In this document: in pieces, positions 1 through 64,000 of the stretch
How positions within the stretch are numbered: position 1 is the stretch's first letter
How the letters are laid out: each line of letters begins with the position of its first letter
NCBI GenBank assembly: GCA_910890315.1
Contig: CAJVGD010000012.1
Location: 186,001 to 250,000 of the forward strand
Source: Serendipita indica DSM 11827
Taxonomy: Eukaryota; Basidiomycota; Agaricomycetes; Sebacinales; Serendipitaceae
Direction of reading: 5' to 3'
Length of the DNA: 64,000 nt
The notes under the pieces: generated by a model
Databases searched by the model: none
The model's input: only the letters and a program-made list of their open reading frames with translations
Told to the model about the DNA's origin: nothing
Made by a program: the position numbers and the translations under genes

Positions 1-1057
1 ATTTGAGGCACTTGTCGCATTCAAACTTGACCGCATGCATGAGAAACTCCAATTCGTCCCAACGGGCGCAATCTGCGTCCGAGAGGTTGACCTGTGTGGC
101 GATCCCGCTTGTTACCACTAAATGGGCATTGGTTAGCCGACACGAGCACTGATCGATAGGTTCATAAAAACATACATCCTGGGTTGGGGCCAGAATCATC
201 CGATGCAGAGCAGGTGGGACAGGGGATAGGGTATCGCCGCTCGTCGAGACGGGAGAGGATGTAGCTCCGCATGCACTCGCGGCCAAACGAGTGGCCGCAG
301 GTCTGGATGGTGACGGACTCGTCCATGGGTTCTTCATCCAGGCATATTTGGCATGTAATGACCTCACGTTCTTCCACCCTGCGGAAGAAAGGTGACCTGG
401 AGAATGCCGACATATTCTGGGCGGCGAGGAAAGGGGGTGCCGGAACCACAACTGCACGCCCCGGGTTGAATGCGCCTTCGTTCGAGGTCGCCAAGGACAG
501 GACGGAGGGACTGTGGACGTAGGTCCTTGGAGAGGGGCTCCTCTCGCGGTTGGCTTGCACAAAGGCGGCGGTTGCGGGATCGCGCTGCGAGTTGAGGATG
601 ATAGACGAGTCGAGTGCGGCTGTAGACGAGCTATCTGCTGGGAGAGTGATGCTCGAGGGTGCCCGTGCAATGTCGATCACCGATGCAGACTCGTTGGCGA
701 GAGCGGGGGTGGCAAGAGAGAGCACAGAGGTGGTCGGGGCCACGGAATAGCCTTCCTCAGACTTTGATAGAGGCATACGCTCACAGGTCGAAGAAATGCG
801 CGCCGTCGTGGCCTCGGGCTGTCGCTCGCCGTCCAAAGCAACCTGAAATGGGCAAAGATAAGCCATCCATTAGAACCGCTGAATGTAATCTAAACTAGAC
901 TTGCCTCCGACTTGCGAGAAGTGCTACATCCTCCGCACAAGCAAACGCTGCTCGTCTCTGGCCTCGCCAACTCGTCGTCGCGCTTATCGACGACAGCGGG
1001 GAGCAAGCCATCCTTGATGTCCAGGAGCTCCAAGGCGCTAATGATCGACGAAGGCAT
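1..1057 (-). CDS. RING-type (possibly RBR) zinc-finger protein, partial
   Basis: Three exons seen: 1057-905, 842-176 and 117 to beyond the left edge, so the C-terminus is missing. The start ATG at 1057 opens MPSSIISALELLDIK. The first intron (843-904) uses a GC donor; the second (118-175) is GT-AG, 58 nt. The first 200 residues are Ser/Pro-rich and probably disordered. A RING-like module follows (CQICLDEEP, CGHSFGREC, CPTC), and the third exon carries another Cys pair (FECDKC), as expected if a second zinc module follows. Such proteins are usually E3 ubiquitin ligases. The usual CxHxxC spacing is altered because Gly sits where the second Cys of CGHxFC normally lies. Ligase activity is inferred, and the RBR assignment needs the sequence to the left of the window. 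Confidence 0.75.
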
Positions 1058-2645
1058 GGCAAGATAACGAGGGTGATGGGCGAGAGCAAGTCTGGATGTT
1101 TGGTTTTAGAACGTCTGGCGCCTCTGAATCTAATCCCGGGTTACTAGCGCGGACGGTGACGGGCAGCAGATGGTCAGCAATGCTTTATAACGAATAAACA
1201 GCAGCCTTTGAGTAAAATCCCTTACAAATGTTGAACAGAGCGGCCGGACAAGGTTCCACCACAGCGTCAGGCGTCCACGCTGCAACCAGCTCACTACTGT
1301 TATTCTCGTAGATTATGTTCTCCGAATACTCTTTGCCGTCTTGCAGCTCTGGCCAAACTGTGGTCGAGAACTTCGCGCTTGCCACCGACACCCATTTTCT
1401 TTTTGCATCGCTTCAACGGTTTACTAGTCGCTACCAAACCAGAATATGGCTTGATAATAACCAAGACAAACTACTCAAGGCTGCTCCTCCACTACATCCC
1501 ACACCACGAACATCGAAACCCAGGCTGACGAAAGAATGGACGATATACGCGTAGAAAACGATTGAAGCACCCTCCTTAACTCTTTTTACGATGTTTTTAC
1601 TCCTTTTCACTCTTCCTACGCGTCGCATCAGCCAGCTTCCTATCAACTCTGCCAAACCGACAATCTCATTAGTGACAACTAGACATCGTACAAGTCTTGA
1701 AATGCACCAAAACCCACATTTCATTGCCTATTTGTGCTTTTCACTGTCCGCAAGACGAGACTGACTCGACCCCCATCCTGGCCCGTTCTCTTTGGTCACA
1801 TTGTTTGCGTCTAATATTCATGTTTAAACTGTCCAATATCGAGCTTGTCGGAGGCTGGGGTTGACTCGCGTGACTGCAGGCGGGATTGACCAAACTATGG
1901 GGCGAATATCTCATGATCGAAATCAACATCCAGCGACAAGCGCGTTCTGGGGCCACGATCGCTTCGAAGGCATAGTACTCGTTATCCTCCAAGCTGCCGT
2001 TGGGACTTGTGCAAAAGGCCCCAGCGCCGCAAACGTCTGTCGCCAACGACCGCTCTTGGGGGGACCTCCACAAAGGGCCACCAGTTCGGACCGTGAAATT
2101 GCAGCGCCCGTAGCCTCATGTCGGCTCACCGAATTCAGACGCTTCGACTTCGAGGCTCGGGTGCGGTGTGCAACGTGCAGCCATCTTGACAAGATCAGTC
2201 GCAGCGATTGGGTCGGTCGAGCCAAGGGCCACAGTGGCTTTTCATTGTGCGTGTGAGATCAGACGCAAGTCACGCAACGCGTTACCTAAACGTCCCACAA
2301 CCCTAGTCGGATAAGGACCCGAAGGTTGTCCAATGCGACGCCGGCTGTTTGGGTGGATAGTCGACCGTCGGCCCTCTGGACCGGGGGAGAGAGGAGAAAC
2401 AGCGCTTTAGCAGTGTTAAAGTCGCTCGTTTGCCACGAGTTCTGCTACGGGTCATGGCCGCCGGTTTGGTGAGATCGAAAGTCTGACGACCAACGGGTGG
2501 AAACTCTGGCCCGAATCCAAACTCGACAGCCGACTCCAACAACTTGGACTCTCCCACCTCTTCCCGATCCCCTCCACTCGCGGCTCTCCGCGTTCTCATT
2601 CCAACTTTCATCATATCGTATTCACCTTCAGAGTCTCTAGTTTAC
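1058..2645. other. Intergenic region, divergent promoters
   Basis: About 1.6 kb between the divergent RING and zinc-finger genes. It has only short, non-conserved open frames on both strands and I recognise no gene. The right part (about 2500-2645) is pyrimidine-rich, as in fungal 5' leaders. An in-frame ATG at 2544 could extend the zinc-finger protein by 34 residues. Confidence 0.5.
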
Positions 2646-4361
2646 ATGCCCGCCGCCGTCTCCATCCCCCTTCGCGACCAAGTTGGCCAGCCGTCGCTCC
2701 AAGCCGGTTCCCCAATGTCCTTTCGGACCTCTCTGGGAGTTCCAAAGAGCTTCCGTACCGGCATGAGCCCCTTTCAGCCGTTTAGCCATCTCGAGTACGT
2801 CTCCATTCCACTCCCAACTCGCGTCGCCGCACAAAATTAGTCAACCACCCGGGTGCCCAACGGGCCTCGCAAGCGTCTGCTGATACATCCTTGATAATCT
2901 ACATCGAAATCTCTGGATCCATCAGTGCGCTCAATCTTTCCCCCCGCCCCCTGCGACCCGGGCTCGGGTGACTTTGGCTTAAGCCATTCACGGTCCCGAT
3001 GCGAGATGCACGCACTGGCGCTCTGACTCTTTGATCTTGGTGCAATGATTGCTGACTATTGGCGCCTTTTGCCCCTCTAGTAATGCTGATTTCAAACTAT
3101 CTTCCTCGATGACTGGCTCTGTGGAGTCTGAATCATCCCGATTAATGAGGGCACTCAGCGCCTCGCAATCCAAGACTGCTGGCTCGTTTGGAGAATATCT
3201 CACTCCGACTACACGTGAAAAGGAATTCTGTCGCGATTTCATATGCTGCGGCATCAACTTGGGGGACCTCCATGCGCTCGTAGAACATTTCGAGGACAAT
3301 CATGTTCGCGTTGTTCCATCCGAATATCCCTTTCCTGTCACTGTTCCTGGCGGCAACATGACAGTGCCTGTGGGTGGTCTAGGTCCTGCTCCCGCGGGCA
3401 TGGATCCCGACGATATGGACATGGAGGAAGATGCACCGTCTCCTGCATCGTCGAATTCGCCCCCTCCGACACCCCTAGCACACCCTCCCGCTAGTGCTTT
3501 TGATACGACATCCGTATTTCTACCGTATCGCCGTTCATCCGACCTTGGCCCGGCTGCATTCTTCAATACGACTGCCTCGATGCAGCGCTCGCACTCGACT
3601 GGGATACATACGAATGGTCCTGGCATTCAGCCTGCACTGCTCACTCGCACTCCTGAGGAAACACCCCAATCATCGCCTCCGGCTACGCCAGCGACCAATA
3701 CTAAACCCCTAAACGGCGCTCGGCGCGTCATTACTGGCCCCATCGTGCCCAATGCCGCGAGCGATCCGCGGCCACCTCTGCCAGGAGGCAAGCCATTCCG
3801 CTGCCCTACCCCGAATTGCACAAAGTCATACAAGCAAGCAAATGGACTCAAGTACCATCTGACCCACGGTCAATGTTCGTTCCTGCCACCCGACCCTGTC
3901 CTCGAGAACTTGACCGATAAGGAGGCGGACGAACGGCTACGCCCATTTGTATGCGCCGTCGGCGCTGCCGCGGGTGGCAAGGGCGGAGGATGTGGCCGTC
4001 GATACAAGAATATGAACGGTCTCCGTACGTGTTTTTCTAGTTCTCTGAAAAGTAGCAGTCCGTGCTGACGGATTGATTCGCAGGCTACCACTATCAGCAC
4101 TCTGGCGCCCATGGCGCAGTCGGTCTCGCAATGCTTGCTTCCAACACGCACCCTGCTCCACCGGCGTGGGCCGTCGGCGGCACCAGCAATCTCGTTCGCT
4201 CGAATTCGAAGGGTAGTGGGGACTCTCCCACATCGACTCCGCTGACGTCGCGACCCGGCTCTGCAGCTGGCACCAAAAGTACTCCTGGGTCTTCCCACGC
4301 GCCGACGGAAGAAGATTTTGAGGGTGACGAAGACATGGAGATGGAGTTTGACATGTCATGA
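2646..4361 (+). CDS. C2H2 zinc-finger transcription factor, Sfp1-like
   Basis: Exons 2646-2794, 3081-4024 and 4084-4361 give 456 aa. The 286-nt first intron is unusually long for this window; joining there keeps the frame through HLDNADFKLSS. Two C2H2 fingers lie in the second half: FRCPTPNCTKSYKQ with NGLKYHLTHG, then a split finger (FVCAV, a Gly-rich insert, CGRRYKNMNGLRYHYQHSG) whose final His residues are supplied by exon 3. The paired NGLKYH/NGLRYH finger tips resemble fungal Sfp1 regulators of ribosome biogenesis and cell size, and a GDLHALVEHFEDNH motif near the N-terminus also fits that family. The C-terminus is acidic (EEDFEGDEDMEMEF). It acts in the nucleus by family knowledge; target genes are unknown. 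The start at 2646 was preferred to 2544 because similarity-like sequence begins there. Confidence 0.8.
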
Positions 4362-5048
4362 TCCCCTCCCAGGATGACAGACGCACCCTTCTTGGCGATT
4401 AATCATTATTGTTTCTGTGGCTCCCCCCTCTCTCCCAAAGAACATTTGACACGGCGTCACCTGCACCTCAAGGCATTGAACCGCAACCCTGCAGTTTTCC
4501 CCGTATAAAAGTAGAAAGATACGAATCAAGTTTTGGCGCAGCTTTCGTTTGAGGAACGCGTTACGAAAACCCCCCTCAATCACGAGGCGTGCAACAACCA
4601 GCTTCTCCCCCCACGACGCTAATTGTTTACCCCCCCCCCCCTGGCTTCCAGAATCCCCACTCCAGATCAATTTCAGCATATTCTGATCATCTGCATCATC
4701 AGCTATCCGATCAACTCTGTCCATTACAATCGGCATCCGCTCCACGTCGGCCCTACAAATGTTTCCTATGTTTCCTATGCCTTATGTCTTGTGCCGACAC
4801 GAACACACCTGTTGTACTGGGTCTCCTCCACTAGCAACCTCCTTGTTGTTAATGCAGCCTGTTTCGAAATATTCACTGCTGTAGTCGATATCTGAGCCTT
4901 TCCTGTTTGAGCCACCTACCTTGACCCGCTCGTCGCCATGGGGTGAGCCGCTCTTGACCTATACGAGTGCACACATTGTAATAATTCGGATCAAAGCTGC
5001 ATTTGTTCTTGTCTAGCAGCCATTTTTGAGTGTATTGGCGAGACGATA
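4362..5048. other. Intergenic region with poly-C tract
   Basis: 3' region of the zinc-finger gene and upstream of the small peptide gene. It has a run of 12 C at 4630-4641 and no supported gene. An ATG at 4938 followed by a strong GTGAG donor looks like the first exon of the next gene but does not join in frame (see the finding on that gene). Confidence 0.5.
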
Positions 5049-5343
5049 ATGACGATTGTGGAATGTATCGCGGGTTGCTGCGAAGGTGAGACGCGTCTGT
5101 GGATGTATTCTGCTCAATCTTTACCATTACATGCAGGTATTATCGCTTGTAAGCTTTAAATCGCGTAGGCTCGCTGTTCGTTTCGCTGAGTTCGTCTTGT
5201 TAGGTATTACTGGAATCTTTGTGGGATGCTGCGACATTCTAGCGGCCATTTGTTGCTGCTGTAGAAGGTTTGTTCTCTGGAATGCTCACCGTGCCACAGA
5301 CTCACGCCTGTTTAGAGATCCGCATGGAGACCTCAAAGCGTAG
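5049..5343 (+). CDS. Tiny Cys-rich hydrophobic peptide (putative membrane proteolipid)
   Basis: Exons 5049-5085, 5137-5148 (12 nt), 5204-5267 and 5316-5343 join in frame to a roughly 46-aa product. It has two hydrophobic stretches and paired or quadruple Cys (AGCCEG, VGCCD, ICCCCRR). All three introns are GT-AG and 47-55 nt. The open frame continues upstream of the ATG used here (AIFECIGETI, from about 5026), so the true start is probably on an earlier exon. The natural candidate, ATG at 4938 before a GTGAG donor, is off by one base. Very small, intron-rich hydrophobic proteins are common in Agaricomycetes and have no known function. Transcript evidence would be needed; the call rests on splice-site periodicity and composition. 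Confidence 0.45.
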
Positions 5344-5504
5344 CTCCGGAAGCCATTTAACGACCTTTAACGATGAATAATGATGTAAATGTACCAAATT
5401 GACGTTGCCTTGAATTGATTTGACCTTGTCTCGGAGCTTGGATAAAGAGCTCGCACGCGCCCCAACTCTTGAACCGCGCGTCATTCGTGGCCTTGACATT
5501 GCAA

Positions 5505-6665
5505 ATGGCAGGATCAGAGGCACCGCCAAATTTGAAGCTCTTGCTCATCGGAAACAGCTCGTTTGTGCTATTAGTACAGTACGCTAAGACGCACGCGCTC
5601 ACCACGCCCAAGTGTCGGCAAGTCGTCTCTGCTCATGCGCTTCACGGACGCGCAGTTCCTCCCAGAGGTCGTATATTTGCATCCAATTTGATCAGATTTG
5701 CTGATATTGTGGTTTGGACAGGATGAATCCAGCGCGACGAGTCAGTTCCTTTCTTGTTAACACTCCACCTCGAGCCTAACATGGCAGCCGGCAGTTGGAG
5801 TCGACTTTCGAGTATGCAAGATGGAGGTATGTGCAACGTTCTGTTAGGTTCAGTCACTAACGCTGCTGCAGATTGGCGGCAGACGCGTAAAGCTCTCGAT
5901 TTGGGTATGCCTCGCCGATTCATGCGGGTCCGATTACTCATTTACGGAACAAGGATACTGCTGGTCAGGAGAGGTTCCGTACCATCACTTCTTCGTACGT
6001 TGGCCCAGAATTCCTGCCGAGAATGGCTAAATCCTCGTGATTACAGGTACTATCGAGGAGCACAAGGTAGATCAACAAGGAGAACAATAGAGCTATGCTA
6101 ATTCGTTTAGGAATCATTGTCGCGTATGACATTAGCAACAGGGAAACCTTTGATGCCCTCCCTCGTTGGTTTGTGCCCTGTAGTTGCCCCCACGACGACC
6201 GGTTTTGACGGTGATCCAGGTTCACTGAACTAGACACGTATGTGACCCCATCTGTCGTCAAGATGCTCGTTGGCAACAAACTGGACAAGGTCTGCAGCGA
6301 GCCCACTCACGGCATCAGGCCATGCCCAATTAATCTCCCTGACAGGAATTCAGTCGAGCTGTGTCAGAAGATGAGGGTCGGAAGTTTGCACAGCGAAACG
6401 GCTGCCTCTTCCTCGAGGCTAGCGCAAAGACCAACGTAGGTGTGCGAGAGGCATTCCAAGAGCTCGTCGAAAAGGTATGCTGTCACTCTTACCTGCGAAT
6501 GGATGACTGATCACGTGCAAGATTTTGGATACTCCAGAACTGTGGGCTCCTGCCGCTCCCCGAATCACCTCGACGGCGACGGCAAAGCCACAGCAATCCA
6601 TGCCAGGGAGCATAGATCTCAGCGCCAATGCTCAGGATAACGCATCTTCGGGATGCAGCTGCTAA
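5505..6665 (+). CDS. RAB18: Rab18-family small GTPase
   Basis: Eleven exons: 5505-5560, 5613-5667, 5722-5740, 5795-5826, 5872-5904, 5954-5994, 6047-6066, 6111-6168, 6220-6289, 6346-6474 and 6522-6665, giving 218 aa. No exon exceeds 144 nt and two are 19-20 nt, so a plain ORF scan misses the gene. All G motifs are intact: P-loop GNSSVGKSS (residues 16-24), switch I SSATIGVDF, WDTAGQERF, GNKLD and EASAK. The C-terminus is CSC, a geranylgeranylation site. The FLPEDESSATIGVDF effector region is typical of Rab18. Rab18 acts at ER and lipid-droplet membranes in other eukaryotes; its role here is inferred from family. It lies convergent to URA2. Confidence 0.92.
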
Positions 6666-6796
6666 ACTCTGAACTCTTGCACAATGGAAGAACACACGGC
6701 CAATCACAGATAATCTATGCCATTCACTATGTACTAGACAAATTCTTTCTTATAATGGAGACCGTCGTCGCCTTTTGAGTTCGCTTCCACCCGAGC

Positions 6797-9700
6797 CTAT
6801 CCAAGGACACTGGCGAGGAGTGCCATTCGAACCTGACCTTGATCAGCTGCGTGAACAGGCTAGAGCTGCATTTACTCACAAAGAGACCGTAACGCATCTG
6901 GCGGAAGTACACCGCACGTCGAGCGTCAAAGTCGACTTCTGGGTCAATTTCTGCAAAGGGAAAGTCAATGAGTGAATGACACGACAGAAAAAGGGAGTGA
7001 AACGAACCGTTGACACGAGGAAGTGGATGCATCACGATCATATCCGGTTTCGCTCTGGCGAGCACCGCGTGATTCACCACGTAGCTCGACGCGACCGCCT
7101 GCCACGCCTCTTCGCTCTCGAATCGCTCCTTTTGCACGCGGGTGACGTAAAGCACATCCGTGTGTTCCAGCACGTCGTCCAGAGACTCGCAGATGGTGAA
7201 AGGAATGCCCGCCCTGCGCACAGCGTTCACGATCGAGTCTGGCATCGCCAACGAAGGTGGAGAGACAAAGTTGAGGCGAACCGAATAGAACATGAGCAGC
7301 GTCACGAGACTATGCACCGTTCTGCCATTCTTCAGGTCCCCAAGTAGCGTGATCGTACGACCATTGACTGTGCCAAGTTCGGACCGGATGGTGTAAATGT
7401 CGAGAAGAGCCTGCGTCGGATGCTCTCCGATGCCATCCCCAGCGTTGAGGATCGGAACCGGCGAGAAGTTTGCAGCAGTCTGCGCACTCCCGACAGCCGG
7501 GTGGCGGATCACGATTCCATCCGCGTAGCAAGCGAGGGTTCGGATCGTGTCTGCAATAGTCTCTCCTTTCATGACCGAAGACGTGTTTGCCGTCACTTGC
7601 ACTACTTCTCCTCCCAGCCGCTTCATAGCCGCTTCGAAGGACGTACTCGTCCGGGTTGATGGCTCGTAGAAGAGGGTGCAAAGGACTCGGCCTTTGAGCA
7701 GGTCAATAGAGCCATTCCGCTCAACTTGCAATCGCATCTCGTGGGCGAGATCGAAGAGATCATGGATATCCTGGTGCTTGAATTGCTTGACGGAGAGGAT
7801 ATGTCGGCGATGGAAAGCTGGATGTGGTCGAGTAAGTGAGGCCAGAGCTACACTAGTGATTGCAGGGGCTGGTATTTGTCTGTTCGTCGGCGGCGAACCA
7901 ACATTTGTCACCGTCTCTGCAACTGCGCGGGTCGCAGGAGTTGTAGCCGTGAGTGCGGGAGCTTGTGCCAACTCGGAAGCTGACGGCCTAGCAAACGCAA
8001 AGGAGCCTCGCGATGCTCTGTCTGCCTGCCTACCAATTGTAAAGGCTGCAGATGAGAGGTCCCGACCAATAGCAGACGTAAAGGCAGCGCCGTCGAGGAA
8101 GACAGTTTGTCCTTGGATAAGCACTCTGTTGACATTTCCCACGACGTTCTTCCCTTGAAGTGGTGACCAGCACTTGGACTTTTGTCGGAATGGCGAGGCC
8201 CGATTCAACACCACTTCGACCTGAGTCTGAGGTTGCTCCAGAATGCCAAAGATCTTGACCGGGTTATCATGTAAGCGCAGTTTGATGTCCTCGAATGTGA
8301 GACGCTTCTCTTGGACGGCTCCAAGGAGCAAGGGTAGCGCTTCTTCAACGCCAGAGCGTGGAGAGACATCTTGTCCAAGCTCGAGGGCCAGCTGATACGG
8401 TACCAGTCCGACAGAGAATGCGTCGATAATATCTAGTGACTCCCACAGAGCATCTTGATCCTCTTTAGTGGGGAGAGATGCAACGTTGGCAAATGAAATT
8501 TGATCGAAGAAGAGCGTATAGACGCCAACGTCACACGTAACCCCCAAGTTACGCCCTTTGCTGAGTTTGATGAGTTCTATATCGGCTTTGGTGCTAACGT
8601 CGGTGACATGAAGCTTCCGTTGGTGAAGGCTCGCCAACAAAAGGATGGATGCAAGATTCGGTGACTTGGCATCCGTGATGATGGGTTTATCCGCAGGCCA
8701 ACGAGCAATTTGCTCTGCCAGCGCAGTCACAGGGGATGCCTGAAGAATGGGATTGAAAGGAAGGTAGAGCGCTTTCACCTCCCCAGCCACCTCATCTGTG
8801 ATCTCCTTGATATTGGCGCCCGTTGCAGCGACCGAAAGGGAATAGTTGCAGTGGGATGACCCAGCGGCGTTCTTCTGAGCAGTGGTCAACGATGCATCGT
8901 CGATAATGCTACCATGCAGGCCGATCGGGCTCAACAGGGCTGTGGTAAATCCACCGCAAACTGAAGCTTTGGAGACCTCCGAGACATCGGCGGAGTTGGG
9001 AACAGCGATGTTCGGAGTGAATGCGCATATATTGATAAGACCAGGAAGAACGTGTGTCGTGTGGGAAGTCTTGCTGTCCACTGCGGACACGTTCAAGGGC
9101 ATCTTGCGAACCAATGCTTCCGCGAGAATCTTGGCACATTTGACATTAGTGATGAGGGGGATATCAAAGTCGATGGCCATTCGGCGAGTGCGATAGCCTT
9201 TCGAGCTATAGCTTGCTGGCCTTCGGTACCTGTTCTTGGACGGAAGGTTGATGTAGAGCTCGATGACATTACTGGCCAGGTGCTGGGTGAGGGAGAATTC
9301 GGATTTTTGCTCCGAATAGTCGTCTGGAAGTGCCTCCAGGTACTGAATCAAGTTAGATTCGGATTAATGCAGTTTGAAATTACCTCACCTTGCAGGGAAC
9401 GTTATGTTCGTTGAAGAAATCAGCGGTGCCAGACGTTCCGAACAGGGTAAAGCCCGCAGCAGCTAGTTTCTGTGCCGAAGGAAGCATCTCCAGCTTCTCT
9501 TTGAAGCTGCCGATGGAGAATAGAATATTCTTCTTGGGCAGAACGATACCGGTGGACAGAAGTGCCTTGATATACGCCTCGTACTTGTCTCTTCCGAAGC
9601 AGGCGACCTCTCCCGTCGAGGCCATCTCAACACCGAGGATAGGATCTGCACCCGAGAGACGACTAAAGGAGAACTGCGGCACCTTGACGCCAACGTAGTC

Positions 9701-12700
9701 TGATGGGAGGTCTACTAATGGATATGGTTCTACTGGGATACCGAGCATGACCTTGGTAGCCATCTCAATCGCGTCGACGCCAGTGACCTTTGATACGAAA
9801 GGGAAAGAGCGAGCGGCACGAAGGTTGCATTCGATAACCTTGATCTGGTTGTTCTTCGCAAGGAATTGGATGTTGTAGGGACCAGTGACGTTTAATGCCT
9901 CGCCGATCTTTGCAGTTGCATCTTCAATGCGTCTAACAGTCTCCGGATCAAGATCTTGAGGTGGAAGGACGAGCGTCGCATCGCCAGAGTGAACACCAGC
10001 ATTCTCGATGTGCTCTGAGATGTAATGCATCACCAATTTTCCGTCCTTGGCTACTGCATCGACTTCAATTTCTTTGGCCTCCTCGATGTACTTGGTGATA
10101 ACCACAGGATGATCACGGGAAACTGCAGTCGCTTGGGTCAGATAGTTGTGGAGATCATCCGCCGAAGAAACCACGTTCATGGCGGCACCAGAGAGCACAT
10201 AGGAGGGTCGAACCAATACGGGATACCCAACAGTCTCGCAAAAGGCCCGTGCCTCGTCAAAACTATTGAGCTCCTTCCATTGGGGCTGATCAACGTGGAT
10301 GCGGTCCAGTAGACGGGAGAACTTGAACCTATTCTCCGCTGTATCGATCATTTCTGGTGACGTGCCGAAAATCTTGACGTTTTGGCGATGAAGTGAGAGA
10401 GCAATGTTGTTCGGACTCTGCCCACCCATGGAGATAATGACTCCAGCCGCCTTCTCGGTATCGTAGATATCAAGAACAGTCTCGAGACTGATGTTCTCGA
10501 AGTAGAGACGATCGGCTTCGTCGTAGTCGGTACTGACTGTCTCAGGATTGTAGTTCACCATCACCGTCTTTAGGCCTTGCTCTCGCAGCGTCCGAATGGC
10601 ACCAACGGCACACCAATCAAACTCGACGGAGGAACCAATGCGGTATACTCCAGATCCCAAGACGATGACACCTTGATCGTTGAATGAGACATCATGCTCC
10701 ATCGCGTTGTAGGTGGTGTAGAGGTAATTGGTTGCGGCAGGAAACTCTGCCGCAACCGTGTCGATCTGTTTGATGAATGGAGCGATGCTGTTCTCCTGCC
10801 TCATCTTTCGAACAGCAAGTTCCGTAGAGCCCATACAGCTCGCTAGTTGCTTGTCGGAGAAGCCCATACGCTTTGCGCGCTGGAGTATAGTTGGGGTAAT
10901 AGTCGAGACAGATAGTTTACTGTGCATACGTGATCAAAATCAAGTATCAAACAATCATGAATACTCACGACAGCTCAACTTCCGTCTGGTAGAGATAGAA
11001 TAGCCGTGTAAGGAACCATTTGTCGATCCTTGTCTTCTCCCAAATGCTTTCGACAGTATAACCTTTGTGGAATGCGTTGGCGATAGCGAAGATCCGCTTA
11101 TCGGTGGGCTTGAAAAGCTCTTCTTCGAGATTGTCGACACAGATATCGTTCTGAAACTCTGTAAGCCAAGAAGCAGAGAAGTTAAAAGGTGTTCACCTGG
11201 CCGAATCCTAAGAATTGATCATCGATTGCCCGAATGGCCTTCTGAATCGTTTCTTCAAAGGTTCGCCCTATGCTCATCACCTCTCCAACACTCTTCATAC
11301 TGCTGCTCAAGACCTTGCTGACACGAGTGAACTTCTTGAGATCCCATCGAGGAATCTTGACAACCACATAGTCGAGGGATGGCTCGAAGCACGCGCTTGT
11401 GACTTTAGTAACAGAGTTCTTGATCTCGTTGAGAGGGATACCAAGACCGAGTTTAGCCGCGATGAAGGCTAGAGGATATCCGGTGGCTTTGGATGCAAGA
11501 GCCGACGACCTTGACAGACGAGCGTTGACCTATTTGGATGCTTTTAGAGATTAACAACAGATAGAAGCGAGCCCAAACCTCAATGATGCAGTATTCCCTG
11601 GAATTGGGATTCAAAGCGTATTGAATATTGCATTCTCCAACAACGCCGAGATGGCGGATCACGTTGATTGCTGTCGTCCTAAGCATATTGAAATCCGTGT
11701 CCGAAAGTGTCTGCGAAGGAGCAACAACGATAGAGTCGCCTGTGTGAATGCCCAGGGGGTCAAAGTTCTGTCAAAGTGAGTAAAATCCGAGACATTCACA
11801 AAGGACTCACCTCCATGTTACACACGACAATGCAGTTATCCCTGCAGTCGCGCACAACCTCGTACTCAATCTCCTTCCACCCTTTCATACTCCGCTCGAC
11901 GAGAACTTGAGGACTGGTGGCGAATGCCTTGCCACAAAGCTCGCGGAGTTCGGCTTCATTCTGAGCAAACCCAGAACCAAGTCCACCGAGAGCATATGCT
12001 GCACGTACAATAACTGGGAAGCCAATCTTATTCGCGGCAATAACCGCGTCGTCTGGCGTGGTAGCAGTCGCAGATTCAGCACACTTCTCGCCAATCTGGA
12101 GCATGGCATCCGCGAAGCGTTGTCTGTCCTCGGTCTCGATCAAAGTGGCAATCGGAGTGCCAAGTACTTTGACTCCAAGTTCCTCAAACTCATCGCGGAG
12201 TTTGATGCCAACGTTCAAGGCGGTTTGACCACCGAATGTGACGTAGATACCGTCTGGCTTTTCGTACTTGATAATCTTGCGAACGAACTCGGGGGTGACG
12301 GGGAGGAAGTACACTTTGTCGGCCAATCCTTTGGAAGTGGCGATGGTGGCGATATTGGGGTTCACGAGAATGGTGTATATTCCCTCCTCCTTGAGTGCCT
12401 TGAGAGCTTGAGAACCAGAATAATCGAATTCTCCGGCTTGACCGATGGAGAGACCACCGGAGCCGAGAACTAAGACCTTGGAGACATTGACGCGGGTCGA
12501 ACCGGGAGTGTATTTGCGATTAGCAAGGGAAATGGGCAGTGGATCATTGGTACGGATGGTATCCTCGACATTCTTCAGGAAGACGTCGAAGAGAAACTCT
12601 GTGTCGCGAGGTCCTGGAGTCGACTCGGGGTGGAACTGGACCGAGAAGAATGGCTTATCGAGACAGTAAATACCCTCGTTGCTACCATCGTTGGCGTTCT

Positions 12701-13880
12701 TAAAGAGCTCCTTCCAGTTGGATGGCAGGCTCTGCACCTCGACTTGATAACCGTGGTTTTGACTCGTGATATAACAGCGTCCGTTGAACGACTCTGTGCA
12801 CGGAATATTATGTCCACGGTTTCCGTACTTCATTTTCGAGGTGGTTGCACCAGCGGCTAGTGCGAGCAGCTGGTGACCCAAACAGATGCCGAAGATGGGT
12901 GTATCCCGTTCGAGTGCCTTGCGCAGCCGTTCGATGGTAATTGTGACCATGGTTGGGTTACCTGGGCCGTTTGAGATGAAGAGACCATCATAGACCTCTG
13001 AAGAAGCCAAAAAATCGTAGTCCCAAGGGACCACCTTCAACTCTACACCACGCTTGGTGAAGCAGCGGATTTGGTTGAACTTCATGCCGACGTCGATGGC
13101 GAGTACGCGCAGAGGACGCTTCTCGGTCGGATGCATGCGAATTGAGTCGGAGCTCGGCTTGAAGAGACGGGTCTGCTTGGTAGACACGATGGCGACGAGG
13201 TTGTCCTGGTTTGGATCATGGAAGGGAACGACATCAAATTCTTCTTGCCAAGAGTCTGCATAGCCGGAGAAAGGGTTACGTTGTGTCAAGGGGGTCTGTG
13301 GAGGTCCGATGGGTTCGACAAGAGAACCGCTGGTTCGTTTGGCCAATAGTCTCCCGGGCAGGGAACCCTTCTCGCGAATACGCTTGGTAAGAGCCCTAGT
13401 GTCTACTCCTTGGATCGCTGGTACATTATTCTCCTTGAGCCACGCGCCGAGAGATGACGCTGCCAGAAAGTGGCTAAACTCTTCAGAGTGATAACCGACA
13501 ATGAGCGCAGCGACATGAATTCGAGACGACTCGAAATCGTCTGGAATCTTGTCTAGCTCTGCTTTCACACGCTCTGGTACGCCGTAGTTGCCAATGAGAG
13601 GATACGTGAGGACAAGGATCTGGCCCTCGTAGGAGGGATCGGTCAGGGCCTCTGTATAGCCAACCATGCCTTTTTGAAGAAAAAGTCAGGAAATCTGCGG
13701 ATTTTAAAGAGATGGCGCGTACGGACCAGTTTGAAAAACGCATTCGCCTGCGACGCTCTTGCCTGCTGCTCCAAAACTGGTCCCAGGGAACAAGGAGCCA
13801 TCGCTGAGTTCGAGAACGGCGTCTATAGCACCGTCGAATGCTGCTGGTATTGCCTTCAAGCTGCTGCTGGTGCCGTTCAT
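6797..13880 (-). CDS. URA2: Multifunctional carbamoyl-phosphate synthase / aspartate carbamoyltransferase
   Basis: Nine exons: 13880-13727, 13669-11811, 11767-11579, 11529-11197, 11156-10969, 10919-9389, 9342-7008, 6950-6880 and 6832-6797, giving 2231 aa, close to yeast Ura2. Domain order: glutamine amidotransferase (nucleophile Cys314 in FGICLGHQ), the two ATP-grasp halves of CPSase, a dihydroorotase-like linker (about 1480-1850) and aspartate transcarbamylase ([32 protein letters not shown]), ending [10 protein letters not shown]. It makes carbamoyl phosphate from glutamine and joins it to aspartate, the first two steps of UMP synthesis, in the cytoplasm. The linker is degenerate: the zinc-binding HxH of true dihydroorotases is replaced (PGLINICAF at about 1518), as in other fungi, so a separate URA4-type enzyme is expected elsewhere. 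Family members are feedback-inhibited by UTP. Confidence 0.97.
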
Positions 13881-14467
13881 GATCTGGAGTGGCGGAAGTA
13901 GAGCCGAAGGAAGAAAACCATAGCCGAGCGGGACCGCGCAGAGCCAGAACAGTCCAGAGGAGCTCAGAAGGATGGGAACAAAGCCATCGAATTATTTCGA
14001 ATTATTCTAGACACATTAGACGATAATAGCCTGTCGAAATCATCTCCAAGCTCTAGACCCCAGGCCATATCAGATGTTGGCAGGTGGTGATACACACAGT
14101 GGACTGTGGCCCTGTACAGCTGATAAATCTAACAGACCAAGTAAGTGTGCAGGCCATATCTCATCAACTGTCGAATCGTGGTTGATATTCGGATCTGCAA
14201 GGCAAAGCAGACAATCTGCGTCATATGTAAATCTCATGTATTCAGATCAGAAACTAAGCTCCCGGCTAATTGGGTATTAGCCCGCCGTCGCCATAGCTGT
14301 CATCTTGGTTCTTGCCTCTTCGACCCTTGGCGCTGAGCGCAGGCTGCAGGCCACAGCTCTCCTTTTACGAGCTGTTTTGTCCTTCATTTGATTTTATTTC
14401 CTTCGACGCTCCTTTCTCCAGCTTTCTCGCGGGCGATTTCTTCCAACTTGGCCAATTCTTCGCGGAA
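13881..14467. other. Divergent promoter region, URA2 / Chs7-like A
   Basis: 587 bp between two divergent starts. No conserved open frame. AT-rich patches occur near 13990-14030 and a pyrimidine-rich stretch just before the Chs7-like start (about 14370-14450). No specific operator recognised. Confidence 0.5.
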
Positions 14468-15820
14468 ATGGCCAGCAACACTACATTTGCTTCCTTTCAG
14501 GAAGCTGGTTTCGGCTCTTTCGTCTATTTGTGCAGAAATACAGGCTCTTATCCTTTCTGTAATCTATTTTGGAGACAGGTAGGGCAGGTACGACCCATTC
14601 GAGTTATTCTTACACTTTGACAGCTTTCCAAAGCAAACTTTACACTTCCTGTTGTAACTCGAGCTCCTGTGGGAATACTTCCTCGCTGCGGTATCCCTCT
14701 CGCGGGAAATGGCCGATTTGGCAACGTCGCCGACATTATCTTCTGTGCCATATCCTTCATCTTCATCGTCTACCTTTCCCAGAGAGTAAGTCGGAGGCGT
14801 GCTGCCGTTGGTGAGTGCCGCTACCAACCGACACTAGTGCCTTGGTAACGCCCCCTCGATAACAGGGCGCATAGAGATACGGGCGATGTTTGTTCTATAT
14901 GCGGTTTTAATGCTCTTACAAACTGTCACGGCCGGAAGCATTTTCGAACAAGGTAGCCTCCCGCTGTTGATTCTCACATGTCTGCACGCGGGTGCTGTGG
15001 CCGCGTTCTTTTGGTGTCTCCTAGCCAATGCGTTCGTCGCTACTCAGGTATGTTGATCATCGCTCCGCGCCGAGGCTCCATATCGACGCACGGCCTTTGT
15101 AGTATGTGGAGGACGGGACGCCCAGCTCATTGATTGTGAGTATTCTGATTCTCACGCCGCGTGATCTTTGACCAAAGGGATCTCTAGCCATTCTATGGAT
15201 TCGCAGGTGCACTTCATGGCCAATAGGACGCATGAGCTGGTCACTGACAGGCTAACAGGGATATTCTTCGCCACCACCGCATATATATCGGCAGACACTG
15301 CGTTTAGCTATACGAACCTTTTCAAGTCGACACCTCCGAGGGATCTGCGCAATATAGCGCTCTTTATCCTCCTGGTCATTTGGCCTGCCGTCTCGGTCCT
15401 TCTCTATGCCGGGATTATGTCCTACATCGTCGTGAACATCCTTGGCGAGAAACGACCGCTGAGTACGCCCTCTTGGTTCAACATATGAAGCAGAAACTGA
15501 TCGATGAACAGTGTACTACCTGGGTGCTTTGGTTGTCTTTATTGGAGCGCAGCTCGCGTATCTCTTTCTCGGGACGGCCATTTGTCAGGTACCCTTCACC
15601 TGTTGTCCTCGTGCCAGTTCATCTCACGGATCTCTAGGGAACAAATCGGTTTATCGACAGCGCCTTCATCGCGACCCTCCTTGAAACGACTGCAATGGGC
15701 CTCTTGTTTATAGGATGGAGGACTATCACCGAGAGTATGTGAATTGAGTTTTCTCTGTAGACTCGGTAGACTAACAAGGTGTGCACAGGCAAGTGGGAAG
15801 ACCAGGTCTTCTTCGTATAG
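14468..15820 (+). CDS. Chs7-family chitin synthase export chaperone, copy A
   Basis: Nine exons: 14468-14578, 14624-14810, 14866-15047, 15103-15135, 15188-15206, 15259-15462, 15512-15588, 15638-15734 and 15789-15820, giving 313 aa. The N-terminus (FGSFVYLCRNTGSYPFC) has the Cys-containing lumenal start typical of Chs7. Seven hydrophobic segments follow, and the family-like ATQYVEDGTPSSLIPFYGF loop and LLETTAMGLL precede a short polar tail. Chs7 is an ER membrane protein that lets chitin synthase III leave the ER in yeast; basidiomycete relatives may serve other clients. A close paralogue lies 204 bp downstream in the same orientation. Intron positions are mostly shared, but this copy lacks the paralogue's second intron and has an extra one creating a 19-nt exon. 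Confidence 0.88.
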
Positions 15821-16024
15821 CCGGGTGCTGCATGGCTTGGAATCTCCGGCAGGGTATGCCAACGAAAACTGGAGGGATCCTATGGACCAAGTGTACAAAA
15901 ATTAGTTGAATATATACGTCTGCGTATCTTCTGCCTGTAACTCCGTCGAGCCGAGCCCTCCATATGGGCCCGGCCGTCTGCGTTCTTTGACTCTGACCAC
16001 GACTTTGCGCTCAGTTCACGAGCC

Positions 16025-17480
16025 ATGTCAAACACAACGTCGACCTCAAAATACGGAAGTGGATTCGGTTCTTTTGTGTATCTTTGCGAAAGCGTCCCGT
16101 CCTATCCCTGGTGCAACTTGTTCTTTCGTCAGGTCAGTCCACTCGTGCTCGTCTGGACCATCGAGAGGACCTGCCGTTGCTTGGATAAATGCTGATGCAT
16201 TTATCTATGTTTATAGCTCCAGGAAAATGGAGGTGTCACGCTGCCAGACCCAGTAACGGCGCCAGTCGGTATCAACGTCGACTGCGGGATTCCAAAGGCG
16301 GGCGATGGCCGTCTAGGAAATATCGGTATGAAGTCTCTTCTATCTTTTCTCGATAAATCGGTGTTGATATGGTGCTGACGGTTTATTCTCTCTTTTCTGG
16401 GTTATTTGAAACGCTCCACTCTGATCAGCCAACATGGTCGTTTGCGGTGTCTCGATAATCATCACGGCCATTCTGATATTGCAAGTCAGCCGTAGACGGG
16501 CTGCTGTTGGTACGTCTCGCCTCTGCTGCTCGCCGCCGCCTGTGTGAACGGCCCATAACGCTTTTGAATAGGCCGCGTCGAACTCCGGTCGTTGCTCAGT
16601 GCATATCTCCTAACTTTGGCACTACAAATTGTCACAAATGGCTCGGTACTCCAACAAGGTTCAACACCCCTCGTCGTCCTCACAGCTATCCACGCCGCTC
16701 TGGTGGCTGCCCTCTTCTGGTTCCTTTTGTTCAACGGCATTGTCGCCACACAAGTAAGCACTCTTGTGCTCCGCATGCGTTGCCAGGTGACTGAGATTTT
16801 CGCGTCTTAGGTCGTGGAAGATGGAACCATGGCATCTCTGATCGTGAGTGTGGTTCTTCTCCGAGGGGCCGACATCCAACTGACAGCGCTCAAACAGCCC
16901 TTCTTCGGACTCGGTTTCCTAATATTCGTCGGAACGCTTTATATCAGTCTCGATACCGGTTTTTCTTTCACAAGCGCCTTCCAATCAGACCCTCCTTCAG
17001 ACCTTAAGAACATTGCACTCTTCGTCCTTACCTCTGTCTGGCCTGGCGCGTAAGTATCGTTTGGACGAAGACACGGACCTGCATGTCTCATCTGTCTTCG
17101 CAGAACAATTATATTTTACTACATCTTGATGGCCTATGTCATCACAGTTGTCCTTCGCGAGAAGAAGCCACTTGGCAAGTCCAACTCGCCTCGTATTCTG
17201 TCCGATTTTGACCCCCCAAAATAGGCTACTTGACCATCGCCATCGTCATCATGGCTGCCTCTCAAGTTATCTACATGCTCGCCAATTCACCACTATGCAA
17301 AGTCTCAAATCAGAAGGTGGATGGCTCTTTCATCGCCACCCTCCTCGAGACCGTTGCAGTGGTCTTCCTAGTCGTCACCTGGAGCAGCGTAACGGAGGGT
17401 AAGTGGACCCAGACATGCGTTGCGCCCCAAATTGCTTACCATTCATCACAGAATCATGGGGAGATGAATCGTACTACTGA
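16025..17480 (+). CDS. Chs7-family chitin synthase export chaperone, copy B
   Basis: Nine exons: 16025-16132, 16217-16325, 16429-16509, 16572-16753, 16811-16843, 16898-17049, 17104-17174, 17225-17398 and 17452-17480, giving 312 aa. The intron at 17175-17224 has a GC donor. It is the same family and layout as copy A: FGSFVYLCESVPSYPWC at the N-terminus, a VSRRRAAVGR turn, ATQVVEDGTMASLIPFFG, KNIALFVL, then TEESWGDESYY at the C-terminus. Seven hydrophobic segments are apparent. ER localisation and a role in cell-wall enzyme export are family inferences. The two copies differ most in the lumenal loop after exon 1 and in the tail, which suggests different clients or simple divergence after tandem duplication. 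Confidence 0.88.
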
Positions 17481-17857
17481 TTTTGTCTTGGACTACGTAT
17501 CATTTTCGCTACTTGCTTTTCCCTATGTGTTGAAATGAAGAGATCTCTCCCACCATCGAGTGCGGAGCCTGAAGCGCGTTCTGCGTCAAGGTCGTCGGAT
17601 GAGTCTCTTCGTCACAACGCTTGTGATATACTATTCCGCAACACCATCGTTGTTGCCGTTCATACCAATATACGACCTTCGATGATCATGAGGCACATTG
17701 GGAAAAACAGGCTAAACATTGCGATGCTATGATACATCTAGAACGATCAAGAATGTGAGGAAAGAAAAACTTACTCTGAAGATTAATAGACCACCAGAAT
17801 GGTCCCAAGAAAAAGATCAAGAAATGGTGATAAACAGCTCTTCGTGAAACTCTCAGT
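17481..17857. other. Convergent 3' region
   Basis: 377 bp between the convergent ends of Chs7-like B and the disordered protein gene. AT-rich near 17740-17860, consistent with 3' ends. No gene seen. Confidence 0.5.
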
Positions 17858-20165
17858 TTAGCTCAGGCGCGAAATAAGAGTAGAAGAACTATTTGGTTGC
17901 TCCAGGCTCATCCTTTGAGCGAGTGTCTCCTGCTTGGTATTTGCGCGTCTTTGAGTGGACGGGGTTGGTTTGGCAGAGGGCTCGTCTCGATTGATGCGGT
18001 TTACGAGAGACGCGGAGTTTGGAGAAGTACGAGTCGTGTGCTGTACACTGACTTCAGTGTTTTGCACACCACCAAGACGTTCGGCGAGACCAGCCTTTGG
18101 AATTTGGCCCATTGGCTGTTGAATAGTGGGTTTCATTCTTTCTTGCAAAGGCACGCTTTCCATAGGCCAAACATGCTGAGGAGCAGACGGACCAACCCCG
18201 GTTAGGGTGGAACAATCAACTGATTCAGTGGGGCTGTTCGAGCCGCCAGCTAACATGTTCCAGAGCTTTCCCTTTTTTTCAAAGGCGGGACCTTGGGGAG
18301 AGGTGGACCGCGACTGAGATTGTGACTTATTTGTGGACTGGTTTGGCTACACATCAGCCACTGCACTCGAAGCGAAGAGAGAAACCTACTATATGTGAAT
18401 CTCGACTACTGGTAAGGGCTGGGATTGACTCGCTTTGAATAGTTTGCACCGTTCTCTGACGCTTGGGAACCGGCTCAGCATGGTCATTCTGTGGTGCAGG
18501 ACCTGTGTCCTCTCTGGATCGCTTGTAGGATATGCCTTGCTTCGGGTTTTCTGGTCGAGTATACGATCCAGTGCCGACATTATGCAGCGGACTATATCTG
18601 GTAGAACGAGTGTCTTCGCGTTTTGGTTCAAAGTCTCCAAGCTTCTGCTCTGAGCGATGTATGGAAGGTTGAAAGCGCTCCTTTATTGGGCTTCTGACTG
18701 GTGATCTCGGGCGTTCATAGTGAGCACGTGGCAATGGGGCCTCAGGAAAGCGTGAGGGGCCATGTCCATTATCCCTGGACGGTGGAAAAGACCGGTATGG
18801 TTCATAAAAGTAGTCAACGAGGCGATTCGATGGAGGGGAAGAACGTCGAGGGCGTGGAGGTAAATGTCGAGAAGTTGTGGATGATGGTAAATTACGATAT
18901 AAATGAGGTGGAGAGTCTCTGATTCTGCGAGATCGTGGACTTTGCAGCATATACTGAGTCCGGTAAGTACCGCGGGGAGGCGGGCTCGAAGATCGCTGAC
19001 GGGCGTGCGACCGTGAGGGCGAGAATGCAAATGACCTCGAATTGCGCGGAGGTGGTGATGCCGATCTTCTACGGAGCTGATGTCCGTATGAAGACTGCGC
19101 TCGAGGATAGGCAAGAGTAGATGGAGAAAAACGAGGGCTTCTGTTGATGGCACAAGTACCTGGTGCAGTAGTGCTGGATGCAGAAGGCGGAGATGGCTCA
19201 TGATTCGGGTCACGATGGATGTTGTGCTTGCCCTTTTCAATGTTCAAAGAAAGCCTTGGTCGTCCATTCAGTGCTGAATCGGTGGGTCGATTGGAGGCAC
19301 CCTTATCGGCTGGACGAAGTTTTACATCCTTGTCGATCAGACCATCTGTTTGTGGTTTGCCACATCCTTCGGCCACCTGGCTGGTCGGGGTAGGCAGAGA
19401 AGGTTGCGCTTCCATAGTCTCCGGCATGCGAGGGCCTTCGTGGGGCAGAGGATTATCTTCACGACCTTCAACTCTTGAAGACGCCGATGTCTCGAGTTGG
19501 GGGTATGCAGTATGATTTGTGAGACCCTGGGTCGGCTGAAAGGTATCGGAGAAGCAAGAAGATAGAGGGAATGCTGATTTTGTCGGCACAAGCGGGTTGC
19601 CTGAATCCTGTTCCAAGGGCGAGGAAAAGGACAGAGTGGGACCTGGGACGGGAGAAGCTTGCAGAGGAGCACGAACTACCTGCGCCCACTCGTCGGTGAC
19701 TTGCTTCGCATGGAGCTCAATGTCGTCGCAGCGGAGGAGAGTTGTGTTTCGGGACCAGTGGTCGAGCAAGTGACCTTCGGCTACCTCTCCGGATGTGTCT
19801 GGGAGTGAAACGGATTGGATTTCTTCCCTGTCTGGGGCGGGTGCGAGAACCTCCATTGCTTCGTCAAAGGGTGCTGTAGGAGCATCTGGCCCGAACGAGG
19901 GTGCGAATGAGGGGAACTCCGTAGAGGTTTGAACCGAGAAGTCAAGAGACCTGTTTACTCCGCTAGGTTGGCTGGTGGGACTTGCCGAGTTGAGGACAGA
20001 GGCGGAGGCGATCTGTAAGCCCGCCTGCTCTATTCGAGAAAGAAGCTTTGAAGGTCTTGTTTTTCTTGCTATGGCTCCGGTAAACGAGAAAGAGGCAAAC
20101 TCTGGTTTGGGAGGAAGCATAGGATTTGTCGGGAGTGGCGGAAGCGGTGCCCTTTGTTGATTCAT
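17858..20165 (-). CDS. Uncharacterised disordered Ser/Arg/Pro-rich protein
   Basis: Two exons, 20165-18390 and 18346-17858, give 754 aa. The start MNQQRAPLPPLP at 20165 was chosen as the first ATG after the divergent EXO70 promoter; upstream in-frame Mets lie inside that promoter. No recognised globular domain. The first half is acidic/Ser-rich. The middle (about 360-530) is dense in Arg, Ser and Pro (SFAFSPSRSHARQRSS, RPRRSSPPS), resembling RS-like regions of RNA-binding or splicing-associated proteins without an RRM. Exon 2 is low complexity, with short repeats of the type AERL/AQRM. A nuclear RNA-related role is only a guess from composition. It shares a 216-bp divergent promoter with EXO70. 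Confidence 0.75.
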
Positions 20166-20381
20166 GTCGACGAGCTGGAGGAGAGGACAGATGACCCAGG
20201 AATTAAAGAGGCTGTACTCAGTACAGAGACTGTCTTGAGTCACCCTGGTCGGTTTCAAGTGACCCCAACAAAAAAAAACTGGGATGTGGTTCAGCTTGAG
20301 TTGGTTACCAACTTTGGCCACCACCTTTGGCGACTTCCGCGCATACTTTTTCTAGGAAGCCCCTAAAGCCGGATATGCAGA
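20166..20381. promoter_or_regulatory. Shared divergent promoter (disordered protein gene / EXO70)
   Basis: 216 bp between two opposite start codons, with an A-run (about 20270-20278). Both genes must draw regulatory sites from this short interval, which suggests co-regulation. No specific motif is claimed. Confidence 0.5.
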
Positions 20382-22530
20382 ATGATGGAAGATGAGGCTG
20401 CTGATATTGAGCTGCTGGAGCAGCATCTAATCAAGACGAGCAACATCTCCCAGCGAATGACCTCGATCCTCACAAATTTCGACACCAGACTGATACGACT
20501 GGAGAAGTCTATCCTTCCACTTCACAAGTCGACGCAGTCTCTTACCAAACTTGCGGAAAGTGAGCGACAATCCCTGCTTGCGAGCTTGAGATGTTACTTA
20601 CATCTGCCGCCAAACAGATATTGAGGCTACACTTCAGAGCATTGACAGACTAGCGAGTGATCAGGAAGGAGTCGCCGCCGAGGAGGCACTGATCCTCAGA
20701 GGGTAAGGCCCTTCTTGTGTTCAGCTTTTGGTACCGACTACACCGATAGACCGCGTCCAAACGAGGTAGACAGCTATATAGCTACTGTAGAACGTCTGAA
20801 TGCGTCGATTGCGTTCAACGCCGGAGATCCACGGGCAGCCAAAGAGACCGCGCGTCTGGTCGAAGCTGGCGCAAAGAAGATGACACAGCTCTACATCAAG
20901 CTTACAGCAGAAGCATCCTCTGGTGCACCTCCTGGAGGTAATACCATAAAGACGCTTCCCTTTTCACAGGGCATCATAAGGACACTCTCTCCGATCATCG
21001 ATGCGCTCCGAAAGATGCCGCAACCCTCGACACATCCATCTCACCCAGCCGCAAAATCAATATATCAGCTCCTGAAGGAGACACAGAAAGGCTACGGAGA
21101 TGTGAGTCTAAACGTCCGTACCAAATGCTTTTCTTATGTTCATCAACAGATGCGCGGGGCTTGGGGGAAGAAATGTCTCGAAGCCATGGGTGGCCGTCGC
21201 ATCATTGACAGAGTAGAAACTCTGGATGGTGTCGCGGCTGGCGGCGAGATTGGTCTTTGGGTGAACGGGATCATTGCAGTGGCCGATGTAAGCGGCCCCA
21301 CAGTCTTCATATAACATACTAATAGTGCAAAGGCCGAGTATGATCACCTGCTCAATATGTCTCTTATCACTTCGTCGGGAGCGATTCAATCGACGTATGC
21401 CACGCTATTGGCGCCAGTCAACTCGTTATTCACGACGACCTTGACCCTTCTCATCAATATGATCAAATCAAACCTCAATAAACACGTCTTCCTCGCCCTG
21501 GCTGCCTATCAGGAGCTATCGAATGCACAGGCAGCATGGGATGACGTTCAAAGTCGAACCGGGAAGAAAGAGAACGACTTGAAAGATAGTCTGTCTGCAC
21601 TTCGGGGAGTGTGTCTCCGCAGCTTTCCAGAATTCCTCCTGGACGTGCGCAGTGCTGGGACCAAGACAAACGTCGAGCTTGGGACCGGTATTCATGAGAC
21701 TACCAATCTCGTCGTCAACTACCTGCAGCAGATACCTCAGGTTATGGATGCAGTTGGAACTGCGCTCGTGACATTGGGAGATGGTATGTGGAAAATGGGG
21801 GAAGGTGCCGGCAAAGTCCTCGGAAAGTCAGACCAGGATGATGAGCGCCTTGTAATTGAACACTTTATTTGTACGTCTTCACACCATTTCTACCTGTTTG
21901 CTAATCATGTCCGATAGACGACGTCGTCACGACACTACTCGCCTCTCTCAATTCGCTCGCGACCGCATCCAAGAAGCCCGCCCAGGGGGCCATCTTTCAC
22001 TTCAATAATGTTGCTTTTCTGCGCACCAGGCTCCTACTTGATCCCAGCACACCAATCGACGATCTGCTTGGGAAAGCAACACAAGACGCACTAAATTCAA
22101 ACTACAGGACAGCTAAAGCAACCTATTTCGACGTCAACTTTTCTCCACTTGTCCAGGCCCTGGGAGACACGGGTGGTCGACGCGACGTAAAGGATAAACT
22201 TACCAGATTCTTCGACGCCCTTGATGAAGCAAGCGATCGTCATCGCATGTATAAAGTACTCATGGATGACGAAGAAGGCAAGGAAATGCTTCAAGAGGAG
22301 GTCGTGCGTCTTGTTATACCCGCTCTGAAGCGGTTCCATGAGAAGAACGTACTGAACTCCAAGAGTACGTCCCCGTTCTGTTCCTTCTTTATGGCATCCT
22401 TAAGCTTAATTATTAGGTGCCGCCAAGTGTAAGGCTTCTGCGACCTCGTCTCACAGAGTTTCTAACGATTGTAGACATGAAATCGAGCCCGGAGGAAGTA
22501 GAAAGACAGATCCGCGACTTTCACAGATAG
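20382..22530 (+). CDS. EXO70: Exocyst subunit Exo70
   Basis: Eight exons: 20382-20559, 20618-20702, 20750-21101, 21150-21287, 21333-21870, 21918-22364, 22417-22428 (12 nt) and 22475-22530, giving 601 aa. The N-terminal coiled-coil segment (LEQHLIKTSNISQRM onward) and the C-terminal Exo70 signature (FNNVAFLRTRL, then KYMKSSPEEVERQIRDFHR) identify the family; length matches fungal Exo70. The exocyst tethers secretory vesicles to the plasma membrane at growing tips, with Exo70 binding PI(4,5)P2 and Rho GTPases. A RhoGEF gene follows 165 bp downstream on the same strand. The 12-nt exon supplies SAAK just before the conserved tail. The intron at 21102-21149 is 48 nt without a stop, so its retention would be in frame. 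Confidence 0.93.
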
Positions 22531-22695
22531 AAGTGTCTTGCTTTCTTGTATCTGTGTTGCATGTATCTTGTTCCAGCTATCGAACACTTCTTTGTCTCCA
22601 ACCACAAACGCTGCCTCAGTGCATCGGAGTTCTGGGCTTCACCATTTCCAGAGTGGCATACGTGTTGTGTCCTCTCGAGTTAATACAAGGATATC

Positions 22696-25600
22696 ATGTC
22701 GAATCAAGGAAACTCCAGACGCGTGGACAATGCCACCCGAGAGGGTTGGACGCAACCGCACCGGGAACAAGAGGACAGCGCTTCTAGACGAAGGAATTCG
22801 CGCACTGTGTGTTGACATGTCCGTTCATTATTATGACCTGCTCATACCTGCACAGCGCGAACAGCTTCCCCCCGAACCACCGAGCTCGTGGTTCAACCAG
22901 AGAGCCATTTTACATTCTCCACTACCTTTGAACCATAGTCCCAACAGTGTTTCGGTGCCGACGACCCCGAAAGCGCGGAGAAAGCACGCACAGAACTCTG
23001 TACCCGTCCTCGACCCTGCTTTTTCCAACGATGCCCAGCAAGCGCGAGAGGACTACGCTGTTCCTTCGAAGCAGCTCACAAAGAAGCGAAGATCGACCAT
23101 CTCAACTTCTGCTCCCCAAACTCGACCCCATGTCGAACCGACGAGTCCTCTTTCCTCAGGGAGAACAGATGTCCCCCTCAAGAGTAGCTTAAAATCATCC
23201 AATACTCATTATAAAGTGCATGATGCACTTTTGGGCTCCCCTTTGCAAGCAAGTCCCAGCTACTTTCGATCACCAAACGCAGAGTTCCGACAAGATGCAC
23301 AAAGACCATCACCAAAAACATTCTTTCGAGAAGAAATGGTCAAGGAGCACGATAAAGTACGCAACATGCCCGACTCCAAGAGAAAAGAGGGACATTACTC
23401 GTCGCATTCTCGAGTTGGCAGAAGCCAAGTCGTGTCGCAGTGGGGGGAAACAATGGCGAAGACGAGTGACTCTCCTCAACCTCCTCCAACCATCCTACAG
23501 GGTAGTCAAAATTATCCGGATTCAAAAGATCGTCCAAGTAGTGCAAACGATTGGCGATCACGGCAAGCTACGGACGGCCCTGGAAACCATCTTACAGGAT
23601 TCAAAAGGTCCCCAATGGATCCATGGAATCGGCTCTTTCAATCTCCTCAGTTTAGGGAAGGTGAATACGCGCTCAAACCCTCTCCCAATACGGCCATATA
23701 CCCAGACGCGGTCATTGACAATAAAATCGAAGCCTCAGACTACAACTCGTCGCGCCCGATGAGGAGTCGACCACGTTCATACAGCACACATGTGACAGGG
23801 AGGAATCCAGAGACCACTCAAGGGGCGTCGAAAGACGACCCACCGATGGTCGTACATAAGGAGATTCCTTCTGGCACACTTATAGGCGAGATTGCGGGAG
23901 AGCAGCGGGAATCACCCATTTCAGGGCGTGTGGACTATCACAAGGGCGTGAGTAGGGGTTATCGTGTCGTCAATCTTTGACTGATACTTTACTCAGAACG
24001 ATGTTAAGCCTTCACTGCGCCGTATACCCACTCGCAAACCGGAAAGAAAGTCAAAGCATCACGGGACCGAGCAGGCACCACAGGTTTCAGTATCAAACCC
24101 GACTCTGGAGGAAGATGAGCAATTCGACGATAGGGGTCAACCTGGGGTCCATTACCTCCGCCAATACATGCCAAGTACCCATACGAATTTGCATCGTTCT
24201 GCGTCGCCGCCCAATGTTCACATTGAGGAAGGTCCAGCGGAGCGGAGTGAATTCTTTTCCCCACGTAGGACTAGGAACGACAATTCCATGACGTATGTTG
24301 CAGTGACGGCCAGCGGATCGTCGCCGTTGTCTGATGCGGATCGGCCTGGCGAGCTCTCTGAGGCATCCAATTACGAAGATGATGGACCATCTGGGACGCT
24401 CGACGAATGGAGTTTGAGGGATCAACAGGTGGCAGACGCTATGGAGAGGAGAAACGCACTACTCACGGGTCTGGGTCTAGGTCTGGGGTTGACCCATCTT
24501 CCGACAGGCGCAGGTCATGATCCACAGATCATTGAATCGACAAGATTTTCACAGGGAACTCCATCGATGGAGCAGAAAACACCCTCAAATAGGGCTTCTC
24601 CTGTGATTCCGAGGAATCTAACAGAGCAGCGGCATCAATCTTGTGTTCACCTTGACCAATATGACGTGAGAGGAACCGCTGAAGATACTTGGAGACCTTC
24701 GCGTCATCAATCACCATCAACGGCCGAGATTGACTCCAGCAAGCGAGAGGACGGCTTGCGACAGAATAATCCTAATCTGGGGTCTATCAAGCCAAAGAAA
24801 TCACGAGCCCCAGACAGCCAGGTTCTCGCCCAAAACCTCGAAGGCGACGCTGGAGATCCCGTCGTCAGCCAGCCTAGACGCAACTCCTTCCGCAATGATG
24901 CGAGGCGGAACACCTGGGTATACGACGCGAATCAAGACAAAAGTTCTGTCACATCTACATTGAAGGAAGTAAACAAAACAAAGTCTGATCGTATGGGTAG
25001 TATCTCCACTGTCTGGTCGGATACTGACAGCATGGACGAACCACTCAGCGAGAATGCCCGTCGTATGCTCCTCCATTTGGATGAAGCCGGAGCAGGTCAT
25101 CCATCCCGAGTACGATCTCACCGTATACAAGAGCCCGTGGTCCAAACTCGACAAGCAGAACCTTCGACCTCGCCAGTAGACGATATCTCCGGTGCACCAG
25201 AAACTGTACACCCACTCCGAGACACTGGTATCAAAACATGGAGAAACACCATTTCATCATCTGCCTATCAGGCACTTCACGAGCGATATGGTCCTCTAGA
25301 GATGAAGCGTCAGGACGTAATCTTTGAGCTTTGCGAGACCGAAGGCGAGTTCCTTAAGTCTCTCAAGATCGTACAGCGCCTCTTCATCGAGCCTTTAAGC
25401 GTGAGAGGTAAGTAGCCACTTCGCTTTCAACCCCACTCAAACAATACTCAGGGAACTGGGTGGAAGAACTCCCTATACCCGTCCGTAGGGCCTTCGAGGC
25501 AATCTTGAGGATATCAGACCTTCACAATCAAATCTCGTCAACGCTCAACTCGATAAGATCGTCTCAGTATCCTTTAATGCTACAGTTCGCAGAGTCGTTT

Positions 25601-27407
25601 CGTCCATTTGTGGCCCGCCTTGAGGTACACCAGGCGTATCTTGTCCATCTCGAAGAGGCAATCCGTACCGTCGATCACCTCGTTCAGGATGAAGCGAATT
25701 CACTCGGGCGATTCCTAAAGCAGCAAAGCGAGCATGAAGAATGTGGGCATATGGGACTCTCCGCCTTTCTTCTAAAGCCTATGCAGAGACTCACAAAATA
25801 CACCCTTTTCTTTAAAGCGAGTTATCTCTCTCTCTCTCTCTCTCTTTCTTTTCATCTTTTCTGATAACATCTTCAGCAAATCTGGGAATTGACTCCTCGA
25901 GATCACGTTGACAATCTTCCAATCTTCTCTCTATATCAATCAATGGACATGACGATAAGAGTAATGCAAGAGGTGAAGATCCGGGAGGAAGAGTACAAGT
26001 ATATCATCAGCCTTGCAAACCGGATCACCGGGCTTCCACCCGGATTCAACCTGGCACATCCAGAGAGGAGATTGATAGCACAGGGGCTACTTCGGCGGAT
26101 ACTGTTGACCGACAAGGAGCGTCAGCGTTTGGGAGAACATCGAGTGAACAACACGCCCTTGCACTCTCCGCTTGAGACCACACCAACCATCACTGATTTG
26201 ACAAAGCTTGGCCCCGTTACCTCGCCTCTCTTCCCATCCCATCACAATCGAACTCCTGTTTCGCTCGGGCCTCCTTCGCCCTATTCGCCTCGGCAGAGCT
26301 TCATGTCGGCAATCTCTCGTGCGTCTTCCGCTGTATCAGATGCCTCTCATCTCTCGGAGTGGACGGCATCCTACTCTCCCACTTCCTCAGTAGCGCTACC
26401 AGCAGAGTTTGATCCAGTGGGTAGGCCACCCTCGTCTGCTTCATCCATATCATCTTTCGGGAACACACCCTTCGCTCCGTATGGAGAGCGATCACCGCTG
26501 ATGCCATCTCGAGGACTGATGAATTCTATGAAGACCTCTCGGAGCAGAAGTGCGCGAGAGACAACTCTTTACGCCTTTATCTTTGAGGATCTACTAGTGT
26601 TCACTTCTCAAACGGAGAAACACAGCCTTTTTGCATCATCTGCATCCCAAGTGTCGGAAGAACGGATGGGTTTGATCGAAGGTATTGGGTTGAGCCGCAT
26701 CTTGGGTGTCACCGACCAATCAAAGAAACTTGGTGTGTACAGTGTTTTCCGCGTAATGGAATAATTGATTGGACGCCCCGTGGACAGATTACGAGCATCT
26801 CCTGCAGATAGACATAGTCCCCATCTTGTCCGGCGACGGAACGGGCGCGCCAGAAATATTAACACCGAACTCGATATTTCTTTCGCTTCCAGTCATCCCT
26901 GGTAGCCATCTCGAATCTCAGAGTGCCCTCCAAGTCAAAGAGGCTCAAGGAAAATGGATGACAGCGTTCAATCGCAGCTATTCACATACCCTGCGAGCGT
27001 TGTCATTCTCTGGCTTCCCGCCAATAGAGAATGAAGACGAGGTAAACAGTAACACTAGGACCATCCATTCGACACTTCTTTCGGGAGACTTGCTGTTCAA
27101 ACGTCCGTTTCAGACCTTTTCAGAGGAGGAGAATGAAAGCCCAACTAAATGGACAAGAAAGTTTCGGAGGGCCTTGGACGAATTTCAGGGCACTCAGACT
27201 CCGCCGGTCATGCTAATCGGAGAAGTCGCGCTTACAATGGGCAAAGGCCTGAAACGTGTCCACACGACAAGCAGGGTCAAGAGAAGTGGACCACAGCAGC
27301 TACTGCTATCAACCGCTTCGCTACTTAGCTCACCATCGGGTGGAAGTTCTGGCTCAAATCAGAGTCAGGGGAACTCGCTGGGACTTCGTCGACGCGAAAG
27401 GGTGTAA
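22696..27407 (+). CDS. Rho guanine nucleotide exchange factor (DH-PH)
   Basis: Six exons: 22696-22806, 22856-23947, 23997-25407, 25452-25816, 25877-26732 and 26788-27407, giving 1484 aa. The start MSNQGNSRRVDNATREG gives a clean first exon. The first 800 or so residues are Ser/Pro/charged and look disordered. The DH domain spans roughly 830-1065: RQDVIFELCETEGEFLKSL (CR1), then FLLKPMQRLTKYTLFFKQI (CR3), the core helix contacting Rho. A PH-like region follows (ETTLYAFIFEDLLVF), split by a long Ser-rich loop. It would activate Rho or Cdc42 at the cortex, in keeping with its exocyst neighbour, though the target GTPase is not predictable. The fourth intron (25817-25876) has a GC donor and a TC microsatellite. 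Confidence 0.9.
25825..25845. repeat. TC dinucleotide microsatellite in RhoGEF intron 4
   Basis: About ten TC units inside the GC-AG intron, just after the donor. Likely length-variable; it also serves as the pyrimidine-rich part of the intron. Confidence 0.85.
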
Positions 27408-27506
27408 TCAGCTAACTTGTCGGTATTGTTATTTAGCTGCGCGGCAATAGATGCGTGATGATCTACTCTACCAAGCATGTATTGAGAGTGTGTGCTACAC
27501 AATGAT

Positions 27507-30500
27507 CTAGCGACGAGAACAAGCCGAAATCAGTACATCATAGTCGCTCTTTGCAACTGTTCAAAGTCATCAGCGAGTGTTTGGAGGGATTGAGATTGCT
27601 CACCTCTGAGGATCAACTCCACCCATCGGTGGGCGAGTCCTGGCTGCTCCTCCTTGAACAATGCCCAGTTCTCGTTTGACATCTTCCACAATACACTATT
27701 CTTCTCGGCGACAACGGTGGCATTACGCGGCATATTTGCCAGCCCAGAAAGTTCACCGGCCAAGGTACCGGAGACCATTGATTCCGAGATGTCGTCCGCA
27801 TTGTCCCAGTGATAGGCAGCACGTAAAACACCAGATTCGACGACATAGATTCCGTCCGGTCGGTCGCCACGCGTCCAGAGCTGCTGACCTTCGGTGACCG
27901 GAACGCGGACAAAGTATCGGATAATGGGCACGAAGAACATTGGCGTAAGATCGCTCTCATACCCCGAGAACGTCTTCATCAACGTGGGGGCTGGTTCCGG
28001 AATGTCATCGTTTTCAGGCTCGCTCTCGTGGAGAATAGAACGCATTAATCGGCCAGCAACGTCGTGTATGTGCAATCTACGCGGTGACTGTTGCCACGAT
28101 TCGCCCATTGAGAATGCCATTGTTGCTCGGCCAGGAAGAGCTGTCAATGTGTGAGAAAAGGGCCGGGTTCGATATAACGTGAACTGACCGATTGGTTTGG
28201 CCTCGGGTACCTTCTGTTCTTCCTTGATCGAGTCGAACCAAGCCTTGAGATAGACATTCTCTGTCCATTCCATAGCCTCGTTGATCTCTGCAAAGACTTC
28301 GACGTTGTCGTTGTCAAATAGGTCGACGCTCGCAAGCGCACGTCCGACTGATGAGTCCATGGAGAATCCACAGAGAACGAGGATGACATTCTTGGCTGCC
28401 AACAAGCGTTGCAGCCGAACAAATGCTTCCGAGGCAGAGAGATCCACCCCAAATACGAGTGAGAGATCCAAAACGAGGAACCTGATTGGATTGTGATTCC
28501 ATCGTCCAGCTTCGAGCATCTCGCGGGCGGTTTGCTCCACATGATTGATAGTGCCAAAGAATAGATATGCTATAGGGAATGAGAAAAGGTAAGCCTGCAG
28601 GTGCTCTCACGTACATTGCAGCTTGATGATAGCTGTTTGTCGGCCTACTTCTTGCAGGTACCGTCTATGGGCGGAGGGTCGTCTAACGGTAGACATCGCG
28701 GTGTCGCCTGTATATTGTGCGCGTATACTCCGATTCTGCGACGTCTGAACAACAAAGAAGAAGCCTGGGTAATGGTTAGCATGAAGACTGCTGGCGATGA
28801 AGAGAAACTTACAAGCCAATACAATGCCGAATAATACACCAACAACAAAGTCAAAGATCGTCATGCAGACCATAATGCTGAGAATTGTAACATATTCCGT
28901 CTTGCTGACACGATGGCGTGTATCCCATAACGCTTCCCGAACGAGATCAATACCGAGTACAAAAATGAGTGCCCCGACTAGCATGACGGGTAGATATCCA
29001 ATAGGTGCGGTGCCAACCATCAGAATGATGACGGTTACGCATGCGAGGAGGAAACCGGCGAGCCTTGTGCCACCTTGCAAGCGATGAGAATGAGTTGCAT
29101 TCCCTGGAGCACACTCACCTCCGACGCGATAGAATAGAACAGTGTTAACGTAGACCAAATAATTAGGAACCGATCCTGCCGAGCAAAGTTAAAAAGGTTG
29201 GCAGGAGCGTGTCGACGTACCAAAGAGACCGGCGAGAAAGTTGGAATATCCATGTGAGACCAGTTCATGGTCTGTGTCGACTTCCTGATCCAGTGACACG
29301 GCTACCTCGATGTCAGAGGGATTTAAACTAACTAGCAATACTTACCCAAAGCTGGTACGTTGAGAGGAGGATGAACTGTACAACGATCAGGAAACGTCAG
29401 ATCGATGGGAGAATACTCACGAAGATTGAAAAAGAGTAGGGCCATCTGGGTGGGCATGATTTGCAGAAGAGCCATATAGTTTACTCGTCGAAGATCTACA
29501 AACGTGAGCGAGTACAAATATGATAGAGCAAAAGCACATACCCCAGTAGGTATAAATCTTCCACCATGGCACATGCTCATCCCCGACGTCGAAGAGCCAT
29601 CCTGTGGCTCGAAGATGCTTGAGGTCGAATCGACCAGCCGCAACGACAATGTAGAAAACGATTGGGATTATAATAAAATCTAAGAGCGCGTCAGATTAGC
29701 CAGAGGTATTCGGATGGTACTTGCATATAGGGAAAACGAGCTGGTGATGGATCTTGGCGGTGATCAATCGCAGGATGACCGCTAAAGCGAGTGCAGATAT
29801 CCATAGAGCCATAATTCGTTCGGAGCCAAAGAGGAATTCGAGCGTTTCGAGGTTGTATTTGAAGCCACCTTCCTCATTCATGCCAGTGCTGACTTCGAAA
29901 CTAGACGGTGTCAGGCTCGTCAATTCAAATAGAAAAATATTACCCAGTTTCAATAAGAAACCATCCGATGCCTCCGATGGCACCAAGGAGGATAATCCGC
30001 GGGAAATAACAGAGATATGCTGAGCGACAGTAAGTAGGATGTATATAACAGAATAAAAGGCTTACAGCCTAGTTTGAACTTGCCGAGAATAAAGAATGCG
30101 ATGCCTGTAAGAATGGCGGAAAACGAAAAAGCAGCGAGCGTGGTGGCGATTACGCCTTCGGGGTCATCATCCCCAATAATGTCAATAATTTGGGTGGCCA
30201 TAATGTTGAAAAAGGGCTACAAGGTCGCGTGAGGGGTGACGTCAGGAACGGAATAGGGGCCATACCACAACTTCGATCATCATACTGCCATTGCCCCCCG
30301 CAAAGGCACTTCCTCCAAATGTGTAGACCAATTGGGAAATTATGGCCCTGAAGCACGACGGGCGCACGAGGTCAGATGACGTTCTTGAACACCGATGATG
30401 TTAGAGGGGCAGGAACTCACGTCACGAAAAAGAGGGATACGCCCATGGGACCGAATCCTTCAAACATTTTCCCCGCCGGGAACAGAATCATGCCATAGGA

Positions 30501-31220
30501 GACGCCATCGAGTACGTTGAGCAATAGACCGAGAAAGACTGCGGGTAGGACCGCCACTGAGCGGGAAAGTAGGTCAAGCCAAAAGTTTGGTTTCGTTGCG
30601 GATTTGGCGTGGTCGAGACTGCTGTGCAGGGCGAGGCGGAAACGTTTGTTGAGGGATTTGGCGCGGCGAGCCTCTAGGCGCGCGCGTGTTGTTGAATGCG
30701 CGTCTGCCGAATCTGGTCGAGGGGGTATGGTGTAAGTTGGGAGTGTCTGGTTGGAAAGGAGTGGTGTAATGTCCGTTGGCAACAGGTCTGGGATGGGCAG
30801 GCGGCCAATGTGCTGTGAAATCTTGCGGTGCTCATCGTCGGTGGCTTGCAGTCGGGGCGTGGTGTCTCCTCCAGTGGTGGTGGTGGTGGTGGGGGTGGAG
30901 ATCGTCAAGTCTGGGACGACGGTATACTTGCTTTCGATACGCATAGGAGACACCTCTCGCGATGGCAGAGTCGAGGGAGGGTTGCTGTGTTTCCTGAGCT
31001 GCAGCGTCAGACTCGACGGACCGGAACCCTTGCTCGCAGCACGCGAAGGCGATTGAGAATGTGTTCTGGAATAATTTTGTCTATTTTCTGCGGATTTTGA
31101 AGATTCAGGCGGATGAGAAGAGGGGATGGCAGGGGAAGAAAAGTAGTCCGGTTCGGCCGTCGTATTTGCGTCTATTGGCTGGGCAGTCAAGGGACTACCC
31201 ATGGGAATTGAGGACAACAT
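27507..31220 (-). CDS. Sulfate permease (SulP) with STAS and cyclic-nucleotide-binding domains
   Basis: Fifteen exons: 31220-30421, 30347-30266, 30216-30066, 30019-29944, 29900-29725, 29679-29542, 29495-29421, 29375-29346, 29301-29221, 29175-29119, 29073-28813, 28764-28615, 28569-28189, 28140-27604 and 27556-27507, giving 1014 aa. A disordered 200-aa N-terminus precedes the transporter core (LDGVSYGMILFPAG, FAGGNGSMMIEV, QIMPTQMALLFFNL, SNFLAGLFGSVPNYLVY). A STAS domain follows (LFFGTINHVEQTA, FLVLDLSLVFGVDLSA), then a cNMP-binding fold (DGIYVVESGVL, GELSGLANMPRNATV). Fungal proteins of this layout sit in vacuolar or other internal membranes; the substrate is uncertain. The intron after 29725 has a GC donor. 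The intron 28141-28188 is 48 nt and stop-free. Confidence 0.92.
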
Positions 31221-31887
31221 GACGGTTCTGTCTCTGATGCTGTCCGCTGTCGCTGAAAATGAGGCGACATGGAAAGGATGTGACCGGGGCAACGCTCTAA
31301 GTGTTTCGCCGACCAGGGCCGATGTTGAACGGGTCGAAGGTCAATATGGGAAAAAGAGTAAAAACCAGAAAGTAAACAAGACGTACAAGGTCATTCCACG
31401 GGTGTAACTTCCTGGAAGGTTGAGGATCCTGTGTGACGAGTGGCTCCCCGAATTTTCTGGGATGATCACGCTCGAGGAGGGCTCCATGTGAGGGTGATGA
31501 TCCTGCATGCGCGAAGTAAAGGATTTCCAGTGTACAATTGGCGACTGGGGTACGCTGTTTGGAGACGACGAGCCGCTGCTCGCCACTTGCTTGAGCGGGC
31601 GGGGAGAATTGGCGGGATCCCTGGCGGGCATCGTCGAAAAGTGTTATATGCACTGGGATTTCGGACGAAAGGATGCTCCAAGATGCCAGGGGCTGAGCTG
31701 TAGCGGCGGCTCGAAGTTTCTGGCTGAGTTCAGAACGAGGTCAGGTGCAAGGAGAACTTGTATCGGTTTTCGGGCGTAGGAGAGTATACGCCATTTGGAA
31801 TATAACCATTTGTGTATTATCTACTATTTATCTGCAGTACTGTGGCCCTTATCAGCACAAAGCCCCAGCAGACTCTTGGACCTGACC
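31221..31887. other. Divergent promoter region, SulP / fungalysin
   Basis: 667 bp between opposite start codons. Short overlapping open frames exist but look non-coding. A TATAA-like element (about 31800) lies some 85 bp before the protease start. No gene recognised. Confidence 0.5.
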
Positions 31888-34495
31888 ATGAGATCCGCTC
31901 TTCTGCTCACCTCGTTTGCTGCCTCTGCGCTCGCTCTCCAGGCAACTCCTCTTGCTAGGAGATCGCTCTCCTTTGGGCCTGTGCTCCCCCAAGCACGCTT
32001 CATTCTTGATCCCCCCTCGGCGTCGCTCGCAGCGTCGGCAACCGCGGGCCCACGAGCGCTGGCCATCCAGTTTGTCAACGAGCTCACTGCTCAGTATGCT
32101 GGAGAAGGTCACTCGTATTATATTCGCGAAGACTCGTACACAGACCCAAGGACCGGCGTCTCGCACTTCTACGTCCGCCAGCTCGTCCAGGGAATCGAAG
32201 TTGCAGATGGTAACATTAATCTCAACATCCGTGATGGCAAAGTAATCTCGTTTGGTGACTCGGTGAGCTATTCTTGGGCCCCAGCCTGACACGTACCAGA
32301 CGCTGACCAATGCGCGTCGCGTTTTCCGCAGTTCTATCGCGGAGAGGCTCCACCGGTTGGCATCTCTCCCAACACCGGCCTGAGCGCGTCCCAAGAGGGC
32401 TATTGTCGCGAACTCCGTGCCCAGTTCCTCCAGCCTATGCGCGCTGGCGGTGGTCAGACGACGCTCAACAACAATGCACATTTGCAGCGGATCATGAACA
32501 TTCATGACAGCAACTGCCTCGTGCCCAGCGAACATCTCGCGCGGATCGGTAACCCCAAGGATGACTATTCTGACCCTGCTCGTGCTGCTTTGACATTCAT
32601 GCTCCACGCGACCACGGATCAACAACTTGCGTCGGACATTGCCAACAACTTTGAACAACGCCTTGCCGGTATTTCCTTCCAGTCCGAGAGTCACTTTGCG
32701 GGCTCAACGGGCGAGCACGACTTTTCGTTCCCTGTCGAATATCTTCACAACGTGCCAGGCGCGCAGAGACCCGTACGGGCTCACCTCGCCTACGTCCAGG
32801 CCCCAATGGAAGATGGTACGACTGAGCTGGCACTCGTCTGGAAGCTCGAGGTCGAGTTGCAGGACAACTTTTACGAGGCCGCCGTCCGTGTATCGGACCC
32901 CTCGGTGATTGTTCAAGTCGTCGACTGGGTGTCTGACGTGGGTGTTGATTCGCACCGACTTGGTCGCCCAGGTGGCACGTACAATGTCTGGAAGTGGGGT
33001 ATCAATGATCCCGACTGCGGAGAACGCTCGGTGGAAGAGTCGCCATATGACTCTGTGGCTTCTCCTCTTGGATGGCACTCGATGCCGGCCTCGAAGGATG
33101 CCAAGTCGTACAACAAGCGCTTTGCAAAGGATACCATCCTCAACATTACAAAGACGTATGGCAACAATGTTTACGCGCACGAGGATTGGGCTGGCCGCAA
33201 CGACTGGATGGACAACTATCGTCCAGATGGTGGCAAGGATCTTGTGTTCGATTTCCCCTATGAGCTCAAGACGGACAACGGAACCTGGGCGGACCCCAAG
33301 TCGTATATCGACTTGACCATCACCCAGCTATTCTATACCACGAACATGATCCACGATCTCTACTATCGTTATGGTTTCGACGAAATCTCTGGCAACTTCC
33401 AGCAGTACAACTTTGAAAAGGGTGGAAAGGAAGGTGATGCAGTGATTGCCAATGCTCAGGACGGCTCTGGCTACAACAATGCCAACATGTGAGAGCATTG
33501 CAACTGTCAAGTTATTCCTGCTGACCTCTTGTAGGATGACGCCTCCTGATGGTACCAACGGACGTGAGTGATCCGAGTCGTTCAACATTGGAGTCTAACG
33601 CGATACAGGCATGCGCATGTACACTTGGAATGTTCACGGATACCCATATCGTGACGGAGATCTCGAGGCTGGTATCGTCATCCACGAGTACTCTCACGGT
33701 CTCTCGACCCGTCTCACTGGTGGCCCAGCCGACTCGTCGTGCTTGGGCTGGGGAGAGTCTGGAGGAATGGGAGGTATGTATCAGCTAATCGACGAAAGAC
33801 TATCGCTAACGATTACCTCAGAGGGTTGGGGAGACTTCCTCGCTACGACTATCCGCAGTGTGAAGAAGTATCACGACTATCCCATGGGTTCCTGGGCAGC
33901 CAACGAGACAATGGTATCCGCAACTATCCCTACTCGACCAACTCGACCATCAACCCGTCGACCTACAAGACGCTCGACAAGTCGGGCTACTTTGGTGTTC
34001 ACGCCATCGGTTCGTTTGTTCTTGCTTACCAATGCGCTTTACTGACACTGTATAGGTGAGGTCTGGGCTGAGATTCTCTTTGTTGTCGAGAATGCTATGG
34101 TCAAGAAGCACGGATTCTCCAAGACGTTGTTCCCCCCGATCCCAGATGCCACTGGCAAGTACCCCGAGGACAATGACTTTTTCCGCCCGATCACGTACGA
34201 TGCAAAGACGAACAAGCCAACGTCGCCCCCGATCCCCAAGCACGGCAACTCGCTGATGGTCCAACTTGTGTTTGACGGCATGAAGCTGCAGCCTTGCCGA
34301 CCTGGATTTATCGAGGCTCGTAACGCGATCATCCAAGCGGATGAGATTCTTACTGGTGGAGAGAACCACTGCTTGCTCTGGAAGGCGTTTGCCAGCCGTG
34401 GACTTGGAAAGGATGCATCGGTCGTTGGACGCACGCCTTGGGGTGGAGGAGTCCGCCGTGATGGCTTCCAGGTGCCCACCAAGTGCGAGGAGTAG
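31888..34495 (+). CDS. Secreted fungalysin metalloprotease (M36), frame interrupted
   Basis: Exons 31888-32262, 32332-33488, 33535-33563, 33609-33773, 33822-34009 and 34056-34495. The signal peptide is [17 protein letters not shown] fungalysin propeptide (FTP-like, [12 protein letters not shown]) precedes the M36 catalytic domain: zinc motif HEYSH (about 546-550) and the third ligand in GMGEGWGDF. The C-terminal part ([28 protein letters not shown]) is well conserved. Family members are secreted endopeptidases that degrade extracellular protein, made as zymogens. Exon 5 is one base short of a whole number of codons: the frame of [12 protein letters not shown] and MGSW ends before the frame of [10 protein letters not shown] begins, with no possible intron between. 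Either the allele is broken or the assembly lost a base. Everything else is intact, which favours a recent event or an error. Confidence 0.85.
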
Positions 34496-34985
34496 AGGAT
34501 ATGTAATCGCAAACGGATGACTTTAGCCTCGGTGCGCTCTGAGGTGCATCTTCATTTTTCTTAGTACAGTGCGTGTACATAATGACTCACGACCAATCTC
34601 GATACATTTCATACAACGGAATTCGTTCGCAGGTGGGAGCGCTCGGGAAGGAGTGGGAGCGCTAACCCAAGAGTGAAGTGCTTGACCACGGCCTCGGTGT
34701 ATATCTGAAGCGCGATGCCGCCATTGGCAGAGATATCGACGACTACGAGTGTTTAGCCGCTCTTGGCCTGTGGATCTCGGCCAGCTAGGACTCGAGGCGA
34801 AGGCGACATTATGGACCGGCTCGTCGCAAGCACGCAATCGCTGGCAATTGTCGAGACGGCGTTACGTTACGAGGCAGATCTTTGACGTATATAAAGCCCC
34901 TCGAGTTTGTTATCCGCCTCTTACGCCCTCTTCGCGTACTCCCCATTCCTCGTCTTTGATCAGCCCCTCTTGAAGCCTCTTTCCA
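34496..34985. other. Intergenic region upstream of MET17-like gene
   Basis: 490 bp from the protease stop to the sulfhydrylase start. It includes a TATA element listed separately and a pyrimidine-rich leader (about 34915-34980). No other gene seen. Confidence 0.5.
34888..34895 (+). promoter_or_regulatory. TATA box of the O-acetylhomoserine sulfhydrylase gene
   Basis: TATATAAA lies 98-91 bp before the start codon, followed by a C/T-rich stretch. This is the best-matching TATA element near any start in the window and fits a strongly or inducibly expressed amino-acid gene. Confidence 0.6.
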
Positions 34986-36599
<1,614 letters not shown>

Positions 36600-36872
36600 T
36601 AACTGTGTCAGAGTTATCCCCATGTTATCCTTCTCTGTGAATATAATACACCCATGCAACAATCAAACGTCGCGCGGCCATCAGGCAGTCCCCTCCGTTG
36701 ATTCCCAGGTCAGGTTTCAATTCTCACCATAAGTCCCGACCGGCAACAGCACGCACGAGCACCTCTTGATCTCGACCGCCGCGGCCATTGGGGCCCGCAT
36801 CCTCTCGTTTTCGGGTTGTAAAATCGCTGTCGATTTATCCCGAATATTTTCGTGTTCTCGCTCCTCTCCACC

Positions 36873-38425
36873 ATGAGTTTCGGAGGCGATTCTTCTCTCA
36901 CTGCAGGCCAGCTGCGAATAGCGTGCGTCTGTTCAAATATTAAGAGGTCATTTCTTTACACCTCTTTTCTCTCTCTCTCTCAACAGTGCGCTCTCCATCG
37001 CTGCATACGAGTACGTTTTGCCCCTCCCATTGTCTCAGCCCATCCCGGCTCAGCGCTCATGGCCCTTGTGCACATCTAGCATGTTACGAACGATACCACT
37101 AGAACATTCCTTGTACAAATCATCCCCTCCGATGAGGAGCGCCCTCTTTGCCGCGACTCGCTAGTGCGTTCGATCCGTCCCATTTGCGCCAAAAGCGAGC
37201 TGTCTGACATGCACCGCAAGTCTCGGACTAGCAGCACTCATCGCCAATGCGTCCTTGTACTTTAGCAATTATTCCCCAGCGTTGTGCAGTGCTGTCCATA
37301 TCATCCCAGGCATCTTTCAGGGCAAGTAACCCCCTTTGGCTTTGAAACAAGACGAGGAAGCTTACCCAGGCAACGAACCTTCAGTGCTCACGGGACTCGT
37401 CGTTCAGATTGTCTTCTTTTTACGGACTTTGGATATCACCAAACGTGAACGGACCGTGTTTGCCGTGATGATTTTCGCCATGATCATCTCGGTACCACTC
37501 GAGGCAATCTCCGTGGGATTGAATCGTGAAGCAGTCGTGTTCCACAATGACATGACCAGGCGAGATGCGTGTCTCTCGAAAATCCGAGATGGATCATTCA
37601 ATTCCGCGCCCGTCTTCTACCTCGCACATCTGTGAGTTCTTTCGGGTCGAAGCCTTGTTCAAGCTCAATACGTGAATAGCATGTTCGATTTATTCGCTAT
37701 TTTTCTTAGCACATTCCATCTCGTCCGACATGGAGTACGTGCGCAGCTCCTACAGAATATCGTGGCAAACGGAGTCGTGAGTCTGCTCAGAGGTACTATG
37801 TATTTGTCTGACATATTCCAGTTTTTGATGATGCTGGATGCCGTCGTAAATACCTTTACCCTGCTGGGTTCCATCGGCGTGAGTGGCATTGAAGATATGG
37901 GCTCTATTGGCTCTACCGTGACGGGGATACTCGGTATGGCGTTATCTGTACATGCGTTCAGATCACTGAATTTAGCGTTCAGTTGCGCAACACATACTCT
38001 TCCTGATAACACCGACGAACAGCGATGCCCCCGCAGAGTTCAAGCATGAGGTCGTGCCGCTTCCCCCAACTGTCTACAAGGCTTCAGATGCGCATGTGTT
38101 ACACTCTACGGGCACGCTCCCGCGGTTTGCGACACCGACCTCCAAGGGCACCGGGACGCCCTATGGCAATCGTACTGGCCTTCACCGCTCAATGCCGTCT
38201 GCGGATGGAAGCGCCAGCATGCTTCATTCGTGTGTTGGACGGGAAGCGCTCAAGTTTCGTGTAGACGGGGACGTTCACATGTTCCAATCCAAGACGTCGC
38301 TCTCTGTCCCAGATGAGACTAGGGCTCCTATACCGCTGGACGTTAAGCGCCTCTCACAACAAAACAGGCATCCTTCGCCCAGACCGAGCACTAGACAGTC
38401 TGACGACAATGACCTCAGCTCATAG
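36873..38425 (+). CDS. Multi-pass membrane protein of an uncharacterised Agaricomycete family (DUF6533-like)
   Basis: Seven exons: 36873-36922, 36987-37010, 37080-37163, 37221-37321, 37370-37631, 37680-37933 and 37983-38425, giving 405 aa. The intron 37322-37369 has a GC donor. The N-terminal AAYDMLRTIPLEHSLYKSS recalls the YDxxLTxxxE start of DUF6533-type seven-helix proteins abundant in mushrooms. Hydrophobic segments include RYLGLAALIANASLYF, LVVQIVFFL, FAVMIFAMIISVPL and FDLFAIFLSTFHLV. The last exon encodes a 145-aa hydrophilic cytoplasmic-type tail. Receptor-like topology suggests a sensor, but no function is known. A stop-free 45-nt stretch (37777-37821) with good splice ends could be a further intron. 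Confidence 0.75.
36968..36981. repeat. CT microsatellite in intron 1
   Basis: Seven CT units forming the polypyrimidine tract before the acceptor at 36985-36986. Confidence 0.8.
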
Positions 38426-38801
38426 ATTAATTGCGCGAGGATACACTGTCCCTCTTTTTCTCTATAATTGGCATTCTATTCTATCACGGCACTGTATTTA
38501 CGGCCTCGAGATGAGGTCAATTGACAATATTTTTTAAAACTAGCACGACAAGACGCGACGGCGATAAAAGACTAACGAGATAAAGGGAATGCATGGGTAC
38601 GTAGGATTGGGTCGTCGGGAGAATCCATGGTTTACCGGTATGTCCACTTAATTGGGTCTATGATGGGAATCATAGTTGGGCGGACGCCGTTCCGTAGTTC
38701 CAGGGTTGCATGAACTAGGAAGCCGCTATTAGGGAGGAGCGTCAGAGATCATGGCCTGAGTTTGACAAGCAGGGAGGACTCACTGACAAAGCAGGAAGAC
38801 G
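38426..38801. other. Convergent 3' region
   Basis: 376 bp between convergent gene ends. AT-rich with possible polyadenylation-type sequences around 38460-38540. No gene seen. Confidence 0.5.
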
Positions 38802-39440
38802 TCAGTCTTTGGCGTATTGGGTAAATGGATAGGAATAATGTCGCTTGACGATCTCCGCCGCGTCCTCTTGGACGAGCGACAGGCTCGCGCCCGTTGTTGT
38901 CGTCGTGGACGCAAGTGCCGGAATAGGTGTCCCGGACGAGGAATGGGACGTAGGTAATCGCATCTTGCGCTCTTCACGGTGGACACGCCAGTTTTGATAC
39001 GCCCTCCGTGCCAGGTCCGCAAAAGAGGGACCGAGCAAGACGACGCCAGCGCGCCTCATTGCCTCGAGTCGATCTTCGACCCAGGCTTGTGAGATACGTC
39101 CGTCTGCGACAGGATTCGCACCCATTGTCGTCGTTGCAGAAGAAAGCGAGGGGACTTTGCCGGCCTCGAGCTCGTCGAGAATCTTGTACAGGTTCTTCTT
39201 GTAGAATAACCCAAGTGTACATGCGCCTCGAAAAGTTTGGGTGAGGAATTTTGCGCGACGCTGGACGTAGCGGTATCCCTTTGTTGGAGAGAATGCAAGC
39301 TCGTGCAGCTCACCGTCGCCCGTGACATTGCCCGTCTTGTCTGTAAAATGGATGAAATAGGCCCAATGACTCGGTTTTTTCTCCGACTCGTTGGCGCTGT
39401 ACTGGACGATTTGGAGCAGATAGAGATCCTTCGCCCCCAT
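38802..39440 (-). CDS. Uncharacterised single-exon protein (212 aa)
   Basis: One uninterrupted exon, in contrast to the intron-rich neighbours. It opens MGAKDLYLLQIVQYS. The first 90 residues look folded (SHWAYFIHFTDKTGN, GELHELAFSPTKGYRYVQRR) and resemble fungal proteins that start with a strand-rich LYLVQ...HWAYF...LHE segment (DUF6914-like, low certainty). The C-terminal half is helical and then Ser/Thr-rich, ending SYPFTQYAKD. No signal peptide or membrane segment. No catalytic motif is recognised and I assign no function. Confidence 0.65.
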   Translation of the reverse strand: MGAKDLYLLQIVQYSANESEKKPSHWAYFIHFTDKTGNVTGDGELHELAFSPTKGYRYVQRRAKFLTQTFRGACTLGLFYKKNLYKILDELEAGKVPSLSSATTTMGANPVADGRISQAWVEDRLEAMRRAGVVLLGPSFADLARRAYQNWRVHREERKMRLPTSHSSSGTPIPALASTTTTTGASLSLVQEDAAEIVKRHYSYPFTQYAKD

Positions 39441-39875
39441 TAGGGGCGAAAAGTGTAGGATGGGGAGAGAGGCCTTGACTGTGTTCCGGCAAACTGCCCA
39501 AGCTTGATATACCCGTGGTCCTCACAGCCCTTGCACGTGCGAAACGGCAAACGGACAAGGGAAATCATTCACTATTTTCAGTCAGCAGCCGGACGGACCC
39601 AGGGCTAGTTCGCGAAGGCCCGAGAGAAACCAAAATAAAAAAAATTTAAGAGAAAATCCGTTTGCGTATCAGCCCATGAGGTTGGTGGGAAGCACTGGAA
39701 ATTTAGGTTATGTACAGAACTTGTCCCCGTGGAGGATGCCGAAGATAAGATAAAATGGGCTCTCTTTGAAAGTCCGCTACCACGATGTATGTCAGAAAGA
39801 GTCTAGCAGCCTCCTTGGCACGGATGTCCCTACCTGGTTATCACCTGGTCTTCTTTTCGCGCGCTAGCGCGCCCG
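39441..39875. other. Intergenic region
   Basis: 435 bp: promoter of the single-exon gene (both flanking genes are on the minus strand) and 3' region of the Smr gene. An A-rich patch lies near 39630-39655. No gene seen. Confidence 0.5.
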
Positions 39876-40980
39876 CTACATGGCCACGCATTGCTCGTCG
39901 TCCCTCTCCAAGCGGCGCTGGATCTCGTCAACCCCCATGCCTCGCTCGCCACGTTGAGGACCGTTGAGCTGGACAATAAGGACACCAGCATTGTTTGGGT
40001 CGATTTGTGCAGCCAACTGGTATCTGCCAAAAGGCCGGTCAGATCCTCGACAAGGCTTGGGAGAAGGGCGAGAGGAACGCACTTGACCATGAGCTCCTCG
40101 ATCGCTGGTTTCAGTTTGGCGACATGGCCCTGAGAATGCAATCCTTTGCCTGCGAGCAACGTGAATGGCATTGTTGTAGGCACGCCCCTCTACGAACCAA
40201 CGATGAAATGAATGTCCGAGTCGCCACGTTGCTGAGCTGCCTGAATGGCCTGCTCAGATCGAGCTATCGCCTCTTTCACATAGAGCCCGTGCAGATCGAC
40301 CTCGTTGAGTGCAGAGTCGGTATTGTTTGCTGGCGCGGGTCAAGTGAGGGAATCGGCTACGAGGACGGTCACGTACCATGGAATATCCAATCGCAAGCTT
40401 GTCGATTCAGTTCCTCCATCTCTGCCTTGTGCCGCTTGCCCTCCTCGGACAGTTGCTTTGCGCGTGCCCCATCACCAGACTCGTACGCCCGCTTGCTATC
40501 CTCAAATGCACGTCCCATCGCATCCCCCGCCTGGTTCGCACGTTTCCGCAAGTCGAGATCTGATTTCCGGTCAGGAGTCGAAAACACGCCGGAGACGAAC
40601 ACTCACAATGTGGGTTATGTTGGTTGACTTGATTCTCGTCCTATAAATCCATCACATGAGTACACAAAGTGGCGCAACGTCTCGTAAAAAACCACACGCA
40701 CGACGCGCTGGTGGAGGGGTCTGGGTGGACGGCCGCTCGGAGCATGTTGACCAGACGGTGGAGAGGGAGGTTTATGTGACTTTGTAGGCTTCTGTTGGTA
40801 TTGCTGAGGTGGTTTTGGGTGCGCTGGTGGTTGGTATGTGGGCTGTTGGGCGTGTTGTGGGGCCGAGGGTTGCTGAGCTCCTGGATATCCAGCGTTTGGA
40901 GCCTGGGATTCCTGTTTTGTGGGCTTTTGAGAGCCACAAAGAAGCTGGAAGACTTGAAGGAGAATGTCGAGGAGCCCCAT
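39876..40980 (-). CDS. Smr-domain protein with DUF1771
   Basis: Six exons: 40980-40705, 40640-40607, 40559-40377, 40329-40198, 40149-40083 and 40023-39876, giving 279 aa. A hydrophobic start (MGLLDILLQVFQLLCG) is followed by a Pro/Gln-rich linker. Next come a DUF1771 helical module (LRKRANQAGDAMGRAFEDS) and a C-terminal Smr domain with NEVDLHGLYVKEAI and the GKGLHSQGHVAKLKPAI motif (GxxxHS-type). Eukaryotic Smr/DUF1771 proteins bind or cleave nucleic acid, some in ribosome quality control (Cue2 type). The DLHG Asp/His are present, so nuclease activity is possible. The hydrophobic N-terminus might anchor it to a membrane. Confidence 0.88.
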
Positions 40981-41189
40981 GGCTGTTCCGGAGATGGCGG
41001 CAGGGTTCAACCTGCGCTGGCAGCTCTTTGAGCGTCGACGTTCCTGAGGAAAATATATCAGGCTTAGACGTATTGTACAGCATAGTATCATATTCTGGAT
41101 TTCAGAGTCGCGAGTCATCGTGACCGTGAAGATATCCAAGATGGTGCTATCAAATAAACAATGAAAATGAAATAGACATATAACGCAAG

Positions 41190-44100
41190 TCATACAGGTT
41201 GGTTGGGCACAATAAGCTTGAGAAACTCCTTGTAACGGTCATCTTTCCCAAATTCTTCAATACATATTCCTATGGTCTCTTGTAAGAGCGTGGCAGCCTC
41301 TTCAAGTTGGCCGCCCTTGCATAATGTCATACAGAGGCTATAAGAGGCGTTGAGCGATTCTGGATGACGTTGTCCAAGAATCTCATGGCGCAGAGAAAGG
41401 ATCTCTCGCTCTATTTTCTCTGCTTCTTCCAGTCGATCACGTTGATATAGAACGTTGGCAAGATTGGTCATCGCAGAAATGGTGTCTGGATGCCGTGGTC
41501 CAAGAATCTCCAGCTGCAGAGCGAGTACATCTCGCTTCATCTTTTCTGCCTCGTCCAGCTGACCACGGGAGTGCAAGGTCGTTGCAAGGTTGTTCATTGC
41601 TCGAATGGTGCCTGAATGCCGTGGTCCAAGAATCTCCAGCTGCAGAGCGAGTACATCTCGCTTCATCTTTTCTGCCTCGTCCAGCTGACCACGGGAGTGC
41701 AAGGTGGCTGCAAGGTTGTTCATTGACAAAATGGTGTCTGGATGACGTGGTCCAAGGATCTCCAGCCGCAGAGCGAGTACATCTCGCTTCATCTTTTCTG
41801 CCTCGTCCAGCTGACCACGGGAGTGCAAGGTGGTTGCAAGGTTTCCCATTGCAGAAATGGTGTCTGGATGCCGTGGTCCAAGAATATCCAGCTGCAGAGC
41901 GAGTACATCTCGCTTCATCTTTTCTGCCTCGTCCAGCTGACCACGGGAGTGCAAGGTGGTTGCAAGGTTTCCCATTGCAGAAATGGTGTCTGGATGCCGT
42001 GGTCCAAGAATCTCCAGCTGCAGAGCGAGTACATCTCGCTTCATCTTTTCTGCCTCGTCCAGCTGACCACGGGAGTGCAAGGTGGCTGCAAGGTTTCCCA
42101 TTGCAGAAATGGTGTCTGGATGCCGTGGTCCAAGAATCTCCAGCCGCAGAGCGAGTACATCTCGCTTCATCTTTTCTGCCTCGTCCAGCTGACCACGGGA
42201 GTGCAAGGTGGTTGCAAGGTTTCCCATTGCAGAAATGGTGTCTGGATGCCGTGGTCCAAGAATCTCCAGCCGCAGAGCGAGTACATCTCGCTTCATCTTT
42301 TCTGCCTCGTCCAGCTGACCACGGGAGTGCAAGGTGGTTGCAAGGTTGTTCATTGACAAAATGGTGTCTGGATGACGTGGTCCAAGAATCTCCAGCCGCA
42401 GAGCGAGTACATCTCGCTTCATCTTTTCTGCCTCGTCCAGCTGACCACGGGAGTGCAAGGTGGTTGCAAGGTTTCCCATTGCAGAAATGGTGTCTGGATG
42501 CCGTGGTCCAAGAATATCCAGCTGCAGAGCGAGTACATCTCGCTTCATCTTTTCTGCCTCGTCCAGCTGACCACGGGAGTGCAAGGTGGTTGCAAGGTTT
42601 CCCATTGCAGAAATGGTGCCTGAATGGCGTGGTCCAAGAATCTCCAGCCGCAGAGCGAGTACATCTCGCAGAATCTTTTCTGCCTCGTCCAGCTGACCAC
42701 GGGAGTGCAAGGTGGCTGCAAGGTTTCCCATTGCAGAAATGGTGTCTGGATGCCGTGGTCCAAGAATCTCCAGCCGCAGAGCGAGTACATCTCGCTTCAT
42801 CTTTTCTGCCTCGTCCAGCTGACCACGGGAGTGCAAGGTGGTTGCAAGGTTTCCCATTGCAGAAATGGTGTCTGGATGACGTGGTCCAAGAATCTCCAGC
42901 TGCAGAGCGAGTACATCTCGCTTCATCTTTTCTGCCTCGTCCAGCTGACCACGGGAGTGCAAGGTGGTTGCAAGGTTTCCCATTGCAGAAATGGTGTCTG
43001 GATGCCGTGGTCCAAGAATCTCCAGCTGCAGAGCGAGTACATCTCGCTTCATCTTTTCTGCCTCGTCCAGCTGACCACGGGAGTGCAAGGTGGTTGCAAG
43101 GTTTCCCATTGCAGAAATGGTGTCTGGATGCCGTGGTCCAAGAATCTCCAGCCGCAGAGCGAGTACATCTCGCAGAATCTTTTCTGCCTCGTCCAGCTGA
43201 CCACGGGAGTGCAAGGTGGTTGCAAGGTTTCCCATTGCAGAAATGGTGTCTGGATGCCGTGGTCCAAGAATCTCCAGCTGCAGAGCGAGTACATCTCGCT
43301 TCATCTTTTCTGCCTCGTCCAGCTGACCACGGGAGTGCAAGGTGGCTGCAAGGTTTCCCATTGCAGAAATGGTGTCTGGATGACGTGGTCCAAGAATCTC
43401 CAGCCGCAGAGCGAGTACATCTCGCTTCATCTTTTCTGCCTCGTCCAGCTGACCACGGGAGTGCAAGGTGGTTGCAAGGTTTCCCATTGCAGAAATGGTG
43501 TCTGGATGCCGTGGTCCAAGAATCTCCAGCCGCAGAGCGAGTACATCTCGCTTCATCTTTTCTGCCTCGTCCAGCTGACCACGGGAGTGCAAGGTGGCTG
43601 CAAGGTTGTTCATTGACAAAATGGTGTCTGAATGACGTGGTCCAAGAATCTCCAGCTGCAGAGCGAGTACATCTCGCTTCATCTTTTCTGCCTCGTCCAG
43701 CTGACCACGGGAGTGCAAGGTGGTTGCAAGGTTTCCCATTGCTGAAATGGTGTCTGGATGACGTGGTCCAAGAATCTCCAGCCGCAGAGCGAGTACCTCT
43801 CGCTCCATCTTTTCTGCCTCATCCAATTGACCGCAACTATACAACGCACTACCAAGTTTACCCATCACCCACATCGAACTTTTATGCTTTAGACCATGAT
43901 CCTGCTGAACTTGGTAAAACGCAGTCTCTAACAGTTCTCGACAAGTCTTCCAGTCACCCAATGGATGATAAAGCTTATAGAACGCCAATGCGTGTGCCAT
44001 ATTCTCTGATTGCACCGATTGTGGGATCTTGGTGGCGTGTGGAAGTAGTTGCCAAAACCGCGCATTGCTACCCTCAACTGGCCGGATCGCACCAAGTATC

Positions 44101-46500
44101 AGTTGAGTAGTCGCACGCGCGTACTCTCGATTATCCTCCTGACTAGAACAATCCTTGATGTACATCTGAAGTAGTGGGTGGACGGCGTAGAATAGTCCAT
44201 CAGTCGAAACATGGATAAATGATGCGCGTGTAGCCGATTCCACGATCTCTTGGAATTCGACCTCGTCCCACGTTGAGCCCAGAATCTCCTTGAGCTTCTG
44301 GATGACTGATTTGTCACCCTCAGGGGGAGGATAATCGTCCAGGACCGTGTATATTGCGAAACCGGCCTCTGTCGAGTGCTGGAACAAAGAGATCGGAATA
44401 TCCGAATGGTGAAGAAATGCACACAGCTTTAGGAGCTCTTGTGTCTTTGTCGGTAGGGTTTGGAAAGACAGGTCGAATGCAGCGTACGTCGAGGATGTAT
44501 ATTCATTCCCGATATCTGGCTGCTTCCGTAGAAGTCGCTTTCGATGACTTCGCAACGTATCAAGGTACGTGTCGAGCCGGCGTGTCTTGCGAATATATGA
44601 CCCCGCTTGAGTAATCGCCAGCGCCAGCATCCCTAGCTCCTGAACAATCTCCACAGACTTGGTATCGGACGTGGGTGTGACATTAGCGAGCTTATGAAGG
44701 AGATTGATTGCCTCATTCTCCTCCAGTCCACCAACAGGAACAGCACCATCCGGAGCGTAGCTTATGCACTCGCTGTTCCTTGTGGTGATTAGAATTGCTC
44801 CATGGACGCAAACAGGGAGATATGGGCGGAGGTTGAGATCTGGCGAGTCGGCATTGTCGATAAACAGCAGCCAGCCCCTTTCCTTGCCGCCGAGGTAGGC
44901 GACTGCATCCTTCCAGGTCATCTTGTTGTACTCTGCCCCCAATGAGCGAATCGACCGTTCCAAGTCTGCTTCTATCTGCGTTTGACTGGAAGCGTCAACG
45001 AAAATCACCCGACTGAAGCTGGAAACAAGTCAGAGATTCTCCAGAAATCGCTATAGATCTTACCTGGAACCATGCTTCCGAACCCAGCTGGTTGCGAGTT
45101 GAGTTTTGCCTGAACCCCCGATTCCATGTAGTATACACCGCAGTTGATCTTGTACGCTCCCCGGAAGCAGCTTCTGTGTGATCAGGGACTGAATCTCCTT
45201 TCTCTCGACATAGCTCCTTGACACCGGTGGACAGGGCTTCGCCACTATCATTTCCTGAGAGATGACCTCTCCCTTTGCCGCACCTGCGTACTCATCAGCT
45301 AAGCAGAGGCGATGAAGTGACTACAAACTGCGACAGCTGTCCTCTGTAATCCACTTCTCCTGTACCGCAGCAGACGCGCTGTCGACATAGTCTTTGAGAT
45401 GGTGGTGAATCGTCTTATAGTTGTCGTCCTCCTTGGATGAGAATCGAACTAAATCGCGGTGATTCGCATGAAGGATCGTTGTCGTCGCCTTGCGGTCGCC
45501 AGATATAGTGGCCGAGTGATATGAAACATTCTGTTGCTCATTCAGTATATGATTCCTTATTGAGGATTCACCACCAAGTCTTCTCGATTCCCAATACCGG
45601 ATGTCGCATATTCCGCGCAGAAGAAGATGCTGTTGATATTCTCGCTCGCCGCGAGGTACAGACTCTGGATATTCTCTAGTTCAGATGAATGGGGTCGAAG
45701 GTCCTTGAGGAGAATGTCTGTTGTTTCCATATAGGCCGATGCCAAGCGGTTGATTGCCTCGAGGACGCTAGTACTGTCGAGGCCAGAGTGAGGGGTCCCG
45801 AAGAATAAGATGGCATGCGTGGATACAAGAATGTCCCGGAGCTCGCCCTTGGATGCCAAACTCTGATTATGACAAATGACGAGAGCCTAGGAGAGCATCA
45901 GCGATTAGTCTCATTGGAGCTTGTGTGACGCACCCATTTGAGAATGATACCCCCTAGGTCGTGTGCTACGAAAATGATCGGACGCTAGTTGCTGTTCAGT
46001 GGAAACCGGCAAGGAAGTGTAAATTACGGACTCGAGGATTGTCTTTCCGCATCCGTGAGAGTGCCTGAGCCAGTGTCTCGGCATGTCGACGCATAGTCAG
46101 AGTTGATACGCATTCTGTACTGCGAGTGTCGGCGTCGTAACCATATAGAAGAATTCGAGCGTTGGATATGTCGGTAGGCAAGAGGTCACGTAGCCACAAG
46201 ACCCCTCCATCTGTCGTCCACGTCTTCTCTCTATGTCCTTGCAAACCATGGATAGCGATAATACTGTCAGGCCAAGTGAGCGGCGAACACGTGTAATGAG
46301 CGGCGCACTTACTCGACGGTAGGGTTAGTCCCAGAAGCAATTTCCAGAACCCCGAGATTATCTATCTTCGACTCGAGCTTCAAAGATGATGGCCTGCTAC
46401 TCTTGGGCGGATCCAGAGGTCCAGGTGTGGATTCGCCCTTCTTCTGCGGCGATGGGGAGCGACGCAGGATGTTTCTCAGACGTAAACGAGTTTTGAGCAT
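41190..46500 (-). CDS. NLR-like STAND protein: alpha/beta-hydrolase-type domain, NB-ARC-type P-loop domain, tandem TPRs
   Basis: Seven exons: 46500-46313, 46263-46032, 45984-45934, 45886-45575, 45530-45329, 45283-45064 and 45018-41190, giving 1677 aa. Residues 60-310 form a SesB/lipase-like alpha/beta-hydrolase domain (IIAIHGLQGHREKTW, FFGTPHSGLD). Its nucleophile elbow reads AHDLGG, with Asp149 where Ser is expected. A nucleotide-binding domain follows, with Walker A GIGGSGKT (382-389) and Walker B LLFIDNAD (452-459), then ILITTRNSE and a winged-helix-like region. From about 799 there are some 19 nearly identical 42-aa TPRs of kinesin-light-chain type, then two decayed ones. Fungal proteins of this layout mediate non-self recognition and regulated cell death; the TPRs are the likely ligand sensor. 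The donors of exons 2 and 4 are weak. No stop interrupts the 3.8-kb last exon. Confidence 0.88.
41436..43829 (-). repeat. Tandem array of about 19 x 126-bp TPR-coding repeats
   Basis: The unit is 126 bp (42 codons, reading QLDEAEK...LHSRG) with almost no nucleotide difference between copies. Variation is confined to a few codons: MK or IL before RDVLAL, Q or R before LE/LD, PD/SD/SG after GPRH, SAMG/LSMN/RAMN, and AT or AA. Combinations recur in blocks. Because the period is a multiple of three, copy-number change keeps the frame. The same property leaves long open frames on the opposite strand, which are shadows. Flanking units at both ends are diverged, as expected if homogenisation works in the centre. 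Confidence 0.95.
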
Positions 46501-47288
46501 CGTTTACAGTCAGAGTTGGCTGGGAACAAGTGTGCTCGTTTCTTTGCTAAACGGTGCGGCGCTAAACAGCTGGCAATTAGGAGAATGGCAGCAAGATCGG
46601 ATGGCCGGCTTTGCTTCTTGACACGACGATAAACAAAAATCACCCGTCTAGCTTCTTAGACTGGATAATTCTTGCAAAGGTCGGATTCATCAACCCGGCG
46701 GTCACAACGTCCAGGCCTCCATCACAAATGTGATTAGCCTTGAATCAATCTCAGAGCGTCACACACATATCTGGTTCAACTTGTTTTTTCAACAGGTTAA
46801 ATACACAACTGTACCACTGGCCAACCCTAGGACAGCGCACACGAGACGAAATCCACAAACCAACAGAAGACGAGAGACGACGCACGAGAGTCGGATAATG
46901 GAACACTGATGGAACAAACGGTATTTTCAAGAGGGGAGGTATCGGAGGGGAAGAGGTGGTGAAGAGGAAGACGAAGGGAGGGCAAGGAGTCGGACGCGGG
47001 GCTTTAATGGACATTTTGGTAGAGTACTAGGCGGTCAAGGGTGGCATGAGGAGTTGTTCAATGTTATTGTTCGTTCGTCTGACCGAGGACCGGCCAAGGG
47101 CGGGCTGAGAGCATAATCAAGAAACAACGACGCGAGGAGAAAACGAATGGTGGGGTAGTGCATGAGGTGGGTTGTTTGGGCATACTTTTGTGGCTGGCAG
47201 GTGGACCGAGCCGTTCCATAATTGTTATCAGGGGTGTTTGGAATCCAAGTCCAGTTGGTCTATATCGGGAATAAAAATCAAAGGTTGT
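46501..47288. other. Intergenic region between NLR-like and bZIP genes
   Basis: 788 bp: upstream region of the NLR-like gene and 3' region of the bZIP gene (both minus strand). Short open frames only. I see no terminal repeats or transposon remnants beside the repeat-bearing gene. Confidence 0.5.
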
Positions 47289-49780
47289 TCACACCTTGAC
47301 GACGAGTCCCATCTTCTTCTTGCCAAGAGAGATGCTGCTCCTAGTGCGTCCAGCAATCTTCGACTTTTTCGAGACGCGGATGCGGGCCTTGAGCTTCTCA
47401 CCGGCCGCGGCCTGGATCATGGCACGAGACCAAGCGGGGAGCGTCGAGAGCGAGACGTCGACATCGACGGGTGCAGTTGGCTTTTGTTCTCCAGAGAGGA
47501 CAGTGGCGAGCGTCGCACCTTCAACTGGAGTCCTGGAGCCTTCCATCGACTCTTCGAATGGTGGTGGCGTCGCCCATCGCTCCGAGATATTCTCCTCGGT
47601 TCGCGAGTTGTCCGAATTGGGAGATGCCGCCTCGTCGTTGGTCATAGTCTCGGGTGCGAGGGTGCTTGCGCCAGTGCCGACAATATCCTCACTCAAAAAG
47701 TCTTGCCATCCCGCCCACGATCCCCAGTCAGCAGCAAAGGAACCAGTACCAAAGTCGACACCCGAGGCCTCGAGTGGCGGCAGTGGCGTACCGTCCCAAG
47801 CGAGCTCGTTTGCCTTGAGGCTGCCGATGGATTGACGTGGTCGTGGAACGCCACAAGGAGAGATGCGGACTTTAATCTTGCCATCATCGTCTTTGCCAAC
47901 CTCATCCGCGAGGACAGGCATCTCAAAATCGACAACGTACGAGCTGCCTTGCTTGCCTTGGCTCGCGGCGTTACCTTCTTCTTGTTCCCATGGCTCGACC
48001 TCGACCTCCATTTCGTCGTCTTCATCAATTGAATCGAGAGACTCGAAACGGTTGCCACCCTCCCATCGCTCTAGAACATTGTTGAATAGAGACGGGAATG
48101 CAGCGCTCGTCGCAGAGCCAGACGGCTCATAGGTGATCCTGGTCGGCTGAGCACTACCACCGCGCATGTTGAGCTGGTGTTGATGGGGCATCGAGAGGAG
48201 CGTGAGGGAAAAGACGAGAACCATAAGGTTGAAGCCTGGACCATGACGAGACGAGTCCTTTTCCTTGAGAGCAGAGCTGAGGACAGAGCCATCGAGACTG
48301 GAGATTTCGCTGCGAGGCGATTGGGCGACAGAGGGAGAGTGCGCCATCTTGAGGGCCTCTTGGACGGTGAAAACGGGTTCCTCGACCTTGGCTTGCTCGG
48401 CAATACGAGCTTGCTCCTCGAGTTGGGTCTTCAACGCTTGTTCGCGCTCCTGAGCCTCGCGGAGCATTGCTTGCAGGCGCTGGACTTCTTCTGAAGCCTG
48501 ATTCGACGGTTCGGGGTTGCCACTTTTCAGGCGTGCATTTTCTTCGAGGACCTCGGCAAGGCGACTATGTGTCTAATTAGTAACCGATCTCCCAGAAATA
48601 CGCCGACCAAAATTAGACGCACATTTCCATCTGCTCAAATTCTTCCCTTTTACGTTGGCGAGAGAGGAACGCAGCCGCGCGGTTCTTCACGAGGCGGGCC
48701 TCGCGCTTGCTCAAACCTGTTACATCCGGGGGGACAAAGTCTGCAACGGCGATACGATTGCCTCCGCGTCGTTTGGGGGCTGGTGTAGAAGCGCCACTGT
48801 CCGAGCCTGTAGAGGCTTGCTTTGATCCAAGGCTCTTGTTGGTGGCTCGTTTCGATGAGCCGTCTGCATTGGACGCTGTATCCGATTTTCGCGCCGCGTT
48901 TGTCGAGGCTGGGCGGCCGATCTTGGAATCTTTGTTTCGGCCGCCGTTGGCTCCGCGGGAGCGCTCCTTGTATTCATCTGTACCATCTTCGTCGTCCATT
49001 TCGTCTCCATCGTCTTCATCATCTTCCTCGTCGAGGTCCATGCTGGCAGCGCGGGAAAAGACCGAGGGGGTCTGGCGGTTAAAGCTGTGAGTGGCGTTGA
49101 CCGGTTCAGGCTTGATGCCAGTCAACGGAGCCACAACGGACGGAGCTGAGGCGGGGCTCGTTTGGGAAACGGAGACTGCAGCTGGGCTGACTGTCGCAAC
49201 AAGCATATCATCGTTGGACGCGCGCCCAGAGACGGTGGGAGAGTCGTACGGGCCCGTGGAGAGCACAGGCAATAGTGGATATGAGCCTGTTCGCAGGAAG
49301 TCAGCATCGCCTCGAGGTTGACGCGTACTGAACGGACGTAAAGGCCACGCCCCCCGTGTAAATTAAAATTTTATAGAAACACGCACCGTACGGATATCCA
49401 GGAAAACCAGAGGCATTTTCTGGCATCAACGAAAAGGTAGAGCTCAGTGCAGACGAGGCCGGGGCTTGTGAACCAGCGGAAAATCCGGTGTGAAGGTCTG
49501 GCGCGCCGAGCACCGAGGAGCGGAGATGAGCAGCGGCATCCCAAGTAAATGCGTCTGGGATGGTTGAAGAGGTAGGATCAATGTCAGCGCCGAAAGCAAA
49601 GCTGGGCGAGTCTATGAGTTCACTGTCGTCGTGGGGAAGCGACGTAAGGGCGTCTGGGATTGGAGAAAGGAGTGCGTCCCAGTTTGCAGCCTGACTGGAG
49701 ACAATATCGAGTGCGCTGGGCGGGGCAGAGGCAGAAGTAGAGGATGGAGCGGCCTGGTGGGTGTTGCCAAAGCCTGACAT
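47289..49780 (-). CDS. bZIP transcription factor
   Basis: Three exons, 49780-49387, 49286-48623 and 48564-47289, give 777 aa. The start MSGFGNTHQAAPS was preferred to an in-frame ATG 36 bp upstream. The basic region is KNRAAAFLSRQRKREEFE, followed by a leucine-zipper heptad run (MEIRLAEVLEENARL, then RLQAMLREAQERE) that exon 3 continues, so the zipper spans the splice site. An acidic block (DLDEEDDEDDGDE) and Ser/Lys linkers precede it. The C-terminus is acidic, then basic (RSSISLGKKKMGL). The AAFLSRQRK signature resembles ATF6/Hac1-like stress regulators, but I cannot distinguish subfamilies by eye. No unconventional (Ire1-type) intron is evident. Confidence 0.85.
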
Positions 49781-50558
49781 GGTCGAGGACGAAGGAAAGC
49801 GTTTTGAAAACTTCATGGGACAGGACGCGATGCCGCTATTAGGCTGTGGGAGCGGGCTATTAGTGGCTGCGAACGGGGGAAGGGCGAACACAACGGACGA
49901 GTGAGAATGGGGCCGGACGTACTGTTGAAGAGAGTAGGACGTCGTCTCGAGAATGCTGCGGATATTGTGGATAAAATAGATGGTCGTGGTTGGAGTCGAA
50001 GATGAGAAACCAAGGAGAGGGGCGGTGACCTGAACTTAGGCTCGGCTACTTTGTGGGACAACGGCGGCTGCCGACTTTGGGAATCTAACAATATGCCTCG
50101 CGCATCTCCACGTTGACCTCTGAATTCTCAACGCACCTGCAGGCATATCCTATCCTCGTGTTCAACTCGTCTATCCCCTATTTCCTATGCCATTTTGCAG
50201 CCACCAGCACTTTGCACCAAACTATCCCCCCACGGATATACTATGGCTTCTTTGCTCCCTGCCAACTCCCCGCATTTCCCATCCATTGCCATGTGACGGC
50301 TAATCCAGCCCTAAACTACGCTACCTCTTCGGGGATCGCTGTTGACTACTTGCGCTGACCAGTCGGTCTCGTGCCCGCGGTTGTTGCGACGTCGCCCGCG
50401 AAAGCTCGGAAATTCTCGTCCCTAGTCGCTGCCACTCAGTTAGCCCACTTCTATTTCTTTTTCTTTCCGTCTCCAGAAGATTCCGGCCAACACCCTTCCC
50501 GAAACCGTTTCAGCTGCGGAGAAACACAGAGAGGACGACGTTGATTCTTATTGCATAA
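49781..50558. other. Intergenic region upstream of bZIP gene
   Basis: 778 bp between the bZIP start and the 3' end of the MAPR-type gene (both minus strand). Pyrimidine-rich on the plus strand near 50400-50480. A long leader with small upstream open frames is possible for the bZIP mRNA. No gene recognised. Confidence 0.5.
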
Positions 50559-51351
50559 CTAGAAACGAGATACCGCAGCAGGGAGGTCCTTGACCGTTCC
50601 CATTATATTATAACGCTTCCTGTACGGTAGATTAGATATAGCGCAAAACTGCAACAATAAGGAGACGTACTGGAAAAAGTCATACCACCCATTCAAAGTG
50701 GTCATTCCCTGCTCATCCAATCCAGAGTAATCCGGAACAGCATCCTCTGGCTTTACGCTCGACAACCCGAGTCCTTTGCTCGCATCTTTGCCAGCCTGTG
50801 GCCCTGAGTCAGGCGGGTACCGTCGGGGCATCGGAGAAGAACGTACGAAAACGTTGTATGCCTCTGTGTTTCAATGATAAGTACTGTATCAATCACGGGT
50901 AGGGCAAGGCACTCACTTCCGGGTCCGTACATGTCCGCCTTGGCTCTAAACCCCGCATATCAGAAGCTATACGTGGTCACAAGCTGTCACCTACGAGACA
51001 TCAAAGACCGTTCCTAATGTATTATCAGTACAAATCAGATGCTAAACGAACAAGATGCGCACCTTTGACCGCCACGTAAATCTTTCCGTCCGGTCCCGTT
51101 CCATCGTAAGCCTTGAGTTCTTCTTGCGTAAACAGGTCCATCCTCGGGGCTTGGAGGTGAACTGGAGGAGACGTCAAACTGCCAGGACCAAATGCTGCCA
51201 TTGGAGTCGTTGTTGAATGTTTCTTGCTGTACGGTTCTTCGCTCTCGTCTGGGATCTTTCGGGGCGATTTGAATACGGTTGAAAGGATGAATCCAACTGG
51301 GATCGCAAGAATGAGTGCTAAGAGGACGGGGCCAAGCTCTGAGCTCAACAT
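50559..51351 (-). CDS. Membrane-associated progesterone receptor-type cytochrome b5-like protein (Dap1 family)
   Basis: Six exons: 51351-51063, 51013-50995, 50945-50917, 50863-50847, 50795-50671 and 50619-50559, giving 179 aa. An N-terminal membrane helix (GPVLLALILAIPVGFIL) is followed by a heme-binding cytochrome-b5-like fold: FTQEELKAYDG, KIYVAVKGTVFDVSAKADMY, YGPGKAYNVFAGKDASKGL and WYDFFQKRYNIMG. The Tyr residues that ligate heme in MAPR proteins appear present (DMYGPG). Dap1/PGRMC1 relatives support P450 enzymes such as Erg11 in sterol synthesis at the ER. Three consecutive exons are only 19, 29 and 17 nt. It shares a 262-bp divergent promoter with thymidylate synthase. Confidence 0.9.
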
Positions 51352-51613
51352 CGATTGCAAGGGGGGTTCTATCTGATTAGGTGCTGCCACCGCCCGGGAA
51401 TCGCCTCTTGCCCGAGTCCGGAAATGTATAGGAAATCATAAAAAGAGCCAAATCGTGGTAATCTGCCTGGCCACAGACGATGAAAACTGGCGTCTTGACC
51501 ACGATCCTGAGCGATCAAAGAGTCAAACGGTAGCAATGGTTTCCTACAACTGTTCCTCAAGCACGACGATGGCTGGGTCAAGGTGGTAACGACGCGTTTG
51601 GCCACTACGACAA
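51352..51613. promoter_or_regulatory. Shared divergent promoter (MAPR protein / thymidylate synthase)
   Basis: 262 bp separates the two start codons. An ACGCGT-type element occurs near the thymidylate synthase start (51591-51598, gacgcgtt), similar to the MCB site that drives G1/S genes in yeasts; a single copy is suggestive only. Confidence 0.5.
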
Positions 51614-52622
51614 ATGGACACGGCAATAACCACCCAAAACGCGTCTTCAGAACGTGAACACGATGAATATCAGTATCTAAGACTGCTCAAGACGGTCATG
51701 GACACTGGAGAGACGCGCGCAGATCGCACGGGAACGGGAACTCTGGCCGTCTTTGCCCCACCTAGTCTCCGATTCTCTCTAGAGAACAATTCGTTTCCAT
51801 TGCTCACCACAAAGCGCGTCTTTTTGCGTGGAGTGATCGAGGAGCTCCTCTGGTTTGTCAGAGGCTCCACCGACGCGCGATTGCTTTCCGAGCGCGGGGT
51901 AAAGATTTGGGATGGAAATGGCTCGCGAGCATTCCTGGACGCGCGTGGACTGAGTCATCGCCGCGAGGGAGATTTGGGTCCAGTCTATGGCTTTCAATGG
52001 CGGCATTTTGGTGCACAATACGTCGACTGTGAGACCGACTATACCGGACAAGGCGTCGATCAGCTCAAAGAAGTGATTCGAAAGATCAAAGAAGACCCGA
52101 CCGATCGACGAATCATCATGAGTGCGTGGAACCCCGCGGGTGCGTCGGTTTGGCCTAGTATGGTTCCTCAAATTCATCATGCTCACATAATCTCCTCCCG
52201 ATTTTTTAGACTTGTCACTCATGGCTCTCCCGCCTTGCCACATGTTTTGCCAATTTTATGTCCACCTCCCGCCTCAAGGGTCAACTACCGTCAAGCCCGG
52301 CCTGTCTTGCCTAATGTACCAACGTTCCGCGGATCTCGGTCTCGGAATTCCATTCAACATCGCCTCGTACGCTCTCCTTACCCACATGGTTGCCCATGTC
52401 ACCGGTACAGAGGCCCGCGAGCTAATTATGCAACTCGGAGATGCTCATGTTTACAAAGACCACGTCGAGCCCCTAAAGACCCAACTCGAGCGCACACCAC
52501 GAACGTTTCCAACGCTGCGGTTCTCGCGTCCCCTGGACGACATTGACGCATTTCGATATGAAGACTGCATTGTCGAGGGATACAGTCCGCACCCGAACAT
52601 TCCAATGGTGATGAGCGTATAA
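51614..52622 (+). CDS. CDC21: Thymidylate synthase
   Basis: Two exons, 51614-52139 and 52210-52622, give 312 aa, standard for the enzyme. Motifs in order: [62 protein letters not shown], the catalytic Cys185 in [14 protein letters not shown], and [18 protein letters not shown]. It methylates dUMP to dTMP using methylene-tetrahydrofolate. All catalytic residues are present. The symbol follows the yeast name (CDC21/TMP1). Expression is normally S-phase dependent, and a possible MCB-like element lies just upstream. Confidence 0.97.
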
Positions 52623-52847
52623 GAGTGCTTCTCTTCCTCGTCGTGATCATGGCACGTCCCCTCAGGAACGTCACCGAGTTGTGAATTAGCACACCGGCAT
52701 CTTCCAACAATGTAGGCGCCCGTTCTTCAATAAAGCATCCAGTCCATCGTTAATTTCGCCGCTCTACCTTGTTGAACTTCCCCACCCCCCTTCACCCTCT
52801 ACCTTGACCCTGTTCGACTTGGCGTCCAGTCGTTGAGTTCGTTGGAG

Positions 52848-54717
52848 ATGCCGCCTGCTGTCCAATACGATGCAACAGATCCTCTTTCACGGTTTTTGCT
52901 ACCACCACCTGGCGAAACACCCGAAGACAGGGCTGCGCGTCTGCAAGCAGAGGCTCTAGCAGTTCAGAAAAGTCGTGAAATCGACGATGAGATTAAAAAG
53001 CAAGCAAAAGATAAGAAAGAATTCGTCAAAGTTCTCTTGCTCGGTCGGTGTGTGATGCGCGCGCGAGTGATGATCGTTGACACCTCTACCGGTTCGATGC
53101 AGGCCAGGCCGAGAGTGGTACGTATAACAAATTTACCGACATTGGCAACTGAATATTCTGTCTGTAGGCAAATCGACGACCCTAAAGAGTGAGTGCGGCC
53201 TACACCTTTCTGACCCTGTCGTACTAACGCCGCATAGATATGAAACTCGTGTATGCAAAGGACTCGTTTCGCGCCGAACGAGGTAGTTGGGTGCCAATTG
53301 TGCATTTCAATATCTTGCGACAGATGGTCTCGGTCGTTCGCCTCGTCGAGGAAGCTATTGGCTTGCAAGAAGCCGAAGAGGCTTCTAGACAGCGTGAATC
53401 CTCAGAGTCAAGGCTAGACCCAGAACGGCAAAGCGTGGAGGCACGGGGACGCCTCCAATTTACAAATGATCATAGGGTATTATGTATGCGGCTCCGACCG
53501 CTCCTCGACCTAGAGTCGACGTTTACGGCACACCTGAACCCCTACTTGTCGCCCGCTCTAGACTCCCAACGGTCGACCCTCGGGAGACGAGAGGTATTTG
53601 TCCAGTCCCATTTTGCATGGATCAAACACTTTCAGCCCGGGGGCTCGGTTGGGGTGGGAGCGAATGCTGGCCAGCAAAATCACCATCGCACTTCAAAGGG
53701 CGATGCACTCCGCAATGAGCTCGCACGCGTCTTGAATGCACTAGCGAAGACCATCCTCGCACTTTGGACCGACCAGGTGGTCCGGCGACTCTTGAACAGC
53801 AGAGGCGTGCGACTTGAACTCGAGGCTGGCTTCTTCCTCGACGACGTTGAGCGTGTCACCGCTCTCAACTACGAGCCCACTGATCGTACGTTTGCGTTTC
53901 ATTCTACTCATAGTCGACCCTCAACCCTCTTGTAGTGGACGTTTGCAAAGCACGGCTGAAGACTGTCGGGGTATCAGAAACCCACCTTGTTGTTTCCTCT
54001 CTATTCCAACATAAATACTGGGTTGTGTACGATGTCGGTGGCTCGCGAACACAGAGGGCGACGTGGAAACCATACTTTGAAGATGGTTGGTCCCTCTCTG
54101 GCACCCTGGTCTCTACTCAACCTTCATAGTCAACGCGATAGTCTTCCTTGCGCCACTCAGTGCCTTCAATCAGCAACTAGAAGAGGACCCAGAGATAAAT
54201 CGCCTCGCCGATTCGCTCATGCTTTGGAAAGGTGAGTGTCCACCGTGTAGCCTAGTGAGGGCGCTCACCTGTTTTTAGACATTAGCGGCTCCCCTCTTCT
54301 GGTCAATGCTCATCTTGTATGTCTTCTATCCCAGATTTCCACTCCGCTTACCGTGCCGTAGATCCTATTTCTCAACAAGATTGACCTCCTCCAAAAGAAA
54401 TTGGAGCAAGGCATCGAGTTTGGAAACTACATCCACCACTACTCAGGCAGCAATGACCTAGAGGCGGTCTGTAAGTACATGAAGAAAAGGTTCCTCTCCG
54501 TGAACAAAGAGGCACAATCGAAGATTAAACTATCTTCCAAATCATCTGTGGCGCGTCTCGTGCGCGTGTTCCCCACGTCGGTCCTCGATATCGAGGCTAC
54601 TTCCCGTATCATCGTCCAAGGTGACCTTTCGTACTTTCTTTGTATCGATTTTGCTCACAACATGCAGTTCAAGACACTATTTTGGGCAGCGCTATCCAGT
54701 CATGCGATCTTGTTTAA
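52848..54717 (+). CDS. Atypical heterotrimeric G-protein alpha subunit
   Basis: Nine exons: 52848-53043, 53103-53117, 53168-53188, 53238-53885, 53936-54085, 54130-54231, 54279-54316, 54362-54620 and 54668-54717, giving 492 aa, about 140 longer than typical. The P-loop GQAESGKST is split over two micro-exons (15 and 21 nt). The helical domain carries a long insert. Switch I Arg is present (ARLKTVG). Switch II reads DVGGSRTQ, with Ser330 where the GTPase-essential Gln belongs. FLNKIDLL is intact, but the TCAT guanine loop is degenerate. The N-terminus (MPPAVQYD) lacks the MGxxxS myristoylation signal and the tail is CDLV. Low hydrolysis and altered membrane or receptor coupling are inferred. 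Agaricomycetes are known to hold expanded divergent G-alpha sets. Confidence 0.88.
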
Positions 54718-54867
54718 CCTACTATGGACATTGAAACCATGTATATACACCATAGCTGTCCTAGTGTTGTCATAATTATTTTCGCTGTAATACCACCCCC
54801 CTACATGTTTCTCCAGCTCGGCCGACGATTTGTTTGACTTCAACCTCAACCTCGACCATCACTTGCA

Positions 54868-56063
54868 ATGGACGGCACGGCGTCCCCGTCCACGGTAGAG
54901 AGCCGAAAACGGAGTACTGCAAAGGATCTCCTGGCTGGATCTGCAGGAGGCGTGCTCCAGGTCTTTATAGGTCCGCCAACCAGCAATGCCAGGTGACTCG
55001 AGCTCTGATCAGTATTTTGTCTAGGTCAACCGTTTGACATTGTCAAGGTAACTCGAGCCTGTCTTGATCGCGTCTGGCATCCTTTCTAAGACGGATATTA
55101 TCAGGTTCGAATGCAGACGGCTCCTCCTGGAACGTATTCGGGCATGATGCAGTGTGCGGGCGGGATTTTGAAAAATGAGGGTCCGCTTGCGTTTTACAAG
55201 GTAGAAACGCACCTTTGCGTGTAGTTGTTTGTATTAATCGGTATAATAGGGCACTTTGAGTCCCCTGGTGGGCATTGGTGCATGCGTTTCGATCCAATTC
55301 GGCGCGCTGGAGTATATGAAGCGTATTTTCCAAGCCCAGAATCTCCGTGCGGGGACAGGAGGTCCAGAAGGGAAAACTTTCAACCCGACACAGCTCATTA
55401 TTGCGGGTGCCAGTGCTGGTATCGCCAATAGTGTTGTCTCGGGTCCTGTTGAGCATATCCGTATCCGTATGTTTCGTCACCGCTTGACAATTCTCGTTAC
55501 CAAACACATATCTGGTAGGATTACAGACACAGTCCGCCACAAAGCCGCTATACAATGGCCCAATGGACGCCATCAAGAAGATTTGGGCTGAAAAGGGCAT
55601 TGCTGGGTTGTACAAAGGACAGGTGGCGACATTGTGGCGTGAAGGACCTGGATATGCATCGTATTTCCTTGCATACGAGCTGCTCATGCAACGTGAGATG
55701 GCGGCGAAGGGAATCCGACGAGAGGAGATTGCTGCGTCGCACACCATTCTCTACGGTGCAATTGCTGGATACGCGGTACGCCTCAAGCGTCTCTTAAAAG
55801 TTATGGATTAACATTGCCACCAGCTCTGGTTCACAATTTACCCTTGCGACGTGATCAAGAGCCGAATGCAGACTGACGGGTTCACGCCGGCTACTGGACA
55901 GAAATACACCTCGACATTCGATTGTGTACGCAAAGTCATCGCGAACGAGGGTATCAGTGGCTTCCGAAAAGGTCTCATCCCGACGCTCATTCGATCACCC
56001 TTTGCGAACGGTGCCACTTTTGTCGGCTTTGAACTCGCAATGCGGGTCCTCAACAGCTATTAG
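54868..56063 (+). CDS. Mitochondrial carrier protein (SLC25; Ymc1/Crc1-like)
   Basis: Six exons: 54868-54970, 55025-55047, 55105-55200, 55250-55466, 55519-55775 and 55824-56063, giving 311 aa. The three signature repeats are QPFDIVKVRMQT, GPVEHIRIRLQT (the usual Pro-x-Asp/Glu holds as PVE) and YPCDVIKSRMQT, with conserved GxxxG-type helices between. It sits in the mitochondrial inner membrane with six helices. The RMQTAPPGTYSG motif and overall pattern place it with the Ymc1/Ymc2 and carnitine/ornithine carrier branch. The substrate (glycine, glutamate or acyl-carnitine) cannot be decided by eye. Confidence 0.93.
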
Positions 56064-56509
56064 ATAGACAATCTCCAGTGCGAAACGTTCCGCCTCTCGC
56101 CTTTCAATTCATTCGGTATATAGATTACAGTCATTCACCATTGGGACTTTGATGAGCAATGACAGCGTTTATTTGATGCGACTATGAACAGGCATGAATG
56201 ATGTGAAACGACGAGATGCGATGCAAGTGTTCGGGGTGTGTGTGAGCAAGATGATGCAGCATGAGGGTTTTGGTGTTAAATGAGATGCCCAAAGGGATAC
56301 AAACGCAGATACAGAAACTCTAACCATTTATATAGCACCGCGGTCAGGACGAGGTCCATCGGTACATGTTGAACAAGGGCGAGGTTGCGAGGACGAAGGA
56401 TAATGCGGTTCTCTTGACCCGTCGATGGCACCAGTTCGACCACAACCGTTTCTTCGACGGGAACCTCGACCATCTCAAAGGGCTCGACCTGGGAGGTCGG
56501 GATAAGGAG
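56064..56509. other. Convergent 3' region
   Basis: 446 bp between the convergent ends of the carrier and BCS1-like genes. No supported gene. The part beyond about 56330 continues open on the minus strand but lies after the BCS1-like stop. Confidence 0.5.
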
Positions 56510-58965
56510 TCAGTCGTCCTTAGGTTTAGCAGCCGCGGCCTCGCTCTCACTCGACGCAGGAGGCGACACTTTCTCCTGTAAATCGGTCAGCCCTGACCTC
56601 TGACAACCCGTGGTGGCTCACCTTCTCGGCCGCTTCCTTGCGAGCTTTTTCTTCGGCTTCTTCTTTTTCCTTCTTCTCCTTTTCCTCTCTCTCCTTGCGC
56701 GCTTTCTCTTCTGCTTCCTCTTTTTCCTTGCGAGCCTTTTCTTCGCGCTCCTTGCGGCGCTTCTCTTTGGCGACGCGCTCTTTTTCTTCCTTTTCTTCGC
56801 GTTCCCTTGCCAAGCGTTCACGGAGTTCACGCTCTTTGATAACCCATTGGCCGACTTGTCGCACAGCCTCCTCTGGACGCGACTTGTGCTTCAACAAGAC
56901 TATTGAATGGGTGATAAGTCACGTGTGACATGTTTATGGGTCTCTACTCACATCCTTGCAGCTCTGCAACCGAGAATTCCTCGTTTGGTACTGCCTCCGC
57001 AAATGCCTTGGCCAATTCGGACAGGCGAGCAGCATCCAGGAGGGTCGTACCGAGAGAAGAAGCACTTTCAAGGGTTGGAAGAGCATCCTTGAGCGACTGC
57101 GGGGCTGCATCTGCCGATGGAGTTGCCGATGTTGAAGGGGTGGAAGGGGCAGGAGTCGTAGGAGCAGTTGGAGGTGTTGCAGCAGTCGAAGAGTTGTAGC
57201 TCGAGAAGAGAGAAGACGAAGGCGTACTCTCCGCCTCAAACTCCTCCGCAACTGGGAAAAAGTTGCGGAATAAGCCTTCAGCTTGGAATTTGGACGCGTT
57301 GCGGAACTCAATCCAGACATCCATACGACCGGGACTGTGGCAATGAGCCAAGGTCATCACTGAAAAAAAAAATCCAAATACGTACCGGGAGAGTGCAGGA
57401 TCAAGTCGCTCCAGATGGTTGGTTGTGCAGAAGAGGAGGCGTGCTTCGCTCGCTTGCATGCCATCCAATGCGTTGAGTAGGCCACTCAGGCTCAGCTTCG
57501 AGTCGTCCTTTTCTGCCTCCTTCTTGGTCTCTGGGCCTGCGGCGTCCTTGGTCTCCTTGGTTGCGGACGGAGCGCCAGTAGATTCCTTATCGCGCGAGGT
57601 CGAACGGGTAAATGCCGCATCAATGTCCTCCAAGAGTAGTATGGAGCGGGCGGGAATGCGACCCAAAAGTGAAGTCAACGACGCATCGTTGATCCAGCTG
57701 GCGGACAGCGACACGATGTAAACGTCAAGCGCCAATTCACCGGCGAGAGCGTGGATAAGACTGCTTTTTCCGGCTCCCGGTGTGCCGTGTAAAAGATAAC
57801 CGCGACGGTAGGGAATACCGCGGCTCGCGTACCATCTCTCGCTGCGAAGGAAGTCCTTTGCATCCGCCACAAGCATCTCTATCACCCCAGGGTTGAGGAC
57901 AATTGAAGAGAGCGGTCGCTTGTGTCCTAGAAAAAAAGGGTAAGTGATTCAACCAACACACCCCGGGCATCAACGTACTGCTGTCTGACCATCGCCACGA
58001 GCCGTGCTGATCAGCGAACTATCGATAGATAAGTATTGCATTACGTAGAAGCAGTGTTCACTGACGTAGATCTGCACTCTATCGACACACTCTTGTTCGT
58101 ACTGGGGACGGATGAGAACGCGGATGTGGCGTGCAAGTCATGTGGCTCACCTCTCGCTTCGCCTGGAGGACGAGCTGCTTGAGGATCGCATTCGAGCGAG
58201 CAACAACCGAGATGGTGAGCATTGACAATTCGCTTCCATCCGTCTTCTTTGATCGGCGAATGCGGAGGAGATGCCCCTTGTAATAGATGGTGTGGGTAGT
58301 ATCTGCGGGGAATCAGACCGACTTGGCAAGTCACTTCCGGTACTTACCGAGAGTTGGTTGGAAATGGACCTTGAGCCGGGGGCGTCCGTCATCCTCCTCG
58401 ATAACATCTTCGATGTCCTCTTCCACCTCATCACCAGCAGTGCGTTGACTGGAACGTCCAGTTGCAGTCACAGTTGACGTCTATACCCATCAGACACACG
58501 AGCGTTGACTACCTGTAAACTTACTGTCGCCTCGAACTCCCGTGAGCGGCTCCAGGCCGGTCTGAGAAGCGATGCGTCGGTCAAAATATAGATAATTTAA
58601 GAGAATATGACGTACTGTTTACTGAGCCAATTGAGCAGCCAGTCGTATGGCTGTGGGGAACAGACACACACGGTCAGTAAGCGGGCAGGAACGCAGCAGC
58701 CGCGACAAGCTTGATGAGCTCACATAGTCATCTTCACAAAAATGTGCGGTCAAATAGAACGAGCTGACAAACGAGTTCCAGCCCGACGATGCAGCCCTGC
58801 CTGGGACGACGCGTCAAGTGCTGCAACCAAGCTTTTGGGGCGGATTCTAAACTCACGAGCGGTCTCAACTGTTCCTCCAAGTATGACGAGCTTTGTTGCA
58901 TCGAGCACGCCTGAGCCAACGGCGCTGCTCGAAAGGGGCTGCAGCAACGACTTTGCAAAGTCCAT
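56510..58965 (-). CDS. BCS1-like AAA ATPase
   Basis: Twelve exons: 58965-58857, 58800-58724, 58650-58616, 58561-58525, 58480-58348, 58302-58151, 58089-58066 (24 nt), 58018-57979, 57926-57386, 57334-56952, 56899-56622 and 56575-56510, giving 624 aa. An N-terminal BCS1_N region (FYLTAHFCEDDYPYDWLL, then VQIYFADQHGSWRW) precedes the AAA core: RGYLLHGTPGAGKSSLIHA (Walker A about 249-258), SILLLEDIDAAF (Walker B), the sensor CTTNHLERLDPALSRPGRMD and a Lid. BCS1 inserts the Rieske protein into mitochondrial complex III. Filamentous fungi have many BCS1-like paralogues with unknown clients, and the KEREEK-rich coiled tail (about 530-600) marks this as such a paralogue, not the core BCS1. Confidence 0.88.
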
Positions 58966-59447
58966 GCTACGAGAGCGGAGGGTTGTTCTAGATAATGTGT
59001 GACAATATAGAGCAGAGTAGACTCTTCAGAGCCGCGAATGAGGAAGGGGTCAGGATGTGATACGACGGAGTTGAGGACAAAGTGCGCATTTATATTCCGC
59101 GAGCGCCAGAGCTCCCGCAGACGCGGTCCGAGTCACAGCTTTCACAGCGCCTCAATATGGGCTCAAGAGTGGCAAATCAACATTCTTTCCTCATTATTCG
59201 TCACAATTTTGACCGCCAGTCTCTGTCCCGATCGCCGTTTCACCAATGCCAGGGCCAGCTGAAACAACCCGGCGATGAGCTAGAACGCACTTTCATTGCG
59301 TTGCACAAGCCAACCGGCTGTTTCTGACTCACTCGTATCGCCGTGACGGGCACGGAAGCGAGGTTCTTTTGAATTCCAGAAAAGATAACGTATACTAACT
59401 GGAGAATAAGCACCGCCAACAGCCAGCAGAAAGCGCGGCTACATACC
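58966..59447. other. Intergenic region
   Basis: 482 bp: promoter of the BCS1-like gene and 3' region of the nucleoporin gene (both minus strand). Short open frames with no recognised homology. Confidence 0.5.
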
Positions 59448-62254
59448 TTAGAGTGCTGGCAGCAGAGGATCAGAACTCCCGTTTTCCATTCCGACCAATA
59501 TCGCCTCACGGACGAGAAGCAGGTATTCCGCTATTCGATTATTTCCACCATAAACAAAGTCCAGATGAAGTTTGTCCTTTCCGTCCGCGACAAGATTGGC
59601 CAATTGGGTGACCATCGTAATCGCGCTGCTCGGAATTAACCCCTCAATTCTAATATAAGAACATGGAACATACTTTGGAACGTAGATACGGGCGTCGATG
59701 AGCTGTCTTGTCAGCCTCATTGCAAGCTCTGGGATAAACGTTTTCCTGATCCGCTGAAGTTCTTTCAGACGGACAACATCGGCTGACGGGAAAAGGGTCA
59801 AGACAATTTCCTGGCTATCGATCTCACCAACCATCCTCCGTCAACCCGTGCTGGTCGACATCATCCATACTGTCAATACCCCAGTTTGCGGTCATGACAC
59901 TAGTTGCAGTCTCGAACAATTGTTCAAAACCTTCCTGTTGTTGAATGAGCGTTGCTTCTTGTATTTGTTAGCTGCCAAACCTTGACTCGACGCTTCCAAT
60001 GACCCCAACCATCCCCGTCCAGCATGCCTCTGGGCTCTGAACTGATTAATTTTTGTACGATAATGAACTGATCCCAGAGAGAGAATAGCTTTCGATAGAG
60101 CATGTACTCCGTCTCCTGAGATGGGTCTCCCGAGACCGAGATGATGGTCTCTGGAAGATCTACAGATAGCTGTATGGCGGCTTTGACACGTCCACGACAC
60201 AGTAGCCATCGGGTGTCCTCGTTCGACTGTTTGAGGATAAGGTCTTTTGTCACGGGGTGGAATCGTAGCCACCCAAGGGACCGAATGATATGCTGTTCGC
60301 CTTCTGTAAGGGGTTCATCTCCACCAAACTCTGGTAATGTGGGCAAGGTAACCGGCTCTGCAGGGAAAAGCTGGCACTAGGGTCAGCCAAAGACATAAAA
60401 ATCCGTGTTCTTACTTTTGCAGCTCGGTCTCGGGACAGCTTTGCCGCCTCTTGGGCGACTAGTCGAACGTTCAGGTGGTATGAAGCAGCGCTACGCAATC
60501 CACGTTCGAGCTCGGCCCGCGGAGTTTTCAGAGGAAGGGCAGCCAGGAAATCTGCATATTTCTTGATCGCAGCGTGTCCGAGGAATGATGTATACAAGGC
60601 GACGATATCACGCTCGCCAGATTTCTGGAGACAATGTCAGCGGGTATTTGGTAATCATACTTGTCATACCTGGAGAATCTCGATATACTTCTCAATGATC
60701 GTTGTCGATTGTGTGAGTTCATTTGAGACATTGATCATGTTGAGAAAAAGCCAAACATGGGCAAAGAATCGAATGGAGGACGCAGGCAACGGCTCGTCTG
60801 GGTGCTTGAATGTATCCTCTACCTCGGCCAAAAGCGGCTGCATTTGTCGACGGATAATGCTCAGTTGTGAGCGTCGCAAGAAATCCTCCATAGGAAGACT
60901 GAACATATGTTAGAAATTTACCGGCGCAGGTACAAAGACATACTTGGTGTCAACCGCCTCCTCTGTGAGCTCTTCTAATTGATGTGCAATTACCGCCTCC
61001 CAGTCAGAATCATGTCCGGCGACCGGTTTGGTGTCGCCCTCTAGCTGATCCAGAAGCACAAGTCTGTCAAGCAGTGTCCCGCGATTCCAGAACGCGCCTG
61101 CGGTTTCTTGCAGTCTTGCCTCTATTCTGTCACCAATCAGAGCGGAGAGTCGTGCCCAAAGACGATCCTCCCATGAATTGCAGAGGGGTAGTACAGCCGG
61201 AAGGGTTTGCACAGATGGAGAAATGGCGGCATGCAATGCCTTGTCTACCGTAGAGAGAGCAGTCTGTGGAGTAATTTCAGACGGTTCTCTATCGTAGAGG
61301 TGAAACGCTTACGCTCATCGCTGCCCGTGCACATGTCTGTCTCCAGAGGAGCCAGCGACGATTTCCAGACCACACATCCTCCTGAGAGTTGAGTCCCGAG
61401 TCTGTATGGGGATCATTCAGTGCTTCCCATCTGAGGTGGTGGGACCCTCTGATGACGGCTGCTCTCCATGGTCGAGCGGTCCGTTGACTGAGAGCCGCGG
61501 CGTCCTCAATCTTTCCTGCACGTATATACTGGAATAAAGAGACGATAAACTGCTTTTCTTCTAGTGCATCGTCCGCGTTGAGCACTCCCGAGTCCCCAAT
61601 TCGATTGACTGCATCCGGGTCAAGTGTACGGACGTATCCTGTGCGTTCTGTCTGCCCTTGTCTTTTCTTTTGCTTCAAGTCCATTCGCGTAAACTTCCAG
61701 TATTCGCTTGAAAGCGGCGGCGGTTCTTTAAGACGATACGTAGCTTCCAGCCACTTTCGAACCTCGCACAACTCGGCAAGTCGAGGAGAATAGCTAAGCC
61801 AAGCTCGATACAACGCGTCGATGGGCACATATGGATTGGCCTTGAGCAATTCTTGTGCTGTTCGACCCTCGCTTTGCGGTTTTCTGCGATGTCTGGGAAA
61901 AAGAGTGTTCAGCAAACGTCTTCAAGTCTACTCTAAGAGATGATACCGACTCGTAAACGCGTTGAAGGAGGTCCCATGTATTCGCCTCTAGTCTCAACAT
62001 CTTTCGATCCTCATCCGTCAGTCGCTGATCCGCAAGCTGACGCGTCGCACTGAGAATATATCATAAAGATTCAGAATACGTGTCTCTAAAGGATGATGGA
62101 GCGTGTCATACCGTCTTGTGCAAATCTCCTTGAATGTTGCGGCCAAACCATGAGCAGACACGAGTGTCTCTGGATTCCCCCGATGCTTTTGAAACTTTTC
62201 GACACTCTGAGCAAAGTCTCGATAGATATTTGTCGTGACGACGGCTTTGTCCAT
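59448..62254 (-). CDS. NUP84: Nuclear pore Y-complex nucleoporin Nup84/Nup107
   Basis: Ten exons: 62254-62112, 62049-61951, 61892-61313, 61263-60944, 60898-60670, 60624-60415, 60376-60010, 59957-59860, 59810-59674 and 59625-59448, giving 786 aa. The helical protein carries the family core AGKIEDAAALSQRTARPWRAA (about 230), then LWRQTCARAAMS, and the C-terminal RIRKTFIPELAMRL with a final LLVREAILVGMENGSSDP. Nup84/107 is a structural arm of the Y-complex in the pore scaffold. The junctions around 59810-60010 are the least certain: strong-looking donors there leave the frame wrong, and the path given was chosen to keep it. The last intron (48 nt) is stop-free. It starts 108 bp after the ERV2-type stop on the same strand. 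Confidence 0.85.
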
Positions 62255-62362
62255 TGCACGTCGGGAGCCGGTTCACTTGCCACATGAGACCAGAGAATCC
62301 AAAGATTGTAATCAAAAATATGATATATACAGTGAATAGATATGACCCAGCGACCGCGAAAC

Positions 62363-63160
62363 TCATCCCCCTTTGATCAATGGCTTCCCGTCCAAGTCGA
62401 CCGGTGGGACTTTTTTCTTCTCTTCTACCGGATCATCACCACACCCACAGTCATATGTATCCCCCAAGGTGTTGCAATCAAATATGTCCTTACCCAACCG
62501 CTTGTTCACGAGATTGTGCACATGGCAGAGCCAGAGGGACGCTGCTTTGCGTGAAGACGTCTAGGGTGGACAATTTAGAAAGGTGCAGGCAGTCCGAAAT
62601 ACATACCTGTGGTGGATTCTCCTTTAAGAGAAGCTGGAATTCGGCCGCACACTCTCCACAGGGGTATAATCGCGAACTGAGATAAAAGTAGGACTTTAGT
62701 GCCTCTCTTTCATCCTCCGTTGGTTTCTAACAAGTATCTGTAGCCATTCCCTTAAACGCGGCCTTTTACATACCTCTGGATATCGCAGGGTCATAGTGTG
62801 CCTATCAAATATAGTCAAAAGAGAGAGTCAAAGTCAACAAGTGAAATGCTTACAAGAGTTTCCATGTCGCTCGTCCCAATTGTGCCCTGAATTTTCTGTG
62901 AGTTCCACGTCGCAACACCAAGAAATAGCTTACTTTGCGGTTTCGTTCCCCAGCTTCCCCATAATCACGCTTCCAATATGCGAGTTCTGCTCTTTAGAGT
63001 CTTTGGGTGGATGATACGGCTCGACCCCGTCGTTGGAGAACCATTCATTCGTGATGGCATCCTTGTACACACGGATAGGAGGATTCAGGAAGAATAGCGA
63101 GCCGATGAGGAGTAGAGCAAAGCACGAGACTATAAAGGAGCGAGTAAACCTGGATATCAT
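62363..63160 (-). CDS. ERV2: ERV/ALR-type FAD-linked sulfhydryl oxidase (Erv2-like)
   Basis: Five exons: 63160-62934, 62895-62854, 62801-62774, 62726-62607 and 62560-62363, giving 204 aa. An N-terminal signal anchor (SFIVSCFALLLIGSLFFL) is followed by the ERV fold: LGRATWKLLHTMTLRYPE, the redox CGEC at 122-125 (LYPCGECAAEF) and the FAD-contacting CHVHNLVNKRLGK. A C-terminal CGCG pair probably acts as the shuttle disulfide. The membrane anchor and position of CGEC point to the ER lumenal Erv2 type, which passes oxidising equivalents from oxygen to PDI, rather than mitochondrial Erv1. The stop follows LDGKPLIKGG. Confidence 0.92.
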
Positions 63161-63489
63161 CGCAGATGGGCAACTCGCCAGTCGAGGCAGAGTTCAAGTT
63201 CCAAAGGCTGGCCAACAGTCTCGGTCGCTCAGAGTGAAATGTCACAAAAATGTCCCTAAATTGATTGGAATACAGCTAATTACTCGACTTCAACGTGCAA
63301 CGGAGAAAGCCGGAAAGGAGAGTTGGCAAGTGATTACGGGCAAACAAAATGAGGGGATAGTGCACAGTTATAAAGGTGGTATTGGGAACATGCAAAATGC
63401 GATTGGTGCACAAGGAGTGTATGGGATAATGAGATTTACAGCGCAATATTGATGAATCTGGAGGGTCAAGGGAATGAACGAATGCACTT
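63161..63489. other. Intergenic region
   Basis: 329 bp between the ERV2-type start and the 3' end of the gene at the right edge (both minus strand). No recognised gene. Confidence 0.5.
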
Positions 63490-64000
63490 TCATGACGGTT
63501 TTGAAGCTACAGAAGGTTGTTCGTTCTGAGCCTCCATTACCGAGGTCATTTGGCTCCAGAGAAGTGCCTCTTCACCAATGCTAATGCGCGAAACACGTCG
63601 GTCCGAAGTGTCTGCAAGATGTACGGGCTCTGGACGGTGCGGTTCAGGGGGATGGTTGGCTTCGTTGTCTGCTGGTAGACCAATCCAACCTACTTCAGGC
63701 GACACACTGCGGATGGACTCCACGTCGGCTGGTAGAGCCTGTGACGAGCCTGAGACGCCAGCGACCTGAGTAGTGGGTAGTGGCAGGTGATTCAACCGCG
63801 CACTCGCAGGGAAAGAGGCACTGTCTGGCCATACAGTTGCCTCGTAGCCCGAGGTTGCAGTTGATTCATGGTGTCGGATTGGTGCGCCGACCAATGTCGG
63901 TGTCGAGCGGTTGATCGTGGCACGCTGCCACGACTGCGCAACAGCAGACACAGTCCTTCCTCGCAAAAGGCCATTGATGATATTATTGCTCTCGCGTCTC
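63490..64000 (-). CDS. C-terminal part of an unidentified protein, partial at the right edge
   Basis: An open frame enters from beyond the window (reading RRESNNIINGLLRGRTVS at the edge) and ends at 63490, so only the last 169 or so residues are visible. They are Ser/Pro/His-rich, with short charged blocks (HRPEPVHLADTSDRRVSR) and end SVASKPS. No domain is visible. Such a hydrophilic tail is typical of the cytoplasmic end of a membrane or signalling protein, but nothing proves it. No splice site is needed within the visible part. Confidence 0.6.
   Translation of the reverse strand, partial: RRESNNIINGLLRGRTVSAVAQSWQRATINRSTPTLVGAPIRHHESTATSGYEATVWPDSASFPASARLNHLPLPTTQVAGVSGSSQALPADVESIRSVSPEVGWIGLPADNEANHPPEPHRPEPVHLADTSDRRVSRISIGEEALLWSQMTSVMEAQNEQPSVASKPS

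Follow-up and report, generated by a model that had tools for sequence, protein, structure and literature searches.

The stretch analysed here, hereafter the window, comprises 64,000 nucleotides of the Serendipita indica DSM 11827 genome (contig C12, positions 186001-250000) and lies within a 1.26-Mb contig of an assembly of 24.7 Mb in 55 contigs. The predicted protein of one gene on its minus strand identifies that gene as an apparently intact fungal NLR, in which a hydrolase-like effector is followed by an NB-ARC domain and a sensor of 42-residue TPR units. The features of the gene, in window coordinates, are as follows.

41190-46500, minus: NLR gene, seven predicted exons, 1,677 amino acids (splice model guided by homologous proteins; presumed start codon)
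46500-46313, 46263-46032, 45984-45934 and 45886-45575, minus: predicted exons 1-4 (homologue-guided splice sites)
45530-45329, 45283-45064 and 45018-41190, minus: predicted exons 5-7 (homologue-guided splice sites)
45773-46262, minus: alpha/beta-hydrolase-like, DUF676-like effector, residues 64-195, span including introns (Pfam and homologue blocks)
45934-45984, minus: nucleophile elbow exon, VAHDLGG, with Asp where most homologues have Ser (motif and alignment)
45340-45782, minus: effector/linker tract only 64-72% identical to an inverted sister gene (stepwise identity)
44634-45179, minus: NB-ARC domain with P-loop GGSGKT, residues 364-530, span including an intron (Pfam)
43840-44889, minus: NB-ARC/linker tracts 97-100% identical to the sister gene, interrupted at 44290-44439 (87%) (stepwise identity)
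43779-43904, minus: diverged N-terminal cap TPR unit (unit comparison)
41511-43778, minus: 18 near-identical TPR units of 126 bp, or 42 codons (TRF, codon register, Pfam TPR_10/TPR_12)
41385-41510, minus: first diverged C-terminal cap unit (35/126 differences from the consensus)
41259-41384, minus: second diverged C-terminal cap unit (62/126 differences from the consensus)
40772-41258, minus: 3′ end of the gene and 3′ flank shared with the inverted sister (C12:173.8-174.3 kb; alignment)

The predicted spliced protein contains no internal stop, and the minus-strand open reading frame at 41190-45008 falls within its last exon. A TAG at 45321-45323 was considered as a sign of a pseudogene and rejected: it sits in the predicted 45-bp intron 5, and we read it as intronic because homologous proteins read through at this point (e.g., 'EDNCR..AAKG'), as fits an intron of that length. 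The spliced protein was needed to detect the NB-ARC domain, which matched Pfam at 30.0 bits (cut-off 23.5); single exons gave only matches below the cut-off. The DUF676 match of the spliced protein is slightly below its cut-off (18.8 versus 20.3 bits), and the N-terminal effector has conserved blocks common to its homologues, some of which carry PF05057 in precomputed annotation. The NB-ARC domain with its P-loop and the C-terminal superstructure-forming TPR repeats are those of a fungal NLR (STAND) protein. An antisense open reading frame of 871 amino acids (41495-44110, plus strand) was rejected as a gene; it is the stop-free frame of one unit, multiplied by the array.

Because housekeeping-type reading frames occur in the same window (6727-13667 and 51614-52546; by eye, CAD/URA2-like pyrimidine synthesis and thymidylate synthase), the NLR gene seems to be set among core genes. 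A small downstream gene (39830-41193, minus), Smr-type-like by eye, has its 5′ part copied in the sister locus, and Pfam searches with two of its reading frames gave no match. A nearby reading frame at 38802-39440 (minus) matches DUF6540 at 28.3 bits (cut-off 27). Imperfect short tandem repeats of 57 and 33 bp at 56634-56771 adjoin a minus-strand reading frame (56944-57885) that appears by eye to encode a BCS1-type ATPase.

The first-pass annotation had described about 19 near-identical 126-bp TPR units flanked by clearly diverged ones. TRF reported 18.8 copies of a 126-bp repeat at 41469-43832, with 95% matches, 0% indels and a score of 4274, and together with a parse in codon register it confirms the array; the exact count of near-identical units is 18, the rest being the diverged caps, of which the N-terminal one is separate and the two C-terminal ones differ from the consensus to the extent listed above. 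The spacing is exactly 126 in all 20 gaps between the 21 units, the reading frame is open throughout, and Pfam scores the array at 792 bits (TPR_12) and 761 bits (TPR_10). The 18 core units comprise 14 distinct sequences, with mean pairwise identities of 95.7% (nucleotides) and 92.5% (amino acids; lowest pair 81.0%). Over 18 x 42 amino acids, this places the array among the highly internally conserved (HiC) repeats of the survey in PMC4986451 (>85% repeat identity over at least 100 amino acids), in which 42 amino acids is also the usual TPR unit length. Stretches of 231 and 214 bp recur exactly, 5 and 10 units apart, and higher-order periodicity of the units was not significant in a permutation test of 13 offsets (lowest P about 0.05, for an offset of 5 and before correction). 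Variation is found in 18 of the 126 columns. As the first-pass annotation had stated, the variable sites are few and fixed in position: amino-acid changes are confined to 10 of the 42 codons (1, 8, 9, 12, 13, 15, 19, 33, 34 and 41), and at codons 2 and 6 all differences are synonymous. The variants at codons 15 and 34 differ by two or three bases, and the intermediates are absent from the window array.

How might this uniformity be maintained? Purifying selection on the protein alone, acting with no turnover at the DNA level, would keep the repeats alike, and an N/S of 0.26 away from the hot codons in nine homogenised arrays speaks for constraint of this kind. However, third codon positions show much the same uniformity as first and second ones (variable at 7 of 42, against 11 of 84), in line with the earlier claim that synonymous sites are as homogenised as the rest. 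Comparison with other arrays of the same genome also bears on this explanation. We surveyed a set of loci for arrays, taking the best-scoring candidates of genome searches, and obtained 395 units in 35 groups, 32 of them with at least four units; a second array piece at the sister locus was counted as its own group. Repeats are nearly identical in some of the 32 groups and well diverged in others, and mean core identity is at least 0.90 in 9 of the 31 arrays with at least three core units, namely the window array and eight others. Within the window array piS is 0.038; in the 30 arrays whose core comprises four or more units, the window included, it ranges from 0.03 to 0.67 and exceeds 0.4 in 11. 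Because arrays of the same repeat type differ so widely in piS, synonymous identity is not imposed by the repeat type as such, and we regard protein constraint on its own as an extremely improbable explanation.

The nearest relatives of individual units provide a second line of evidence. In 26 of the 32 arrays the first unit is most closely related to the first unit of a different array, and in 21 of 32 the last unit is closest to a last unit elsewhere. The latter count includes some 'last' units that are no genuine caps, because 12 of the 32 arrays end no more than 126 bp from a sequence edge. The nearest neighbour of a mid unit lies inside its own array in 157 of 259 cases and outside it in 102. 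Of the second units, 20 of 32 have theirs in another array, as have 25 of 32 among the penultimate ones. We attribute these out-of-array neighbours to the common unit families of sister arrays; there are array pairs whose between-array identity equals or exceeds that within the array. The core units of the window are 95.7% identical within the array, against 91.6% to the nearest other array. Among 25 hand-picked homologous proteins, seven of them from S. indica, the repeats of 20 are closer internally than to the window units and those of five are not. The window array thus has the pattern of concerted evolution, its units being more alike within the gene and its end units escaping. On the evidence of the nucleotide sequences, the 18 central repeats have been homogenised at the DNA level and the end units have not.

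An inverted sister gene occupies C12:169.4-175.1 kb, at a distance of about 52 kb from the window NLR gene. Along the shared 3′ flank the two loci have only 3 differences in 484 aligned bases, plus a 12-bp indel, and the match ends abruptly at 40772; this near-identity suggests a recent event shared by both genes. Between homologous caps, which differ at 6, 4 and 5 positions per cap, the window array has 18 core units and the sister 12. The best unit register gives 9.1 mismatches per 126, against 9.4-12.4 in ten other registers, all of these values being inflated by two frame-shifted sister units, and little collinear register appears to be left between the arrays. The sister reading frame breaks at two 125-bp spacings, which may be real or sequencing errors. 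At the sister locus (C12:168800-175800), the 3′ flank gives way near 174320 to another piece of TPR array, six units long, and an open frame of 414 codons at this junction is a possible chimeric ORF.

These observations bear on the possibility that one unit was amplified once, recently, and that the copies have since changed by mutation only, with no continuing exchange. The presence of several identical units (14 distinct sequences among 18) fits such an event, and the exact 231- and 214-bp repeats could be block duplications. The sister, however, has the same unit family and unit haplotypes between its homologous caps and yet only 12 core units, although the event common to both genes appears recent, judged from the flank. 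Mutation alone also accounts poorly for codons 15 and 34, with their changes of two or three bases and their missing intermediates. We therefore consider a single amplification unlikely. Part of the unit number or uniformity could instead reflect collapse or expansion during assembly: passages of Ament-Velasquez et al. (PMC12222747) describe short-read assemblies of such arrays as unreliable, and sequencing error could underlie the two frame-breaking spacings of the sister. Against this stand the invariant 126-bp spacing and open frame of the window array, the differences among its units, its position within a 1.26-Mb contig and the eight other arrays with core identity of at least 0.90, and we assign such an artefact only a small chance.

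We noted that divergence between the window gene and its sister is far from even. In steps of 150 alignment columns, identity within the gene ranges from 64% to 100%, and the first step (46527-46378) gives 55%. The nearest relative of the poorly conserved effector/linker tract at 45340-45782, among the loci compared, is a third paralogue at C12:632-636 kb (85-90%), and in the same tract the sister's nearest relative among these loci is a paralogue on C2. Synonymous divergence (dS) in the last exon is 0.03 in two stretches, 0.47 between them and 0.22 at the start; it is 0.32 in the P-loop exon, >1 in linker exon 5 and 0.36 in exon 2, and exon 4 changes from 0.04 at its start to >1 in the rest. 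The extremes of 0.03 and 1.4 come from segments that were chosen after the identity profile had been seen; these and the permutation run predate the final splice model, and some segment edges include intron codons. Independently of segment choice, the longest run of identical synonymous codons is 121; 20,000 permutations of the 611 codons gave none longer than 107. Because dS is uneven, this run is long and the nearest paralogue switches along the window gene, we view the two genes as patchworks, and the uneven synonymous divergence of the pair indicates probable ectopic exchange. We found no support for codon haplotypes having been brought in from distant paralogues: a search of the arrays compared for the codon 12-15 haplotype TTGTCAATGAAC found it confined to the window array and the sister locus. 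The contrast in piS, the escaping end units and the comparison with the sister gene together support the original proposal that turnover at the DNA level, beyond protein constraint, has shaped this array.

Where do the units still vary? Magliery and Regan (PMC1261162), in the passages bearing on this point, list 2, 5, 9, 12, 13, 33 and 34 as the TPR positions that vary most and lie exposed on the concave surface. Adding 10 to the published position, according to our own motif alignment, gives codons 12, 15, 19, 22 and 23 of the 42-residue unit; positions 33 and 34, which have no clear counterpart in this unit, were left out. All five of these preset codons are among the seven that rank highest in within-array amino-acid heterozygosity over 30 arrays (19, 12, 15, 34, 41, 22 and 23). 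Compared with random five-codon groups, heterozygosity at the preset codons is elevated in the window array (P=0.011) and in the eight other homogenised arrays (P=0.0002), and outside the window lineage 0 of 100,000 groups reached the observed value. At these codons piN/piS is 1.68, against 0.45 elsewhere, in the nine homogenised arrays pooled, and 0.95 against 0.43 in all 30 arrays. The contrast within the window array is small (N/S of 1.31 against 1.13 for the rest), and the rest falls to 0.64 only after post-hoc removal of codons 34 and 41 as well, two helix-B codons that were picked after the data had been seen. Across the survey, piN/piS is >1 in 3 of the 30 arrays. The first-pass annotation had proposed a dN/dS comparison of variable and fixed positions. 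In our data, variation is enriched at TPR specificity codons, but positive selection in the window array alone is not significant (piN/piS 1.17, codon-bootstrap range 0.44-5.17). By codon comparison, the residual variation is concentrated at positions that line the ligand groove in other TPRs, and by analogy variation at such ligand-contact positions fits the reading of the gene as a receptor.

An AlphaFold2 model of eight repeats (the cap and seven units, from an alignment of 16 arrays) forms a TPR superhelix with a pLDDT of 95.0. Its top Foldseek matches are kinesin light chains (e.g., 7ai4 and 6swu), and these are also among the closest solved structures by sequence, the best of which is a TPR-like repeat protein of Podospora anserina (PDB 4y6w/4y6c, E 2.5e-27). 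The 42-residue repeats of this protein, a crystal construct of repeats, have the same fold as the window repeats (target-normalised TM-score 0.76-0.77), from which they differ in sequence (28% identity). Many homologues of the window protein are named 'related to kinesin light chain', and with the structural matches this name raises the possibility that the gene encodes a kinesin-light-chain-like cargo scaffold and not an immune-type receptor. Kinesin light chains are cargo adaptors with diverged repeats and, to our knowledge, have neither an NB-ARC domain nor an effector. The TPR superhelix is common to both. However, the window gene combines its repeats with an NB-ARC domain and a hydrolase-like N-terminus, and similarity of TPRs suffices to explain the name. 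In addition, the 274 NLR candidates of P. indica are the largest count in the parts of the 2014 survey that bear on this (PMC4986451). A cargo scaffold consequently seems very improbable to us.

The N-terminal domain does not conform to a serine alpha/beta-hydrolase of the SesB-like type, in that an Asp (AHDLGG) occupies the site of the nucleophilic Ser. At the loci compared in the same genome, the elbow motif has Asp (AHDLGG or AYDLGG) in 13 of 21 places and Ser (AHSLGG) in 8, and among 39 motif-bearing homologous proteins the residue is Ser in 31, Asp in 6 and Asn in 2. In the alignment, a conserved His is present in all 30 Ser rows and in 6 of the 7 Asp rows, among them that of the window. 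The Asp form may be an enzyme that uses Asp as its nucleophile, a pseudoenzyme or a binding module. A model of the Asp-type homologue P0073 gave as its top Foldseek matches Apaf-1, CED-4 and plant resistosomes; it is silent on catalysis because its mean pLDDT is 71.7 and no hydrolase was seen among the 50 PDB matches listed. Excerpts of PMC9815663 describe SesB-like domains as almost missing from basidiomycete NLRs, and because of this description the family is perhaps under-annotated.

A bolder reading joins these observations. The sister gene, whose frame is apparently broken, could be a non-working donor cassette, from which ectopic conversion between the inverted copies, about 52 kb apart and swapping tracts, would rewrite the array length, the groove residues and the effector of the window gene, and the Ser to Asp swap of the hydrolase effector in the same subfamily could define a distinct effector class. 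A comparable arrangement is found in silent-cassette antigen systems, which are likewise rewritten from a non-working copy, with the difference that here a receptor would be rewritten. We offer this combined proposal as a speculation that is doubtful as it stands.

We consider it very likely that the window gene is an apparently intact NLR with repeats homogenised at the DNA level, a patchwork relation to its sister and variation at groove sites, the product of exchange combined with selection. Unequal exchange and gene conversion, among the repeats and between the sister genes, would keep the array uniform while its length changes. Selection on a few codons per repeat would alter binding by the superhelical groove; binding of a ligand would then open the NB-ARC switch and bring effector domains together, with non-self recognition or regulated cell death as the probable outcome. 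We know of no ligand for the NLR receptors of S. indica.

Both the class and the mechanism are already known (Dyrka et al. 2014), and, as far as our searches of the open-licence literature go, in which no paper on this NLR locus came up, what is new is the member and the comparison with its sister. According to parts of that survey (PMC4986451), 21.2% of the TPR repeats in fungal NLRs are HiC, mostly of 42 amino acids, and isolates of P. anserina carry different numbers of repeats in their sesB-like/NB-ARC/TPR genes. HiC TPR NLRs such as Pa_2_10340 share with the window gene the domain order, the mostly 42-residue TPRs, the high repeat identity and the restriction of variable sites to few helical positions. 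The window gene differs in being from a basidiomycete, in its 18 core units and in the Asp at its nucleophile elbow, and the evidence comes from paralogues of one genome, whereas isolates were compared in the survey. The het-d, het-e and NWD NLRs of P. anserina likewise have near-identical repeats, concerted evolution and hypervariable sites, and passages of PMC12222747 on WD40 NLRs describe repeat exchange between genes and conflicting trees along the gene. In contrast to the window gene, het-d and het-e combine NACHT, WD40 repeats and a HET effector and have a ligand, HET-C, and an incompatibility phenotype. The first-pass annotation had taken such repeats as an established hallmark of WD40, ANK and TPR NLRs that recognise variable ligands; this holds for WD40 proteins, ligand recognition being established for HET-D/HET-E in parts of PMC12222747, but the TPR evidence in the corresponding parts of PMC4986451 consists of polymorphic repeat numbers and positive selection and does not extend to ligands. 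Gene conversion among clustered NLRs is discussed in passages of a survey of the Sordariales (PMC12258605), and sections of the S. indica genome paper (PMC3192844) report expanded NB-ARC, NACHT and TPR domains in this root symbiont.

Earlier comparisons of fungal NLR arrays, as described in parts of PMC4986451 and PMC12222747, were made between isolates. The arrays of one genome, together with an inverted sister pair, separate the constraint imposed by the repeat type from turnover of the DNA with no need for isolates, and the window NLR gene provides a concrete locus at which the speed of change in the sensor of a fungal receptor may be measured.
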